Positions 1-64,000 of a stretch of 64,000 nt of DNA are shown here, one piece after another. Both the position numbers and the translations under genes were made by a program. The DNA is from Rhodocyclaceae bacterium. GTDB lineage: Bacteria > Pseudomonadota > Gammaproteobacteria > Burkholderiales > Rhodocyclaceae. The stretch lies in contig NKXK01000027.1 of the NCBI GenBank assembly GCA_004379165.1, forward strand, positions 1 to 64,000. The letters run 5' to 3'. The notes under the pieces are model-generated. The model was not told the DNA's origin. It saw nothing but the letters and a program-made list of their open reading frames with translations, and made no database searches. The stretch's first letter is position 1. Every line of letters begins with the position of its first letter.

Positions 1-2106
1 GTCCAGCGCTAGCGGGACATTTTCGGTATCGCGCAACTCGCTGTCCGGCTCGTACTCGATGAACTCGCCGGTCGGTGTCGCCATGTAGCCATAGTCGCCA
101 AGCTTGTCGCGGGTGGTGCCCAGTTGGTTCAGCAAGTCATTCAGCTTGGCTGCATTGAGCTTGTGGACCTTCTTGATTACCCTCTCGGCCCGTTCGTCAC
201 GCCAGCTGATCGCGTTGAGGATTTGCTTGCGGGCGGGTGCGGCCAGCTTCAAGCCCAGCGCCTTGAGGGCATCATCGACAATGCCCTCAAAGCGGTTGAA
301 GTCGAGGAATTCGCCGCTACCGATTTTCTCAGCCAGTTGCTGTGCGGCCTGCATGATGTCGCGTTGCTCGCGCCATGTCGCCTCAGACAGCAGTTCCTTG
401 CGGTTCTTGGGTGAAAGAGCGATCTCTTCGCGCTCAAGGTGCGCCTCGATGGCTTCGACATGCGCCTTCAGGCCGGTGTAAACCTCGTCGCCGTACTTGC
501 CGTACACCCACTCCATGGTGTCCTGCATGCCCGGCGTGAAACGCAGGGTAGCGATGCGCTCGCGACTGAATTGGACTGCCAGTCGCAGCGGGCGTTCCAC
601 CGTGACCTTGTAGTAGCCGAAATCACGGTTGTTGAAGACTTTGGAAATGCTGTCATTCGGCATTTCCAAGTACAGCTGGGTGATTTGGTGGATGTGGTCG
701 TCGGTGAATTCGCAGTTCTTCTCACCGAGGTTTTTGCGCAGCTTCTGGTACAGGTTGCTGGCGTCGATCAACTGCACCTTGCCTTTACGCTGGTCGGCCT
801 TGTTGTTTGACAGAACCCAGACGTAGGTGGTGATGCCGGTGTTGTAGAACAGGTTGTTCGGCAGCTGGATGATGGCTTCCAGATAGTCATTCTCGATGAT
901 GTGGCGGCGGATGTTGCTCTCGCCGCTGCCCGCATCCCCGGTGAACAGAGCGGATCCGTTGTGGACGGAAGCGATGCGCGAGCCCATCGGGCTGTCGCCG
1001 CGTCGCTTCATCTTGTTGACCATCTCCATCATGAACAGGAGTTGGCCGTCAGAGGAACGCGGGACCGCCGGGTAGAAGTCGAAAATATCTCCGGTGTAGT
1101 CGGACAGATTGACCTGGAAGCGATGGTCGATCACGTCCTTACCGTCGACAATGCTCTTCTGGTCGCTCTTCCAGCTCTTGCCGTAGGGCGGGTTCGTCAG
1201 CATGAAGTCGAAGCGCGTGCCCGAGAAATCGTCGGTCGCCAGCGTGGAGCCAAACTTGATGTTTTCAGGGTCGTTGCCCTTGATCATCATGTCGGACTTG
1301 CAGATGGCGTAGGTCTCCGGGTTCACTTCCTTGCCGTAGAGGAACACACCGACGTTAGCCTTGATTTCGCCCTCAGGATCGATGACGAATTTCTGAGACT
1401 CGGTCAGCATGCCTCCGCTGCCGCAGGCCGGGTCGTAGATGGTCAGTGGGTTGGGAAGCTGATCCTTGACCGGGATGAAGACCAGATTGGTCATGAGCTT
1501 GATCACTTCACGGGGCGTGAAGTGCTCACCGGCCTCTTCGTTGTTTTCTTCGTTGAACTTGCGAATCAGTTCCTCGAAGACGTACCCCATGCCCAAATTG
1601 GACAGCCCCGGCTGGTTGCGCCCATCCGGACCTTTCCGATCGTTGGGGCTGAGGTTGATCTCGTCTGACACAAACTTCTCGATCACGTCGTGCAGCACGT
1701 CTGACTGCGCCATCTTGCGGATCTGGTTACGCAGGTCGAACTTCTCGACGATCTCCTTCACGTTGTCGGAGAAGCCATCGAGGTAGTTCTTCAGGTTGGC
1801 TTCCAGCTGGGACGGGTTGCCCAGCAGCGACTTCAGGGTGAAGCGGGAGGTGTTGTAGAACACGTAGGCTGATGCCTCGCGCAGGCCATGCGGGTCAAGA
1901 TCGGCCATTTCCGCATCTTCGCGCTGGAAACGGACCTCTTCAAGCACCGCTTCCTTGGTGGGCTCCAGCAGGCAGTCCAGGCGACGTAGGACGAACATTG
2001 GCAGGATGACATCGCGGTACTTGCCGCGCACGAAAACATCCCTGAGGCAGTCGTCAGCGATTGACCAGATGAAGCTGACGATCTTGTTATGTACTGAGTA
2101 ATCCAT
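1..2106 (-). CDS. hsdM: Type I restriction-modification methylase subunit HsdM (3' end outside window)
   Basis: Adenine-N6 DNA methyltransferase subunit of a type I restriction-modification system. The open frame runs from an ATG at 2106 to the window edge without a stop (702 codons seen). The SAM-binding motif DPACGSGG begins at residue 225 and the catalytic motif NPPYG at residue 305, both intact. The N-terminal region resembles the HsdM N-terminal bundle, with the typical stretch GEHFTPREVIKLM before motif I, and a long helical C-terminal part follows residue 500. The start lies 11 bp after the stop of the upstream methylase/specificity gene, so the two are probably co-transcribed. No HsdR is visible; it would have to lie beyond position 1. 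The family call is secure from the motifs; recognition sequence and restriction activity cannot be inferred. Confidence 0.93.
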   Translation of the reverse strand, partial: MDYSVHNKIVSFIWSIADDCLRDVFVRGKYRDVILPMFVLRRLDCLLEPTKEAVLEEVRFQREDAEMADLDPHGLREASAYVFYNTSRFTLKSLLGNPSQLEANLKNYLDGFSDNVKEIVEKFDLRNQIRKMAQSDVLHDVIEKFVSDEINLSPNDRKGPDGRNQPGLSNLGMGYVFEELIRKFNEENNEEAGEHFTPREVIKLMTNLVFIPVKDQLPNPLTIYDPACGSGGMLTESQKFVIDPEGEIKANVGVFLYGKEVNPETYAICKSDMMIKGNDPENIKFGSTLATDDFSGTRFDFMLTNPPYGKSWKSDQKSIVDGKDVIDHRFQVNLSDYTGDIFDFYPAVPRSSDGQLLFMMEMVNKMKRRGDSPMGSRIASVHNGSALFTGDAGSGESNIRRHIIENDYLEAIIQLPNNLFYNTGITTYVWVLSNNKADQRKGKVQLIDASNLYQKLRKNLGEKNCEFTDDHIHQITQLYLEMPNDSISKVFNNRDFGYYKVTVERPLRLAVQFSRERIATLRFTPGMQDTMEWVYGKYGDEVYTGLKAHVEAIEAHLEREEIALSPKNRKELLSEATWREQRDIMQAAQQLAEKIGSGEFLDFNRFEGIVDDALKALGLKLAAPARKQILNAISWRDERAERVIKKVHKLNAAKLNDLLNQLGTTRDKLGDYGYMATPTGEFIEYEPDSELRDTENVPLALD

Positions 2107-2117
2107 ATTTTTCTTCT

Positions 2118-3896
2118 TTAAATTGTCCAGATTGCATTGCTGAGTTTGCGTTGCTCGTCACGAGAGCTCGCAACAAGCCGCTCGATTTCAACGATCTTTT
2201 CAAACGCCTCGATCGTCTTTTCTTGCTCAAGTCGATCTGGAACGGGAATCCTGATCTTTTCCAGTTCCCGGAGCTGAATCAGCGGAACCGAAGCCCCCGA
2301 GACAATCTGCTTGAGAAGGGCTTGGCCTATTTCCGACTTTAGGAAACTGAAAAGAACACGGGGGTCGATGATACCTTTGTCATCAACTCGAAGCACTAGG
2401 CATGACTGTCCTACAACCCATCCAGCGCTCACGCCGACATCGATTTCAGGCGGAAAAATCGCCACCTTCCCTACGCTTCCTTTGATCGTGATGGCGATAT
2501 CGAAAGGACGTAGGAACTGTTTACGTCCTTTAGCAAGAGCAGCCTCGGTGATGAATACTTGGCGACCAGGTATCTGAGCGTAGCCATATTCTGGGAAGTC
2601 GGCAGGCCCGACTTCCTGTACAGAGATTCCCTCATCGCTACTGGAAATCGGTAGCGGACGCACAATGCTAACCAACTCAACCAAGGCACGATTGGGGAAT
2701 TTGGCGAGCAATGCTTCCACCGCCTCGCCGTCAGAGGATTTGCAGTAGCGATTTACCTGAAGCTGAGCATCGTTACCAAGGACATCCTCGACTGAAATGA
2801 TCCTGGATATGTCGTTTTCAATGCGAGAGAGTACAAGGTCAGCAATTTGCTCCCACGCGGTCAAGACCGCACGCCCCCGGCCATCCTTCTTAAACAGGGC
2901 ATCGTTGGCGCCATCAACAAACACGATCTCATCGCTCGCGTTTTCTCGATTCAGAATTAGCAACGAGAAAGCCAACGCCGTGTTCGGCAGTAACGCGGCA
3001 GGTAATGCGACAACTGCTTCAATCTGCTTCTTCGCCAGCAAATCTTCACGCAGTGATCGTTCCGCACCGGGACTGAACAGCAAACCGTTGGGTACAGCCA
3101 CAACCGCCCGTCCTTTAGTACGGGCAAGGATGTGGCGTACCGCCAGTACCGCGATGGACGCGGTTTGCTCCGGAAAACGCCCGAACAGATCCCGTTCAGC
3201 AAGCATCGGGTCATACTTCACCCCGAAAGGCGGGAAGCCCAGGCTGATATCGAATTGCGTCAGCCTGCCTTCCTCTAGGAAGCCCGGACGCTCCAGACTA
3301 TCGCCCACGTAAACACTTGCTGACGTATCCGAAAGCAGATTAACCAACCAAGGAAACGGCCAAGCCATCTTGGTTTCAGAAAAGGTCGCGGCACTGAGCG
3401 TCTGAACCACTGCTGTCAGTTGAAAACTTTGCTCGAAGGGTAGATATACCTTCATGGAAGGTTCTACACGGGCAAGCTTAGCCATCAGGCCAGTCAGCTC
3501 GTTAGGCAGACTCGCAAACGATTTACCCGCCGCACTGCTCATCGCAGCCGTCAGGTTATCGGTAGCCCACGGCAAGTCCAAATTGGCATCAGCTAACAGT
3601 TCTAGCGCTTGGAGCACTTGCCCCGGCGACAAATGCTGAAGGGCTGGGCTGACGTACACGAAGGCACTACTGTCAGGCCCTAGCGCCTCTGAACTCCCGA
3701 TCTGGTTGAAGATGGAAACCAGATGTTTGGCATCCCTCGGAGGTTCGACAGGATTAAAAGCCAGCCCGCCCGTTAGACGCCCACGCTTGGAGACCCGTAC
3801 CCACGCCAAGAGTTGCAAGGCGACTGGATAGAACTCATCCGGCAACATATTCCCGCGCAGGAGTTGAGCCAGCTGGTGAATTAATTTTTCGTACAT
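2118..3896 (-). CDS. Degenerate N6-methylase fused to HsdS-like specificity domain
   Basis: A 592-residue protein that looks like an HsdM core joined to one HsdS target-recognition half. At the position expected for SAM motif I (about residues 150-158) the sequence reads VYLPFEQSF instead of DPxxGSG, and the catalytic NPPY is replaced by GFPPFG at residues 220-225, so methyl transfer by this chain is unlikely. The downstream methylase-fold segment (VVALPAALLPNTALAFSLLIL) is conserved. From about residue 400 on the sequence resembles a type I specificity domain, ending in a helix (LEQEKTIEAFEKIVEIERL) like the HsdS spacer helices. It probably supplies DNA recognition to the intact HsdM encoded next. 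The start ATG at 3896 is preceded by AAAGGGG overlapping the stop of the DUF4258 gene, which suggests translational coupling. Base composition looks less GC-rich than the flanking chromosome. Confidence 0.82.
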   Translation of the reverse strand: MYEKLIHQLAQLLRGNMLPDEFYPVALQLLAWVRVSKRGRLTGGLAFNPVEPPRDAKHLVSIFNQIGSSEALGPDSSAFVYVSPALQHLSPGQVLQALELLADANLDLPWATDNLTAAMSSAAGKSFASLPNELTGLMAKLARVEPSMKVYLPFEQSFQLTAVVQTLSAATFSETKMAWPFPWLVNLLSDTSASVYVGDSLERPGFLEEGRLTQFDISLGFPPFGVKYDPMLAERDLFGRFPEQTASIAVLAVRHILARTKGRAVVAVPNGLLFSPGAERSLREDLLAKKQIEAVVALPAALLPNTALAFSLLILNRENASDEIVFVDGANDALFKKDGRGRAVLTAWEQIADLVLSRIENDISRIISVEDVLGNDAQLQVNRYCKSSDGEAVEALLAKFPNRALVELVSIVRPLPISSSDEGISVQEVGPADFPEYGYAQIPGRQVFITEAALAKGRKQFLRPFDIAITIKGSVGKVAIFPPEIDVGVSAGWVVGQSCLVLRVDDKGIIDPRVLFSFLKSEIGQALLKQIVSGASVPLIQLRELEKIRIPVPDRLEQEKTIEAFEKIVEIERLVASSRDEQRKLSNAIWTI

Positions 3897-3907
3897 GGCT
3901 TACCCCT

Positions 3908-4162
3908 TTAGTGCTTCGACTGGTAGTTGTAAGTCGTCAGTATGGCGTTATCGGCCTCGACGACCACACATCCGCCTTTGTCCAAAATTTTCTTAGCGGT
4001 GCGCAGCTTCTCCTCCAATTCACGGATCAGCTGCTGTGCGTGCTTCTTGTCCAGGATGGCCTTGTCTTGCTCAACTTCGCCGAACTCCAGAACCAGATCG
4101 ATCATCGAGCGGGTAATCCCGCGTTGCGTCATTCGTTGGTGTGCATGTCGAGTGAATTGCAT
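3908..4162 (-). CDS. DUF4258 family small protein, first gene of the restriction-modification operon
   Basis: An 84-residue protein starting MQFTRHAHQRMTQRGIT, the characteristic opening of DUF4258 proteins, which have a RelE/ParE-like small fold. The reading frame extends upstream to 4246, but the predicted promoter puts the transcript start near 4180, and GGAGG lies five bases before the ATG at 4162, so 4162 is chosen. The centre of the protein is charged and helical (QLIRELEEKLRTAKKILDKG), and the C-terminus (CVVVEADNAILTTYNY) matches the DUF4258 end strand. It is the leader gene of a three-gene operon with the fused methylase/specificity protein and HsdM. A toxin, a regulator or an accessory restriction subunit are all possible; the sequence alone does not decide. 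Confidence 0.75.
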   Translation of the reverse strand: MQFTRHAHQRMTQRGITRSMIDLVLEFGEVEQDKAILDKKHAQQLIRELEEKLRTAKKILDKGGCVVVEADNAILTTYNYQSKH

Positions 4163-4187
4163 GGTGTCCTCCGTCGTCATGGAACGA

Positions 4188-4216
4188 ACTATAGACACAC
4201 GACAAACCCATGTCAA
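4188..4216 (-). promoter_or_regulatory. Near-consensus sigma-70 promoter of the restriction-modification operon
   Basis: On the minus strand TTGACA (4216-4211) and TATAGT (4193-4188) are separated by exactly 17 bp. The transcript would begin around 4180, leaving a leader of about 18 nt that carries the GGAGG ribosome site for the ATG at 4162. The sequence between the boxes contains GACA and TGTC half-repeats that could bind a regulator, but this is weak. Confidence 0.75.
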
Positions 4217-4433
4217 GGTACTGCGTACTATTTTTTTATTTACCAAACCGTAATGCCTGATTAGGTAGCTGAAGGATCATATTCACCCATTCAAAATCCA
4301 TGCACTTCAGACCTCGCTAAATGTTCCGCTGACTGGCACGGCAACTCATAGAGACCAACGGGTTTGAGCGGCATAAAGTTCTGCCTATCAAACTCATCAG
4401 CCGATTAATACGCATAGTTTCTGCCCAACAAAC
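4217..4433. other. Intergenic stretch with no recognised gene
   Basis: Between the restriction-modification promoter and the terminator hairpin before amtB this AT-richer stretch shows no ORF of convincing length, no tRNA fold and no insertion-sequence ends. It probably marks the boundary of the acquired island. Confidence 0.5.
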
Positions 4434-4460
4434 AAAAGCCCCGCACAAGGCGGGGCTTTT
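4434..4460. terminator. Bidirectional rho-independent terminator
   Basis: A perfect 11-bp stem (AAAAGCCCCGC / GCGGGGCTTTT) with a five-base loop ACAAG. The arms carry A and T runs on both sides, so it can end transcription in either direction. It lies beyond the amtB stop (4525) on the minus strand and upstream of the restriction-modification operon, insulating the two. Confidence 0.9.
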
Positions 4461-4469
4461 TCAATTTCG

Positions 4470-4505
4470 TCCGACAGACTTTATTACACTCCGACAGACT
4501 TTATT
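4470..4505 (+). repeat. Two tandem 16-bp direct repeats
   Basis: TCCGACAGACTTTATT occurs at 4470-4485 and again at 4490-4505, a 20-bp period with four bases between copies. It lies between the amtB stop and the terminator hairpin. Two copies only; not a CRISPR array. Confidence 0.8.
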
Positions 4506-4524
4506 TATTACGATCACAATCAAC

Positions 4525-5727
4525 TTACCAGCTCGGCTCGCGCTCCGGCGTCGCGGTAATGCGGTGGATCGAGAGGTCGGCCCCTTCGTATTCTTCCTCC
4601 TGATCCAGGCGCAACCCCAGCGTCATTTTCAGTACGCCATAGACCAAGGCACCACCTGCAAGGGCGATGGCAACGGCCATCAACGTCATGATGAGCTGCG
4701 GCATGAAGGCGATGCCACCGGCGCCACCCAGCGCCGTGCTGCCGAAGATTCCGGCAGCGATACCGCCCCAGGCGCCACACAAGCCATGCAGCGGCCAGAC
4801 ACCGAGGACATCGTCGATCTTCCAGCGATTCTGCGTCAGCGTGAACATGACCACAAACAGGGCACCAGCCACGCCACCGACAACCAGCGCACCAATCGGG
4901 TGCATCAGATCAGAACCGGCGCAGACGGCAACCAGACCGGCCAACGGACCGTTATGCACGAAGCCCGGGTCGTTCTTGCCAAGCACCAGCGCGACGAGCG
5001 TGCCGCCGACCATTGCCATCAGGGAGTTGAGGGCGACGAGGCCGGAGATTTTGTCCAGCGTCTGGGCGCTCATGACATTGAAGCCGAACCAGCCGACGGT
5101 CAGAATCCAGGCACCCAGGGCGAGGAAGGGTATCGAGGACGGCGGGTGGGCAGAAATGCGTCCATCTTTACTGTAGCGACCATAGCGCGCCCCGAGGAGC
5201 AGCACCGCAGGCAGCGCGATCCAGCCGCCCATCGCATGTACAACCACGGAGCCGGCAAAGTCGTGGAACTCCTCACCGTAAGTCGCTTTCAGCCAGGACT
5301 GAACACCGAAATGCTGATTCCAGGCAATACCCTCAAAGAAGGGGTAAATGAAGCCGACGATCAGGAAGGTCGCCATCAACTGCGGATTGAATTTGGCGCG
5401 CTCGGCGATACCGCCGGAGATGATCGCCGGGATGGCTGCAGCAAAAGTAAGCAGGAAGAAGAACTTGGTGAGCTCATAGCCGTTCTTCGCCAGCAGGGTA
5501 TCGACGCCGGAGAAGAAATTGACACCGTAGGCAATGCTGTAGCCAATGAAGAAGTAGGCAATGGTCGATACGCCGAAGTCGGTCAGGATCTTGACCAGTG
5601 CATTGACCTGGTTCTTCTTGCGCACCGTGCCAACCTCAAGGAAGGCAAAGCCCGCGTGCATGGCCAGCACCATGATGGCGCCAAGGAGAATGAACAGCAC
5701 ATTGCTGCCGTTTTGGTACGCTTCCAT
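4525..5727 (-). CDS. amtB: Ammonium transporter AmtB
   Basis: Inner-membrane ammonium channel of 400 residues with about eleven hydrophobic segments. The pore twin histidines are visible at H164 (SVVVHAMGG) and H314 (WPLHGLCGAWGG), and the conserved aspartate of HDFAGS is D157. The frame opens at 5781, but the predicted sigma-54 promoter places the transcript start near 5750, and the ATG at 5727 (MEAYQNGSN) has GGGGG upstream, so 5727 is used. No glnK gene, the usual partner, is adjacent: the neighbour upstream is mltA. The C-terminal tail after residue 370 is hydrophilic, as expected for the cytoplasmic region contacted by PII proteins. Expression is expected under nitrogen limitation, given the NtrC-like sites upstream. 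Confidence 0.96.
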   Translation of the reverse strand: MEAYQNGSNVLFILLGAIMVLAMHAGFAFLEVGTVRKKNQVNALVKILTDFGVSTIAYFFIGYSIAYGVNFFSGVDTLLAKNGYELTKFFFLLTFAAAIPAIISGGIAERAKFNPQLMATFLIVGFIYPFFEGIAWNQHFGVQSWLKATYGEEFHDFAGSVVVHAMGGWIALPAVLLLGARYGRYSKDGRISAHPPSSIPFLALGAWILTVGWFGFNVMSAQTLDKISGLVALNSLMAMVGGTLVALVLGKNDPGFVHNGPLAGLVAVCAGSDLMHPIGALVVGGVAGALFVVMFTLTQNRWKIDDVLGVWPLHGLCGAWGGIAAGIFGSTALGGAGGIAFMPQLIMTLMAVAIALAGGALVYGVLKMTLGLRLDQEEEYEGADLSIHRITATPEREPSW

Positions 5728-5759
5728 GAAACCCCCGAAAAAATAATCCGGGAGGCTAA

Positions 5760-5775
5760 AGCAAGCACCATTCCA
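5760..5775 (-). promoter_or_regulatory. Predicted sigma-54 promoter of amtB
   Basis: The minus strand reads TGGAATGGTGCTTGCT, which fits the -24/-12 pattern TGG-N10-TGC with the GG and GC dinucleotides at the correct ten-base spacing. Transcription would start near 5750, 20-25 nt before the amtB ATG. Confidence 0.7.
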
Positions 5776-5855
5776 GTGCATGAATCTTGTTTCAAATCAG
5801 TGCATTGCTTTTCGCATAGCAGATCAAAATGCACCAAAACAATTCATATTTTTCT

Positions 5856-5882
5856 GCACAGGCACCAATTCGGTGCCTGTGC
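5856..5882. promoter_or_regulatory. Palindrome with NtrC-like binding site upstream of amtB
   Basis: A perfect 11-bp inverted repeat (GCACAGGCACC and its complement) with a five-base centre. Its core at 5861-5877, GGCACCA-ATT-CGGTGCC, matches the NtrC consensus TGCACCA-N3-TGGTGCA at 11 of 14 specified positions by hand count. A further half-site TGCACCA lies at 5830-5836. Both are 60-120 bp upstream of the predicted sigma-54 promoter, a usual activator distance. No U-run follows on the minus strand, so it is a poor terminator for mltA. Confidence 0.6.
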
Positions 5883-5886
5883 TGCG

Positions 5887-7107
5887 CTATTTGAGGGCAG
5901 CCTCCGGCGGCAACAGCACCCAGAAGCGACCGTTCTGTTTCATCCGGCCGGCCAGTTCGCCCGCTGCCTTGCCGAAGCCCCAGAAGAAATCGCCCCGCAC
6001 CGCCCCTTTGATCGCCCCGCCGGTATCCTGCGCCATCATCAGGCGGTTCAGCGACTGATTGCTGTTCGGACGGGTCGTCGCCAGAAACACCGGCGCGCCG
6101 AGCGGGACCGAGCGCGGGTCGATCGCGAGGCTGCGCTCCGGTGTCAGCGGCACGCCAAGCGCCCCGATCGGGCCATCCTTGCTGTTCGGCATTTCGCGGA
6201 AGAAGACGTAGCTCGGGTTGGCATTGAGCAACTCGTCGAGCCGAGCCGGATTGGCCCTCGCCCAGGCCTGGATGCCCTGCATCGAGGCCTCTTCCAGTTT
6301 CAGTTCGCCGCGCTCGACCAGCACCTTGCCAATCGATTGATAGGGATGGCCGTTCTGGTCGGCGTAGTTGACGCGGACGGTACTGCCATCGGTTAACTGT
6401 ACCCGCCCGGAACCCTGCACCTGGAGGAAGAACAACTCGACGGCGTCATCGACATACAGCAGCGTCTTGCCCGGCAACTGTTCGCCGCGTTTACCAATAT
6501 CTGCACGCGTCCAGTAAGGAACGACCTTGTTGCCCTCAAGCCGGCCGCGAACCCGCTTGTCCTTCAACTCCGGAAAAACTGCCGCGAGGTCGATGGTCAG
6601 CAGATCGTCCGGCACCGCCCGAACCGGCTGCTCGTAGCCTTTGGCCTTCAGGCGACTGCCGCGCAGCAAGGGTTCGTAGTAGCCGGTAAACATGCCTGTG
6701 AACGCCCCATCTGCAGCCTGCACCGCATACGGTCGGAGGTGCTGCTCAAAGAATGCGCGGACATCGCGTACCGATTTACCATCTACGTCTTTCGCCAGTT
6801 CGCAGACCCGCTTCCACGCTGGCCCGTGCGGCCGGCTGGCCACACCCCGGCATGAGGTCATGAAGGGTGTCCAGGCGGCGCTCAGGTCGTCGTCCTTCCA
6901 GCCTGGCAACTCATCCCAAGCACCCGGCACTAGCGTGCGCGAGAAAACCGCTGGCGGCGGCGTCACCGGTGGACTTGCCATAGGCGGCGGACACGTCGGG
7001 CAGGCCGCGCAGGCGGGACAAACGACTGGCGCCTCGGAGGTGGGGCGGGTGGCACAGCCGGCAAGCATTGCCAAGAGGAAGACCAGGAGAGCTTGGATTT
7101 TTTGCAT
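5887..7107 (-). CDS. mltA: Membrane-bound lytic murein transglycosylase A
   Basis: Outer-membrane lipoprotein that cleaves peptidoglycan between MurNAc and GlcNAc, forming 1,6-anhydro ends. The 406-residue protein starts MQKIQALLVFLLAMLAGC, a lipoprotein signal with lipid-carrying C18; the frame is open upstream to 7290, but only the ATG at 7107 gives this signal. The C-terminal 3D domain is intact (IDPRSVPLG, MMAQDTGGAIKGAVRGDFFWG), including the catalytic aspartate region. A proline-rich, cysteine-containing linker (CPACAACPTCPPP) follows the lipidation site and is unusual. The gene is divergent from the AAA ATPase gene at 7188. Confidence 0.95.
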   Translation of the reverse strand: MQKIQALLVFLLAMLAGCATRPTSEAPVVCPACAACPTCPPPMASPPVTPPPAVFSRTLVPGAWDELPGWKDDDLSAAWTPFMTSCRGVASRPHGPAWKRVCELAKDVDGKSVRDVRAFFEQHLRPYAVQAADGAFTGMFTGYYEPLLRGSRLKAKGYEQPVRAVPDDLLTIDLAAVFPELKDKRVRGRLEGNKVVPYWTRADIGKRGEQLPGKTLLYVDDAVELFFLQVQGSGRVQLTDGSTVRVNYADQNGHPYQSIGKVLVERGELKLEEASMQGIQAWARANPARLDELLNANPSYVFFREMPNSKDGPIGALGVPLTPERSLAIDPRSVPLGAPVFLATTRPNSNQSLNRLMMAQDTGGAIKGAVRGDFFWGFGKAAGELAGRMKQNGRFWVLLPPEAALK

Positions 7108-7187
7108 GGGTTTCGCTAGAGTTCGTCGTTCCCTGCACGGCGTCCGCTGTGCAGTCACGTCAATCGCCGAGAAGTATACCTGCCGCC

Positions 7188-8081
7188 ATGCCCGCTGCCA
7201 CGCCCGACTCCCCTGCCCTGGAACGCCTGCTGACCCGTGCCGAAGCACTGCTCGGCCGTCTCGAAGGTCTGTTGCCGCGACCGGCGCCAAGCCCGGCGTG
7301 GTGCGATGCCATTGCCTTCCGCTGGCGCAAGCAACAGGGGCGGGGCTGGCTGCAGCCGATCCGGCGCCCGCATACGATCCGCCTCGGCGATCTGGAAACC
7401 ATCGACGACCAGAAGGCGCGCATTGTCGCCAACACCGAACAATTCGTCGCCGGCCGCGGCGCCAACAACGTGCTGCTCACCGGCTCGCGCGGCTGCGGCA
7501 AGTCCTCGCTGGTCAAGGCCGTGCTCAATGCCTACGCCGAACGCGGCCTGCGCCTGATCGAGGTCGACAAGGACGACCTGATCGACCTGCCGGAGATCGT
7601 AGACCTGCTCGATCGCCGCCCGGAGCGTTTCATCATTTTCTGCGACGACCTGTCCTTCGAAGCGGGCGAGACGGCTTACAAGGCGCTGAAATCGGTGCTC
7701 GACGGGTCGGTCGCGGCACCACCGGAGAATGTGCTGATCTACGCCACCTCCAACCGCCGCCACCTGATGCCGGAATACTTCGCCGAAAACCTCGACACCA
7801 AGCGCGTCGACGACGAGATCCACCCCGGCGAGGCGGTCGAGGAAAAAATCTCGCTCTCCGAGCGCTTCGGCCTTTGGATCTCCTTCTATCCCTTTAGCCA
7901 GGACGACTACCTCGCCGTTGTCGGCCACTGGGCGCGGCAGTTCGGCGTCAGCGAGGCGGTCATCGCCGCCAGCGAACGCGATGCGCTCAACTGGGCGCTT
8001 GGCCGCGGCTCACGCTCTGGTCGCGTCGCCTGGCAATTCGCCCGCGATCTCGCCGGGCATCAGACGGGCACCGCAGCATGA
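7188..8081 (+). CDS. DUF815 family AAA+ ATPase
   Basis: A 297-residue P-loop ATPase. Walker A GSRGCGKSS is at about residues 99-107 and Walker B FIIFCDD at about 148-154, followed by the DUF815-typical segments LKSVLDGS and YATSNRRHLMPE. The frame opens at 7068 but the stretch before ATG 7188 overlaps the mltA 5' region on the other strand and has no family character. The stop overlaps the start of the Nudix-ThiE gene in ATGA, so the pair are translated together. The substrate of this widespread family is unknown; the pairing with a nucleotide-pool hydrolase is common in betaproteobacteria. Confidence 0.9.
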   Translation: MPAATPDSPALERLLTRAEALLGRLEGLLPRPAPSPAWCDAIAFRWRKQQGRGWLQPIRRPHTIRLGDLETIDDQKARIVANTEQFVAGRGANNVLLTGSRGCGKSSLVKAVLNAYAERGLRLIEVDKDDLIDLPEIVDLLDRRPERFIIFCDDLSFEAGETAYKALKSVLDGSVAAPPENVLIYATSNRRHLMPEYFAENLDTKRVDDEIHPGEAVEEKISLSERFGLWISFYPFSQDDYLAVVGHWARQFGVSEAVIAASERDALNWALGRGSRSGRVAWQFARDLAGHQTGTAA

Positions 8082-9031
8082 GCGCTGCGCCGCCGGTGGT
8101 TGAGGTTGCCGCAGCAGTGATGCTGCGTGAGGGCAGCCGGCAGTTCCTGCTGGCCCAGCGGCCAGAGGGCAAGGTCTACGCCGGCTACTGGGAGTTCCCC
8201 GGCGGTAAGGTCGAAGCGGGTGAGACGGTGCGCGACGCGCTGATCCGCGAGCTGTACGAAGAACTCGGCATCACCGTCACCGACTGCTCGCCATGGCTGA
8301 CGCGCGTCTTCACCTACCCGCATGCCACCGTGCGCCTTAACTTCTGGCGCGTCACCGCATGGTCAGGAGAAATTGGCATCACCGCACCGCTCGAACATGC
8401 TGCGGTGGACTGGCAAAATACCGGCAAACCGGCAACGGTCAAGCCCATCCTGCCGGCTAATGACCCCATCCTCAAAGCCTTGTCGCTGCCAACGCAGATG
8501 GCCATCACCATGGCCGAAATCGACGGTGTCGAGCGCCAACTGGAGCGCCTCGAATCGGCACTGACAAATGGTCTGCGCTTGATCCAGATCCGCGACAAGA
8601 CGCTGCCGCCCGCACAACGCCTGTGGTTTGCCGAAACCGTATGTCAACTCGCCCGTAGCCATGGCGCACTGGTGCTCGTCAATGACGATACCGACCTGGC
8701 TGGCCGCATCGGCGCCGACGGCCTGCACCTCAGTGCAGCCAGCCTCGGCGCCTGCAGCGCCCGCCCGGACTTCGCCTGGGTTGGCGCCTCCTGCCATGGC
8801 CAGGACGAAATCCGGCACGCCGGCGAACTGGGGCTCGACTACGCCCTGCTCGGGCCGGTACTCCCGACGCCCACCCATCCGGAGGCAGCCGGCCTTGGCT
8901 GGTCCGGCTTTGCCCGCGAAACGATCGGTAACACCCTGCCTGTCTTCGCCCTCGGTGGAATGAAACAAACTCTGCTCACGACTGCACAAGCCCACGGGGC
9001 GCACGGCATAGCGTTGATGCGTAGCTGGTAG
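8078..9031 (+). CDS. Nudix hydrolase (MutT-like) fused to thiamine-phosphate-synthase-like domain
   Basis: A 317-residue two-domain protein. The Nudix box is complete: G43-x5-E49-x7-R57-E58-L-x-E61-E62-x-G64, within a MutT-like N-terminal domain of about 130 residues, so removal of 8-oxo-dGTP or a related damaged nucleotide is likely. From about residue 140 the protein resembles ThiE (LIQIRDKTLPPAQR, LVNDDTDLAGRIGADGLHLS, LLGPVLPTPTHP), the TIM-barrel enzyme joining the thiamine pyrimidine and thiazole. Whether the ThiE half is active is uncertain; its phosphate-binding C-terminal loop (ALGGM) is present. The start overlaps the ATPase stop by 4 bp. Confidence 0.9.
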   Translation: MSAAPPVVEVAAAVMLREGSRQFLLAQRPEGKVYAGYWEFPGGKVEAGETVRDALIRELYEELGITVTDCSPWLTRVFTYPHATVRLNFWRVTAWSGEIGITAPLEHAAVDWQNTGKPATVKPILPANDPILKALSLPTQMAITMAEIDGVERQLERLESALTNGLRLIQIRDKTLPPAQRLWFAETVCQLARSHGALVLVNDDTDLAGRIGADGLHLSAASLGACSARPDFAWVGASCHGQDEIRHAGELGLDYALLGPVLPTPTHPEAAGLGWSGFARETIGNTLPVFALGGMKQTLLTTAQAHGAHGIALMRSW

Positions 9032-9115
9032 CTCAAACGCCCAAAGTCCGACCATCACCGCTCACCGGACGTAACGCGCCGCCCGGGCCGGCCGAGTATC
9101 GCATCCGGCCATCCG

Positions 9116-9146
9116 GATTTTTGCTGGATTTTCGGGTTGACCGCAG
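9116..9146 (+). repeat. Copy of dispersed 31-nt repeat
   Basis: Intergenic copy between the Nudix-ThiE gene and yacG. It agrees with the reference copy at 61520-61550 at about 26 of 31 positions by hand count and ends in CGGGTTGACCGCAG. Confidence 0.7.
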
Positions 9147-9156
9147 CAGCAGTCGG

Positions 9157-9369
9157 TCAGTTACGCGGGGATGCGTCGGGGAAATCGAGGCCGGGCGCAC
9201 CCGCTTCCTCATCACTCACCTGGACGACAATGCGATAGCTCTCGCTCGCCCAGGCGCCGAGGTCGATCTGCTTGCAACGTTCGGAACAAAACGGGCGCCA
9301 TTTGTTTTCCGGCGCCCAGAGCGCCTCACCGCCGCATTGCGGACAACGGACCTTGCGTACGCCGGCCAT
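9157..9369 (-). CDS. yacG: DNA gyrase inhibitor YacG
   Basis: A 70-residue zinc protein that in E. coli binds GyrB and blocks DNA binding by gyrase. The four zinc cysteines are visible as CPQCGG near residue 9 and FCSERCK near residue 28. The tail after residue 50 is short and acidic. The start overlaps the zapD stop in TGATG, so translation is coupled. The order coaE-zapD-yacG is conserved across proteobacteria. Confidence 0.95.
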
Positions 9370-10127
9370 CAGAGATTACAGAAGGTGAGTTCGAAGCCGA
9401 CATCCTGCTCGCAGACGCGGGCCTTGATTTCGCGGGCCGGCGGCTTGGTGAAGCGGATGTTCAGGAAATATTTGTTGGCGCCAACTTCGGGAATCGCCGG
9501 CGTATCGACGGCAAGCGAGACGCGGACCATTTGCGCAGCAGTGCCGCCGAGGTTGAGCTGGAATTGACCGTTGGAGGCGGTGTGCTGCTTCGGCCGGCCG
9601 CTGGAACGCAGCAGGCGCAGGACGATGGCTGAGGCATCACGCATCGGCAGCAGCGGCCTGGTCCAGCCAGCCAGCGCGTCACGGCGAACGTCCGGGTTGC
9701 GATGCAGCCACCAGTGGTAGGACGGCAGATCAAATTCACAGACGCCACCGGGAATCGCCGCCCGGCTCTTGATGCCCATCAGCCAGTCGTTGTCCCGCAT
9801 GTACTGACCAATCTTGCCGGTCATGGCCAGCAAGGCTGCCGATGACTGCTCGATCTCGTAGAGGGCACCCGACAGGGCCTCTTCGGAGATTTCAGGGTTG
9901 TTGCGGAAGGCCAGCAGCGTCTGGCGCTGGCGCTCGAGTTCCTGAATCAGGTCCATCTTCAGGTCGGCGCGACCGGCGACTTCAAGGATTTCGAACAGCG
10001 TCACCAGACTGGTGTGATGCTCGGATGCCCCATCCGATTGCGCGAAATACGCCGTCTTCTCGAAGAGATCTTCGAGACGCAGCAACGTGCGGATGCGCTC
10101 GTTGAACGGGTATTCGTAGGTGATCAC
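9369..10127 (-). CDS. zapD: Cell division protein ZapD
   Basis: A 252-residue cytoplasmic FtsZ-bundling protein (formerly YacF) that stabilises the Z ring. The N-terminus ([21 protein letters not shown]) and the central segment ([17 protein letters not shown]) are characteristic of the family. The start is a GTG at 10127; no strong ribosome site is seen in front of it. It lies 61 bp downstream of coaE and overlaps yacG by one base. The length agrees with the family. Confidence 0.95.
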
Positions 10128-10188
10128 GCGGCCGGGTCCGTGAAGAACTGAAAAATTTGTTTAATTTTGAGCTATTTGCATGCAAATC

Positions 10189-10812
10189 TCAACAGCCTGC
10201 TTGAAGTTTATTTCCGGCCAGTGCCAGATACTTGCGGTGCAGACGGAAGACCTGCGGTTGCAGATTCGCCAGATCGTGATCGTTCATCACTACGTCATCG
10301 GCCACCCGCAGTCGCTCGCTGCGGGTCGCCTGCGCCCCCATGATCGCCTCGACCTCGGCAGCCGTCAGGCCGCTGCGCGCCATCACCCGCGCCACCTGCA
10401 GGTTCTCTGGGCAATCTACGACGATGATGCGCTGGCAGCGTTCCCGATACGTGCCGCTCTCGATCAACAGCGGCACGGCGAGAATGACATAGGGCGACTC
10501 GGCGGCTCGGCAGCGGGCCTCAGTGAGCACCCGGATCTGTGGATGCAGGATGCCTTCGAGACGCGCCTTGGCCGCAGCGTCGGCAAACACCCGTCGCCGC
10601 ATCGCGGCACGATCGAGCGCGCCGTGCGCATCGACGATCTGGGGGCCAAACGCCTCGATCAGAGCCGGCATGGCGCCGCCTTGCGGACCGGTCAGTTCAT
10701 GGGCGATGGCGTCGGTATCCACCAGCGCCGCGCCGAGTTCAACGAAAAGGTCGGCCACCGTGCTCTTGCCACTGCCAATGCCGCCGGTCAGGCCAACGAC
10801 AAAATCGCTCAC
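10189..10812 (-). CDS. coaE: Dephospho-CoA kinase
   Basis: Phosphorylates dephospho-CoA, the last step of coenzyme A synthesis. The 207-residue protein starts at a GTG (10812) and has the P-loop GLTGGIGSGKST at residues 6-17. The frame is open far upstream, but that part is antisense-like readthrough of the preceding gene. The GTG overlaps the stop of the SPOR-domain gene (GTGA), showing coupled translation. In many betaproteobacteria the prepilin peptidase gene pilD precedes coaE; here it does not. Confidence 0.96.
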   Translation of the reverse strand: MSDFVVGLTGGIGSGKSTVADLFVELGAALVDTDAIAHELTGPQGGAMPALIEAFGPQIVDAHGALDRAAMRRRVFADAAAKARLEGILHPQIRVLTEARCRAAESPYVILAVPLLIESGTYRERCQRIIVVDCPENLQVARVMARSGLTAAEVEAIMGAQATRSERLRVADDVVMNDHDLANLQPQVFRLHRKYLALAGNKLQAGC

Positions 10813-11591
10813 GGACAGGCCTGCGCGGCCGTTTTCGGCAGGATGCTGACAACCGCTGAACGCACGGCACCACGCGCATCGCCCGGGCCGCTGGCGGTGA
10901 GGGTAACGGTGGCATCCTTGCCCGGGCGCGGCATCAGCTTCGCCGAGCGAACCCCTTTTGTTATTAGCTCGGCCAAGCGCTCCTGAGCGCCTTTTTCGGA
11001 AGAAAACACCCCCAGCGAGATGGCGAAGCGGCTGGCGCCGTCCTGCAGGATAAAGTAATCGGTGACCTCCAGCGCCCGCAACTCCGACGCTTTCTTGTCG
11101 GCCTCGGGCTTGCCGGCCAGCGGCGGGATGAACACCCACCAGCCGTTGCCTTCCCCCGGCTCGACCTGCCGCTTGACGCGGAATTCGGGGAACTTACCGG
11201 CCAGCAGCGCCACCACCCGATCCGCATCGGCCGCCGCCAGATGATTCCAGGCCAGACAAGCCGCCGGTTCAGTACGCACCGAGACCGGCGCCGGGGCCGG
11301 GGCCGGTTTTTCGGCCTCGACCACCGGCGCGGGCGCCGCGGTGTTCTCCTGCGCGCCGGCAGCTGGCCCGTCGCTCTTCGTCTCCGCCCCATCGGCAGCG
11401 GGCACGACAGGCGCCGGCGGACCGGCGGGTGCCTTGGGTGCTTCGCCACGCGACACGATGCGCATGCGTTCGGGCATCAGTTGCTGCTCGACACGATGCG
11501 CATCCGGGTTCTGCGGTCGACCGAAATAACCGGCCGAAAAGGCATAGAACAGCACATTGACCAGCACCAGAAGGAAAACAAGAGCCTTCAT
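10809..11591 (-). CDS. SPOR-domain membrane protein
   Basis: A 260-residue protein with one N-terminal membrane segment (residues 3-20), a long Ala/Pro/Glu-rich linker (about residues 45-110) and a C-terminal region (FILQDGASRFAISLGVFSSEKGAQERL) typical of SPOR domains, which bind denuded peptidoglycan at division sites. It sits five bases after trpB2 and overlaps coaE. Its company with zapD and coaE fits a cell-envelope or division role, but no specific function is known. The family call rests on the GVFSSEKGA-type motif and the architecture. Confidence 0.75.
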   Translation of the reverse strand: MKALVFLLVLVNVLFYAFSAGYFGRPQNPDAHRVEQQLMPERMRIVSRGEAPKAPAGPPAPVVPAADGAETKSDGPAAGAQENTAAPAPVVEAEKPAPAPAPVSVRTEPAACLAWNHLAAADADRVVALLAGKFPEFRVKRQVEPGEGNGWWVFIPPLAGKPEADKKASELRALEVTDYFILQDGASRFAISLGVFSSEKGAQERLAELITKGVRSAKLMPRPGKDATVTLTASGPGDARGAVRSAVVSILPKTAAQACP

Positions 11592-11596
11592 GCGGC

Positions 11597-12961
11597 TCAG
11601 CCCACCTTCGGCAGATGCTTCAAGGATTCGGCAATGGCCTCCTGCGGATATTCGTAATCCTCCAGTTGGCCGGAGAAGAAGCGGTCATACGAAGCCATAT
11701 CGAAGTGGCCGTGGCCGGTCAGGCAGAAGAGGATGGTCTTGGACTCGCCGGTCGCCTTGCAGCGGAGCGCCTCGTCAATCGCGGCGCGGATGGCGTGGCA
11801 GGACTCCGGCGCCGGGATGATGCCTTCGGCGCGCGCGAACTGGACACCGGCTTCAAAGGTCGCTACCTGCGGTACAGCCACAGCTTCCAGCAGCTTCTCG
11901 TGGAAAAGCTGCGACACCAGAGGCGAATCGCCGTGGTAGCGCAAGCCGCCTGCATGGATACCCGGAGGCATGAAGTCGTGGCCGAGCGTGTACATCTTCA
12001 TGATCGGCGTGTAGCCGGAGGCGTCACCGTAGTCGTAGGTGTAGGCGCCCTTGGTCAGCGTCGGACAGGAAGTCGGCTCGACGGCGACGCAGCGCAGGTT
12101 GGTCGCACGCTTGTCACCCGCGGCCTTGTCGGCGAGGAAGGGGAAAGCGATGCCGCCGAAACTGGAACCGCCACCGCAAGGCCCGAAGATAACGTCCGGA
12201 TACAAGCCGATCTTGTCGAACTGCTTCTTGGCTTCGAGGCCGATCACGGTCTGGTGCAGCAGCACGTGGTTGAGCACGGAGCCCAGGGTGTAGCAGGTGC
12301 CGGGATCAGCTGCTGCCTCCTCGACCGCTTCCGAAATCGCCAGACCGAGCGAGCCCTGGCAATCCGGGTCGGCGGCAAGTGCGGCGCGACCGGCGTTGGT
12401 CATATTCGTCGGCGAGGCGAAGACCTCAGCACCCCAGGTCTGCATCATCGAGCGGCGGAAAGGCTTCTGGCCGTAGCTGACCTTGACCATGTAGACGCGC
12501 ACCGGCAGGTCGAACATCTGCCCGGCGTAGGCGATCGACGAACCCCACTGGCCAGCGCCGGTTTCGGTGGTCAGCTTCTTGGTGCCGGCCAGCTTGTTGA
12601 AGTAGGCCTGCGGCACGGCGGAGTTTGGCTTATGCGAACCGGCCGGCGAAACGCCTTCGTATTTGAAGAAAATCTTGGCCGGCGTAGCGAGTGCCTGCTC
12701 CAGCCGCAGCGCGCGGCACAGCGGCGCCGGACGCCATTGGGCATAGATCTGGCGCACTTCTTCAGGTATCGCGATCCAGCGTTCTGCGGACATTTCCTGC
12801 TCAAGGATCGGGCCTGGGAAAATTGCCCCCATCGCCTCCGGCGGCACCGGGTTGCCGTCCGTCCCGAGCGGCGGTGCCGGCGGAGTGGTCATGTCGGCAA
12901 CGACGTTGTACCAGTGGGTGGGGATGTCGTCCTGATCAAGATTGATGCGAAGCGGGGTCAT
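11597..12961 (-). CDS. trpB2: TrpB2-type tryptophan synthase beta-like PLP enzyme
   Basis: A 454-residue fold-type II pyridoxal-phosphate enzyme of the TrpB2 branch, which works without the tight TrpA partner of ordinary TrpB. The PLP lysine is K111 in SHKPNSA, and the glycine-rich phosphate loop GPCGGGSSFGG is visible. TrpB2 proteins make tryptophan from serine and indole and may salvage indole. The start is the ATG at 12961 (MTPLRINLDQ), preceded by AGGGAGAG. No trpA or other trp gene is nearby. It is the first gene of the trpB2-SPOR-coaE-zapD-yacG run. Confidence 0.93.
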   Translation of the reverse strand: MTPLRINLDQDDIPTHWYNVVADMTTPPAPPLGTDGNPVPPEAMGAIFPGPILEQEMSAERWIAIPEEVRQIYAQWRPAPLCRALRLEQALATPAKIFFKYEGVSPAGSHKPNSAVPQAYFNKLAGTKKLTTETGAGQWGSSIAYAGQMFDLPVRVYMVKVSYGQKPFRRSMMQTWGAEVFASPTNMTNAGRAALAADPDCQGSLGLAISEAVEEAAADPGTCYTLGSVLNHVLLHQTVIGLEAKKQFDKIGLYPDVIFGPCGGGSSFGGIAFPFLADKAAGDKRATNLRCVAVEPTSCPTLTKGAYTYDYGDASGYTPIMKMYTLGHDFMPPGIHAGGLRYHGDSPLVSQLFHEKLLEAVAVPQVATFEAGVQFARAEGIIPAPESCHAIRAAIDEALRCKATGESKTILFCLTGHGHFDMASYDRFFSGQLEDYEYPQEAIAESLKHLPKVG

Positions 12962-13059
12962 GCTGGTCTCTCTCCCTGAGATGATCAATATTGTTTTGAA
13001 AATCGGTAAATTACTCCAAAAGTCCCGCAAGCCCAAGCCGACGGCATGTTCCAAAGGCG

Positions 13060-13090
13060 GTTTTTGGCCACTTTTCCGGGTTCACCGCAG
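13060..13090 (+). repeat. Copy of dispersed 31-nt repeat
   Basis: Intergenic copy in the divergent region between trpB2 and the DOMON-like gene, about 25 of 31 positions identical to the reference copy by hand count. The last 13 bases, GGGTTCACCGCAG, are exact. Nothing else was recognised in 12962-13144. Confidence 0.7.
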
Positions 13091-13144
13091 CCGATGCCGG
13101 CGAGTCCGGTTAAAGTACCGGCTACTCACCGTTCCAGCTCGCGC

Positions 13145-13699
13145 ATGACCTCGCTCGCCCCCGTCGAATTGCTTGCCCATCCGGCCATCGCCACCAGCCC
13201 TTTTGGTCCGGTTTTTGCCGAGGTCGCATGGCTCGCCGATGGTGGCCTGCAAATCGACTACCGCATCGCCGACGCCAGCCGCCAACTCCGCCTCCCTGCT
13301 CCCGCCCCGGCCACATTCACCGACGGCCTCTGGCAGCACACCTGCTGCGAGGTGTTCATCGCTCGAGCCGGCGGCCAGAGCTATCGCGAATTGAATTTCG
13401 CGCCAAACGGCGCCTGGGCCATTTATGACTTCATCGACTACCGGCAACGGCTAGCGACACCAACGCCGGTCATCGCCCCGACTATTGACGTCATCGCAAC
13501 GGCTAATGAATTCACCTTGAGCGCGAGCCTGCCGGCAGCGCTGTTGCCCGCCGCCGATACCTGGCAGATCGGCCTCACTGTCGTCCTCGAAACCATCGAT
13601 GGCGACAAATCCTGGTGGGCGCTGACGCACACCGCCGACCGACCCGACTTCCATCCGCTCGCCAGCTTCACGCTGGCACTGAACCGCCCCGCACCATGA
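13145..13699 (+). CDS. DOMON-like domain protein
   Basis: A 184-residue beta-rich protein without signal peptide. Segments such as DGLWQHTCCEVFIA, YRELNFAPNGAWAIYDFIDYR and SWWALTH match bacterial DOMON-like proteins related to carbohydrate-binding module 9. The ATG at 13145 is chosen; the open frame reaches 13046 but contains the dispersed repeat. Its stop overlaps the next gene start (ATGA), so it works alongside the NamZ-like protein, plausibly in cell-wall sugar turnover. No direct activity can be assigned. Confidence 0.8.
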   Translation: MTSLAPVELLAHPAIATSPFGPVFAEVAWLADGGLQIDYRIADASRQLRLPAPAPATFTDGLWQHTCCEVFIARAGGQSYRELNFAPNGAWAIYDFIDYRQRLATPTPVIAPTIDVIATANEFTLSASLPAALLPAADTWQIGLTVVLETIDGDKSWWALTHTADRPDFHPLASFTLALNRPAP

Positions 13700-14910
13700 C
13701 CCAGATCCAATTCGGCATCGACCGCCTGCTCTCTGAACCCGAACTGCGCCGCCCGCTCGCCGGGCGCCGCATCGCCCTGCTCGCCCACCCGGCCTCGGTC
13801 ACCGCTGATCTGACGCACAGCCTCGACGCCCTCGCCGCCTGCCCTGACCTCAAGCTGACCGCCGCCTTCGGTCCGCAGCACGGCATCAAGGGGGACAAGC
13901 AGGACAACATGGTCGAGTCGCCGGATTTCGTCGATCCGCAGCACGGCATGCCAATCTTCAGCCTTTATGGCGAAGTGCGCCGGCCAACCGACGCGATGAT
14001 GGCGACTTTCGACGTGCTGCTCGTCGACCTGCAGGATCTCGGCTGCCGCATCTACACCTTCATCACCACGCTGCGCTACGTGCTGGAAGCAGCTGCGAAG
14101 CACGGCAAGTCGGTCTGGGTGCTCGACCGGCCCAACCCCGCCGGCCGGCCGGTCGAAGGGCTGACGCTGCGCGACGGCTGGGAAAGCTTTGTCGGCGCCG
14201 GCCCGATGCCGATGCGCCACGGCCTGACCATGGGCGAACTGGGCCGATGGTTTATCGACCTGCTCAAGCTCGACGTCGATTACCGCGTGATCGAAATGCT
14301 GGGCTGGCAGCCTGACGCCGCTCCCGGCTATGGCTGGCCGCTGGGCGAGCGCACCTGGATCAACCCCAGCCCGAACGCCCCCAACCTGTGGATGGCCCGC
14401 GCCTACGCCGGCACGGTCATGCTCGAAGGCGCAACGCTTTCGGAAGGGCGCGGCACGACGCGGCCGCTGGAAATCTTCGGCGCGCCCGACATCAACGCCA
14501 AGGCGATCATCGCCAAGATGCAGGCCCTCGCCCCGCACTGGCTCAAAGGCTGCAAGCTGCGCGAAATCTGGTTCGAGCCGACCTTCCACAAGCACGCTGG
14601 CAAGCTCAACCACGGCGTGCAGATCCACTGCGAAGGCCCCTATTACGACCACACCGCCTTCCAGCCCTGGCGCATTCAGGCACTGGCCTTCAAGGCGATC
14701 CGCCGGCTGCATCCGGATTACCCGCTGTGGCGGGACTTCGGTTACGAGTACGAATTCGACCGGCTGGCCATCGACCTGATCAACGGCTCGCCGCTGCTGC
14801 GCGAATGGGTGGATGACACGCAGGCGACACCGGACGACCTCGACCGCATCACGCATGCCGACGAAGCCGCCTGGCTGGCCGAGCGGGCACCCTACCTGAT
14901 CTACCGCTAA
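13696..14910 (+). CDS. DUF1343 / NamZ-like exo-beta-N-acetylmuramidase family protein
   Basis: A 404-residue protein of the DUF1343 family, whose characterised Bacillus member NamZ removes terminal MurNAc from peptidoglycan fragments. Typical segments are ALLAHPASVT, FGPQHGIKGDKQDNM, LVDLQDLGCRIYTFITTLRYVLEA, VLDRPNPAGRPVEG and LSEGRGTTRPLEIFG. No signal peptide is seen, so it may act in the cytoplasm on imported muropeptides. It overlaps the DOMON-like gene by 4 bp and is followed after 11 bp by a membrane transporter. Confidence 0.9.
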   Translation: MTQIQFGIDRLLSEPELRRPLAGRRIALLAHPASVTADLTHSLDALAACPDLKLTAAFGPQHGIKGDKQDNMVESPDFVDPQHGMPIFSLYGEVRRPTDAMMATFDVLLVDLQDLGCRIYTFITTLRYVLEAAAKHGKSVWVLDRPNPAGRPVEGLTLRDGWESFVGAGPMPMRHGLTMGELGRWFIDLLKLDVDYRVIEMLGWQPDAAPGYGWPLGERTWINPSPNAPNLWMARAYAGTVMLEGATLSEGRGTTRPLEIFGAPDINAKAIIAKMQALAPHWLKGCKLREIWFEPTFHKHAGKLNHGVQIHCEGPYYDHTAFQPWRIQALAFKAIRRLHPDYPLWRDFGYEYEFDRLAIDLINGSPLLREWVDDTQATPDDLDRITHADEAAWLAERAPYLIYR

Positions 14911-14921
14911 GCCGGCGCCGG

Positions 14922-16169
14922 ATGACCCTGCCGGAGCCGCTCGCCGCCGTCGGCAGCCACCCGCTGCAGTCGGCGATCGTTGCCATCTTTGCGGTGGTCT
15001 ATCTCGGCATGTTTCTCGGCGGGCTGCCGAAATTGCGTCTCGACCGAACCGGCGTCGCGCTGCTCGGCGCCATTGCGCTGATCGGCATCGGCGCCGTCAG
15101 CACCGAAGCGGCAGCACGCTCGGTTCATCTGCCCACCGTGCTACTGCTCTTCGCCTTCATGGTCGTCTCGGCGCAGATGCGCCTCGGCGGCTTCTACACG
15201 GCCGTCACCCGCCGCGTCGCCGCACTGCCGCTGTCCGAACGCGGCCTGCTCGGAGCGCTGATCGCGGTGGCCGGCGGGCTGTCGGCGGTGTTTTCCAACG
15301 ACATCATCTGTCTGGCGATGACACCGGTCGTCGCCCATATCTGCATCGAAAAGCGACTCGATCCGGTACCCTTTCTCGTCGGCCTCGCCTGCACCGCCAA
15401 TATCGGTTCAGCAGCGACGCTGATCGGTAATCCGCAGAACATGCTGATCGGCTCGGTGCTCAATCTCTCCTTCAGCGGCTACCTGAGCCGCGCCCTGCCG
15501 CCGGTAGCCCTCAGCCTGCTCACGCTGTGGTTGTGGCTGGTCTTCGTGCCGCGGCAGCGCCGCGCCCCGCCTGCTGCTGCGGTCAACGCGGATAACGAGC
15601 CAAAATTCGATGCTTGGCAAACCACCAAAGGCTTGCTCGTCGCCGGCAGCCTGCTCGTCATCTTCCTGTTCACCGACCTGCCGCGCGACGTCGCGGCACT
15701 GGTTGGTGCCGGCATCCTGTTGCTGTCGCGCCGCTTTCATTCCTCCGAGGTCATGGGTTTCATCGACTGGGAGCTACTGGTGCTGTTTATCGGCCTCTTC
15801 GTCGTCAATCACGCCTTCCAGCAAACCGGCCTAGCCAGCCTCGCCGTCGCCTGGCTGGGTGAGCACGGCATCCGGCTCGGCGACAGCGGCCCGCTGTTCC
15901 TTGTCGGTGTCACGCTATCCAATCTGGTGTCCAATGTGCCGGCCACAATGCTCCTGCTCCCGCATCTCAGCGGCGAACGCGCCGGCGACACGCTGGCACT
16001 GGTCAGCACGCTGGCCGGCAACCTGCTGCTGGTCGGCTCGATTACCAACCTCATCGTCAGCGATCTGGCGCGCAAGGAGGGCATCATCATCGACTGGCGC
16101 CAGCACGTCGTGATTGGTTTGCCGATAACGCTGATCACCCTTCTCATCGTCTGGTTCTGGCTTGTCTGA
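14922..16169 (+). CDS. SLC13/ArsB-like inner-membrane anion transporter
   Basis: A 415-residue protein with about eleven membrane segments of the ion-transporter superfamily. Two related halves carry the family signatures VFSNDIICLAMTPVV and NIGSAATLIGNPQNMLIG in the first half and NLVSNVPATMLLLPHL in the second. Substrate cannot be read from sequence; arsenite, dicarboxylate or sulfate are family options. The cytoplasmic loop between the halves (AAAVNADNEPKF) is encoded by a reverse copy of the dispersed 31-nt repeat. It follows the NamZ-like gene by 11 bp and probably belongs to the same transcript. Confidence 0.85.
   Translation: MTLPEPLAAVGSHPLQSAIVAIFAVVYLGMFLGGLPKLRLDRTGVALLGAIALIGIGAVSTEAAARSVHLPTVLLLFAFMVVSAQMRLGGFYTAVTRRVAALPLSERGLLGALIAVAGGLSAVFSNDIICLAMTPVVAHICIEKRLDPVPFLVGLACTANIGSAATLIGNPQNMLIGSVLNLSFSGYLSRALPPVALSLLTLWLWLVFVPRQRRAPPAAAVNADNEPKFDAWQTTKGLLVAGSLLVIFLFTDLPRDVAALVGAGILLLSRRFHSSEVMGFIDWELLVLFIGLFVVNHAFQQTGLASLAVAWLGEHGIRLGDSGPLFLVGVTLSNLVSNVPATMLLLPHLSGERAGDTLALVSTLAGNLLLVGSITNLIVSDLARKEGIIIDWRQHVVIGLPITLITLLIVWFWLV
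15577..15607 (-). repeat. Reverse-orientation copy of dispersed 31-nt repeat inside a coding region
   Basis: About 22 of 31 positions match the reference copy when read on the minus strand, including GTTGACCGCAG. It encodes the hydrophilic loop of the SLC13-type transporter. Confidence 0.5.
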
Positions 16170-16248
16170 AGAGGCGTTTCGTCTTGCTGGCTTTGCGTAT
16201 CAGCAAGCGCTAAGATGACATTTCGATCCATAACAATGTTTCGTCGGG

Positions 16249-19200
16249 GTGATCGTGACAACAGGGGAAACCCCCACAGGCAACAGGCGCATGCCCTGGC
16301 TGGCCGGGCTATGGATTGTGTTTTGCCTGTTTCCGCTGCTGGCGCTGGCTGCACCGGATGCAACCCTGCCCGCCCGCATCGGCATACTGGCCTTCCGTCC
16401 GAAGCCGGAAACCCTCCAGCGCTGGCAACCACTGGTCGATTATCTGAACATCAACATCAGCGGCCGCAGGCTGGAACTCGTCCCGCTGACCTATCCCGAG
16501 CTCGAAGCCGCCGTCCATAGAAAAGAAGTCGATTTCGTCCTCACCCAGCCGGCACACTACGTCCAGCTCACTTATCGCGAGCGTCTGCATTCACCGCTCG
16601 CGACGCTGGTCGAGAAGCAGGGCAACCTCGCCCTCGGCAGTTTCGGTGGCGTCATCGCCGTACGCGCCGAGCGTAGCGACATCACCACACTGGCCGACCT
16701 GCGCGGCAAGCGCATTGCCACCAGCGGCACCAACTCGTTGGGCAGCTACCAGATGCAGGCGGGCGAGCTGGCCGACGTCGGCGTCATGCTGCCCCGCGAT
16801 GCCAAGGTAATCGAAACCGGACAACCGCAGGATCTGGCGATCACCGAACTGCTCGCCGACCGCGCCGATGCCGCCTTCGTCCGAAGCGGTGTGCTCGAAG
16901 CCATGCATCATGAGGGCAAGCTCGAACTGGCGAAAGTTCGCGTGATTCACCCCCAGCACGTCGATGGCTTCCCAATGCTGCTGTCGACCCGGCTCTATCC
17001 GGAATGGCCATTCGCGGCGATGCCCTGGGCCAATGAAAATCTCTCCCGGCAGGTCGCCTCAACACTGCTCGGAATGAGCCATGACGGACCGGTCGCCCGT
17101 GCTGCCGGCATCCACGGCTTCAACATCCCCGGCGACTACCGGACGGTCGACGATCTGATGCGCAAACTGCGTCTGCCGCCGTTTGACGTCGTGCCCCGCC
17201 TGACGCTGCGCGACCTCTGGGAGCAATATGCGCTGGCAATCGCGCTGACCGCCGGGGGCATCCTGCTCGGCCTGCTCACACTGGTTCTCAGCCTGATCCG
17301 GCGCAACCGGGAACTCCGCGATGAACGCAGCCGGACCACCACTGCACTGGCCCAGGCCACCGCCAGCGAGGCGCGTTTTCGGGCGATCTTCGAAAATGTC
17401 GATGCCCTGTCGATTCAGGGCTACACGCGCGATGGCACCGTGGTTTACTGGAATCACGCCTCATCGCTGATCTACGGCTATCAGCCTCAAGAAGCGCTGG
17501 GCAAGTCGCTCTTTGATCTGATCATCCCACCACCGATTCACGACGAAGTGAGGCAGGCGGTGCAATGGATGTTCGACAACAGGACCGGCGTCCCGGCTGG
17601 CCACCTGACACTGCGCGACAAGGATGGCAAGCCGGTCGAGGTCTGGTCGAGCCATACCGTCATTGAAACCCTCGACCATGGACCGGTGATGTTCTGTCTC
17701 GATATCAACCTGGCCGAGCAGATCAGCGCCGAAGCTGCGCTACACGAGAGTGAACTGCGCCAGCGCCTGATCCTCGAATCGCTCGGCGAGGGGGTTTTCG
17801 GCACGGACACCGAGGGCAACTGCACCTTTATCAACCCGGCGGCACTGGCCACGCTGGGATTCAGTGAAGATGAGATCATCGGCCACAACCAGCACCAGCT
17901 CTTCCACCATCACCACGCCGGCAGCCAGCACTACCCACCCGAGGATTGTCCGGTTTACCAGACTGCCCAAGACGGCAAGACACGGCGGGTTGACGAGTGG
18001 TTCTGGCGCAAGAATGGCGAGGGTTTCCCGGTACGCCTGACGGTCACCGCCCTCTGGCGTGACGGTCAGTTGGCGGGCACCGTCAGCGCCTTCTCCGATA
18101 TCAGCGAGTCCGTCGGTATCACGCGCGAACTGGAGAATTACCGCGACCAGCTCGAAGACAAGGTCCGCCAGCGCACCGCGGAGCTGGAAGAGGCACGCAA
18201 CGCGGCTGAAGCTGCCAGCCGCGCCAAGAGCACTTTCCTCGCCAACATGAGCCATGAGATCCGCACGCCGATGAACGCGGTCCTTGGCATGACGCACCTG
18301 CTCCGCCGCGATAATCCGACACCGCGCCAGCAGGAGCGTCTGGCGAAGATCGACGGCGCCGCGCAGCATCTGCTGTCGGTGATCAACGACATTCTCGATA
18401 TCTCCAAAATTGAGGCCGGCAAACTGTCACTGGAGTCAGTGCCGGTCAAGGTCGATGCACTGCTCGCCCACCTTGATGCTGTGCTTGGTGACCGCATCCG
18501 CGACAAAGGGCTGGCCTTCAACATCGACGCCACGCCCTTCCCGCCCGACCTGATGGGCGACCCGACGCGGATCAGCCAGTGCCTGATCAACTACGTCGGC
18601 AATGCCCTGAAATTCACCGACCACGGCCACATCACCGTCCGCGCCCGCATCGTCGGCCAGACAGCGACGCAACTCGTCGCCCGCTTTGAAATCGAGGACA
18701 GCGGCATCGGTATCGCGCCGGAAGCCGTCGGGGGCCTGTTCAGCCTCTTCCAGCAGGCCGACAACTCGACTACCCGCAAATACGGCGGCACCGGCCTCGG
18801 CCTAGCTATCACCCGCCGGCTGGTCGACATGATGGGCGGCAAGACCGGCGTCGAGAGCGAGCCTGGCCGCGGCAGCCGCTTCTGGTTCACCGTCCGGCTT
18901 GCCAAAATTGGCGACATTTCCGCGTTGACCGCAGCAGAACCGGCCAGCAACACCACCAGCCTGACCGGGCGCACCGTGCTGGTCGTCGAAGACGAACCGA
19001 TCAACCGCGAAATCGCCATCGAACTGCTGCAGGACTTCGGACTGATCACCGACATCGCCGTCACCGGCCGCGAAGCGCTGGAACGGGTCCGCCGGCAGAA
19101 TTTCGACCTGATCCTGATGGACATGCAGATGCCGGAAATGGACGGCATCGAAGCCACCGGGGCCATCCGCCAGCTACCCGGCGGCCATCAGATCCCGATC

Positions 19201-19329
19201 ATCGCCATGACCGCCAACGCCTTCAACGACGACCGCGAGCGCTGCCTCGCCGCAGGCATGAACGACTTCATCGCCAAGCCCTTCGAACCGGACGCGCTGA
19301 TCGCGAAACTCAGGCAGTACCTGGGCTGA
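16249..19329 (+). CDS. Hybrid sensor histidine kinase with PhnD-like periplasmic sensor domain
   Basis: A 1026-residue membrane signalling protein. In order: N-terminal signal/membrane segment (about residues 15-35); a PhnD-type substrate-binding domain (about 40-300; [17 protein letters not shown] opens it); a membrane segment (about 325-350); two PAS domains (about 370-490 and 495-620); a coiled linker; a HisKA domain with phospho-acceptor H669 in [10 protein letters not shown]; an ATPase domain; and a receiver domain with D958 in [13 protein letters not shown]. It should sense a small oxyanion or phosphonate-like ligand. The start is a GTG; an ATG at 16291 is an alternative. No response regulator is adjacent. 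The linker between ATPase and receiver ([11 protein letters not shown]) coincides with a repeat copy. Confidence 0.9.
18904..18934 (+). repeat. Weak copy of dispersed 31-nt repeat in the kinase linker
   Basis: Only the 3' half (CGTTGACCGCAG) matches well; about 19 of 31 positions overall. It falls exactly in the linker between the ATPase and receiver domains. Confidence 0.3.
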
Positions 19330-19428
19330 GCCGGTTCCCCCTACGCCCAAGGTGCTATTGCCGACATCATTTGACTTCGGCAAAATCGCGTCGCCTCAAC
19401 AATTTTGACAAAAACACAGGGAGTGAAA

Positions 19429-19881
19429 ATGCTACGCAAACCCATGCTGGGAATCCTGGCGCTGGTCGCCGCCACCTTACTGATGACTGGTTGCGCCAAC
19501 CGCGCCACCGCCAAGGTCGACCCCAGTGCCCGTCTCGACACCATCAAGACCATGCACGTCGTCAAGATCCCCGACGAGACTGCGAACATCAGCACCATGA
19601 TTGCCGACAAGCTGCGGGTCAAGGGCTATCAGGTCAGCACGGGCACCGACAAACCGGCCAATGTCGACGCAATCGTCACCTACGTCGATCGCTGGATGTG
19701 GGACATCACGATGTATCTGCTCGAACTGACCATCACCATCCGTGACGGCAAGACCGAATTCCCGCTGGCCTCCGGAAACTCGCTGCACGGCTCGCTGACA
19801 CGCCTCTCCGCTCAGGAGATGGTCGATGAAGTAATGGGCAACATCTTCAAGGAAGCCAACATCTCGGAGGCACGCAAATGA
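19429..19881 (+). CDS. Small lipoprotein of unknown function
   Basis: A 150-residue predicted lipoprotein: signal LGILALVAATLLMTGC with lipidated C20. GGAG lies six bases before the ATG at 19429, which is preferred over the upstream in-frame TTG at 19405. The mature part contains a compact alpha/beta stretch (TMIADKLRVKGYQVSTG, DAIVTYVDRWMWDITMYLLELTITI) suggesting a small periplasmic domain. It overlaps the next lipoprotein gene by 4 bp, so the two are made together and may interact. No family was recognised with confidence. Confidence 0.8.
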   Translation: MLRKPMLGILALVAATLLMTGCANRATAKVDPSARLDTIKTMHVVKIPDETANISTMIADKLRVKGYQVSTGTDKPANVDAIVTYVDRWMWDITMYLLELTITIRDGKTEFPLASGNSLHGSLTRLSAQEMVDEVMGNIFKEANISEARK

Positions 19882-20414
19882 ACGCGGTCGCCAAGCGCGG
19901 ACTGTTCGTCTGCACCCTGCTGCTCGCGACCCTGACCGGCTGTTCATCGCCGGCCAATCGGGAGGCGATGACGACGGGGCAGCTTCCGATCAGCCAGAAA
20001 CACGAAGTCTCGGTCAGCGTAAAGACCTCGGGGGGTGCAGACACCGGCGCCATGGACAGTTCGAATATTTCCGATGCTGACCTGAAGGCGGCCATCGAGG
20101 ATTCGATCGCCCAGAATGCGGTGTTCAAACGGATCGTTCAGGGCACAGGCGGCGACTACGAGTTGACCGTCAGCGTCGCCAGTCTCGACAAGCCGATATT
20201 TGGCGCCAGCTTCACCGTCAACTTCGAGGCAGGCTGGACGCTGACCCGGCTTTCCGACCGGAGTATCGTCTATCGTAAGGCGATTAAATCCAGCCATACG
20301 GCGACAATGGGGGACGCATTCGTCGCCGTCACCCGCCTGCGGCTTGCCGTTGAAGGCGCAGTCAAGAACAACATCGGTCAGGGCCTGAAGGACATCTCGA
20401 ACCTGAAGTTGTAA
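19878..20414 (+). CDS. Lipoprotein of unknown function, paired with the preceding one
   Basis: A 178-residue predicted lipoprotein with signal GLFVCTLLLATLTGC and lipidated C22. The mature protein has a segment (DLKAAIEDSIAQNAVFKRI) and a beta-rich C-terminal half (YELTVSVASLDKP, FEAGWTLTRLSDRSIVYRK) reminiscent of small outer-membrane-associated domains. Start ATGA overlaps the stop of the preceding lipoprotein gene. A strong terminator follows after 20 bp. No specific function can be given. Confidence 0.8.
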   Translation: MNAVAKRGLFVCTLLLATLTGCSSPANREAMTTGQLPISQKHEVSVSVKTSGGADTGAMDSSNISDADLKAAIEDSIAQNAVFKRIVQGTGGDYELTVSVASLDKPIFGASFTVNFEAGWTLTRLSDRSIVYRKAIKSSHTATMGDAFVAVTRLRLAVEGAVKNNIGQGLKDISNLKL

Positions 20415-20434
20415 TCCGCCCAGAAGACGGGTTC

Positions 20435-20460
20435 AAGCCGGGGTCGCGCCCGGCTTTTTT
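20435..20460 (+). terminator. Rho-independent terminator after the lipoprotein pair
   Basis: Eight-bp stem AAGCCGGG / CCCGGCTT with six-base loop, followed by a run of T. Its end touches the stop codon (20459-20461) of the convergent FAD oxidoreductase gene. Confidence 0.85.
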
Positions 20461-22072
20461 ACGCCCGCAACACCCGTTCCGCCGCCATCACCCCCCGATA
20501 CTGCGCCTCCTCGAACAAGGAAAACCCGGACAGGTCTGCATGCGCGAGGGCGATGCGCGGATGGCGGAAATCGGCCAGTTTTTCGCGTTCACCGTGGAAG
20601 AGGCTGTCGGGCACCGGTCGGCGCATGGCGTGGCCGTTGCGGTAGACATCCAGGCGTGTGGTCAGGCGGCGGATGTCGGGGTGGATGGCGGACAGTTCGC
20701 TCAGGATGCCGTCGGCCCAGCTTTCGCGCGACGTCTCGAGCAACAGACGCCGGCCGGCGGCGGGCGTGACATCACTGAGGGCGCGGTAGTAGGTGAACAC
20801 GGTACCGGTCAGGCGGCGGCGGATGAGCTGGTGGGTGGCCACGACGTAGCCCAGCCCGGCGCTGTCGTAGAGCACGTTGTCCCAGGCCGGTGGCGCGCCA
20901 CGGCGCTCTTCCGGGAAGTCCGACAGATGCAGGTTGGCGGTCAGCCACGGGGCATAGTCACCGGCCCGGGCGGCAGTTTTCAGCGCCGTGGGCATCTGCT
21001 CCCAGACGTGGGGCAACAGAAAGGCGGGCGCCGCCCAGATCAGTTTCTGCGTTTCGTAACGTACCGTTTTTGGGCCGATTTCCACGTCGACCGCAAGCGA
21101 CGACTTGCCGTCTTCAATCCGCCAGACCAGCGCGTCGGTGACGATCCGCCCCTCGGCAGCACGGGCCAGACCACGCACCAGCCAGGCGTTGCCGTCGGGC
21201 GCGGTGAGCACGGTGTCGTCGCTGGCGTGCAGCGCCTCGCCATCGCGGCAGGCGAAGTAATGCAGGCCGGCCCAGGCGGAGGTTTCGGTATGCGCCGTGC
21301 CATAGTCGTCGCGGCAGGCGTAATCGGCCAGCCAGCGCAGCGTCGGCGCGGTGTAGCCTTCGTCATCCAGCCATTGCCGGAAGCTGATGCGATCGAGCGC
21401 CAGCCAGGCTGGATCGCGGCTGGACAAGGCCATCGGCAGCGCAAAGACGGCCCGGCCATCGCGCCCGCGGGCATGTTTGAGCGCCTGCATTTGTTCCGAG
21501 AACCGCTGCTGCTGCGCCCGTTCCTCGGCAGGCAGCCCGAGATGGGGGAGCAAGCCCTCCTGCCACAGGCCATGGCGATACACGCGCTCCTGCGGCGTCG
21601 CACACAGGTAATGCTCGTCGTAGCGCGGCTTGCTTGCCGTCGTGCTGCCTTGCAGCACGCCCAGTTCCGCCAGCAACTCGCGCACCCAGACCGCCTGCGG
21701 GCCGGGCAGCGGCAGGTAGTGTGCGCCCCACGGGTAGGCAGTGACCGTGGACTGGCCAGCGCGCGAGTTGCCGCCGGGCTCGGCTTCCATCTCCAGCACG
21801 GTGAAGTCATCGACGCCGCTGCGTGCCAGTCGCCACGCCGCAGAAAGGCCGGAAATGCCGCCGCCGACGATCAGGATGCCGGTGCGGCGGATGCTGTCCG
21901 GAGCGCGGCGGATACCGTCGCGCAGGCGATGCCCAAGCTGGATGGCGGGACCGAGGAGTTCGCCGGGTGGCAATGGCGGCTGAGCCGCCGGCAGGCAACC
22001 GCCGGTGCTGCAGACCCCGAGTGCGCCGAGCGTCTGCAGAAAGCGGCGGCGTGCGCGGTCAGGCGTGGTCAA
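20459..22072 (-). CDS. FAD-dependent amine-oxidase-like oxidoreductase, probable Tat substrate
   Basis: A flavoprotein of about 537 residues. The dinucleotide fold GILIVGGGISGLSAAWRLA follows a short N-terminus containing RARRRFLQTLGALG, a twin-arginine-type signal, so export in folded form is likely. The C-terminal part (FSLFEEAQYRGVMAAERVL) resembles the FAD-contacting end of NAD(P)-binding Rossmann amine oxidases. The best start is a TTG at 22072, overlapping the ftsX stop by 14 bp; the frame stays open to 22324 but that part is antisense-like ftsX readthrough. Substrate is unknown. Protoporphyrinogen oxidase-like or polyamine oxidase-like roles are possible but unsupported. Confidence 0.8.
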   Translation of the reverse strand: MTTPDRARRRFLQTLGALGVCSTGGCLPAAQPPLPPGELLGPAIQLGHRLRDGIRRAPDSIRRTGILIVGGGISGLSAAWRLARSGVDDFTVLEMEAEPGGNSRAGQSTVTAYPWGAHYLPLPGPQAVWVRELLAELGVLQGSTTASKPRYDEHYLCATPQERVYRHGLWQEGLLPHLGLPAEERAQQQRFSEQMQALKHARGRDGRAVFALPMALSSRDPAWLALDRISFRQWLDDEGYTAPTLRWLADYACRDDYGTAHTETSAWAGLHYFACRDGEALHASDDTVLTAPDGNAWLVRGLARAAEGRIVTDALVWRIEDGKSSLAVDVEIGPKTVRYETQKLIWAAPAFLLPHVWEQMPTALKTAARAGDYAPWLTANLHLSDFPEERRGAPPAWDNVLYDSAGLGYVVATHQLIRRRLTGTVFTYYRALSDVTPAAGRRLLLETSRESWADGILSELSAIHPDIRRLTTRLDVYRNGHAMRRPVPDSLFHGEREKLADFRHPRIALAHADLSGFSLFEEAQYRGVMAAERVLRA

Positions 22073-22964
22073 ACTTGCGGAGCGACAGGCTGACCGACAG
22101 TTGCGCGCCCAGCCAGCCGAGCAGCGCGCCGGCCGAGGTAAGTACGCCGATTTCCAGCGCCGCCGGCACGCGCAGCGCAAAACTGCCGCCGTAGAGCACC
22201 GCCAGATCTGCCACCGGCCCGGCCAGCAGGCGCAGGCCACCGATGACCAACCCGGCCGCCAGCAGGCCGCCGAGCGCGCCCTGCAGGGCGCCGAAGTAGT
22301 AGAAAGGCCGGCGGATGAAGGCATCCGTCGCCCCGATCATCCGCGCCACTTCGATTTCCGCCGCCTGCGCCATAACCTGCAGGCGGATGGTGGTGAAGGT
22401 GACGGCGACCAGACCGGCCGCGAACAGGCCGGCCAGCAAGGTCAGCGCCAGTTTGCCGAGTTTTAGGAAGGCATCGAAGCGCTTCACCCAGGCCGAATCA
22501 AGCTGAACATGGGCGACTTTCGGCCAGGAGGACAATTCCTTCTTCAGCACTTCCAGCGCCTGCGGGTCGGTATTGGTCGGCTCGACGATGAAGGCATCGG
22601 GCAGCGGGTTGCGCGGCAGGCTGGCGACGATTTCGGCCATGCCTTCGCTGGCCTGCATGCGCTTCAAGGCCTCTTCCTTGGGTACGAAACGCCACTTGCC
22701 ACTGGCGGTCTGGCGCAGCCGGCTCTCGATTTCGCCGACGTCCTTCTTGCCGGCCTCCAGTTGCATGAAGACACTGATCTGCTGGACACCGGAAGCCGAC
22801 TGACCGAGATCGCGCAGGTTGTCGAGAATGACGTAGCCGAAGCCGGGCAGGGTCAGCGCGATGCCGATCACCAGCAGCGACAGCAGGGTATTGAGCGGCG
22901 AGGCGCCGAGGCGGCGCAGGGCCGAGCCGAGGGCAGCGCGGTGCTGACTGAACCAGGCCTGCAT
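22059..22964 (-). CDS. ftsX: Cell division protein FtsX
   Basis: A 301-residue inner-membrane partner of FtsE with an N-terminal membrane segment, a periplasmic domain (about residues 50-165) and three C-terminal membrane segments. FtsEX controls peptidoglycan hydrolases at the septum. The segment QVMAQAAEIEVARMIGATDAFIRRPF is the family signature. Its ATG overlaps the ftsE stop by one base (TGATG). Confidence 0.95.
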   Translation of the reverse strand: MQAWFSQHRAALGSALRRLGASPLNTLLSLLVIGIALTLPGFGYVILDNLRDLGQSASGVQQISVFMQLEAGKKDVGEIESRLRQTASGKWRFVPKEEALKRMQASEGMAEIVASLPRNPLPDAFIVEPTNTDPQALEVLKKELSSWPKVAHVQLDSAWVKRFDAFLKLGKLALTLLAGLFAAGLVAVTFTTIRLQVMAQAAEIEVARMIGATDAFIRRPFYYFGALQGALGGLLAAGLVIGGLRLLAGPVADLAVLYGGSFALRVPAALEIGVLTSAGALLGWLGAQLSVSLSLRKFDHA

Positions 22965-23614
22965 CAGACGAGCCTCCCGTGATCGAGCCGGAGCACGTTG
23001 GGGTGATAGCGGTCGACCCAGCTCTGGTCGTGAGTAGCCACAACCACGGTCACGCCGACGCGGTGAAACTCGGCAAAAATCTCCAGCACCTGGGTGGCCG
23101 ACTCGCTGTCGAGGTTGCCGGTCGGCTCGTCGGCAATCAGCACCGTCGGCCGGTTGACCACGGCACGGGCGATGGCCAGGCGCTGCTGCTCGCCGCCGGA
23201 GAGCGCCACCGGATTGGCCTTCTCGCGCGACAGCAGTCCGACCTTGTCGAGCGCGGCCTGGGCGCGACGGATGGCCTCGCGCCGGCTGAAACCGACGATC
23301 TGCAGCGGCAGCAGCACGTTATCCAGCGCCGAGCGGTCGAACAGCAGCTTCTGATCCTGAAAGACCATGCCGAAGTGCCTGCGCACATAGGGCAAGGCGC
23401 TGCGGCGCAGCGCCGAGAGGTTCTGGCCGTTAACCACCAGGCTGCCGCCACTCGGCCGCTCGATGGAGGCGATCAGCTTGACCAGCGTCGTCTTGCCGGC
23501 GCCGGAGTGGCCGGTGATGAACACCATCTGCCCGGCGCTGATTTCGAAACTGACATCCGCCAGCGCCTCGTAACCGCCGGGGTAACGCTTGCTCAGTTGG
23601 CTGGCAACGATCAT
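22964..23614 (-). CDS. ftsE: Cell division ATP-binding protein FtsE
   Basis: ABC-type ATPase of 216 residues that pairs with FtsX. Walker [13 protein letters not shown] signature [14 protein letters not shown] and Walker [13 protein letters not shown] are all present. Length matches the family. It lies 12 bp after ftsY and overlaps ftsX by one base, the conserved ftsY-ftsE-ftsX operon. Confidence 0.97.
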
Positions 23615-23626
23615 TGCAGGCAGCGA

Positions 23627-24616
23627 TTACTCGAACATGGCATCGACGAAGTCCTGCGCCGAGAAGGGGCGCAGATCGTCGATCTGCTCGCCGACGCCGA
23701 TGAAGCGGATCGGCTTCGGGCACTGGCGGGCGATGGCGGCAACCACACCGCCCTTGGCGGTGCCGTCGAGCTTGGTAACGACGAGGCCGGTGACGTTGAT
23801 CGCCTTGTCGAAGGCCTTGACCTGCTGCAGCGCGTTCTGGCCGATGTTGGCGTCGAGCACCAACAGGGTTTCGTGCGGGCCTTGGGGGTCGATCTTCTGG
23901 ATCACGCGGCGGACCTTGGCGATCTCTTCCATCAGATGCAGCTGCGTCGGCAGACGGCCGGCAGTGTCGGCCAGCACGATATCGATGCCACGCGCCTTGG
24001 CAGCGGAGATGGCATCAAAGATCACGGCTGCCGGATCGCCGGACTCCTGCGAGATGACGGTGACGTTGTTGCGCTCGCCCCAGGTCTGCAACTGTTCGCG
24101 GGCTGCGGCGCGGAAGGTGTCGCCGGCGGCCAGCAGCACGCTCTTGCCCTGGTTCTGGAAATATTTGGCCAGCTTGCCGATCGAGGTCGTCTTGCCGGCC
24201 CCGTTGACGCCGGCAATCATGATCACGAAAGGCTTGTGCGTTGACACGTCGAGCGGCTTTTCCAGCGGCTTGAGGGTGTCGAGCAATGCGGTTGCCAGTG
24301 CCTTCTGGATGGCTTCCGGCGTATCGAGCTTGTCGCGCTTAGCAGCCTTCTTCAGCTCGTCGAGCAGATGGGTGGTCGCCTCGATGCCGACATCGCTGGT
24401 CAGCAGCAGGGTTTCCAGCTCTTCGAGCAACTCGTCGTCGACCTTGCCGCGCGAGAAGATGGTCTTGAGCTTGCCGCCCCATTGGGCGCGGGTCTTGGCC
24501 AGCCCCTTGAACAGCCGCTCACGCCAGGAGAGCTTGGGCGCCTCGTCCGCGGGCGCTGCGACCTGAGCCGCCTGTGCTTCGGGCTCGGGTTTGTTTTTCT
24601 TCAGGAAACTGAACAT
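23627..24616 (-). CDS. ftsY: Signal recognition particle receptor FtsY
   Basis: SRP-receptor GTPase of 329 residues that docks ribosomes making membrane proteins at the inner membrane. The N-terminal acidic A domain is short (about 30 residues), followed by the NG domain with G1 GVNGAGKTTSIGKLA, DTAGRLPTQ and TKLDGTAKGG. It leads the ftsY-ftsE-ftsX unit and is divergent from the M16 peptidase genes. Confidence 0.97.
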   Translation of the reverse strand: MFSFLKKNKPEPEAQAAQVAAPADEAPKLSWRERLFKGLAKTRAQWGGKLKTIFSRGKVDDELLEELETLLLTSDVGIEATTHLLDELKKAAKRDKLDTPEAIQKALATALLDTLKPLEKPLDVSTHKPFVIMIAGVNGAGKTTSIGKLAKYFQNQGKSVLLAAGDTFRAAAREQLQTWGERNNVTVISQESGDPAAVIFDAISAAKARGIDIVLADTAGRLPTQLHLMEEIAKVRRVIQKIDPQGPHETLLVLDANIGQNALQQVKAFDKAINVTGLVVTKLDGTAKGGVVAAIARQCPKPIRFIGVGEQIDDLRPFSAQDFVDAMFE

Positions 24617-24738
24617 GGATTTTCTGGTCTAGAGCAACGACGCCAGCCTTGCTGACAGGCGGACGGCAAGTGGATAAGATGCCGACCGGTTAGGTGCAAA
24701 ATCAACCGCAAATTCTAGCAGAAAGCCTTGTTTTCCCT

Positions 24739-26097
24739 ATGCCTTACAAATTGATGCTCTCCGCCCTGCTGGCCGCCGGCCTTGCCGCGCCAGCCCTCGC
24801 CAATCCTTATGAAACAACGCTCAAGAACGGCCTGCGCGTCATCGTCAAGGAAGACCGCCGCGCGCCGACAGCCGTGCAGATGGTCTGGTACCGCATCGGC
24901 AGCATGGACGAGGTCGACGGACAGTCCGGCGTCGCTCACGTGCTCGAACACATGATGTTCAAGGGCACACCAACAGTCGGGCCGGGTGAATTCAACAAGC
25001 GCGTTGCCGCCGCCGGCGGCCGTGACAATGCCTTCACCAGCCGCGACTACACGGCCTACTTCCAGCAAGTGCCGAAGGAGAAGCTGGAAGACGTGATGGC
25101 GCTGGAGGCGGACCGCATGCGCCACCTGACGGTCGACGAAAAGGAGTTCGCGCAGGAGATCAAGGTTGTCATGGAAGAGCGCCGCATGCGCACCGACGAC
25201 AATCCCCAGTCGAAACTCTACGAACAGATGAACGCCGTCGCCTTTCAGGCGCATCCCTACCGCCGCCCGATCATCGGCTGGATGAGCGATCTTGAAGCGA
25301 TGACTGCGGCCGATGCCAAGGCCTGGTACGACACCTGGTACGTGCCGAACAACGCCTATGTCGTGGTCACCGGCGACGTCGATCATCAGGCGGTATTCGC
25401 CCTGGCCGAGAAATACTACGGCCCGCTGGAAGGCCGCACGCTGCCGGTGGGCAAGCCCCAGACCGAACCGAAACAGGAAGGTACCCGCCGCGTCACGGTC
25501 AAGGCGCCGGCCGAACTGCCGACGCTGATCATGGCCTACAAGGGCCCGACGCTGCGCGATGTCGAGAAGGACAAGGATCCTTACGCGCTGGAAATGCTCA
25601 GCGCCATTCTCGACGGCCACGATGCCGCCCGCTTCAACAAGAAACTGGTGCGCGAGGACAAGGTGGCGCTGTCGGTCGACATCGGCTACGACGGCACGAC
25701 GCGTGGCCCGGGCATGATCTACATGTCGGGCACCCCGGCCGAAGGGCGAACCGTCGCCGATCTCGAAGCCGCCCTGCGCGCCGAAATCGCCCGCGTGCAG
25801 AAAGACGGCGTCAGCGAGGCCGAGCTCAAGCGCGCCAAGGCGCAGCTGATCGCCAGCCAGGTTTACAAGCTCGACTCGATGTTCGGCCAAGCAATGGAGA
25901 TCGGCCAGATCGAGTCAGTCGGCATTTCCTACAAGAAGCTCGACCGCATGCTCGAAAAGCTGCAGCAGGTCACCGCTGCCGACGTGCAGGCCGCGGCGCG
26001 CACCTGGTTCAACGACGACACGCTGACGGTCGGCGTCCTCGACCCGCAGCAGCTCGACGGCAAGCCCCGCCGCCCCGCCATGGCCGGCCGTCACTGA
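24739..26097 (+). CDS. M16 family zinc peptidase (catalytic member of a pair)
   Basis: A secreted pitrilysin-type zinc protease of 452 residues. The inverted zinc motif HxxEH is present (HVLEHMMFKG), with the downstream glutamate in a conserved helix (EIKVVMEERRM). The ATG at 24739 gives a clean signal peptide (MLSALLAAGLAAPALA), so the upstream in-frame ATG at 24694 is rejected. It is followed after 13 bp by a second M16 gene lacking the motif; such pairs form heterodimers like mitochondrial processing peptidase. The location beside ftsY and rsmD is typical for betaproteobacteria. Confidence 0.93.
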   Translation: MPYKLMLSALLAAGLAAPALANPYETTLKNGLRVIVKEDRRAPTAVQMVWYRIGSMDEVDGQSGVAHVLEHMMFKGTPTVGPGEFNKRVAAAGGRDNAFTSRDYTAYFQQVPKEKLEDVMALEADRMRHLTVDEKEFAQEIKVVMEERRMRTDDNPQSKLYEQMNAVAFQAHPYRRPIIGWMSDLEAMTAADAKAWYDTWYVPNNAYVVVTGDVDHQAVFALAEKYYGPLEGRTLPVGKPQTEPKQEGTRRVTVKAPAELPTLIMAYKGPTLRDVEKDKDPYALEMLSAILDGHDAARFNKKLVREDKVALSVDIGYDGTTRGPGMIYMSGTPAEGRTVADLEAALRAEIARVQKDGVSEAELKRAKAQLIASQVYKLDSMFGQAMEIGQIESVGISYKKLDRMLEKLQQVTAADVQAAARTWFNDDTLTVGVLDPQQLDGKPRRPAMAGRH

Positions 26098-26110
26098 GCG
26101 ATACGGAGCC

Positions 26111-27424
26111 ATGAAACCGATGAGCAAAATTGCCATGAAATCCCTGTTCACCGCAGCAGTTGCCCTTTTCTTCGCACAAACGGCGCTGGCCGGCGTCAAG
26201 ATCGAGCACTGGGTGGCCTCGTCCGGCGCCCGCGTTTATTTCGTCGAAAGCCGCGTCCTGCCGATGCTGGACGTCCAGATCGACTTCGCCGCCGGCTCGG
26301 CCTTCGACACCGTCGGCAAGTCAGGGCTGGCCGCGATCACCCGCGGCATCCTCGACCTCGGCGCCGGCGAGCGTGACGAGTCGCAGATTGCCGAACAACT
26401 GGCCGACCTTGGCGCCAACCTCGCCGGCGGCGCCGACACCGACCGCGCCAGCGTTTCGCTGCGCACACTGTCGGCCCGTGACAAACGCGACCCGGCACTG
26501 GATATCCTGAAGCTGGTGGTCACCCGCCCGAGTTTTGATGCCGCGATCCTCGACCGCGAAAAGACCCGGACCATCGCCGCCCTCAAGGAAGCGATGACGC
26601 GGCCGGACAGCATTGCCGGCAAGGCCTTCTGGGCAGCGCTTTATCCGAATCACCCCTACGGCCGCCAGGCAGAACCGGACACGGTCGCCGCCATCCAGCG
26701 CGCCGATGTCGTCGCCTTCCATCAGCGTTACTACACTGCCGCCAATGCCAGCGTGACGCTGGTCGGCGACTTGTCGCGCGCGGATGCCGAAAAGATTGCC
26801 GAGGTTCTGACTGCTGACCTGCCCAAAGGCGAAGCCGTACCCCTGCCGCCCGCCCCCGGCGCACCGGCCAAAGGCCTGAAGAAACTCGCGCACCCGGCCA
26901 GTCAGGCTCATGTTTTTATCGGCCTGCCGACGATCGAGCGTGGCAACCCGGATTTCTTCCCATTGCTGGTTGGCAACTACACGCTAGGTGGCGGCGGCTT
27001 CGTCTCCCGCCTGATGAAGGAAGTTCGTGACAAGCGCGGCTATGCCTACAGCGTCTACAGCTACATCGCCCCGATGCGCCAGCCCGGCCCCTTCCAGATC
27101 GGCCTGCAGACCAAACGCAGCCAGGCGCAGGATGCGATCAAGGTGGCACGTGGCATCCTTGATGAATTCGTGAAAATCGGCCCGACCGAAGAAGAGCTAG
27201 CTGCCGCCAAGGCCAACCTGATTGGCAGCTTCCCGCTGCGCCTGGATAGCAACCGCAAGTTGCTCGACAACGCCTCGGTGATAGGCTTCTTCGGCCTGCC
27301 GCTCGACTACCTCGACACCTATCAGGCCAAGGTGCAGGCGGTGACCATCGACGACATCCGCGCCGCCTTCGGCCGCCGCGTGCGCCCGGCGGATCTGGTC
27401 ACGGTCACGGTGGCGGCCGACTAA
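26111..27424 (+). CDS. M16 family peptidase-like protein (non-catalytic partner)
   Basis: A 437-residue secreted M16 homologue. Where the zinc motif should be, the sequence reads GKSGLAAITRGILD, so HxxEH is absent and the protein is presumably catalytically dead. The substrate-handling C-terminal half is conserved (LGGGGFVSRLMKEVRDKRGYAYSV is the R/Y pair region of M16 proteins). Signal peptide MKSLFTAAVALFFAQTALA. It probably forms a heterodimer with the preceding protease. Confidence 0.92.
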   Translation: MKPMSKIAMKSLFTAAVALFFAQTALAGVKIEHWVASSGARVYFVESRVLPMLDVQIDFAAGSAFDTVGKSGLAAITRGILDLGAGERDESQIAEQLADLGANLAGGADTDRASVSLRTLSARDKRDPALDILKLVVTRPSFDAAILDREKTRTIAALKEAMTRPDSIAGKAFWAALYPNHPYGRQAEPDTVAAIQRADVVAFHQRYYTAANASVTLVGDLSRADAEKIAEVLTADLPKGEAVPLPPAPGAPAKGLKKLAHPASQAHVFIGLPTIERGNPDFFPLLVGNYTLGGGGFVSRLMKEVRDKRGYAYSVYSYIAPMRQPGPFQIGLQTKRSQAQDAIKVARGILDEFVKIGPTEEELAAAKANLIGSFPLRLDSNRKLLDNASVIGFFGLPLDYLDTYQAKVQAVTIDDIRAAFGRRVRPADLVTVTVAAD

Positions 27425-27437
27425 TCCCGACGCATCG

Positions 27438-28748
<1,311 letters not shown>

Positions 28749-28763
28749 GTTTCACCCGACCTC

Positions 28764-28789
28764 AATAACCCGCGAAACCGCGGGTTATT
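28764..28789 (+). terminator. Terminator hairpin after the ferredoxin gene
   Basis: Perfect 11-bp stem AATAACCCGCG / CGCGGGTTATT with loop AAAC, followed by a short T run. It lies 16 bp after the ferredoxin stop and before the convergent dynamin-like gene. Confidence 0.85.
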
Positions 28790-28803
28790 TCGCCTGAAGC
28801 CCT

Positions 28804-28834
28804 GATTTTGGCGGTTTTTTCGGGTTGTCCACAG
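28804..28834 (+). repeat. Copy of dispersed 31-nt repeat
   Basis: Intergenic copy between the ferredoxin terminator and the stop of the dynamin-like gene. About 24 of 31 positions match; the 5' GATTTT and central TTTTTCGGGTT are conserved and the 3' end diverges. Confidence 0.5.
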
Positions 28835-28838
28835 TTGG

Positions 28839-30788
28839 TCAGGCGGCCTTGAGATAGTCGGCAGTCAACGGCTGGAGCAGATCGCGGACCTTGCCGGCAA
28901 CATCCTCGAGGGCATGAATCTGCTGGAGCAGGTTCTTTTCGACCGTTTCCAATTCAAGGATGCGATCTTCCAGTGTATCGGTCGCCTGATGGATGCGCTT
29001 GATGCTTTCCAGACGGCGCTTGAGCTGGATCTGGTGCTCGCGGACCTGGGTTTCCATCGGCGCCATAATGGCGCGCAGCCAGATTTCGGCATCCTTGTTC
29101 GCATGCTCGAAGGCACGGCGGACCTGGACGGCGACTTCCTCGAAGAACTTCTGCGTGATGTGCTTCTTGTCGGTCGTCAGCAGGCTGACGACCGTATTCA
29201 GGTGGCTGTCACACCAGGCCTGCAGGCGATCCAGCTCCTTTTCGTAGCGGAGTAGCGAAAATGCCGTCGGCGAACCAAGCTTGAGCCCATGCTCGACCGA
29301 GAATTTCTTGTAGATCGCCTCCATCATCGCCAGAATCTCGCCGACTTCGTGGCTGGACTTGCCCAGCGACTCCCGGACCTTGCTGAAAAAATCGCCCATT
29401 GCAGTCGACAGGCTCTTGGAGAAATTGGCATCGAGCATCGCCTCGCGGGTTTCTACCGTTAGCTGGCGCAGCGAATCAAGGCCGAGGTGGCCGAACAGGT
29501 TGTTGGTCAGTGTCGAGAAAACGCTGCGCACGGCGTAGTAGCGCTGCAGGCCGGCTTCGAACTCGTCCTTCTCGGCGCGCACCTTGCCCATCATGTATTC
29601 GACAACGCCCTTGTTCTTGCCGCGCAGTTCGGTCAGTTCGGTCAGTTGTTCGCGCAGGCCGGCAAGACGGGATTCCAGCAGGCCGCGGACACGGCGATTG
29701 ACCTCGCCGAACTCGCTTTCGGTACTGTCGCAAACAATGTCGCGCTTGGCCGGGATCAGCTCCTCGGACAAAGCTGCTTCCAGCGCCGGCAGGCGGCTGC
29801 GGGCCAGCAGCGGTGGATCACCGTTGATCTTGGCGACCAACCCCTTCTGCGCCGACACCGGGAACACCTGACCGGCCGGCAGATCCAGAATGTCGGCACA
29901 ACTCTTGGCCTGACGCGCGATTTCGGCGTCGATTTCATCTTCGGATTTCAGTTCATCCCACTGACCGTCGATCTTGTTCATCACTACCATCCGACCGCGG
30001 CGGGTGGTGCCACCGGTACAGATGTGTTCCTTCCAGATCGCCAGATCGGACTGGGTGACGCCGGTATCGGCCGCCAGAATGAACAGCACTGCATGGGCAT
30101 TGGGCAGCAGCGACAGGGTCAGTTCCGGCTCGGCGCCGATGGCGTTGAGGCCCGGGGTATCAAGAATGACCAGGCCCTGCTTGAGTAGCGGATGCGGAAA
30201 ATTAATTACCGCGTGGCGCCAGCGCGGCACCTCGACCAGGCCATCGTCGCCGACACGATAGAGGTCAACTTCCTCCTCGCCAACCGGAAAACCGAGTCGA
30301 CCGGCTTCATCCGGCGTCACCCGAGTGGTTTCGCTAACGTGGCGCAGTGCGTCCTGCATGCCCTCGGGCGACTCTACATCGAGGCGAACGATGGTCCATT
30401 CCTCGGCGAAACCCTTATATTCGGTGACACTGGAGTTCGAGGCCCGCGTCTGGATCGGCAGCAGTTCGATGCAGGGTAGCTTGTTGCCATCAAAGAGCAA
30501 CTCCGTCGGACACATCGTCGTCCGCCCAGCCGACGAGGGCAGCATGCGGTTGCCGTAATCCGCAAAGAAGATGGCGTTGATCAGCTCCGACTTGCCGCGG
30601 GAAAACTCGGCGACGAAGGCGACATTGAGGTGATCCTCGCGCAAGCGGTCGAGCAACTGCGTCAGTCGCAGATCGGTTTGCGCGTCCGATAATTCGTTCT
30701 GCCCGAGCCAGTCCTGAAAGTCACCGATGCAGGACGAAAGACGGGAGCGCCACGAGGTGTAGGCTGCAAAATGATTGGCAAGCGACAT
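28839..30788 (-). CDS. Dynamin-family GTPase
   Basis: A large GTPase of 649 residues. G1 is AEFSRGKSE at residues 60-68, G2 threonine lies in AGRTTMCPTE, G3 is LDTPGLNA and G4 is MNKID. The C-terminal 300 residues are long, charged and helical, as in the stalk/effector regions of bacterial dynamin-like proteins. Relatives tubulate or fuse membranes and some protect membranes under phage or antibiotic stress. No partner GTPase is adjacent, so it may act alone. The stop is followed by a repeat copy and the ferredoxin terminator on the other strand. Confidence 0.88.
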   Translation of the reverse strand: MSLANHFAAYTSWRSRLSSCIGDFQDWLGQNELSDAQTDLRLTQLLDRLREDHLNVAFVAEFSRGKSELINAIFFADYGNRMLPSSAGRTTMCPTELLFDGNKLPCIELLPIQTRASNSSVTEYKGFAEEWTIVRLDVESPEGMQDALRHVSETTRVTPDEAGRLGFPVGEEEVDLYRVGDDGLVEVPRWRHAVINFPHPLLKQGLVILDTPGLNAIGAEPELTLSLLPNAHAVLFILAADTGVTQSDLAIWKEHICTGGTTRRGRMVVMNKIDGQWDELKSEDEIDAEIARQAKSCADILDLPAGQVFPVSAQKGLVAKINGDPPLLARSRLPALEAALSEELIPAKRDIVCDSTESEFGEVNRRVRGLLESRLAGLREQLTELTELRGKNKGVVEYMMGKVRAEKDEFEAGLQRYYAVRSVFSTLTNNLFGHLGLDSLRQLTVETREAMLDANFSKSLSTAMGDFFSKVRESLGKSSHEVGEILAMMEAIYKKFSVEHGLKLGSPTAFSLLRYEKELDRLQAWCDSHLNTVVSLLTTDKKHITQKFFEEVAVQVRRAFEHANKDAEIWLRAIMAPMETQVREHQIQLKRRLESIKRIHQATDTLEDRILELETVEKNLLQQIHALEDVAGKVRDLLQPLTADYLKAA

Positions 30789-30854
30789 AATCAGACACCG
30801 TTAAAGGCGGACGGAACTCCCAATTTAGCAAAAAAAATATAGTTGCCGCAATAA

Positions 30855-31688
30855 TTAATGTTGGCACGCCGGGCAATAATACGTACTTCGTCCAGCTTGT
30901 CGAATTTGCTTCACCGTCCCGCCGCAACGCAGGCAAGGCTCGCCGGCGCGATCATAAACACCCGCCTGAATCTGGAAGCAGCCTGCGCCGCCGTCGCTAT
31001 GGACATAATCGCGAATGCTGCTGCCGCCGGCGGCAATGGCGTCGGACAAGGTTTCCCGGATCGCCGGCAGCAGCAGTTCATAGCGTGCCCTGCTAATGCG
31101 GTTGGCCGCGCGCAGCGGCGAAATGCCCGCACGAAAGAGGCTTTCCGACGCATAGATGTTGCCGATACCGACCACCAGATGGCTGTCCATCAGCACCGGC
31201 TTGATCGGCGCGCTGCGTCGCGAAATTGCCTGACAAAGCCAGTCGACCGTAAATGCATCTGACAAGGGCTCGATGCCCTGTGTGGCAAGCAAGGGATGCT
31301 GCTCGGCTGCGTCTGGCGCCCCCGGCTGCCAGAGGACGACGCCGAAACGGCGGGGATCGGCAAAGCGCAGGGTCTGCGTCGGCAGAACCAGATCGAAATG
31401 ATCATGCTTGGCCACCGGCTCGGCATGCGCCACAAAACGCAGATTGCCCGACATCCCGAGATGGATGATCAGACAGCCGCTGACACCGGGCCGGCTGCAG
31501 TCGAGCAACAGGTACTTGCCGCGCCGCCGCACCGCCGTCACCTGACAACCAGGCAGCCATTCCGCCAAGCCCGGCGGAATCGGCTGACGCAGCTTCTGCA
31601 CGCGGCTGACCACCCCGGTAATCACCTGCCCTTCCAGCTCGGGCGCGAGTCCGCGCCGGCAAACCTCGACTTCCGGCAACTCCGGCAT
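30855..31688 (-). CDS. mutM: Formamidopyrimidine-DNA glycosylase
   Basis: Removes 8-oxoguanine and formamidopyrimidines from DNA and nicks the abasic site. 277 residues starting MPELPEVE, where P2 is the nucleophile and E3 the catalytic acid; the upstream in-frame start at 31706 would bury P2 and is rejected. The H2TH segment SDAIAAGGSSIRDYV and the C-terminal zinc finger CLRCGGTVKQI...YYCPACQH are complete. It is divergent from the TPR-lolB-ispE operon. Confidence 0.97.
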   Translation of the reverse strand: MPELPEVEVCRRGLAPELEGQVITGVVSRVQKLRQPIPPGLAEWLPGCQVTAVRRRGKYLLLDCSRPGVSGCLIIHLGMSGNLRFVAHAEPVAKHDHFDLVLPTQTLRFADPRRFGVVLWQPGAPDAAEQHPLLATQGIEPLSDAFTVDWLCQAISRRSAPIKPVLMDSHLVVGIGNIYASESLFRAGISPLRAANRISRARYELLLPAIRETLSDAIAAGGSSIRDYVHSDGGAGCFQIQAGVYDRAGEPCLRCGGTVKQIRQAGRSTYYCPACQH

Positions 31689-31778
31689 CGCTTGTTCCTC
31701 CGTCAAAAGCCAAATAACATCACAAAACTATCCGGATTTTATGCGTTCAAAGACGCATACCACGACTGAAGGCAAGAC

Positions 31779-33476
31779 ATGCAACCGAAGCTGATCACCG
31801 CCATTCTCATTGCCGCCCTGGTCCTCGGCCAGGCCGGTGCCAGCCTGGCGGCCGGCGAACCCCCGACCAAGCGCAGTGGCGCCAGCCGCGAGAACGTCAT
31901 CGGGCGCACGGTTTTTCAGGCGCTGGTTGGCGAATTTGCGTTGCAGCGCGGCGACACCAGCCTGGGTTCCGACGCCTGGGCCGATCTCGCCGTGCGTACC
32001 CGCGACCCGAAAGTTATTGCCCGCGCCACCGAGGTGGCCGGTTTTGCCAAGCAATACGACCGCGCCCTGGAGCTCACCAAGCTCTGGCTGGAAGTTGAAC
32101 CGGAGTCGATGAAAGCCCGCCAGACCCAATCAACGCTGCTGGTGATGGCCAACCGCATCGACGACCTGGCACCGCAGCTGGCCGCCTTGCTTGAAAAGGA
32201 CAAGGCAGCCCTGCCCGGCAACCTGATGCACCTCAACCGGATGCTGTCCCGCCACACCGACAAACAGGCGGTGCAAAAGCTGGTGGATCGCGTCGCGGCT
32301 CCCTACGAAAACCTGCCCGAAGCCCGCTTCGCCATGGCTCAGGCCGCGGCAAATGCTGGCGACAATCTGCGGGCGCTAGCGGAAACCGAGCGCGCACTGG
32401 CACTGCGCCCGGACTGGGAAGCCGCCGCGCTGGCCCGCGCCCAGCTACAGGCAGGGCACTCGAACAGCACCGCCATTGATAGCCTCAGCGATTTTGTCGA
32501 ACGCAACCCGACGGCCCGCGACGCCCGCCTGACCCTGGCGCGCCTGCTGATCAGCGAGCGACGCTACGACGAATCGCGCAAGCAGTTTGACCGCCTGATT
32601 CTCGACAACCCGGACAACCCGGAAGTGATTTATCCGGTGGCCATGCTGGCCCTGCAACAGGGCGATGCCGCGACCGGCCGCACCCAGCTGGAGCGCCTGC
32701 TGACCACGGATTTTGCCGACAAGAGCACGTTGCATTTCTTCCTCGGGCAACTCGATCAGGAACAGAAGCAACTGACCTCCGCCCTGGATCATTTCCGCCA
32801 GGTCACGGCCGGCGAGCAGTTCGTCCCCGCCCGCTCGCGGGCCGCCCAGATCCTGATGCAGCAAGGCAAGACCGAAGAGGCGCGACAACTCCTGCACGAC
32901 ACCCGTGGCAACACCCCCAGTGAGCGCACCCAGCTCATCCTCGCCGAGTCGCAGTTGCTGCGCGAAGCCGGGCGGCACAACGACGCGTACATCGTGCTCG
33001 AGACAGCGCTGACCAGCCAGCCCGACAATCCCGAAATTCTGTATGAATCCGCGTTGACCGCAGAACGCATCGGCAAGCCGGAGTTGCTGGAAACCCATCT
33101 CAAGCGCCTGCTCGAACTCAAGCCCGACCACGCGCATGCCCTCAATGCACTGGGTTATTCCCTCGCCGACCGCAACCAGCGTCTCGACGAAGCCCGCGAC
33201 CTGATTACTCGCGCACTCAAGCTCAACCCCGACGACGCCTTCATCATGGACAGCATGGGTTGGGTGCTTTACCGCCAGGGCAAGCTCGACGAAGCACTTC
33301 AGACACTGGAACGCGCCTACAGCCTGAAGGCCGATCCGGAAATTGCCGCCCACCTCGGGGAAGTCCTTTGGCAGCTCGGACGCCGTGACGAAGCCCGGCG
33401 CATCCTGCGCGATGCCGCAAAAAAGAACCCGGAGAACGAAGTTCTCGCCGGTACGCTGAAAAAATTCCTGCCCTGA
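31779..33476 (+). CDS. Periplasmic tetratricopeptide-repeat protein
   Basis: A 565-residue exported protein (signal ILIAALVLGQAGASLAAG) made almost entirely of TPR helices; recognisable repeats include DHAHALNALGYSLADRNQRLDEARDLI and DAFIMDSMGWVLYRQGKLDEALQTLERAY near the C-terminus. Its stop overlaps the lolB start (TGATG). The TPR-lolB-ispE order is common in betaproteobacteria and suggests an envelope-assembly function, possibly outer-membrane protein or lipoprotein handling; nothing more specific can be read. Confidence 0.9.
   Translation: MQPKLITAILIAALVLGQAGASLAAGEPPTKRSGASRENVIGRTVFQALVGEFALQRGDTSLGSDAWADLAVRTRDPKVIARATEVAGFAKQYDRALELTKLWLEVEPESMKARQTQSTLLVMANRIDDLAPQLAALLEKDKAALPGNLMHLNRMLSRHTDKQAVQKLVDRVAAPYENLPEARFAMAQAAANAGDNLRALAETERALALRPDWEAAALARAQLQAGHSNSTAIDSLSDFVERNPTARDARLTLARLLISERRYDESRKQFDRLILDNPDNPEVIYPVAMLALQQGDAATGRTQLERLLTTDFADKSTLHFFLGQLDQEQKQLTSALDHFRQVTAGEQFVPARSRAAQILMQQGKTEEARQLLHDTRGNTPSERTQLILAESQLLREAGRHNDAYIVLETALTSQPDNPEILYESALTAERIGKPELLETHLKRLLELKPDHAHALNALGYSLADRNQRLDEARDLITRALKLNPDDAFIMDSMGWVLYRQGKLDEALQTLERAYSLKADPEIAAHLGEVLWQLGRRDEARRILRDAAKKNPENEVLAGTLKKFLP
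33033..33063 (+). repeat. Weak copy of dispersed 31-nt repeat in the TPR gene
   Basis: Only the 3' part (ATCCGCGTTGACCGCAG) is clearly related to other copies, especially the one at 15577-15607. It could be coincidence from codon use. Confidence 0.25.
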
Positions 33477-34042
33477 TGCGTGGCTTGTTGTTCGCGCTGG
33501 CCACACTGCTGGCCGGCTGTGCCAGTACGCCGCTGACGTCGACGCTGGAACGGGACGCCGTGCAGGGCTTCGACATGAGCGGCCGCTTCTCCTTGCGCGT
33601 CGACGCCGGCGAGCAGCCAGCACAAAGCGCCAGCGGCCGGCTGGAGTGGACGCATCGCCCGCCGGTCAGCCAGTTGCTGATCGCCAACCCATTGGGCCAT
33701 GCCGTGGCCGAACTGGACATCGCTCCGCAACGATCCAGGTTGCAACTGGCCGATGGCAGCCAGCGCGAAAGCAATGACCCTGAAGAACTGATCGCCACCG
33801 TCACCGGTCGCCGACTGCCACTGACCCGCCTGCCCGACTGGCTGCTCGGACGGGGTGACGGAACGGCACAGCGCCTGAATGACCCGCTCGGACGACCACT
33901 GCAACTGCGCGAAGCCGGCTGGCAAATTGATTACGACTACGATGAAGCGCGCCCCGGCGCGCTGCCGGCCCGCCTGACCGTGCGCCGCAGCGGCGACCTT
34001 GAACTGCGGCTGCGGATCGAAGAATGGAAAGCCTCACCATGA
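33476..34042 (+). CDS. lolB: Outer-membrane lipoprotein receptor LolB
   Basis: Accepts lipoproteins from LolA and inserts them in the outer membrane. 188 residues with lipobox ATLLAGC (C14) and a mature beta-barrel-like sequence (GFDMSGRFSLRV, SGRLEWTHRP). Length matches the family. It overlaps the TPR gene by 1 bp and ispE by 4 bp, the standard gammaproteobacterial and betaproteobacterial lolB-ispE arrangement. Confidence 0.94.
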   Translation: MRGLLFALATLLAGCASTPLTSTLERDAVQGFDMSGRFSLRVDAGEQPAQSASGRLEWTHRPPVSQLLIANPLGHAVAELDIAPQRSRLQLADGSQRESNDPEELIATVTGRRLPLTRLPDWLLGRGDGTAQRLNDPLGRPLQLREAGWQIDYDYDEARPGALPARLTVRRSGDLELRLRIEEWKASP

Positions 34043-34884
34043 CCCCCTGGACTTGGGACAGCAGTTGGCCGGCCCCGGCGAAGCTCAATCTTTTTCTGCA
34101 TGTCACTGGCCGTCGCGCCGACGGCTACCACCTGCTGCAGACGGTGTTTCGCTTCATCGACCGCTGCGACGGCCTTCGTTTCTCGCCGCGCAACGACGGG
34201 CAGATTGTCCTTGCCACCCCGATTCCGGGCGTGCCGCCCGAAAGCGACCTGACCGTGCGCGCCGCGAGGCTGTTGCAGCAGGCCAGCGGCTGCCAGCGCG
34301 GCGCCACCATCCATCTCGACAAGCAACTGCCGATGGGCGGCGGTCTAGGCGGCGGCTCATCCGATGCCGCCACCGTCCTGCTGGCGCTCAACCACCTCTG
34401 GCAAACCGGGCTGACGCGCGTCGAACTCAAGCGCCTCGGTCTCAGCCTGGGCGCCGACGTGCCGGTTTTTGTCCATGGCCAGAACACCTTCGCCGAGGGC
34501 ATCGGCGAGGCCTTCACCGACATCGAACTGCCGCCAGCCACCTATCTCGTGCTACAACCGGCCGCCACCGTACCGACCGCAGCCATTTTCGGCGCCCCCG
34601 AACTGGTTCGTGACACCCCGTCGATCTGCCCCGCCGACTGGCGGCCGGGCATCGGCCACAACGATCTGGAAGCCGTCGCCTGCCAACGCTTCCCGGCGGT
34701 CGCCGCCCAACTCGACTGGCTGCGCCGGCACGCGCCGGACGCGATGATGACCGGATCCGGCGCCTGCGTTTTTGCCACATTTGCGCAGCGCAGCGCGGCG
34801 GCAGCAGTCTTCGCGCAACTGCCACCAGGCTCCGCCGGCTGGCTGGCCGACGGACTCGCCGCGCACCCGCTGGCGACACTCTGA
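34039..34884 (+). CDS. ispE: 4-diphosphocytidyl-2-C-methyl-D-erythritol kinase
   Basis: GHMP kinase of the MEP isoprenoid pathway. 281 residues; the ATP loop PMGGGLGGGSSDAA and the substrate lysine region APAKLNLFLHV are present. The ATG at 34039 overlaps the lolB stop and fits the family N-terminus better than the in-frame ATG at 34024. The tRNA-Gln gene follows about 100 bp later. Confidence 0.96.
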   Translation: MTPWTWDSSWPAPAKLNLFLHVTGRRADGYHLLQTVFRFIDRCDGLRFSPRNDGQIVLATPIPGVPPESDLTVRAARLLQQASGCQRGATIHLDKQLPMGGGLGGGSSDAATVLLALNHLWQTGLTRVELKRLGLSLGADVPVFVHGQNTFAEGIGEAFTDIELPPATYLVLQPAATVPTAAIFGAPELVRDTPSICPADWRPGIGHNDLEAVACQRFPAVAAQLDWLRRHAPDAMMTGSGACVFATFAQRSAAAAVFAQLPPGSAGWLADGLAAHPLATL

Positions 34885-34982
34885 CAACACCGATTGCTGC
34901 GACGAACAAAAATACTGGATTTTATTTTTCCGCTCCTGTATTATTCGCGCCTCGTTTGAACGGACCCTGTTTGAACGACCGC

Positions 34983-35059
34983 TGGGGAGTCGCCAAGTTG
35001 GTCAAGGCACCGGATTTTGATTCCGGCATTCGAAGGTTCGAATCCTTCTTCCCCAGCCA
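34983..35059 (+). tRNA. tRNA-Gln (anticodon TTG)
   Basis: A complete 77-nt cloverleaf with CCA encoded in the gene. The acceptor stem pairs TGGGGAG with TTCCCCA, the T-loop reads GGTTCGAATCC, and the anticodon TTG is at 35017-35019 inside the stem CCGGA/TCCGG. A sequence TATTAT about 40 bp upstream may be its -10 box. Confidence 0.97.
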
Positions 35060-35068
35060 GTTTCCCTT

Positions 35069-35094
35069 CGGGCAGGTCTAGGCCTGCCCGATTT
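35069..35094 (+). terminator. Terminator after tRNA-Gln
   Basis: Eight-bp stem CGGGCAGG / CCTGCCCG with six-base loop TCTAGG, followed by ATTTT. It separates the tRNA transcript from prs. Confidence 0.75.
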
Positions 35095-35147
35095 TCATTG
35101 TATCGGGCGAAAGCAATGCGCATGCTGCAACCCGGAGGAATGTGGAA

Positions 35148-36098
35148 ATGGCCTACAACAGCCTGATGGTCTTCACCGGCAACGCCAACCCCAAACTGGC
35201 AGCCGACGTCGCGAACCAGCTCAATGTCGACCTTGGCCGAGCCAATGTCGGTCGCTTCTCCGACGGTGAAGTCAGCGTCGAACTGCAGGAACATGTCCGC
35301 GGCCGCGATATTTTCGTACTGCAGTCGACCTGCGCCCCGACCAACGACAACCTGATGGAACTGCTGGTCATCGTCGATTCGCTGAAGCGCGCCTCGGCCG
35401 GCCGCATCACCGCCGCCCTCCCGTATTTCGGCTACGCCCGCCAGGACCGCCGTTCGCGTTCGTCGCGCGTGCCCATCGCCGCCAAGCTGGTCGCCAACAT
35501 GCTCGTCGCTTCCGGCGTCGACCGCGTGCTGACCATGGACCTGCACGCCGAGCAGATTCAGGGCTTCTTCGACATTCCGGTCGACAACATCTACGCCCTG
35601 CCGATCCTGCTCGACGACATCCGCAAGCAGAACTACGAAAACCCGATGGTCGTTTCGCCAGACCACGGCGGCGTCGTCCGCGCCCGTTCGCTGGCCAAGC
35701 GCCTCGAATGCGATCTGGCGATCATCGACAAGCGCCGCCCGAAGGCCAACGTCTCCGAGGTGATGAACATCATCGGTGAAGTGGATGGCCGTACCTGCAT
35801 CATCATGGACGACATGGTCGACACCGCCGGCACGCTGTGCAAGGCCGCCACCGCGCTCAAGGCCAACGGCGCCAAGCAGGTCGTCGCCTACTGCACACAC
35901 CCGGTTCTTTCCGGCCCGGCCGTCGAACGTGTCAATTCGTCCGATCTCGACGCACTGGTCGTCACCGACACCATTCCGCTGCGTGACGATGCCGCCGCCT
36001 CGCCGCGCATCCGCCAGCTGTCCGTGGCCGAAATCATGGCCGAAACCATTCGCCGCATCAGCAACGATGACTCGGTCTCGTCGCTGTTCATCGACTAA
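35148..36098 (+). CDS. prs: Ribose-phosphate pyrophosphokinase
   Basis: Makes PRPP from ribose 5-phosphate and ATP for nucleotide, histidine and tryptophan synthesis. 316 residues; the flexible loop [15 protein letters not shown] and PRPP-binding loop [12 protein letters not shown] are complete. GGAGGA lies nine bases before the ATG at 35148; the GTG at 35142 would be too close to it. The order ispE-tRNA-Gln-prs-rplY-pth-ychF is conserved in the group. Confidence 0.97.
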
Positions 36099-36155
36099 GT
36101 TTTTTTAAACCTTCCCGCTCTGGTCGCGGATCGGGAAACATTCTGGAGTAACAAC

Positions 36156-36758
36156 ATGCAATTCGAACTCAACGCGCAAGCGCGTACGCTGCAGGGAACG
36201 GGTGCGAGCCGCCGCCTGCGTCGTGCTGCCAAGGTCCCGGGCATCGTCTACGGTGGTGAAGCCGCCCCGGTGGCCATCGAAGTCGACCACAACGACATCC
36301 TCCTCAAGCTGAAGAAGGAAGCCTTCCATTCGTCGATCATCAACCTGAACATCGACGGCAAGAAGGAACAAGTCCTGCTGCGTGACTTCCAGGCCCACGC
36401 CTACAAGCTGCTGGTCCTGCACGTCGACTTCCAGCGCGTTGATGCCACGCACGAACTGCACATCAAGGTGCCGCTGCACTTCGTCAACGAAGAAAACGCC
36501 CCGGGCGTCAAGCTGGGTGGCGGCCTCGTCAACCACGTCACGACCGAACTGGACATCCACTGCCTGGCTAAGGATCTGCCGGAATTCATCACGGTTGACG
36601 TCGGCGCCCTGAAGGTTGGCGAAACCATCCACGCCTCGCAGGTCAAGCTGCCGGCTGGCGTTGCGCTGGTCAAGCATGGCGATGAAGACCCGATCGTGGT
36701 CGGCGTCGTCGGCAAGGGCGGTTCCAGCGAAGCCGAAGGCGAAGCTGCCGCCGAGTAA
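36156..36758 (+). CDS. rplY: 50S ribosomal protein L25 (CTC family)
   Basis: 5S rRNA-binding protein of 200 residues: an N-terminal L25 domain (residues 1-90; [21 protein letters not shown]) plus the C-terminal TL5/CTC beta domain, and a short acidic tail. GGAGT lies nine bases before the ATG. A terminator follows, so it may form a two-gene unit with prs. Confidence 0.95.
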
Positions 36759-36778
36759 CTCGGCCCCGCTTCACGACT

Positions 36779-36811
36779 GGCCGCCGCAGGCAAACGCCCC
36801 GGCGGCCTTTT
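36779..36811 (+). terminator. Terminator after rplY
   Basis: Eight-bp stem GGCCGCCG / CGGCGGCC with a 13-base loop and a following TTTT, between rplY and pth. Confidence 0.7.
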
Positions 36812-36818
36812 CGCACCT

Positions 36819-37397
36819 ATGACCGCACCCCGTCTCATCGTCGGCCTCGGCAACCCTGGCCCAGAATACGAAGCCACCCGACACAACGTCGGGTTCTGGT
36901 TCGTCGACCATCTGGCCGACAAACTCAAGATTTCCCTCGCGCCTCAAGGCAAGTTCCTTGGCCGCGCCGGACGATCCGGCGAGCTGTGGCTGTTGCAGCC
37001 AACGACCTACATGAACCGCTCCGGACAGTCGGTCGCGGCATTGGCGAATTTCTACAAGATCTCTCCGGCCGAGATTCTGGTTATCCATGACGAACTCGAC
37101 CTGCCTCCCGGCGGCATCCGCCTCAAGCAAGGCGGCGGCAATGGCGGCCATAATGGTCTGAAGGACATCCAGGCCAAACTCGGCACGCCGGATTTCTGGC
37201 GCCTGCGCCTCGGCATCGGCCACCCGCGGACACTCGGCCTGTCGCAACAGGTCGCCGATTTTGTCCTGCACCAGCCGCGCAAGGAAGAACTGCCGGACAT
37301 CGAACATGCTTTGGCCCGCTGCCTGCTGGCCTGGCCCAAACTCTCTGCCGGGGACTTCGCCGGCGCCCAGCAACAGCTGCACGGCAAAGCCGTCTAA
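36819..37397 (+). CDS. pth: Peptidyl-tRNA hydrolase
   Basis: Frees tRNA from peptidyl-tRNA released by stalled ribosomes. 192 residues; [20 protein letters not shown] carries the catalytic histidine and substrate asparagine, with HDELDLPPG and [10 protein letters not shown] following. Ends nine bases before ychF. Confidence 0.97.
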
Positions 37398-37406
37398 GGA
37401 AGAACC

Positions 37407-38498
37407 ATGTCTCTCAAATGCGGTATCGTCGGTCTGCCCAATGTCGGCAAGTCCACCCTGTTCAACGCGCTGACCAAGGCCGGCATCGAAGCCGCCAACT
37501 ACCCGTTCTGCACCATCGAGCCAAACGTCGGCATCGTCGAGGTACCTGATCCGCGCCTGAAGGCACTATCGGAGATCGTCAAGCCGCAGAAGGTCCAGCC
37601 GGCCATCGTCGAGTTCGTCGATATCGCCGGCTTGGTGGCAGGTGCTTCCAAGGGTGAAGGGCTGGGCAACCAGTTCCTGGCCAACATCCGCGAAACCGAC
37701 GCTATCGTGCACGTCGTTCGCTGCTTCGACGATCCGAACGTTATTCACGTCTCCGGCAGCGTCGATCCGATCCGCGACATCGAAGTCATCGATACCGAAC
37801 TGGCACTGGCCGATATGGCGACCGTCGAGAAGGCACTGAACCGTTACAAGCGCCCGGCCAATTCCGGCGACAAGGAAGCCAAGATCCTCGTTGCCGTGCT
37901 CGAAAAATGCTTCGCCCAACTCGATCAGGGCAAGGCCGTGCGCGCCCTCGATCTGGCGAAGGAAGAATGGGCCACCCTCAAGCCCTTCTGCCTAATCACC
38001 GCCAAGCCCGTACTCTACGCAGCCAACGTCGCCGAAGACGGTTTCACCGACAACCCGCTGCTGGCCAAGGTCGAAGCTCACGCCGCGGCCGAAGGCTCGC
38101 AGGTCGTCGCCCTGTGCGCCTCGATCGAAGCCGAAATCGCCGACCTCGAAGACGCCGACAAGATCGAGTTCCTCGAATCGATGGGCCTGCACGAAGCCGG
38201 TCTCGACCGCCTGATCCGCGCCGGCTACACCCTGCTCGGCCTGCAGACCTACTTCACCGCCGGCGTCAAGGAAGTGCGGGCCTGGACCATCCACGCCGGC
38301 GATACCGCGCCGCAGGCGGCCGGCGTCATCCACACCGACTTCGAGCGTGGCTTCATCCGCGCCCAAACCATCGCCTACGAGGATTTCATTACCTACAAGG
38401 GCGAAGCCGGCACCAAGGAGGCGGGCAAGATGCGCGCCGAAGGCAAGGAGTACGTCGTCAAGGACGGTGACGTGATGAACTTCCTGTTCAACGTCTAA
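37407..38498 (+). CDS. ychF: Redox-regulated ATPase/GTPase YchF (Obg family)
   Basis: A 363-residue translation-associated P-loop protein that in E. coli prefers ATP. G1 is [13 protein letters not shown] and [17 protein letters not shown] is the switch region; the TGS domain is C-terminal. The pth-ychF pairing is widely conserved. Confidence 0.96.
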
Positions 38499-38520
38499 CA
38501 GCAATACTCCGGACATCGCC

Positions 38521-40260
38521 ATGCACGCCGCTTTTGACGCCGCCGGCCAGCCGCTTTCCGCGGCAGTGCTGGCGCGCGCCTACGCGCAGTGCCGCGATGC
38601 CATCCTGATCACCGATCACAACAACCGCATCCTTGCGGTGAATCCCGCCTTCAGCGAACTGACCGGGTACACCCTGGCGGAAGTCGCCGGGCGTGACCCG
38701 GGCATGCTGGCCGCGGGCAACGTCAGCCGCGAGTTTTATGCGGCGATGTGGCAAGCGCTCAACAGCGAGGGCCAGTGGTCTGGAGAAATCTGGGACAAGC
38801 GAAAGGATGGGACAGCCTACCCGAAGTGGCTGACCATCTCGACCGTGCCCGACGAGAATCACCGCGTCGCCTTCTACGTCGCCAGCTTCACCGACATCAG
38901 CGCCAGCAAGGAGGCCGCAGACCGCCTCGCCCACCTGGCCTACCACGATGCCTTGACCGGCCTGCCCAATCGCCTGGCGTTCGAGCACCAGCTCGATCAT
39001 GCGCTGCGAGTTGCCGCCCGTGAGAACCGTCAGTTGGCGGTGATGCTGATCGACCTCGACAATTTCAAGAACATCAACGACACCCTCGGCCACCATGTGG
39101 GCGATGTCCTGCTGCAGGCAGTCAGCCAGCGCCTGCGCGACTGCGTGCGCGGCAGCGATCTCGTCGCCCGTCTGGGCGGTGACGAATTCGTCGTGGTGTT
39201 GCTGGAAATCGAAAGTTCTCTGACCGCCGCACGGGTGGCCGGCAAGATTCAGAGCGCCCTTGCCGGCAGCCATCAGCTCAGTGGCCACGCGCTGTATGCG
39301 ACGCCCAGCATCGGTATCAGTCTTTACCCGATTGACGGCGCCGATACCGGCACGTTGCTGCGTAATGCCGACACGGCGATGTACCACGCCAAGAATGCCG
39401 GCCGGAACAATCATCAGTTCTACGCGCAGCGGATGAACGCCACGGCGGGCGAGCGCCTGCAACTGGAAAACGCCTTGCGCCAGGCCATTGCCAGCATTGC
39501 GCCGGGGCACAGCGAATTTTTACTGCAGTTTCAGCCCCAGATTGCCGTTCGCGGTGGCCGCGTTTGCGGCTTGGAGGCGCTGCTGCGCTGGCACAGCCCG
39601 GAATTCGGCCCGGTATCGCCGCTGCGTTTCATCGGCATCGCCGAAGAAACCGGCCTGATCCAGCCGCTCGGCGACTGGGTGATCTGGGAGACCTGCCGGC
39701 TGATCCGCGAAATGAAGAATCAGGGCGTCGACGGCCTGCGCGTCGCGATCAACCTTTCGGCGCAGCAATTGCGCCACGAGAACCTGCTGCTGCTCGTCCG
39801 TGGCGCGCTGGCCTGCTACGACCTGACGCCAGGCGACATCGAGATGGAGATCACCGAGAGCACGGCGATGCAGAATCCCGAGGTGACCTTGTCCATCCTC
39901 GACCAGTTGGCCGACATGGGCATCGTGCTGGCCATCGACGATTTCGGCACCGGCTATTCATCACTCGCTTACCTCAAGCACATGCCGATCCGCCGGCTGA
40001 AACTCGACCGCTCCTTCGTCAAGGACATCGAGACCGACGCCAACGACGCGGCAATCTGCGCAGCCACCATTGCCCTCGGCCACAGCCTGGGCATCGAACT
40101 GGTGGCCGAAGGGGTCGAGACCGACACCCAGCGTGAATTCCTCAGCCGACTGGGTTGCGACTACCTGCAGGGCTACCTGTACAGCCGACCGGTCGGCCTT
40201 GCCGAGATCATTGCCTTTGTCCGCGAGCGAAACGGCCCGGGCGAAATCGTCAGCGGATGA
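38521..40260 (+). CDS. PAS-GGDEF-EAL cyclic-di-GMP signalling protein
   Basis: A 579-residue cytoplasmic protein. A PAS domain (about residues 15-130; NRILAVNPAFSELTGYT) is followed by a GGDEF domain with the intact motif GGDEF at 219-223 and an EAL domain with EAL at 352-354 and the downstream catalytic stretches EITESTAM and DDFGTGYSSLAYLK. Both cyclase and phosphodiesterase sites look complete, so the net activity is unclear. No membrane segment. Its 3' end overlaps the convergent membrane spermidine-synthase-like gene by 11 bp. Confidence 0.93.
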   Translation: MHAAFDAAGQPLSAAVLARAYAQCRDAILITDHNNRILAVNPAFSELTGYTLAEVAGRDPGMLAAGNVSREFYAAMWQALNSEGQWSGEIWDKRKDGTAYPKWLTISTVPDENHRVAFYVASFTDISASKEAADRLAHLAYHDALTGLPNRLAFEHQLDHALRVAARENRQLAVMLIDLDNFKNINDTLGHHVGDVLLQAVSQRLRDCVRGSDLVARLGGDEFVVVLLEIESSLTAARVAGKIQSALAGSHQLSGHALYATPSIGISLYPIDGADTGTLLRNADTAMYHAKNAGRNNHQFYAQRMNATAGERLQLENALRQAIASIAPGHSEFLLQFQPQIAVRGGRVCGLEALLRWHSPEFGPVSPLRFIGIAEETGLIQPLGDWVIWETCRLIREMKNQGVDGLRVAINLSAQQLRHENLLLLVRGALACYDLTPGDIEMEITESTAMQNPEVTLSILDQLADMGIVLAIDDFGTGYSSLAYLKHMPIRRLKLDRSFVKDIETDANDAAICAATIALGHSLGIELVAEGVETDTQREFLSRLGCDYLQGYLYSRPVGLAEIIAFVRERNGPGEIVSG

Positions 40261-41761
40261 CCTTCCGCCACTCGGCTTCGAAGTAGCGCACCAGTACCTG
40301 ATTGTTCAAGCGGTTCGGCTCGGCCGGTACCCGCGCCATGTCGGCGGGAAAGCGGAACAGATCGGGCAGGATCTCGGCAGTCAAAAATCGCGTCTTTTCC
40401 AGGTTTACCGGAGATGCCCCATCCGGCAGCGGCGTATTGCCCCGCGCCGCGAGGATGAAGCCCCATTCGCCGAAGGATGGCACCAGCGCGTGATACGGCG
40501 CCGTCCGGAAGCCGGCTTCCTCCAGCGTCGTCACCACACACCAGAACGACTGGCGCGCATAAAGCGGCGACGTTGACTGGATAACGATGAGACCATTCGC
40601 GGCCAGCCGCTTCTCCAGCAATCGGTAGAAGGCCGAGGTGTAGAGCTTGCCAAGGGCGAAATTGGCCGGGTCGGGAAAGTCGACGACGATGAAGTCGAAA
40701 TGCGCGCGACTATCCTCCAGCCAGCTCAGTGCGTCGGCGTTGATGACCTTCACCTTCGGCGACTTCAGCGCGTCCTGGTTGAGCGCCACCAGCGTCGGCG
40801 CCGACGAGAAGAGCTCGGTCATCCCCGCATCAAGGTCGACCAGCGTCACCTCCTCGACTTGCGGATACTTGAGAATCTCGCGCACCGCCAGCCCGTCACC
40901 GCCGCCCAGCACCAGTACCCGTCGTGCCACTGGCAGGCTGGCCAGCCCCGGATGCACCAGTGCCTCGTGGTAGCGGTATTCGTCGTGCGACGAAAACTGC
41001 AGGTTGCCGTTCAGGAACAGGCGCAGATCGTCGCGCCAGCGCGTGACGACGATACGCTGGTAGGGCGTGCTTTCGGCGTGAACGATGTCGTCGGCGTAAA
41101 CATGGCTCTCGGCCAGCGTCGTCAACTGCCCGGCGCCGGCAAAACCGGCCACCAGCACCACAAAGGCCGACCAGCTCTGCAGCAGCAGGCCGCGCCGCGC
41201 CGGCAGCTGGTCACGGAAAAGATGCAGCGCCCACAGCGCAACCGCAACGTTAAGCAGGCCGAAAAGCAGGCCGGTGCGCACCAGCCCGATGTGTGGCGCG
41301 AGGATCAGCGGGAACAAGACCGATACCGCCAGCGCCCCGAGATAGTCGAAGGTCAGCACCTGCGACACCAGATCCTTGAAGGCCAGCTCGCGCTTGAGGA
41401 TGCGCATGACCAGCGGAATTTCCAGACCGACCAGTACGCCGACGCCAAAGACCGCCAGATAGAGCACCAGCTTGAACGGCCCCAACAACCAGGTGAACAC
41501 CATGAACAGGCCGATGGCCGAAAAGCCGCCAAGCAAGCCGACCATCAACTCGATCTGGATGAAGCGGCCGATCAGGTCGCGGGTAATGTACTTCGACAGC
41601 CACGAGCCGACGCCCATGGCGAAGAGATAGGTACCGATCACCGTCGAGAACTGCATGACCGAGTCGCCCAGCAGATATGACGACAGGGCGCCAGCGACCA
41701 GTTCGTAGGCCAGCCCGCAGGAAGCGATGACGAAGACGGAAAAGAGAAGCGCGTGCCGCAT
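40250..41761 (-). CDS. Membrane-anchored spermidine synthase-like protein
   Basis: A 503-residue protein: seven or so N-terminal membrane segments (residues 5-210) followed by a spermidine-synthase fold (about 225-480) with SAM-type loop VLVLGGGDGLAVREIL and VDLDAGMTELF. Such fused membrane aminopropyltransferase-like proteins are frequent in proteobacteria but seldom characterised; the substrate could be putrescine or another amine. The gene is divergent from the yceI-like gene, with a dispersed repeat copy in between. Confidence 0.88.
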   Translation of the reverse strand: MRHALLFSVFVIASCGLAYELVAGALSSYLLGDSVMQFSTVIGTYLFAMGVGSWLSKYITRDLIGRFIQIELMVGLLGGFSAIGLFMVFTWLLGPFKLVLYLAVFGVGVLVGLEIPLVMRILKRELAFKDLVSQVLTFDYLGALAVSVLFPLILAPHIGLVRTGLLFGLLNVAVALWALHLFRDQLPARRGLLLQSWSAFVVLVAGFAGAGQLTTLAESHVYADDIVHAESTPYQRIVVTRWRDDLRLFLNGNLQFSSHDEYRYHEALVHPGLASLPVARRVLVLGGGDGLAVREILKYPQVEEVTLVDLDAGMTELFSSAPTLVALNQDALKSPKVKVINADALSWLEDSRAHFDFIVVDFPDPANFALGKLYTSAFYRLLEKRLAANGLIVIQSTSPLYARQSFWCVVTTLEEAGFRTAPYHALVPSFGEWGFILAARGNTPLPDGASPVNLEKTRFLTAEILPDLFRFPADMARVPAEPNRLNNQVLVRYFEAEWRKVIR

Positions 41762-41823
41762 GGGCAGCGATGCTACCCGAAAGGCGGGAACGGCGCGCCA
41801 TAATCCGTGTCTGAGTGCTTCCC

Positions 41824-41854
41824 GAACTTCGACACTTTTTCATGTTCACCGCAG
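41824..41854 (+). repeat. Copy of dispersed 31-nt repeat covering a start codon
   Basis: About 25 of 31 positions match. The copy spans the ATG of the YceI-like gene, so its 3' end TTCACCGCAG encodes residues 2-5 (FTAA). Confidence 0.6.
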
Positions 41855-42417
41855 CTCGCCATCTTGCTGGCATCCTCCTTCTCTGCATTGTACTTGCCCT
41901 GCCCGCCGGGGCCGGAACCTACGACATCGACCCGACGCACACCTACGCCAGTTTCGAGATCGACCACCTCGGCTTTTCGACGCAGCGCGGCCAGTTCAAC
42001 CGCAGCCGCGGCAGCCTGCGCTACGACCCGGCGCAGCAACAGGGCGAGGTCGACATCCATATCGACGCCGCCTCGCTCGATACCGGCCTCGCCGCCCGCG
42101 ACGACATCCTGCGCGGCGAAGACTGGTTCAACGTCGCTGCCAACCCCGACATCCTCTTTCGCAGCACCGCCTTCATCTTCGACGGCCCGCGGCTGATCGC
42201 CATCGACGGCCACCTGACCCTGCTCGGCCAACGCCGCCCGCTGCGCCTCGACATTCAGCGCGTCAAATGCAGTCTCAACTTCGTCAGCCGCAAGCGCGGC
42301 TGCGGCGCCGACGCCACGGCCACGCTGCGCCGCTCCGATTTCGGCCTCAACAACGGCCTGCCCTTCATCGGCGACGAAGTCAGACTGCGCATTCAGGTCG
42401 AAGCCTACGCACCATAG
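41842..42417 (+). CDS. YceI-like secreted polyisoprenoid-binding family protein
   Basis: A 191-residue exported lipocalin-like protein. After the signal (AGILLLCIVLALPAGAG) the mature protein opens with TYDIDPTHTYASFEIDHLGFS, the YceI signature, and has SRGSLRYDP and NVAANPDILF strands. Family members bind isoprenoid chains such as ubiquinone-8. The ATG at 41842 is used; the upstream in-frame ATG at 41815 would spoil the signal. Residues 2-5 come from the repeat copy. Confidence 0.9.
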   Translation: MFTAARHLAGILLLCIVLALPAGAGTYDIDPTHTYASFEIDHLGFSTQRGQFNRSRGSLRYDPAQQQGEVDIHIDAASLDTGLAARDDILRGEDWFNVAANPDILFRSTAFIFDGPRLIAIDGHLTLLGQRRPLRLDIQRVKCSLNFVSRKRGCGADATATLRRSDFGLNNGLPFIGDEVRLRIQVEAYAP

Positions 42418-42500
42418 CGGCACGCGCTCGCACAAAAAACGGGCGTCAAGCGTCTGTTTCTGCGAAAATATCACCCCTTTTTTTGCTGCACCGGAACCCC

Positions 42501-43631
42501 ATGTCACCCACCGCCGCCACTAGTGCCGCCATCGCCAGCACCGCCGAGATCGTCGCCGAAATCAAGGCCGGTCGCATGGTCATCCTGGTTGATGAAGAAG
42601 ACCGCGAAAACGAGGGCGACCTCGTCATGGCTGCCGAGCACATCACGCCCGAAGCCATCAACTTCATGGCCAAGTTCGGCCGCGGCCTGATCTGCCTGAC
42701 GCTCACCGAAGCCCGCTGCAAGAAACTGGGCCTGACCCAGATGGCGCGCAACAACGGCACCGTTTACGGCACCGCCTTCACCGTCTCCATCGAGGCCGCC
42801 GAAGGCGTCACCACCGGCATTTCCGCCGCCGACCGCGCCAAGACCATCCAGGTCGCCGTTGCCCGCAATGCCACCGCCGATGACATCGTCCAGCCCGGCC
42901 ATGTCTTCCCGATCATGGCCCGCCCCGGCGGCGTGCTGGTTCGCGCCGGCCACACCGAAGCCGGCTGCGACCTCGCCGGCATGGCCGGCCTTGAACCCTC
43001 GTCGGTGATCTGCGAGATCATGAACGACGACGGCACCATGGCCCGCCTGCCCGAGCTGATCGAATTCGCCAAGGAACACGGCCTGAAGATCGGCACCATC
43101 GCCGACCTGATCCACTACCGGGCCGGTTCGGAGACCCTGGTCGAGCGCGTTACCAGCAAGACCGTGCCGACCGCCCATGGTGATTTCACGCTGCACGCCT
43201 ATGTCGACCGTGCCAGCGGTGCCACGCATCTGGCGATGGTCAAGGGCGAAATCCCGACCGGCGCCGAAACCCTCGTCCGCGTCCACGAGCCGCTGTCGGT
43301 GCTCGACTTCATCGATCCGGCCAGCAAGGCCGGCTCCTTCTCGATCGAGGAAGCCCAGGCCGCGCTGGCCAGGCACGGCCACGGCGTCATCGTCCTCATG
43401 CACCGCCCCGAGGATGGCGACGCCCTGCTCCACCGCCTCACCGGACAAACCAGCACCGCCCCGAAAACCCAGCAGAAATGGGACCCACGCACCTACGGTA
43501 TCGGCGCCCAGATCCTGCGCGACCTCGGCGTCAGCAAGATGCGCCTGCTTTCGAGCCCGCGCAAGATGCCCTCCATGACCGGTTTCGACCTGCAGGTCAC
43601 CGGCTTCGTCACTTCTCCCGCGGAGCTTTGA
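42501..43631 (+). CDS. ribBA: RibBA: 3,4-dihydroxy-2-butanone-4-phosphate synthase with degenerate GTP cyclohydrolase II domain
   Basis: Riboflavin-synthesis protein of 376 residues. The N-terminal RibB domain (to about residue 205) is intact, with [10 protein letters not shown] and [10 protein letters not shown]. The C-terminal half resembles RibA in outline but lacks the zinc-binding Cys-rich stretch (HSECLTGDxFxSxRCDCG is missing; instead [18 protein letters not shown]), so it is probably inactive in GTP ring opening and a separate ribA should exist elsewhere. Similar RibBX proteins are common in betaproteobacteria. No FMN riboswitch is visible in the 83-bp leader. ribH follows after 3 bp. 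Confidence 0.92.
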
Positions 43632-43634
43632 GCT

Positions 43635-44108
43635 ATGTCCCGCTTTGAAAATGTCGTCGAATTCGACCAGAACCTGAACGGCACCGGCCTACGCGTCGGC
43701 GTCGTCATGGCCCGTTTCAACCTGCCGGTCTGCGAGGGCCTGCTCTCCGCCTGCATCCACGAGCTCAAGCGCCTCGGCGTCGCCGATGCCGACATGCGCA
43801 TCGCCACCGTGCCCGGCGCGCTGGAAATCCCACTGGTGCTGCAGACCATGGCCCAGAGCGGCAGGTACGACGCCCTCGTGGCGCTCGGCGCCGTCATCCG
43901 TGGCGAAACTTACCACTTCGAGGTCGTTTCCAACGATTCCTGCCGCGCCATCATGGAAGTCCAGCTGCACACCGGCGTGCCCATCGCCAACGGCATCCTT
44001 ACCTGCGAGACCGACGAGCAGGCGGAAGTCCGCATGCAGCCAAAGGGCGCCGACTGCGCCCAGGCCGCGATCGAAATGGCCAACCTGAAGAGAGCACTGA
44101 GCCAATGA
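43635..44108 (+). CDS. ribH: 6,7-dimethyl-8-ribityllumazine synthase
   Basis: Penultimate enzyme of riboflavin synthesis, forming icosahedral or decameric shells. 157 residues with [16 protein letters not shown], which carries the catalytic histidine, and [12 protein letters not shown]. It overlaps nusB by 4 bp (ATGA), the classic ribH-nusB pair. Confidence 0.97.
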
Positions 44109-44593
44109 CCACCTTCATGACGGATACCGATCACCCCGAAGAGCCGAAGGCGCCGCCAAAGTCGGCCCGTCGCCGGGCGCGCGAGTTTGTGCTGCAGGGC
44201 CTTTACCAGTGGCGTGTCGGCGGTGCCGATGAGGCCGCCATTGAAGCTTACGCCCCGGAAATGGATGGTTTTGCCAAGGCTGACCGCGAGTTCTTCGTCG
44301 GCACCCTGCGCGGCGTCATCGGCCAGCATGCCGAACTGAACGAGCTGATCGGCAAGCACATCGACCGCCCCTTCACCGAACTGTCGCCGATCGAAGCCTG
44401 CGTGCTGATGCTCGGCTGCTTCGAGATGAAGAATCATCCTGAAACCCCTTACCGCGTGATCATCAACGAAGCCATCGAGCTGACCAAAGCCTTCGGCGGC
44501 ACCGACGGCCACAAGTACGTCAATGGCGTGCTCGACAAGATCGCGGCCGGCCTGCGCCCGGACGAAGTCGCCGCCCGTAAGAAGGGCAAGTAA
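44105..44593 (+). CDS. nusB: Transcription antitermination factor NusB
   Basis: All-helical RNA-binding protein (162 residues) that with NusE/S10 binds boxA RNA during rRNA antitermination. [18 protein letters not shown] near the N-terminus and [27 protein letters not shown] at the C-terminus are diagnostic. It lies between ribH and thiL. Confidence 0.96.
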
Positions 44594-44597
44594 GACG

Positions 44598-45605
44598 GTG
44601 GCGGCCAGCGAATTTGCGCTGATCGACAAGTATTTCGCACGGCCAACGCCCTCGGCAGTCCTCGGCCCCGGCGACGACTGTGCCCTGCTGGAACCCTCGC
44701 CGGGCATGCAGCTGGCCGTCACCACGGACATGCTGGTGGCCGGGGTCCATTTCCTGCCCGATACCAACCCCAAGAACCTCGGCTGGAAGGCGCTGGCGGT
44801 CAATCTGTCCGACCTCGCCGCGATGGGCGCCACGCCGCGCTGGGTGACGCTGGCCGGCGCCCTGCCGACGGTCGATGAAACCTGGCTGGCTGCCTTTGCC
44901 GAGGGCTTTTTCGCCTGCGCCAGCGAATACGGCGTCGATGTTGTCGGCGGCGACACCACGCGCGGCCCGATGAACGTCTGCATCACCGCGCTCGGTGAAG
45001 TCGCCCCGGATCGCGCCCTGCGTCGTGATGGCGCCCGAGCTGGCGACCTGATCTGGGTATCCGGCCGCCCCGGTCTGGCTGCGCTCGGCCTCGCCCACCT
45101 GCAGGGCAAGCTCAAACTGCCCGAACCCTGGCCACGCCTATGCGTCACCGCGCTGGAAAAACCCCGTCCCCGTGTCGCCCTCGGGCAGGCACTGGCCGGC
45201 ATTGCCAGCGCCGCCATCGACGTGTCCGACGGCCTGCTCGCCGACCTCGGCCACATCGCCGAACGCTCCGGCCTCGCCGCCCAGGTCAAGCTCGTTCAGT
45301 TGCCGCAACTGAAGGATGTCTGCGGTAGCGGCGACAACTACGACGCCGACCTCCGCCGTATCGCCCTGGAATGCCAACTGGCCGGCGGCGACGACTACGA
45401 ACTGTGCTTCACCGCCTCCGGCACACAAAGTCTCGCCATTGGCCAGATTGCTGCCCGGCTTGAACTGCCGCTCTGGTGCATCGGCGAGATGACCGCCGGC
45501 TCCGCAGGGGCGGTGACGGTACTTGATCCGGATGGCCAGCCAGTCAGCATCGCTCGCGCCGGCTACGACCACTTCGCCAGCAATGAACAGCCCGCGACGC
45601 CCTGA
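44598..45605 (+). CDS. thiL: Thiamine-monophosphate kinase
   Basis: Phosphorylates thiamine phosphate to thiamine diphosphate, the last cofactor step. 335 residues, PurM-type fold with VLGPGDDCALLEP, TTDMLVAGVHF, VVGGDTTRG and ISDGL-type motif DVSDGLLADLGHI. The start is a GTG at 44598, four bases after the nusB stop. Its end overlaps pgpA, the standard nusB-thiL-pgpA order. Confidence 0.96.
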   Translation: MAASEFALIDKYFARPTPSAVLGPGDDCALLEPSPGMQLAVTTDMLVAGVHFLPDTNPKNLGWKALAVNLSDLAAMGATPRWVTLAGALPTVDETWLAAFAEGFFACASEYGVDVVGGDTTRGPMNVCITALGEVAPDRALRRDGARAGDLIWVSGRPGLAALGLAHLQGKLKLPEPWPRLCVTALEKPRPRVALGQALAGIASAAIDVSDGLLADLGHIAERSGLAAQVKLVQLPQLKDVCGSGDNYDADLRRIALECQLAGGDDYELCFTASGTQSLAIGQIAARLELPLWCIGEMTAGSAGAVTVLDPDGQPVSIARAGYDHFASNEQPATP

Positions 45606-46074
45606 CGTACATTTCATGCTCGCCCACCCGGCGCACTTCTTTGCGCTGGGTTGTGGCAGCGGCCTCGCCCCCACGGCGCCCGGTACCTTTGGCACGCTGT
45701 TCGCCTGGGCAACCTTCATCCTTTTCCGGCCCTGGTTTGGCGATTTTCAGCTGCTTTTCCTGCTCACCGCAGCTTACCTCGCCGGCATCTGGTTCATCGA
45801 AGTCACCGGCCGCGCCCTCGGCGACCCCGACCACGGCAGCATCGTCTGGGACGAAATCGTGCCCTTCTGGCTGGTGCTGCTACTGACGCCGGACAACTGG
45901 TTCTGGCAGGCGACGGCATTCGCAATCTTCCGCTTCTTCGACATCACCAAGCCGCAGCCAGCCCAGCATTTTGACGAGCACGTCAAAAACGGCTTCGGCG
46001 TCATGGCCGACGATCTTGTTGCGGCGGGATACACGTTGTTGATCCTGGCGCTCCTCAAGATCATCCTGACCTGA
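45583..46074 (+). CDS. pgpA: Phosphatidylglycerophosphatase A
   Basis: Inner-membrane lipid phosphatase of the PgpA family, 163 residues from the ATG at 45583 (overlapping thiL by 23 bp). An alternative ATG at 45616 is possible. Conserved elements are HFFALGCGSGLAPTAPGTFGT, DHGSIVWDEIVPFW (metal-binding aspartates and glutamate) and RFFDITKPQPAQHFD. Several membrane segments. The segment encoding FQLLFLLTAA coincides with a copy of the dispersed repeat. Confidence 0.93.
   Translation: MNSPRRPDVHFMLAHPAHFFALGCGSGLAPTAPGTFGTLFAWATFILFRPWFGDFQLLFLLTAAYLAGIWFIEVTGRALGDPDHGSIVWDEIVPFWLVLLLTPDNWFWQATAFAIFRFFDITKPQPAQHFDEHVKNGFGVMADDLVAAGYTLLILALLKIILT
45742..45772 (+). repeat. Copy of dispersed 31-nt repeat inside pgpA
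   Basis: About 24 of 31 positions match the reference, including GATTTTC at the 5' end and TCACCGCAG at the 3' end. It encodes part of a membrane segment of PgpA. Confidence 0.45.
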
Positions 46075-46130
46075 CGCCGCCTCGCCAGAGGCATACAATA
46101 TTGGCATTCCAGTTCTCTGGGAGCATTGCC

Positions 46131-46415
46131 ATGAGCAACAAACACGCGCATCTGCTGCGCAGCATCTTTCAGGATCCGCCCTCAGCCAATATCCACTGGC
46201 GGGAAATCGAATCCCTGCTCCACCACCTCGGCGCCGAAGTCGAACCGGCCCACGGTGCCCGCTTCAAGATCACGCTGAACAAGGTTGAAGCCTTCCTGCA
46301 CCATCCGCACAACAGCAATACCTGCAGCAAGCAGGACATCAAGGCGCTGCGCGAGGTGCTGAGCCATGCCGGGGTGACGCTGTCGCGCTACGAGGAAGAT
46401 CACCAGCGAGTGTGA
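46131..46415 (+). CDS. HicA-family toxin-like protein without adjacent HicB
   Basis: A 94-residue basic protein resembling HicA mRNA interferases: HWREIESLLHHLGAEVE, the beta-strand FKITLNKVEAFLHHPH with the presumed catalytic histidines, and KALREVLSHAGV. The ATG at 46131 (MSNKHAHLL) follows GGGAG. No HicB-like antitoxin is found on either side: downstream there are only tiny ORFs and a nuclease gene on the opposite strand. It may be an orphan toxin, a domesticated gene, or paired with a remote antitoxin. Confidence 0.75.
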   Translation: MSNKHAHLLRSIFQDPPSANIHWREIESLLHHLGAEVEPAHGARFKITLNKVEAFLHHPHNSNTCSKQDIKALREVLSHAGVTLSRYEEDHQRV

Positions 46416-46510
46416 GGCACTTCACGGCCGGAGGCGATTCTTGTTTTCGGCACCGGATGTGCGGGTTACGATGTCTGCACAACGATATCCGCTCGGGGAA
46501 GTCACCGAAA

Positions 46511-46780
46511 ATGTCTGTCGCAATCCAAATCCGCAAACCGGACGGCCGCTGGGTCGAACTGGCCGACGGCATCCGAAACAGCCGCGAACTGATTGAAAGC
46601 TGGATTGGCATGGCACGGGAAATACCCCATGGCCGAAGTCCGCATCCTGAACGCCAACCCGCGCCATCCAGCAAGCAGCCGTACTCACTGAGCGCCAAAC
46701 GGTGGCTCAGCGCTCGACGATTGGCAGCCCTGCCAAGTCCGATGCTGTCAGTCCGGCCAGTTCGCCGACCACCCGGTTGA
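46511..46780 (+). CDS. Possible small ORF of unknown function
   Basis: The frame opens MSVAIQIRKPDGRWVELADG and looks protein-like for about 40 residues, then becomes Arg/Ser/Pro-rich like noncoding GC-rich DNA. A second frame at 46629 (MAEVRILNANPRHP) may indicate a frameshift or two overlapping mini-genes. The 3' end overlaps the opposite-strand ORF 46707-46880. Treat as tentative. Confidence 0.3.
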   Translation: MSVAIQIRKPDGRWVELADGIRNSRELIESWIGMAREIPHGRSPHPERQPAPSSKQPYSLSAKRWLSARRLAALPSPMLSVRPVRRPPG

Positions 46781-46880
46781 TATTCCGCCCCAGCAACCAC
46801 CAGCCGCCGGCATAAGGACGCACGTCAATACCGTGCTCCGCACACAATTGCAACGCCTTGCTGCGCAGTTGTTCGATCAT
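46707..46880 (-). CDS. Small conserved-looking hypothetical protein (57 aa)
   Basis: An ORF of 57 residues beginning MIEQLRSKALQLCAEHG, with GGAGACAACG immediately before its ATG at 46880 as a good ribosome site. The sequence is ordinary in composition, with the stretch VRPYAGGWWLLGRNINRVVGELAGL, and looks folded rather than random. It is downstream of the zinc-ribbon nuclease on the same side of the patch but on the same strand as it (minus), so the two could be co-transcribed. Function unknown. Confidence 0.6.
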   Translation of the reverse strand: MIEQLRSKALQLCAEHGIDVRPYAGGWWLLGRNINRVVGELAGLTASDLAGLPIVER

Positions 46881-46946
46881 CGTTGTCTCCTTTGGTGGGG
46901 TGCATTATTCCGGCGGAACGTGACCGAAAGATGACAGAACAGCGTG

Positions 46947-47942
46947 TCAGAAGAGCTTTTGCAAATGCGTGGAGAGCGTACGTTCGTTGGCGAATGTCAG
47001 TTCGTACATCGCCGTATAGGCCTTGACCTGTTCGTCGCTCAATCCGGCAACACACATTACAAACTGTCGCGTATCAAGCCCCAGGCGTTTTCGTAGCATC
47101 AGCGCACGGTCGATATGCGGCCGACAGTCGCCACTTTTGCATTCAATACAGATCGGCAGATTGCCATCAAGCAACGCGAACACATCAAGTTCCGCCTTAT
47201 CCCCGTTTTGCAGCGCAATCTCCAGACCACGGGCACAGGAGAAGCGACGGCCCCGCTCCTTGGTGTAGCGCAGCACCTGCATCAGGGCGAACCACTCGAG
47301 CCACTCACCGCTGAAAAACTGGCGGATGCTGGGCGCAGTCTGCAGAATCAGGCGGACATTCTGCTCTGCCTTATTGTGAAAACACTTTGCAACGAAGGAA
47401 AAGTCGTACAACTGCTGGCAGAAACGTGACAACTGTGCCGCCTCGTCGGGCGTCTTCTTGTCCAGATGGATGGTCGTGCTTGCATACTCTTTCTGCTGCG
47501 ACCAGCGGATACGCTCAACGACCTCTTTGAACAGATCCAGGTTATCACCAATGGCCTCGGCCACCTCATCATAAAAGCCACTGGTATCAACCCCTCGCAT
47601 GTCTGCCTGAACCGCGATCTGCTTTTTGCGGAACCAGTCATAGATCGGGCCGTGTTGAAGTTCGTTCGCCAGATGGTCGGTATTGCTCAGATCGAAATCC
47701 TGCGGTGCAGGCGGAGCACTTGCGGCCGGCGTCGGAGCCACCGAGGCCGGACTCGCCGACGTGCTCAGACGATTAAGCTCGCGCTGGGCGGTAAAGTACT
47801 TATCAAGCAAGCGTTCGATGAAAAACAGTGTTGGATAGGTCTTTGCCGGCTGACTGCATTTCGGGCAGGGCAGGATCTTGTTCGCAGAGTCATCCGACAC
47901 TTCCGCCAGATGACCGCAATGGTTACATCGCAGTATCGCCAT
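46947..47942 (-). CDS. Zinc-ribbon protein with Card1/DUF1887-like PD-(D/E)xK nuclease domain
   Basis: A 331-residue protein. An N-terminal zinc ribbon has cysteines C6, C9, C26 and C29; a low-complexity Ala/Pro linker follows (about 60-80). The C-terminal region has the restriction-endonuclease core: E216 in EWLEWF, D253 in AELDVFALLDG and E268-x-K270 in CIECKSGD, closely recalling the Card1/Can2 (DUF1887) nuclease arrangement ExD...ExK. No CARF ligand domain is obvious, so activation by cyclic oligoadenylate is not indicated. A role in nucleic-acid defence or repair is inferred from the fold only. The neighbourhood (HicA-like toxin, tiny ORFs) supports an accessory patch. Confidence 0.7.
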   Translation of the reverse strand: MAILRCNHCGHLAEVSDDSANKILPCPKCSQPAKTYPTLFFIERLLDKYFTAQRELNRLSTSASPASVAPTPAASAPPAPQDFDLSNTDHLANELQHGPIYDWFRKKQIAVQADMRGVDTSGFYDEVAEAIGDNLDLFKEVVERIRWSQQKEYASTTIHLDKKTPDEAAQLSRFCQQLYDFSFVAKCFHNKAEQNVRLILQTAPSIRQFFSGEWLEWFALMQVLRYTKERGRRFSCARGLEIALQNGDKAELDVFALLDGNLPICIECKSGDCRPHIDRALMLRKRLGLDTRQFVMCVAGLSDEQVKAYTAMYELTFANERTLSTHLQKLF

Positions 47943-48058
47943 GGTTTTACGCTCTCAAAGTATGCCTAGAGTATACCGCCTCCAGTCATCGAACATGACG
48001 CGCTGGCACAGCTTATGCCTCTGAAACCCTGTCAGTCACCTCATCAGGGAGGCGAAAA

Positions 48059-48193
48059 ATGCTTTCGACCGAAATTCTGCTGATACTGGGCGGCGGCGCA
48101 GTATTGCCCTACGCCGCCGAGGCACTCTGGTCATGGGCGCGCGAACGACGGGCGCACCACAAGACGGCGCATCAGGAGGAAAACGATTCGTAG
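48059..48193 (+). CDS. Small membrane protein (44 aa)
   Basis: Too short for routine prediction, but the ATG at 48059 has an excellent ribosome site (GGGAGG, seven bases upstream), and the product (MLSTEILLILGGGAVLPYAA...) has one membrane helix at residues 5-22 and a basic/acidic hydrophilic tail ending EENDS. It lies alone between the nuclease gene (divergent) and a hairpin before proQ. Function unknown. Confidence 0.55.
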   Translation: MLSTEILLILGGGAVLPYAAEALWSWARERRAHHKTAHQEENDS

Positions 48194-48197
48194 TGGT

Positions 48198-48221
48198 GCA
48201 GGCCTGCGTACCCAGGCCTGC
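48198..48221. terminator. Hairpin between convergent small gene and proQ
   Basis: Nine-bp stem GCAGGCCTG / CAGGCCTGC with loop CGTACC, five bases after the stop of the small membrane protein gene and just beyond the proQ stop. It has no long T run on either side, so it is a weak or factor-assisted terminator. Confidence 0.5.
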
Positions 48222-48251
48222 TGCGGTCAACGCGGCTTTCTGCCGAATTTC
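48221..48251 (-). repeat. Weak reverse copy of dispersed 31-nt repeat at the proQ 3' end
   Basis: Read on the minus strand the 3' part GCGTTGACCGCAG matches; the 5' part diverges (about 20 of 31). The TGA of proQ lies inside the copy. Confidence 0.3.
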
Positions 48252-48673
48252 TCGGTCAGCTGGCTGAGTTTTTCCTGGCGGCGCTGCTCGGCTTTGGCCG
48301 CAGCCTCGGCTTCGCGGCGTTGCTCGGCCTGTTTCTTGAAGCGCTCTTTCAGCTGCTCAGCGGCATGCTGGCGGTTTTCGTCGGTCACCTCGCCGGCGGC
48401 CGAGCCGTCGAGGTTGAGGCGGACGGTGCCTTTTTCCATTTCCTTGAGGTAACGGGTGGAAATGGTGTGGCTGCGCATGGCGAAGCGCAGGCTTTTCTTG
48501 CTGACCTCAGGCATTTTCTCGAACACCTGCTTGTCGATACCGATGGCCAGCGGGCTGAAATTACGGAAGACCTCGAAGCGTTCCTGCAGCGTTTTCAGCA
48601 GCGACCGCGTATCGGCAGGTTTTTCGGCGGGCGTGTCTTGGGTCGCGGCGGCGGTCGTTTCAGCGGTGGTCAT
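48227..48673 (-). CDS. proQ: ProQ/FinO-family RNA chaperone
   Basis: A 148-residue RNA-binding protein. The FinO domain (about residues 25-105) shows LQERFEVFRNFSPLAIGIDKQVFEKM and RYLKEMEKGTVRLNLDGSAAGEVTDENR, the ProQ signature; the C-terminal tail is a lysine/arginine/glutamate-rich helix. Such proteins bind the terminators of small RNAs and mRNAs and promote their pairing. Confidence 0.93.
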   Translation of the reverse strand: MTTAETTAAATQDTPAEKPADTRSLLKTLQERFEVFRNFSPLAIGIDKQVFEKMPEVSKKSLRFAMRSHTISTRYLKEMEKGTVRLNLDGSAAGEVTDENRQHAAEQLKERFKKQAEQRREAEAAAKAEQRRQEKLSQLTEKFGRKPR

Positions 48674-48760
48674 GATGGAAAATTACGAGATCAACTCAAG
48701 GCGCGAAGGGTAGCACGAACCGGCTCCCATCGGCGCCCGGAAATGGCTTGAGAATGCGGT

Positions 48761-49636
48761 TTACACCAGATTTCGGCCAAACCACGACAGCATTTTCTTC
48801 CAGCCGTCCTCGGCCTCGTCCTTGCGGTAACTGGGACGGTAGTCGGCATGGAAGGCGTGCGGAGCGTTGTCATAGACTTCGATCAACGACGCCTGCGCCG
48901 CCAGACTGCCGGTTGCTAGCTTCTTCTCCATCGCCTCGACCGTGTCGAGCGGGATACCGGTATCGAGGCCGCCATAAAGCCCAAGGACCGGCGCCTTGAG
49001 TTCCCCCGTGACATCGGTCGGATGCAGGGGCGTGAATTCATTGACCACCCCGACCAGACGACCGTACCAGGCAACACCGGCCTTGACTTGCGGGTTGTGG
49101 GCGCAATACAGCCAGGTAATGCGGCCGCCCCAGCAGAAGCCGGTGATCGCCAGGCGCCGGGTATCGAAACCCTGCGCAGCGGCCCAGGCGACACCGGCAT
49201 CCAGATCGCGCATCACCTGTGCATCCGGTGTCTTGCTGGTGACATTGGCGAGCACATCGGCGACGCTTTCGTACCTGCGCGGATCGCCCTGACGCGCGAA
49301 CAGTTCGGGGGCAAACGCGCAGTAGCCCTGCTGCGCAAGGCGACGGCAGGTATCCCGGATGTACTCATGGACGCCGAAAATTTCGGAGATCACCAGCACC
49401 ACCGGCGGCTTCGCGGCATTCTCCGGGCGTGCGCAATAGGCGACCATCTCCCCATCCGGCACCGGCACCTTCACTTCGCCGGCAGTCAGACCTTCGCTTC
49501 CGGTCTTGATCGCGGTCTGCGCCATCACCGGCTGCACCGCCAGCGCAAAGCCGGCACCGAGGCTGGTAACAATGAAACTGCGGCGGTCGAAATGCCGCGG
49601 CGGGACCAGGCTGTCGAATTCGGCATCAGATTTCAT
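48761..49636 (-). CDS. Dienelactone hydrolase family protein with Tat signal
   Basis: A 291-residue alpha/beta hydrolase exported by the twin-arginine route: FDRRSFIVTSLGAGFALA near the N-terminus. The nucleophile elbow is GFCWGG with the catalytic cysteine of dienelactone hydrolases, and the C-terminal histidine is in DNAPHAFHADY. True dienelactone hydrolases are cytoplasmic, so an exported member may act on other esters. No chlorocatechol genes are adjacent. Confidence 0.9.
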   Translation of the reverse strand: MKSDAEFDSLVPPRHFDRRSFIVTSLGAGFALAVQPVMAQTAIKTGSEGLTAGEVKVPVPDGEMVAYCARPENAAKPPVVLVISEIFGVHEYIRDTCRRLAQQGYCAFAPELFARQGDPRRYESVADVLANVTSKTPDAQVMRDLDAGVAWAAAQGFDTRRLAITGFCWGGRITWLYCAHNPQVKAGVAWYGRLVGVVNEFTPLHPTDVTGELKAPVLGLYGGLDTGIPLDTVEAMEKKLATGSLAAQASLIEVYDNAPHAFHADYRPSYRKDEAEDGWKKMLSWFGRNLV

Positions 49637-49660
49637 TGGCGTCTCCGTAAGTTATGGGCA

Positions 49661-51124
49661 CTACATGAGGACGATATCGTACTGCTCTGGCGAATAACTG
49701 GGTTCGGATTGCAGCGACACCGACTTGCCGATGAAGTCGGACAACATCGCCAGCGACTGCGACTCTTCGTCGAGAAAGAGGTCGACGACCGCCGGGCCGG
49801 CGAGGATGCGGTATTCGCGGGCATTGAACTGGCGCGCTTCGCGCAACAGTTCGCGGAGGATTTCGTAGGCGACGGTACGCGCCGTTTTCACTTCGCCGCG
49901 GCCGCTACAGGTCGGGCAAGGCTGGCAGAGCACATGCGCCAGCGATTCGCGGGTGCGCTTGCGGGTCATCTCGACCAGACCGAGCTGGGTGAAGCCATTC
50001 ACCGTCAGGCGGGTATGGTCACGCGCCAGCGCCTTGTTGAATTCTTCCAGCACCGCCTTCTTGTGCTCCTCGTTCTCCATGTCGATGAAATCGACAATGA
50101 TGATGCCGCCGAGATTACGCAGGCGCAGCTGGCGGGCAATGGTCACTGCCGCTTCGAGGTTGGTCTTGAAGATGGTGTCGTCGAAATTGCGCACACCGAC
50201 GAAGCCGCCGGTGTTGACGTCGATGGTCGTCATCGCCTCGGTCTGGTCGATGATCAGGTAGCCGCCGGACTTGAGATCGACGCGCCGCGCCAGCGCCTTC
50301 TGGATCTCTTCCTCGACGCCGTGCAGGTCGAACAAGGGCCGCTGGCCGGTGTAGTGCTCCAGCATCGGCTGCACCGCCGGCGTGTATTCGGCGGCGAAGC
50401 TCTCCAGCTTCTGGAAGTTCTCCCGCGAGTCGATGTAGATGCGCGTCGTTTCCGGATTCACGAAATCACGGAGCACGCGCTGGCCGAGCGACAGTTCCTG
50501 ATAGAGCAGGCTGGGCGCCGGCGAGGTACGCGCGCGGTCGCGGATATCGGCCCAGGTTTTCTTGAGGTAGGCGATGTCGGTCTCGAATTCGGCATCGCTG
50601 GCGTTTTCGGCCATGGTCCGGACGATGAACCCGCCGGTTTCGTCCGCCGGCACCAGCCGGGTGATTTTTTCGCGCAGAACCTCGCGCTCGGCTTCCGCCT
50701 CGATGCGCTGGGAGATGCCGATATGCTTCTCCTGCGGCAGATAGACCAGCATGCGGCCGGCAATCGAGATCTGCGTCGACAGGCGCGCGCCCTTGGTGCC
50801 AATCGGATCCTTCACCACCTGCACGACGATGCTCTGGCCTTCGGCGAGAATTTTCTCGATCGGCCGCTCGCTGTTCCGCTCGCAGCCCGCCTCACGCGGT
50901 TGCCAGATGTCGGCAACGTGCAGGAAGGCCGTGCGCTCCAGTCCGACCTCGACAAAGGCCGACTGCATGCCGGGCAGGATGCGGACAATGCGTCCGAGAT
51001 AGACATTGCCGACCAGACCGCGGCTGGCCGTACGCTCGATGTGCAGTTCCTGAACCACGCCCTGTTGCATCACGGCAACGCGGGTCTCCTGTGGCGTGAA
51101 ATTGATCAGTATCTCTTCGGTCAT
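49661..51124 (-). CDS. rng: Ribonuclease G
   Basis: Endonuclease of the RNase E/G family, processing 16S rRNA 5' ends and degrading mRNAs. 487 residues, the length of RNase G without the RNase E C-terminal scaffold. The S1 domain lies at about 35-125 (GLVGNVYLGRIVRILPGMQSAFV), the catalytic aspartate region is IIIVDFIDMENEEH and the zinc-link is LCQPCPTCSGRGEV. Divergent from trhP. Confidence 0.96.
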   Translation of the reverse strand: MTEEILINFTPQETRVAVMQQGVVQELHIERTASRGLVGNVYLGRIVRILPGMQSAFVEVGLERTAFLHVADIWQPREAGCERNSERPIEKILAEGQSIVVQVVKDPIGTKGARLSTQISIAGRMLVYLPQEKHIGISQRIEAEAEREVLREKITRLVPADETGGFIVRTMAENASDAEFETDIAYLKKTWADIRDRARTSPAPSLLYQELSLGQRVLRDFVNPETTRIYIDSRENFQKLESFAAEYTPAVQPMLEHYTGQRPLFDLHGVEEEIQKALARRVDLKSGGYLIIDQTEAMTTIDVNTGGFVGVRNFDDTIFKTNLEAAVTIARQLRLRNLGGIIIVDFIDMENEEHKKAVLEEFNKALARDHTRLTVNGFTQLGLVEMTRKRTRESLAHVLCQPCPTCSGRGEVKTARTVAYEILRELLREARQFNAREYRILAGPAVVDLFLDEESQSLAMLSDFIGKSVSLQSEPSYSPEQYDIVLM

Positions 51125-51159
51125 GAAGGGTAAAATCCTCGGTTTTTCAGAATTTTACT

Positions 51160-52473
51160 ATGCCCCGCGCGCCCCGAACCGCCCCCGAACTGCTCGCCCC
51201 CGCCGGCTCGCTTGAAATGATGCGCACCGCCTTCGATTTTGGCGCCGATGCCATCTACGCCGGCCAGCCGCGCTACAGCCTGCGCGTGCGCAACAACGAG
51301 TTCGGCACGCTGGCCAAACTGGGCGAAGGCATCGCCGAGGCCCACGCCCGCGGCAAGCAGTTTTTCGTCGTCAGCAACATCATTCCGCACAACGCCAAGC
51401 TGCACACCTATCTCGACGACATGGCGCCGGTCATCGCCCTCAAGCCGGACGCGCTGATCATGTCCGACCCCGGCCTGATCGACATGGTGCGCGAAACCTG
51501 GCCGGAACAGGTCATCCACCTGTCGGTGCAGGCCAATACCGTTAACTGGGCCGCCGTCCGTTTCTGGCAGAAGATCGGCGTCGAACGCATCATTCTCTCG
51601 CGCGAACTGTCGCTCGACGAAGTCGCCGAAATCCGCCAACAGTGCCCAGACATCGAACTTGAAGTCTTCGTCCACGGCGCGCTGTGCATCGCCTATTCCG
51701 GCCGCTGCCTGCTTTCAGGCTACTTCAACCATCGCGACCCCAACCAGGGCACCTGCACCAATTCCTGCCGCTGGGACTACAAGGTCTCGACCTCCGACGG
51801 CGCCCCGGTCAACCTGCCCGGCGGCGAACAGCCGATGCAGTTCTACACCAGCCGCGATCAGGAAATCCTGCTCGAAGAAAAACACCGGCCGGGCGAACTG
51901 ATGCCGATCGAGGAAGACGAGCACGGCACCTACATCATGAACTCCAAGGACCTGCGCGCCATCGAGCACGTCCATCGCCTGATCGAGATCGGCGTCGACT
52001 CGCTGAAAATAGAAGGCCGCACCAAGAGCGCCTATTACGTCGCCCGTACCGCGCAAGCCTACCGCCAGGCCATCGACGACGCTGTTGCCGGCCGCCCCTT
52101 CGACCCGACGCTGCTCTCCAACCTCGAAAACCTCGCCAACCGCGGCTACACCGACGGCTTCTACCAGCGGCACCACGACGCCGAGCACCAGAACTACCTC
52201 AAGGGCTATTCGGAATCCGACCGCAGCCAGTATGTCGGCAACGCCGAAGCCTACGATGACCGCCGCGGTCTACTCGAAATTACCGTCAAAAACCGCTTCG
52301 CCGTCGGCGACAACATCGAGCTGATTCACCCGCAAGGAAACCTGATCCTCACCGTGCAGCGTATGGAAAATGCCGATGGCGCTGCAGTCAGTGTCGCCCC
52401 CGGGATCGGCCACCGCGTCTGGATCGACGCCCCTGCGCGCTACGCTGGCGCCTACGTTGCCCGCTTCCTTTAA
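51160..52473 (+). CDS. trhP: tRNA hydroxylation protein TrhP (U32 peptidase family)
   Basis: A 437-residue member of the U32 family, formerly YegQ, which with TrhO makes 5-hydroxyuridine in tRNA anticodons. Diagnostic segments are ELLAPAGSLEMMRTAFDFGADAIYAG, ELEVFVHGALCIAYSGRCLLS and the cysteine-rich NQGTCTNSCRWDY that may ligate an iron-sulfur cluster. The length fits the long U32 branch. A hairpin follows before the acyltransferase gene. Confidence 0.94.
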   Translation: MPRAPRTAPELLAPAGSLEMMRTAFDFGADAIYAGQPRYSLRVRNNEFGTLAKLGEGIAEAHARGKQFFVVSNIIPHNAKLHTYLDDMAPVIALKPDALIMSDPGLIDMVRETWPEQVIHLSVQANTVNWAAVRFWQKIGVERIILSRELSLDEVAEIRQQCPDIELEVFVHGALCIAYSGRCLLSGYFNHRDPNQGTCTNSCRWDYKVSTSDGAPVNLPGGEQPMQFYTSRDQEILLEEKHRPGELMPIEEDEHGTYIMNSKDLRAIEHVHRLIEIGVDSLKIEGRTKSAYYVARTAQAYRQAIDDAVAGRPFDPTLLSNLENLANRGYTDGFYQRHHDAEHQNYLKGYSESDRSQYVGNAEAYDDRRGLLEITVKNRFAVGDNIELIHPQGNLILTVQRMENADGAAVSVAPGIGHRVWIDAPARYAGAYVARFL

Positions 52474-52524
52474 GTTGTTGGATTTTTGCCGAAAAAACAA
52501 AAAACACTCGGCAATACAGCCACT

Positions 52525-52553
52525 TGAATAGTGCTGCAGCGCAGCACTATTCA
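52525..52553. promoter_or_regulatory. Perfect 13-bp inverted repeat before the acyltransferase gene
   Basis: TGAATAGTGCTGC and its exact complement flank a three-base loop AGC, ending 10 bases before the ATG at 52564. No U run follows, so it is unlikely to be an intrinsic terminator. It could be an operator or an RNA hairpin that masks the ribosome site. Confidence 0.55.
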
Positions 52554-52563
52554 GTAAAATCGC

Positions 52564-53682
52564 ATGATGACTACCGCCAGCCAACGCATGCCGCTGATCG
52601 ATGCGCTGAAAGCCATCGCCTCGCAGCTGATCGTCCTCCACCACCTCGCCTCCTACGGCCCACTGGCCGCTGCCGGGCGCGACTTGCTGCCTGGCACCAT
52701 GGGCTGGCTGTTCGAGTATGCCCGTATGGCGGTGCAGGTCTTTCTGGTCATCGGCGGCTTCCTCGCCATCCGCGGCCTGTCGCCGAATGGCGAGGCGCTC
52801 GCTGGCTCGCCGCTTCCGCTACTCTGGAAGCGCTACCTGCGGCTCTCCATTCCCTTCCTCGCCGCTATCGCACTAGCGATTATTGGCTCGGCCATCGCCG
52901 ACCACTGGCTGGACGATGAGGCCATTCCCGCCCGTGCCACCTTCGGCCAATGGCTGGCGCATGCGACCTTGCTGCACGGCATCCTCGGCGTCGATTCGCT
53001 GTCGGCAGGCGTCTGGTATATCGCCATCGACTTCCAGCTCTTCGCACTGACTGCCCTGCTTTTGTGGGCAGGCCGCAGGCGCCTGCTGGCCCCGGCGCTG
53101 ATCCTCGCCACCGGCATCGCCTCGCTCTTCTGGTTCAATCGCGATGCAGGCTGGGACAACTGGGCCGTCTACTTCTTCGGCTCCTACGCACTCGGCGCGG
53201 CTGCCTGGTGGGCCGGTGACCGCCGCCAATACTTGGTCTGGCTCAGCCTCATCCTCACCGTCGGTGTTGCCGTCCTGCTCGTTGATTTTCGCCTGCGTAT
53301 TGCACTGGCGCTTGGTGTCGCACTACTGCTCGGTTGCAGCCGCCGTACCGGCTGGCTCGAACGCTGCCCGGAGATCGCACCGCTCCCTTGGCTCGGCCGT
53401 ATTTCCTACTCGGTGTTCCTGATCCACTTCCCGATTCTTCTGCTTGCCAACGCCGTGGTAGCGCAATTTGACACGCTGTCCGACACCGCCACCATCGCTG
53501 CCATGCTACTGGCGTGGATCGCCAGCATCGCAGCAGGTGCGTTGTTTTACCGCTTTGTCGAGAGCCCAAGCGCCAGCCAGCGGATCTCCGGGGCCATTGG
53601 CAAGCTCATGCTCGGCCCGCTGTCGCTGGCCGCCAAACTGCCAGGGGCAGCGCTACTGATGGCACGTCTGCGCCGCGCCTGA
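52564..53682 (+). CDS. Acyltransferase 3 family integral membrane protein
   Basis: A 372-residue membrane protein with about ten hydrophobic helices. The N-terminal RMPLIDALKAIASQLIVLHHLASYG with its histidine pair and WKRYLRLSIPFLAA are the acyltransferase-3 signature; these enzymes O-acetylate surface polysaccharides, lipids or antibiotics. No SGNH domain is attached. Glycan genes are absent nearby, so the target is unknown. A perfect inverted repeat precedes the start. Confidence 0.88.
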   Translation: MMTTASQRMPLIDALKAIASQLIVLHHLASYGPLAAAGRDLLPGTMGWLFEYARMAVQVFLVIGGFLAIRGLSPNGEALAGSPLPLLWKRYLRLSIPFLAAIALAIIGSAIADHWLDDEAIPARATFGQWLAHATLLHGILGVDSLSAGVWYIAIDFQLFALTALLLWAGRRRLLAPALILATGIASLFWFNRDAGWDNWAVYFFGSYALGAAAWWAGDRRQYLVWLSLILTVGVAVLLVDFRLRIALALGVALLLGCSRRTGWLERCPEIAPLPWLGRISYSVFLIHFPILLLANAVVAQFDTLSDTATIAAMLLAWIASIAAGALFYRFVESPSASQRISGAIGKLMLGPLSLAAKLPGAALLMARLRRA

Positions 53683-53700
53683 TTCAGTCAGCAAATCGCC

Positions 53701-53731
53701 GATTTTCGACGGTTTTTCCGGTTCATCGCAT
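53701..53731 (+). repeat. Copy of dispersed 31-nt repeat
   Basis: Intergenic copy just after the acyltransferase stop, about 28 of 31 positions identical to the reference, the closest pair in the window. The rest of 53683-53836 shows nothing recognisable. Confidence 0.75.
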
Positions 53732-53836
53732 CGGACAACCATACCAGCCTGAATCGGCATCCATGCTAACGCTCAGCCTGACGTGCCGGCTCGCGGCGCA
53801 AGTCGGCTGCTTTCGCCGACTCACCGCCGTACAGGA

Positions 53837-55795
<1,959 letters not shown>

Positions 55796-55814
55796 GGTGT
55801 CTCCTGGGTCGTTT

Positions 55815-56462
55815 TTATTCGGCGTCCGGCTGGGCCGCCGGTGCCGCCTTCTGGAAAGCAGGCAGTTGTTCGCAGGCGTCGACAATACGCCGGATGGTCG
55901 GCAGCTCGTCGAGCGGGCAGTTGAAGCGGCGGGCGTTGAAGACCTGCGGCACCAGGCAACAGTCGGCCAGTCCCGGCGTTTCGCCGTGGCAGAAGGTGCC
56001 GGTGCGCGGGTGGCCGGCAAGCAGTTTCTCGACCGCCAGCAGGCCGTCGGTCACCCAGTGGCGATACCAGGCGTCCTTCTGCTCCTGCGTCGCGCCGAAC
56101 TCGCGGCCGAGGTATTGCAGGATGCGCAGGTTGTTCACCGGATGGATGTCGCAGGCGATGGTCTGGGCGATGGCACGGACGCGGGCACGGCCTTCGGCGG
56201 AGGCCGGCAGCAGGCGCGGCAGCGGGTGGGTTTCGTCGAGATACTCGATGATCGCCAGCGACTGGGTAAAGGCGAGATCGCCGTCCTCCAGCGTCGGCAC
56301 CGTGCCGAGCGGGCTCTTGCTGCGGTACTCCGGCTGGTTCTGCTGGCCGCCGTCGCGCAACAGATGCACGGGCACCGCGGTCCACGGTAGATCCTTGAGA
56401 TTGAGCGCGATCCGCACGCGATAGGCGGCCGAGCTGCGGAAATAGGTATACAGCTTGAGCAT
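55815..56462 (-). CDS. maiA: Maleylacetoacetate isomerase (zeta-class glutathione transferase)
   Basis: Glutathione-dependent isomerase of 215 residues that converts maleylacetoacetate to fumarylacetoacetate or maleylpyruvate to fumarylpyruvate. The zeta signature [14 protein letters not shown] contains the catalytic serines, and [13 protein letters not shown] binds glutathione. The ATG at 56462 follows GGAG; the upstream frame belongs to the MFS gene. It is the middle of the minus-strand catabolic operon. Confidence 0.95.
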
Positions 56463-56475
56463 GAGGTCTCCGTTG

Positions 56476-57681
56476 TTATTTTTGGTCGGTCTGCCGAGGC
56501 ACCAGCAGCCGATAGCATAACGGTACCAGCAGCGTGCAGATCGCAACTGTCATCGGCAGGACAGTTGCCCCCTCGCCCACACCGTGGCCGACAAAAATTC
56601 CGGCCAGCGCGGCGATGCCCATCTGCAGGAAGCCCATCAGCGCCGACGCGGCACCAGCCATTTTGGCGTAAGGGGCCAACGCCCGCGCCGCGGCATTGGG
56701 CATTACCAGCCCGACCGACAGCGTGACGAAGAACATCGGCGTCAGCACGGCCGCCAGGTGCGGCGGCACCCAGCGGTCGAGCGCCCACATCGCCGCCCCG
56801 GCCAGCGCGCCAAGGATGCCGCCCCCGAGGATCAAACGGTCGGCGCCGAGGCGGCGCACCAGCCCGCCGGCAATCTGCGTACCGGTAATGTAGCCGGCGA
56901 CAACGAGGCCGAAGCAGAAGCCGAAGGCCGTCGGCGACAGGCCGTGGCGGCCGATGAGGACGAAGGCCGAGCCGGAGATGAAGGAGAACAGCGCGCTGTA
57001 CGACAGGCCGAGCGCCAGCACGTAACCGAGGTAGCTGCGGTCAACCAGAAAAACGGCAAAGTTCCGGAACATCCGCCCGATCTGCGTGGCCTGCGGATCG
57101 GGATGCCGGTTGCTCTCGCCCAGCCAGAACCAGACGGCGGCAATCTGCAGCGCCGAGAAGACAGCGAGCAGCACGAAATTGGCCTGCCAGCCGAAGGAAA
57201 CGGTGAGCACGCCGCCGAGCGCCGGCCCGACCAGCGGCGCCAGCGCCATCGCACCGCCGACATAGGCCAGCGCCCGCGCCGCCTCGACCGCCCCCCAGAC
57301 ATCGCGGACGATGGCCCGGCCGAGCACCGGCCCGGCACAGGCGCCGACCGCCTGCACGAAGCGGGCGGCGATCAGCTGTTCGATGCCGGTCGCCAGCAGA
57401 CAGGCGATGGAGGCGATGAAATACACCACCAGCCCGCCAAGCATCACCGGCCGCCGGCCGAAACGGTCGGACAGGGGGCCGTAGGCAAGCTGGGCGACGG
57501 CGAAGCCGGCCAGGAAGACCGACAGCGTCAGCTGCACCTGCGCCGCGTCGGTACGAAAGACCGTCGCCAGCGTCGGCAGCGACGGCAGATAGAGGTCAGT
57601 GGACAGCGGCCCGAGCGCGACCAGCGTCGTCAGCAGCGCCCCCAGCCCGAGGGTCGGGGACGCCAGATGCCGCGCGCTCAA
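56476..57681 (-). CDS. Bcr/CflA-type MFS drug or metabolite exporter
   Basis: A 401-residue major-facilitator protein with twelve membrane segments. LGPLSTDLYLPSLPTLATVF is the Bcr/CflA signature and GPLSDRFGRRPVML the loop 2-3 motif. The start appears to be a TTG (57681), 15 bases after the upstream gene stop, with no ATG nearby and only a weak ribosome site. Within this cluster it may export or import the aromatic substrate or a toxic intermediate. Confidence 0.9.
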   Translation of the reverse strand: MSARHLASPTLGLGALLTTLVALGPLSTDLYLPSLPTLATVFRTDAAQVQLTLSVFLAGFAVAQLAYGPLSDRFGRRPVMLGGLVVYFIASIACLLATGIEQLIAARFVQAVGACAGPVLGRAIVRDVWGAVEAARALAYVGGAMALAPLVGPALGGVLTVSFGWQANFVLLAVFSALQIAAVWFWLGESNRHPDPQATQIGRMFRNFAVFLVDRSYLGYVLALGLSYSALFSFISGSAFVLIGRHGLSPTAFGFCFGLVVAGYITGTQIAGGLVRRLGADRLILGGGILGALAGAAMWALDRWVPPHLAAVLTPMFFVTLSVGLVMPNAAARALAPYAKMAGAASALMGFLQMGIAALAGIFVGHGVGEGATVLPMTVAICTLLVPLCYRLLVPRQTDQK

Positions 57682-57696
57682 AGCGTTCTGCCCGGC

Positions 57697-58713
57697 TTAA
57701 GACGGATAGCGCTCGACGCGCTGGTCGATGGCACCGAAGATCGACGCGCCGGCGCGGTCGAACATGTCGATGCGCACCGTGTCGCCGAACTTGAGGAAGG
57801 ACGTCTGCGGCTTGCCCGACTCGATGGTTTCGTACATCCGCACTTCGGCGAGGCAGCAGTAACCGACGCCGCCGTTGGCAATGCTCGATCCGTGCAGGCC
57901 GCCCTGCTTGTTGGAGACAGTGCCGGAGCCGATGATCGAGCCGGCTTCCATCTCGCGGGTCTTGGTCACGTGCGCGACCAGCTGCGGGAAGTTGAAGACC
58001 ATGTCGGTGCCGGCATCCGGCTGGCCGAAAAGCTGGCCGTTGAGATGCACGGTCAGCGGCCGGTGCACGCGGCCGTCACGCCAGTCGTCGCCGAGTTCGT
58101 CCGGCGTCACCGCCACCGGGCTGAAGGCCGAGGCCGGCTTGGACTGGAAGAAACCGAAGCCCTTGGCCAGTTCGCCGGGAATCAGGTTGCGCAGCGACAC
58201 GTCATTGACCAGCATCAGCAGGCGGATGGCCTTGCCGGCTTCGGTCGGCGTCGCGCCCATCTTGACGTCGCCGGTGATGACGGCGACTTCGGCTTCAAGG
58301 TCGATGCCCCAGGCTTCGTCGAGCGCCCAGACCGGATCGCGCGGACCGACGAAGGAGTCGGAGCCGCCCTGATACATCAGCGGATCGGTCCAGAACTCCG
58401 GCGGCAGCTCGGCACCGCGGGCGCGGCGCACCAGCTCGACGTGGTTCACATAGGCCGAACCGTCGGCCCACTGGTAGGCGCGCGGCAGCGGCGAGTGGCA
58501 GGCGGCGGGGTCGAAGGGCTCCGGATCGGTGAAGGCGCCGCTGTTCAGCGCCTCGTAGACCTGGCGCAACTGCGGCTCCAGCGCCTCCCAGTCGTCGAGC
58601 GCGGCCTGCAGCGTGCGGGCAATGGCCGGCACCGGACGGCAATGGGTCAGGGCGCGGTTGACGACGACCAGCGTGCCGTCGCGGCCGCCGCGTTTGAGGG
58701 TGGCGAGTTTCAT
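57697..58713 (-). CDS. Fumarylacetoacetate hydrolase family protein
   Basis: A 338-residue C-C bond hydrolase. Metal-binding acidic residues appear in WGIDLEAEVAVITGDV and the family stretches NDVSLRNLIPGELAKGFGFFQSKPASAFSPVAV and GSIIGSGTVSNKQGG are intact. It would cleave fumarylacetoacetate (to fumarate and acetoacetate) or a related dienoic product. Placed directly after the VOC gene and before the MFS and maiA genes; an acetoacetyl-CoA synthetase in the same operon favours an acetoacetate-releasing reaction. Confidence 0.92.
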   Translation of the reverse strand: MKLATLKRGGRDGTLVVVNRALTHCRPVPAIARTLQAALDDWEALEPQLRQVYEALNSGAFTDPEPFDPAACHSPLPRAYQWADGSAYVNHVELVRRARGAELPPEFWTDPLMYQGGSDSFVGPRDPVWALDEAWGIDLEAEVAVITGDVKMGATPTEAGKAIRLLMLVNDVSLRNLIPGELAKGFGFFQSKPASAFSPVAVTPDELGDDWRDGRVHRPLTVHLNGQLFGQPDAGTDMVFNFPQLVAHVTKTREMEAGSIIGSGTVSNKQGGLHGSSIANGGVGYCCLAEVRMYETIESGKPQTSFLKFGDTVRIDMFDRAGASIFGAIDQRVERYPS

Positions 58714-58719
58714 CGGGGC

Positions 58720-59262
58720 TTATTCTCCTGCGTAGCTGCCGTCATGCATCCAGCGGGCGTGCGCCGGTGCGCGCTTGGTCTGCGCCCACTCGTTGAGCAT
58801 GTCCCACTTCACTTCGTCGAGCATTTTGGCCATTTTCGGCGTGCCGGTGTTGGCCGCCAGTTCGAGGCGGTGGCCGCTCGGGTCGAAGAAGTAGATGGAC
58901 TTGAAGATGGTGTGGTCGGTGGGGCCGACAACGGAAATGCCGTCGGCTTCCAGCTTGGCCTTCACGCTCATCAGCACATCGACCGACTCGACTTCCATCG
59001 CCAGATGCTGCGTCCAGGCCGGCGTGTTCGGGTCGCGGCCCATTTCCGGCTTGGTCGGCAGCTCGAAGAAGGCGAGGATGTTGCCCTGGCCGGCGTCGAG
59101 GAAGATGTGCATGTAGGGGTCGGGTTCCTTGGTCGACGGCACCTCGTTCTCGGCAATGGCGAGGATGAAGCGCATGTCGAGGTACTTCTGGTACCACTCG
59201 ACGGTTTCCTTGGCGTCCTTGCAACGGTAGGCGACATGGTGGATGCGTTTGATCATGCTCAT
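58720..59262 (-). CDS. VOC-superfamily metalloprotein, candidate extradiol-type dioxygenase
   Basis: A 180-residue vicinal-oxygen-chelate protein. The metal triad is conserved: H9 in IHHVAY, H86 in TQHLAMEV and E134 in HRLELA. It could be a ring-cleaving dioxygenase or a glyoxalase-like enzyme. Its place between a flavin monooxygenase and a fumarylacetoacetase suggests it opens the hydroxylated ring, a task done by cupin-type HmgA in classic homogentisate pathways; no HmgA is in the window. GGAGACTCCC precedes the ATG. Confidence 0.75.
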   Translation of the reverse strand: MSMIKRIHHVAYRCKDAKETVEWYQKYLDMRFILAIAENEVPSTKEPDPYMHIFLDAGQGNILAFFELPTKPEMGRDPNTPAWTQHLAMEVESVDVLMSVKAKLEADGISVVGPTDHTIFKSIYFFDPSGHRLELAANTGTPKMAKMLDEVKWDMLNEWAQTKRAPAHARWMHDGSYAGE

Positions 59263-59272
59263 GGGAGTCTCC

Positions 59273-59497
59273 TCAGACGTCCTGGCGGGCGATGGCCATC
59301 GCCTCGCGCAGCACGGAAATGTCGCCGATGTGGTTGGCCAGCAGCAGGATCAGCTTGGCATTGACCATTGCGCTCTGCTCGTCGGAAAGGTCGCGGTGGG
59401 TGTCGATCAGGGCTTCGTAAAAGTCGTCGCCGGGAGTGAAGGCGCGGAAATAGCGTTTGCCCGGTTCGCGCAGGTTGGGCTTGAGGATCAGGGACAT
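59273..59497 (-). CDS. DUF2783 small protein, candidate hydroxylase coupling factor
   Basis: A 74-residue acidic/helical protein of the DUF2783 family (PGDDFYEALIDTHRDLSDEQS). AAGGAG precedes its ATG by seven bases. It lies 17 bp after the flavin monooxygenase gene. Small partner proteins of this kind occur beside aromatic hydroxylases, as in the two-part 3-hydroxyphenylacetate 6-hydroxylase of Pseudomonas putida, where the small protein is needed for coupling. The analogy is inferred from size and position only. Confidence 0.8.
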   Translation of the reverse strand: MSLILKPNLREPGKRYFRAFTPGDDFYEALIDTHRDLSDEQSAMVNAKLILLLANHIGDISVLREAMAIARQDV

Positions 59498-59514
59498 GCG
59501 GGTTCTCCTTGCGA

Positions 59515-61182
59515 TCAGGCGTTGCAGGTGGCACGGGCGAGCGCGGCGCGCAGGCGGTCGGCATCGAGCGCGCGCCAGCGGGCGGCGACATGCTGGTCGG
59601 GGCGGACGAGATAGACGGAGCCGTGTTTGGCGTCGAAGCGCTCGGCGAAACGGCCGGCATAGTCCTCGAATACCGGCAGACCGCCGCCGTCACCGGCCTT
59701 GGGCGACACCAGCACGACGTCGACCGGAATGGCACCCTGTGCCAGAGCAGTGAAAATACGCCGGTTTTCCGGGTTCACCGCAGATGGATCGTCAACATAG
59801 ACCAAGGCCTGGAAGCGGTTGCCGACATGATCGAGCAGCCAGCCCTGCTGGTCGCCGAAGCGGATCGGAGCGTCATCCATCGGCGCGCCGGGCACCATGT
59901 CGCCGGCAAAGTCGCCGTTGTCGGCGGTGTTCAGCCGCGACTCGGTAAGGTAGGCCGGCACCGACAGGCGGCCGGAATTGACCAGCGCGCGGGCAAAGGC
60001 GTGGTCGCGGGCGAGCGCCAGCACGGCGTTGCGGAAGGTCAGCGAAGTCTTGGACTTGGGCGTGATGAAGTCGGTCGAGCGCGTCGAGTTGAGGATGTTC
60101 TCGTCGGCGGCATAGACCCGCTCCTCGCAATAGGTGTCGAGCAGACTTTCCGGCGCCTTGCCGTCGAGCACCAGCTTCAGCTTCCAGCACAGGTTGTCGG
60201 TGTCCTGCAGACCGGAGTTGGCACCGCGGGCACCGAAGGGCGAAACCTGATGCGCGGCATCGCCGACGAAAAGCACACGACCGTGGCGGAACTGGTTCAT
60301 CCGGCGGCACTGGAAGGTATAGACGCTGACCCACTCCAGCTCGAATTCGCGGTCGTCGCCGAGCATCGCCTTGATACGCGGGATGACCTTCTCCGGCTTC
60401 TTCTCTTCTTCCGGATCGGCCTGCCAGCCGAGTTGGAAGTCGATGCGCCAGACATTGTCGGCCTGACGGTGCAGCAGCACCGACTGGTTGGGATGGAAAG
60501 GCGGGTCGAACCAGAACCAGCGCTCGGCCGGGAAATCGGCCTTCATCACCACGTCGGCAATCAGGAAGCGGTCCATGAAGATCTTGCCGTCGATTTCCAG
60601 CCCCATCATGTGGCGGATCGGGCTGCGGGCGCCGTCGGCGACGATCAGCCAGTCAGCCTGCAACGTGTAGATGCCGTCCGGCGTCTCCACCTGCAAGGTC
60701 GCACCCTTGCTTTCCGGCTGCACGGAGACCACCTTGTTGCGGAAACGCAGGTCGAGATTGGGCAACTCGCGCGCCCGCTTGATCTCGTATTCCTCTAGGT
60801 AATACTGCTGCAGGTTGATCATCCCCGGCCGCTTGTGGTCCGGCGCCGGCAACAGGTTGAAGTTGTACACCTCCTGCTCGCGGAAGAACGTGCGGCCGAC
60901 GTTCCAGCTCACCCCCTTGTTCACGCAGGCATCGCCGACGCCGATCCGGTCGAGTACCTCCAGCGCCCGCTTGGCGTAGCAAACGCCGCGCGAACCGACG
61001 GAAACTGTGTCGTCATCATCAAGCAGCACCACCGGCACCCCGGACTGCGCCAACTCGATCGCGGCCGCCAGACCCACCGGGCCGGCACCAACCACCACCA
61101 CCGGATACCGCCCCACCGCACCGGACTTCTGCTCAGGCGGGGTGACGTACTCGTACTTCGGATACTGATAGGTACTCAACAT
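59515..61182 (-). CDS. FAD-dependent aromatic monooxygenase
   Basis: A 555-residue class A flavin monooxygenase. The FAD fold VVVGAGPVGLAAAIELA lies near residue 30, the DG motif is IVADGARSPIRHMMG and the GD motif FVGDAAHQVSPFGARG. The C-terminal domain is long, as in MhpA- and PHBH-like hydroxylases. It would hydroxylate a phenolic acid. The ATG at 61182 follows AGAGGAG. It is the first gene after a 508-bp palindromic element that separates it from the MBL-fold gene. The peptide SAVNPENRRIF in its C-terminal part comes from a repeat copy. Confidence 0.9.
   Translation of the reverse strand: MLSTYQYPKYEYVTPPEQKSGAVGRYPVVVVGAGPVGLAAAIELAQSGVPVVLLDDDDTVSVGSRGVCYAKRALEVLDRIGVGDACVNKGVSWNVGRTFFREQEVYNFNLLPAPDHKRPGMINLQQYYLEEYEIKRARELPNLDLRFRNKVVSVQPESKGATLQVETPDGIYTLQADWLIVADGARSPIRHMMGLEIDGKIFMDRFLIADVVMKADFPAERWFWFDPPFHPNQSVLLHRQADNVWRIDFQLGWQADPEEEKKPEKVIPRIKAMLGDDREFELEWVSVYTFQCRRMNQFRHGRVLFVGDAAHQVSPFGARGANSGLQDTDNLCWKLKLVLDGKAPESLLDTYCEERVYAADENILNSTRSTDFITPKSKTSLTFRNAVLALARDHAFARALVNSGRLSVPAYLTESRLNTADNGDFAGDMVPGAPMDDAPIRFGDQQGWLLDHVGNRFQALVYVDDPSAVNPENRRIFTALAQGAIPVDVVLVSPKAGDGGGLPVFEDYAGRFAERFDAKHGSVYLVRPDQHVAARWRALDADRLRAALARATCNA
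59753..59783 (+). repeat. Copy of dispersed 31-nt repeat in the monooxygenase gene
   Basis: About 25 of 31 positions match, with GGGTTCACCGCAG exact. Read on the minus strand it encodes AVNPENRRIF. Confidence 0.65.
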
Positions 61183-61264
61183 CGCTTTGTCTCCTCTTTT
61201 GTCTTTGGGTGTGTTTTTTTGTTGGGGGTCTGGGTGTTTTTATTGGCGCTGGGTTCCGCCTAGT

Positions 61265-61772
61265 CGGCGGGCGTACTTTTTCTTGCTTCGCCAAGAAAAA
61301 GTAGCCAAAAAGAAGGCGACCGCCGAGTCGACGCCCCGCTGCGCGGGGTTCCCTGCGCTACTCGGCAGGCCGGGCACCCCAAGAGTACATCCTCGCGATG
61401 CGTCGCATCGCTCAGGGCGCGGCTGGCTAAACTCGCCTGCGGCTCGGACAGACGCCAGCCGAAATCCCCCGGCCCGCCTGCGTTGCTCGGCGTCTCCAAG
61501 GCGGCATTCAACACCACCCGATTTTCGACGGTTTTTCGGGTTCACCGCAGACGTGAACTCAGGGCGCGCTTTTCCATCCCCTTGGAAGGTGCCGAGCAAC
61601 GCAGGCGTTGGCGGATAAGGGGCGAGGACTGTCTGAGGGGCGTAGCCCCGAGTTCCGCAGTACCCCGCCAACGGCGAGTAGCGCAGGGAACCGGCGCAGC
61701 CGGCACCGACCCAGGGGTCGCCTTTTCTTTGGCTACTTTCTTTTGGCGAAGCAAAAGAAAGTACGCCCGCCG
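61265..61772. repeat. 508-bp near-palindromic element with hairpin-forming arms
   Basis: The 57-bp outer arms (61265-61321 and 61716-61772) are inverted copies with a few mismatches. Each arm itself folds into a 10-bp hairpin; the left CTTTTTCTTG/CAAGAAAAAG and right CTTTCTTTTG/CAAAAGAAAG stems differ by paired (compensating) changes. Inner segments are also inverted: TTCCCTGCGCTACTCG (61350s) against its complement (61670s), and GCCTGCGTTGCTCGGC (61470s) against GAGCAACGCAGGC (61600s). A dispersed-repeat copy sits at the centre. Several spurious ORFs of 85-191 codons span it. It has no transposase, so it is a nonautonomous or noncoding dispersed element. It accounts for most of the gap 61183-61830. 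Confidence 0.8.
61520..61550 (+). repeat. Reference copy of dispersed 31-nt repeat at the centre of the palindromic element
   Basis: Starts GATTTTCGACGG and ends GGGTTCACCGCAG. It is used here as the reference for the family because it agrees best with the other copies. Confidence 0.75.
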
Positions 61773-61830
61773 GCAAGGCGGAACGCAGCGGTTGAAAAAG
61801 CACAAAAGCCCTCACGCCAAGAACCCGAAA

Positions 61831-62796
61831 TCACCCAGCCTGCAACCCATGCCACATCTCCTTATCCCGCTCCGCCGTCCAGATCCGCGGATGCTTGATG
61901 CCGGAGGCTTCGTCCACCGCGCGGGTGACGTCGAAAGGCAGGCAGTGTTCGTAGATGAAGACGTGGCCGAATTTCGGGTCCATCGCCTTGCGGGTATGGG
62001 CCATGGCCTGCTTCAGGTTCATGCCTTGAGCGACGGCTTCCTTCGCAGAATTGAGCAGCGTGGTGACGAAGTCGCGGGTGTAGGCGAGACCTTCGGCGAC
62101 ACGGGCCGGACCGATCAAGGCCGGGCCACGGCCGGGAACGACCTTGTCGGCACCCAGTGCCGACAGCGCATCGAGCGTCGCCGGCCATTCCTCCAGCTGG
62201 GCGTCGCCGGTGTAGCAGGCGGCGTCGGCTTCGACCAGATCGCCGGAGAAGAGCACCTTCTCGGATGGCACCCAGACGATGGTGTCGCCCTTGGTGTGAC
62301 CGGGGCCGACGTGCATGACCTTCACTTCCAGATCCTTGCCCATCCACAGGGTCATTTCGTCCTTGAAAACCAGGGTCGGCCAGGTCAGGCCCGGAATCGA
62401 CTCGAAATTCTGGAACAGGCGCGGGAAGCGCTCGTACTCGGACATCATGTCCTGCTGGCCGCGCTCGACGATCATCTCGTAGGTGCCCTGGCTGGCGATG
62501 ATTTCCTGCATGCCTTCGGCCCGGTAGCCGGAAGCGCCGAGCACGCGCACCGCGTGGTAGTGGGAAAGGACGACGTACTTGATCGGCTTGTCGGTGACCT
62601 TGCGAATCTCGGCGATCAGGTTTTGCGCCATCATCGGCGTCGCCAGCGCGTCGCAGATGAGCACGGCGTCGTCGCCGATGATCACGCCGGTATTGGGATC
62701 GCCCTCGGCGGTGTAGGCCCAGCAATGGGCGGACAACTGCTCGAAGGTTGTCTTCTTGACCTCAAGGTCGGCGACGGAAGCGAACTGCTTGCTCAT
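61831..62796 (-). CDS. MBL-fold protein with altered metal motif
   Basis: A 321-residue metallo-beta-lactamase-fold protein. The usual HxHxDH reads H79-Y-H81-A-V83-R84, losing the aspartate and third histidine, whereas later ligand regions (VGPGHTKGDT, LFSGDLVEAD) remain. It may bind one metal or act on another substrate than classic MBL hydrolases. It has its own promoter with an operator-like repeat and is divergent from the IclR regulator gene, which probably controls it. It is upstream of the monooxygenase operon but separated by the palindromic element. Confidence 0.88.
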   Translation of the reverse strand: MSKQFASVADLEVKKTTFEQLSAHCWAYTAEGDPNTGVIIGDDAVLICDALATPMMAQNLIAEIRKVTDKPIKYVVLSHYHAVRVLGASGYRAEGMQEIIASQGTYEMIVERGQQDMMSEYERFPRLFQNFESIPGLTWPTLVFKDEMTLWMGKDLEVKVMHVGPGHTKGDTIVWVPSEKVLFSGDLVEADAACYTGDAQLEEWPATLDALSALGADKVVPGRGPALIGPARVAEGLAYTRDFVTTLLNSAKEAVAQGMNLKQAMAHTRKAMDPKFGHVFIYEHCLPFDVTRAVDEASGIKHPRIWTAERDKEMWHGLQAG

Positions 62797-62824
62797 GGAT
62801 GAATCCTTTCTCTTTGATGTGGCT

Positions 62825-62853
62825 AGATTAGACTAAGTTTCGTTATTGTGCAA
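62825..62853 (-). promoter_or_regulatory. Predicted promoter of the MBL-fold gene
   Basis: Minus-strand TTGCAC (62853-62848) and TAATCT (62830-62825) are 17 bp apart. The transcript would start near 62818 and includes GAAAGGA before the ATG at 62796. Confidence 0.65.
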
Positions 62854-62872
62854 CTGTTTTGTTAATGACGAA
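62839..62872. promoter_or_regulatory. Candidate IclR-type operator
   Basis: Inverted repeat TTCGTTATT (62839-62847) and AATGACGAA (62864-62872), eight of nine positions complementary, with a 16-bp spacer. One arm falls between the -35 and -10 boxes of the MBL-gene promoter, so a bound regulator would block or alter it. Confidence 0.5.
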
Positions 62873-62955
62873 TTTTATTTATTTACCGACGTGATTCAAC
62901 ATTGACCAATGTCGCTGGCGCGGCTATCTTCTGCGGCAACGGAGGAAGCCCACGC

Positions 62956-63744
62956 ATGGAACACGAAGACGAAAAGGAAAGACGCGGCATCCAGTCGATC
63001 GAGGTCGGCGGCCAGATTCTGGTTGCCCTCTCCGACCATGCCAGCGCGCTGTCGCTGAAACAGCTGGCCGAAGCGGCGCAGATGACGCCTGCCAAGGCCC
63101 ACCCCTATCTGGTCAGCTACAGCAAGCTCGGGCTGGTGGCGCAGGATCCGGTATCCGGCCGCTACGGCCTCGGGCCGCTGGCGCTGCGCATGGGGCTGGC
63201 GAGCCTGCGCCAGCTCAATCCGGTACGGCTGGGCATGGCAGCGGCGCTGGCGCTGGAACAGCGGGTGCATCACACGGTGGCGCTGTCGGTGTGGGGCAAT
63301 GCCGGGCCAACAGTGATCCACCTTGAGGAATCCAGCCACCCGATCCACATGAACCTGCGCGCAGGAACGGTGATGTCGCTGACGACGGCCACCGGGCTGG
63401 TCTTCGGTGCCTTCATGCCGGCGAAAATGGTCGAGCGTTTTGTCGAGGAGTCGATGCACCCCGACGCCTTCCCGCACATCGTCGGCGAACGTCGCGACTG
63501 GAAGGCGATGCAGCCGGCGCTGCAGGAAGTCCGCGAGCGCGGCCTGGCGCGTGCGGTCGGCCAGCCGATTCCCGGCGTCAGCGCCTTCGCGGCACCGGTT
63601 TTCGATCACAACGGCCATATTTCGCTCGTCGTCACACTGGTCGGCCCGACCGGCGGCTTCGACCCGGACTGGGATTGTGCCAACGCCCGGGCCCTGCGCG
63701 AGACGGCGGCCGACATTTCCCGCCAGCTCGGTTTCAGCGGCTGA
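62956..63744 (+). CDS. IclR-family transcriptional regulator
   Basis: A 262-residue regulator with an N-terminal winged helix (residues 10-75; SLKQLAEAAQMTPAKAHPYLVSYSKLGL) and an IclR effector domain ending ISRQLGFSG. GGAGGA lies 10 bases before the ATG at 62956, which is preferred to an upstream TTG at 62902. It is divergent from the MBL-fold gene and probably senses an aromatic compound to control the cluster. Confidence 0.93.
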   Translation: MEHEDEKERRGIQSIEVGGQILVALSDHASALSLKQLAEAAQMTPAKAHPYLVSYSKLGLVAQDPVSGRYGLGPLALRMGLASLRQLNPVRLGMAAALALEQRVHHTVALSVWGNAGPTVIHLEESSHPIHMNLRAGTVMSLTTATGLVFGAFMPAKMVERFVEESMHPDAFPHIVGERRDWKAMQPALQEVRERGLARAVGQPIPGVSAFAAPVFDHNGHISLVVTLVGPTGGFDPDWDCANARALRETAADISRQLGFSG

Positions 63745-63751
63745 GTGCGGC

Positions 63752-64000
63752 TTACATCCCGAGGTAAGCGGCGCGGACCTGTTCATTGCTGATCAGTTCC
63801 TGGCCGGTGCCGGTCAGCGTCACGCTGCCGGTTTCCAGCACATAACCCCGGTCGGCAATCGCCAGCGCGGCAAAGGCATTCTGCTCGACGAGCAGGATGG
63901 TCATGCCCTGCGCCTTCAGCGCCTTAACGACGTTGAACACCTCCTGCACCAGCAGCGGCGCCAGACCCATCGACGGTTCGTCGAGCAGCAGCAGCTTGGG
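63752..64000 (-). CDS. livF: LivF-type ABC transporter ATPase, C-terminal end
   Basis: The last 82 residues of a branched-chain amino-acid/amide-type ABC ATPase, starting beyond position 64000. Walker B and D-loop LLLLDEPSMGLAP and the H-loop region MTILLVEQNAFAALAIADRGYVLETG are intact, and the end QVRAAYLGM is typical of LivF. Homologues import amino acids or aromatic acids; next to this cluster the latter is likely. The gap to the convergent IclR gene is 7 bp. Confidence 0.9.
   Translation of the reverse strand, partial: PKLLLLDEPSMGLAPLLVQEVFNVVKALKAQGMTILLVEQNAFAALAIADRGYVLETGSVTLTGTGQELISNEQVRAAYLGM

Follow-up and report, generated by a model that had tools for sequence, protein, structure and literature searches.

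The window, a stretch of 64,000 nucleotides of a Rhodocyclaceae bacterium, begins with an operon in which we found a conserved protein that, judged from its sequence, is a catalytically dead methylase fused to a single recognition half (M/S). It is likely to act as a switch on its own promoter and not as a DNA-marking enzyme. We give an even chance to the more specific reading that it is a homodimeric DNA-binding pseudo-enzyme regulating its own operon.

Three genes make up this locus, and all features given here with coordinates are on the minus strand. The leader gene (3908..4162) codes for a DUF4258 protein of 84 amino acids (Pfam PF14076, E 4.8e-8), identical in Azospira and with 86% identity in Rhodocyclus. 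The M/S gene follows (2118..3896, 592 aa), with one N6_Mtase stretch (PF02384, residues 193-389, E 3.3e-24) and one Methylase_S stretch (PF01420, residues 466-570, E 7.8e-7), and its orthologues are 96% and 79% identical. Its HsdS-like recognition domain and C-terminal region (residues 400-592, 2121..2699) match PF01420 and the HsdS structures 5ybb and 3okg of the PDB, with one recognition stretch and not two per chain. The third gene is an hsdM (1..2106) cut by the contig end at base 1, leaving 702 aa of a protein that has 783 aa in Azospira, to which it is 95% identical. It contains both DPACGSGG and NPPYG and matches N6_Mtase (E 6.8e-60) and HsdM_N (E 3.4e-25). A search for hsdS and hsdR of the source strain yielded nothing beyond remnants on C26 that belong to a different system.

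When nine M/S and nine HsdM were aligned by hhalign (probability 99.7), their similarity extended through most of the catalytic domain. In this alignment VYLP-------FEQSF of M/S is paired with IYDPACGSGGMLTES of HsdM, and the gap opposite the latter indicates that the glycine loop is missing. The corresponding degenerate SAM motif I of the window (VYLPFEQSF, residues 150-158) is located at 3423..3449, as placed by the HsdM profile and family alignments. By the same two kinds of alignment FPPFG (residues 221-225, 3222..3236) is a degenerate motif IV, opposite NPPYG of HsdM, from which the catalytic Asn of NPPY/F is gone. The pattern [NDS]PP[YFW] was found in none of 18 half-S fusions from four phyla, against 56 of 58 HsdM control frames, which were those present in the loci fetched by two of the searches. 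The preliminary description of this DNA was right in the positions and strand of the three genes, in the intact HsdM, in the loss of both the SAM and NPPY motifs from the 592-aa protein and in its C-terminal HsdS-like half; relatives keeping a working NPPY, which it had named as evidence against itself, did not appear among the 18 fusions. The glycine loop of motif I had no match in 13 of the 15 main M/S loci, and altered forms were seen in Salimicrobium (DGTAGVG) and Lactococcus (DATAGTA). Subdoligranulum (Firmicutes) keeps a glycine-rich motif I (VCCGSG) plus DYPF, so its M/S is less clearly dead. A structure predicted for M/S from three sequences had a mean pLDDT of 33.7 and was unusable.

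The 15 main loci were picked among the matches listed (40 of 1070 records in one search), and there may be further M/S members beyond these. Later additions included L. amylovorus and Subdoligranulum, both half-S fusions without NPPY/F, and a Klebsiella match (H23) was discarded as a plain M gene. A single open frame was present in 13 of the 15, the other two (Roseomonas and Roseovarius) having two ORFs with a 4-base overlap and the break at or beside the lost motif IV. The dN/dS across the gene was 0.05-0.12, which together with the motif counts indicates that the motif loss is not chance decay. Type I genes adjoin M/S in 10 of the main loci and hsdM is nearby in nine, while in five the stretch read shows no operon annotated as type I; DUF4258 precedes M/S in nine and is absent from six, by annotation or tblastn. 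Type I genes immediately follow M/S in the window, Azospira, Rhodocyclus, Aromatoleum, Sulfuricurvum, Roseovarius, Lactococcus and L. amylovorus, and also in Salimicrobium with one 151-aa gene intervening. In Oscillatoria the DUF4258-M/S pair is found behind the restriction operon, not ahead of it, and a remnant M/S is joined to a helicase-like frame in G1106. When 369 genomes of the class were searched with an M/S profile (up to three candidates scored in each) the best match outside the source reached 154 bits versus 888 and was an HsdM, indicating no further member at that depth. Viral contigs searched with P0001 and the Oscillatoria protein gave no relative. In a tree of M/S and HsdM (82 rows) the M/S proteins need two label changes; one M/S clade was not rejected (p-AU 0.55), a result made uncertain by long branches.

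Ahead of the DUF4258 gene, a consensus match by script identified a sigma-70-like promoter (4188..4216) with TTGACA (4216-4211) and TATAGT (4193-4188) separated by 17 bp. The putative operator GTACGCAGTAC (GTA-N5-TAC, 4218..4228), with half-sites GTA and TAC, lies upstream of the -35 box and one base away from it. The word GTACGNCGTAC, read as GTA-N5-TAC, is perfect in Azospira, Rhodocyclus and Aromatoleum and has one mismatch in the window and Oscillatoria. It lies 50-59 bp ahead of the DUF4258 start in Azospira, Rhodocyclus, Aromatoleum and Oscillatoria, and Aromatoleum has it twice, around the -35, the second copy closer to the DUF4258 start. The five main loci with the word are those with the recognition domains most alike (97, 83, 48 and 47% identity to the window); it is missing in the other ten of these 15, whose domains are more distant (at most 41%). 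The shuffle p-values for the word (0.002 in Aromatoleum, 0.0005 in Oscillatoria) are optimistic, since it was picked after viewing upstream regions that included these two and 17 regions were scanned. Compared per 100 bases, Azospira and Rhodocyclus DNA is 31-46% similar up to the operator, from which point the similarity climbs to 58-86%.

A generic test, which took the best palindrome within each 110 bp regardless of position and compared it with 500 shuffles, gave its floor of p 0.002 for Oscillatoria, Aromatoleum and Lactococcus, 0.01-0.05 for Roseovarius, Aeromonas, Aliivibrio and Roseomonas, and more than 0.09 in the remaining ten regions. By shuffling, the palindromes of the window, Azospira and Rhodocyclus are not unusual when taken alone (p 0.95, 0.52 and 0.12). 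Some DUF4258 genes that have no M/S (Aeromonas, A. towneri and others) are likewise preceded by palindromes, and sites of this kind may therefore be read by another protein. The word itself was not found upstream of the Aeromonas DUF4258, although at 52% this DUF4258 is closer than the Oscillatoria and Aromatoleum proteins (44-45%), nor in the region upstream of the Oscillatoria restriction operon. The operator plus -35 pattern appeared in one viral contig, within a 193-aa ORF (L096 1363-1944), and was for that reason taken as chance.

We propose that M/S derives from a type I modification enzyme, of which it would keep a dead HsdM core and half of an HsdS. Two copies could pair via HsdS-type helices, and the two recognition domains of the dimer would read the bipartite palindrome GTA-N5-TAC. 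With neither the SAM loop nor the catalytic Asn, such a dimer should bind without methylating. The operon, which starts with DUF4258 and M/S and goes on to hsdM-hsdS-hsdR where these are present, would have this dimer on its promoter and would presumably be repressed by it rather than activated; the position of the operator beside the -35 could suit an activator too. Being on its own promoter and repressing it would make M/S an autogenous controller, with a role like that of type II C proteins or RptR. The DUF4258 protein is perhaps an effector or toxin whose level would be set by the same feedback. With a confidence just short of even, we extend this to a class of transcription regulators descended from type I modification enzymes that have lost their activity. 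Their M/half-S dimers would combine a swappable recognition domain with a matching palindromic operator and be carried as mobile promoter modules, often with a DUF4258 effector, before unrelated type I operons and other genes in several phyla; they would be the controllers that type I systems seem to lack, or would guard these systems.

The DUF4258 gene admits another explanation, namely that it codes for a BECR-fold toxin and that the dead M/S is the antitoxin and DNA-binding autorepressor, the pair addicting the cell to the restriction operon or acting as a back-up should the operon come under attack. DUF4258 is placed among the BECR-fold toxin families of unknown activity in PMC11980606, and genes of the same subfamily precede other partners on small plasmids (Aeromonas, Acinetobacter) and also viperin or GIY-YIG genes. 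An alignment of 11 DUF4258 proteins further shows no variation at T4, H6, R10, R14, G15, G28 and K62-G64. However, six of the 15 M/S loci do without DUF4258, a profile search with it found no solved toxin structure and its model is of low confidence (pLDDT 63.6), so we consider this explanation unlikely, if the strongest competitor of an autogenous M/S. In 398 genomes of the phylum the DUF4258 profile had four matches, and the three outside the source were without M/S (ORF lists inspected by eye).

The sequence comparisons indicate that the mobile unit is the pair, i.e. promoter, DUF4258 and M/S, located before unrelated type I operons. Between Azospira and Rhodocyclus M/S has 79% identity and HsdM only 26%, and the DNA similarity drops to 26-55% at the M/S stop codon. 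Behind hsdM both encode an HsdR-like protein and, as a gene of its own, an HsdS in which two stretches match Methylase_S, and annotated S and R are likewise behind hsdM in Sulfuricurvum, Salimicrobium and Lactococcus. The separate two-domain HsdS and the HsdR of the Azospira and Rhodocyclus operons make the dead fusion an extra component. In seven loci the M/S recognition domain was compared with the HsdS encoded alongside, and any similarity was weak at best. These data do not support the M-M'S enzyme of the preliminary description, in which the fusion replaces HsdS; the standard HsdS that it had listed as contrary evidence is encoded in the operons of relatives. Nor is the DUF4258-M/S-HsdM trio conserved, a further point that it had listed as contrary evidence, since the same pair goes with an HsdM of 26% identity and stands behind the operon in Oscillatoria, and five of 15 loci have no type I operon annotated within the sequence read. 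DUF4258 precedes M/S, as described for the window, in nine of 15 loci, the window included, but not in the other six. M/S could still be a structural subunit of an asymmetric complex for modification or restriction, built with HsdM and perhaps also HsdS, in which it would bring in a second specificity of the bipartite kind. This would agree with its retained catalytic-domain similarity and recognition half, with the hsdM nearby in nine of 15 loci and with PacII M1M2S, where two different M subunits work in one enzyme (PMC9613975). Against it are the complete HsdS of relatives, the partner HsdM that is swapped while M/S stays, the five loci where the sequence read has no type I operon by annotation and the NPPF or NPPY of both PacII M subunits, and we regard it as improbable.

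A decoy or reader that binds sites of a single class throughout the genome, or on phage DNA, in an architectural, anti-restriction or methylation-sensing role would have the operator as just one of its sites. M/S genes without a nearby annotated type I operon, and half-sites with adenines that a methylase could mark, would fit this idea. But GTA-N5-TAC is not enriched in the source genome (5 matches per strand versus 8 for the reversed control pattern) and its lineage-conserved copies sit at the promoter, making such a role quite improbable. Finally, a decaying pseudogene or annotation artefact, to which the lost motifs and the G1106 remnant could point, is contradicted by the selection test, the open frames and the wide distribution, and we give it hardly any credence.

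The safe switch-on of type I restriction operons is poorly known, and in the open-licence literature we met no repressor dedicated to type I systems other than RptR (PMC12255303). If autogenous control by M/S is true, a regulator has been built from the restriction system's own parts, a natural counterpart of the dead nuclease repressor, and a readable and swappable code between recognition domain and operator becomes possible. It would also explain a family that databases name 'subunit M/S' or 'N-6 DNA methylase', and methylome predictions drawn from these genes would be wrong.

No description of dead M/S regulators was found in the open-licence literature. The RefSeq 'type I restriction-modification system subunit M/S' (WP_015211643.1) is a full-length homologue with 37% identity and DUF4258 upstream, for which we found the name only and no description of function, dead motifs or operator. 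The chain 'Esub1' of PDB 8VSQ/8VSR, for which no paper was found, is a solved half-specificity-domain relative of ~200 aa (E ~3e-13 with the family profile) without the methylase part. A natural methylase-specificity fusion from the same search (G043, L094, 838 aa) has two Methylase_S stretches and an intact NPPF and was left out of the family. According to PMC12255303, RptR heads a type I RM-DarTG island operon and represses its own promoter via short palindromic sites; unlike M/S it is a 79-aa all-helical protein that is not an RM subunit and binds TAGCTA. The type II C proteins, in the same paper, exert autogenous transcriptional control of the RM operon as cI-like HTH proteins, also unlike M/S. 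PacII-type M1M2S has two different M proteins in one non-canonical type I system, and they methylate, with NPPF and NPPY and one S (PMC9613975), whereas M/S lacks both motifs. Type IIG enzymes, like M/S, carry methylase and one recognition domain on the same polypeptide, but according to PMC6158711 types IIB/IIG combine a nuclease and an active methylase, neither seen in M/S. A half-S subunit, EcoR124INT, reads GAAN7TTC (PMC3320862). A similar design has been engineered from the CC398-1 type I methylase: this M-half-S fusion dimerises and methylates ACCN5GGT, an 11-bp N5 palindrome (PMC6158711). Like M/S it consists of HsdM plus one HsdS recognition half; the CC398-1 fusion is engineered and active, whereas M/S is natural and dead and is found in relatives beside a normal HsdM and HsdS.

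The module lies at one end of contig C21, base 1 of which is the first base of the window, with all its genes on the minus strand. A sigma-70-like promoter (TTGACA-17-TATAGT) stands upstream of a DUF4258 gene (3908-4162), followed by the gene of a 592-aa protein that we call M/S (2118-3896) and by an hsdM that starts 11 bases past M/S and runs off the contig after 702 codons. Pfam assigns residues 193-389 of M/S to an N6_Mtase core and residues 466-570 to a single Methylase_S domain; it finds HsdM_N and N6_Mtase in HsdM, which has the motifs DPACGSGG and NPPYG. When the profiles of nine M/S and of nine neighbouring HsdM proteins were aligned (probability 99.7), M/S lacked the motif-I glycine loop and had FPPF in place of NPPY. 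The preliminary description was right in seeing here a dead methylase fused to half a specificity subunit. Inspection by eye showed AATAAAGTCTGTCGGA twice in direct orientation and a terminator-like hairpin (4430-4505) between the module and the gene at 4525-5781.

Two M/S orthologues, from Azospira sp. I13 (96% identity) and Rhodocyclus tenuis (79%), were found in a scan of a genome collection. Among these two and the window, dN/dS of M/S was 0.05-0.12, with low values in all three segments compared, the ratios being rough in both Rhodocyclus comparisons, where synonymous sites are near saturation. Both operons open with DUF4258 and M/S, followed by HsdM (783 aa in Azospira, 827 aa in Rhodocyclus) and by an HsdS of 433 and 421 aa, respectively, each with two Methylase_S stretches. 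In Azospira an HsdR-like protein of 984 aa with HSDR_N and SWI2_SNF2 comes next, and then three more genes; in Rhodocyclus two smaller genes stand before an HsdR-like protein of 1034 aa with HSDR_N, behind which lies a YgjP/SprT-like metallopeptidase. Since both operons encode a separate HsdS, the first interpretation, an M-M'S enzyme with one dead subunit, holds only in part: the fusion does not replace the specificity subunit. Their HsdM proteins share no more than 26% identity across 356 aligned residues. DNA similarity between these operons rises at a promoter palindrome and ends at the M/S stop codon, so that, judged from sequence, promoter, DUF4258 and M/S are one unit placed ahead of differing type I operons. 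No hsdS or hsdR close to those of Azospira was found in the genome of the window, and another of its contigs, C26, carries remnants of a second type I system (locus L111, 1406-3956): an HsdR that lacks most of residues 40-427 and is 64% identical to that of Azospira over 428-966, and ahead of it the 57 final codons of an hsdS. A frame that by eye resembles a Y-family polymerase fragment runs into this hsdS remnant.

Among the matches listed in a tblastn search of plasmids there were at least 12 further distinct M/S loci, from Oscillatoria, Aromatoleum, Sulfuricurvum, Synechococcus (three records, 100% alike in M/S), Geminocystis, Cyanobacterium, Annamia, Aliivibrio, Roseomonas, Roseovarius, Salimicrobium and Lactococcus (five records). 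With the window, Azospira and Rhodocyclus they form a main set of 15, in 10 of which type I genes adjoin M/S. They lie behind it in the window, Azospira, Rhodocyclus, Aromatoleum (a helicase with weak HSDR_N, M and S), Sulfuricurvum, Roseovarius, Salimicrobium and Lactococcus; Roseomonas has S and R annotated behind M/S and M not annotated, and Oscillatoria has a restriction operon in front. No type I operon is annotated in the stretches read from Synechococcus, Geminocystis, Cyanobacterium (which has a DNA methyltransferase gene near M/S), Annamia (whose genes there are mostly unnamed) and Aliivibrio. Three later members were counted for motif only: a divergent M/S in genome G1165 (L108, 10878-12524, minus strand), alone near efflux-pump-like genes, with inspection by eye of 18 kb showing no type I genes; L. 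amylovorus, with M, S and a helicase gene directly behind; and an unannotated half-S fusion frame on a Subdoligranulum plasmid (L114, 4371-6146). In genome G1106 a C-terminal M/S piece is joined in frame to helicase-like sequence (L107, 6587-9175), apparently a deletion product of an M/S and helicase gene pair like that of Aromatoleum. The family is rare in the genome samples scanned: within 199 relatives, 369 class and 399 order genomes, the only close full-length M/S was the window's own. RefSeq names some homologues 'subunit M/S' and attaches no function.

DUF4258 is directly upstream of M/S in 9 of the 15 loci (some copies, annotated as hypothetical, were identified by tblastn and alignment). 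Published work places it among the toxin families with a BECR fold (RelE/ParE superfamily) and unknown activity (PMC11980606, in part). Genes of its subfamily also lie ahead of viperin (Moraxella, A. towneri), of a GIY-YIG gene (Azospirillum) and of other plasmid genes. In apparent viperin defence operons of Moraxella and Acinetobacter plasmids (L099, 3001-5061; L103, 5001-7026) DUF4258 comes first, then an LRAT-like or hypothetical protein, then viperin. DUF4258 may act as an effector or toxin controlled by M/S, and the pair may be either a plain controller or a toxin-antitoxin guard.

The pattern [NDS]PP[YFW] was matched by none of the 18 fusions and by 56 of 58 HsdM frames from control loci fetched in the genome scans, and the motif-I loop is absent in 13 of the 15 main-set M/S. 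Salimicrobium and Lactococcus show altered loops (DGTAGVG and DATAGTA), with NFPF and VPPF at motif IV. L. amylovorus has DPSSGINGA and FPPI, and Subdoligranulum, possibly a less decayed member, keeps a glycine-rich VCCGSGT but has DYPF at motif IV; the Firmicutes members are thus less decayed than the rest. A natural fusion in genome G043 is of a different kind, with two recognition domains and NPPF kept. In Roseomonas and Roseovarius M/S consists of two ORFs with a four-base overlap, and the break coincides with the lost motif IV or adjoins it; as both splits fall at the same place, a sequencing frameshift is the less likely cause.

Upstream of DUF4258 the palindrome reads GTACGCAGTAC in the window, GTACGACGTAC in Azospira and Rhodocyclus, GTACGCCGTAC in Aromatoleum (where it recurs behind the -35) and GTACGTCCTAC in Oscillatoria; from the end of the first copy in each locus to the start codon there are 50-59 bp. 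Against dinucleotide shuffles, GTACGNCGTAC gave p 0.002 in Aromatoleum and 0.0005 in Oscillatoria, values that are supportive and not conclusive, as the word was picked after inspection and 17 regions were scanned. The mismatches in the window and Oscillatoria fall within the middle five bases, which suggests, post hoc, half-sites GTA and TAC separated by N5. Sulfuricurvum has TTATGGCGTAA just ahead of the -35 (three mismatches, p 0.20). Recognition domains at loci with the word are 97, 83, 48 and 47% identical to that of the window, and those of the other ten main-set loci at most 41%; the word is absent from the DUF4258 promoter of Aeromonas, although the Aeromonas DUF4258 is nearer to the window's (52%) than the Oscillatoria and Aromatoleum proteins are (44-45%), so the site seems to track M/S and not DUF4258. 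Depending on the locus it is found beside the -35, between the -35 and the -10 or behind the -10, from which we infer that a repressor fits better than an activator. Control of the Oscillatoria restriction operon through this site is not supported, there at least, because the operon's own promoter has no copy. A long imperfect palindrome with 25-bp arms surrounds GTACGTCCTAC in Oscillatoria, just before DUF4258 (L037, 9255-9309). In Lactococcus a perfect 12-1-12 palindrome, AACTTAGTATTTCAAATACTAAGTT (L089, 7387-7411; shuffle p 0.002), lies 25 bp ahead of the M/S start and is a possible operator of that M/S.

HsdS has two recognition domains, kept apart by helices. A half-HsdS can dimerise, restoring the HsdS shape, and read a palindrome, as EcoR124INT does with GAAN7TTC (PMC3320862, in part). 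An engineered HsdM-half-HsdS fusion likewise dimerises and reads ACCN5GGT, and its authors liken half-HsdS dimers to homodimeric regulators such as BmrR (PMC6158711, in part). Because M/S has the layout of that fusion but not its methylation motifs, and the 11-bp GTA-N5-TAC site has the same geometry as ACCN5GGT, we read M/S as a predicted autogenous DNA-binding regulator of the DUF4258-M/S-restriction operon. Two copies would dimerise through the half-HsdS, as published half-S proteins do, and the dimer would bind the predicted operator without methylating it and repress its own promoter. No paper on dead M/S regulators was found in the open-licence literature. We consider it likelier that the module is a mobile controller derived from a dead type I modification enzyme, its known parts serving in a role for which the literature of that kind searched has no description. 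The solved 'Esub1' (8VSQ/8VSR) is half-S-like and may be relevant prior work. PacII-type enzymes differ in having two active M subunits (PMC9613975, in part), and RptR, a 79-aa repressor of a type I island, differs in being all-helical and not a restriction-modification subunit (PMC12255303, in part).
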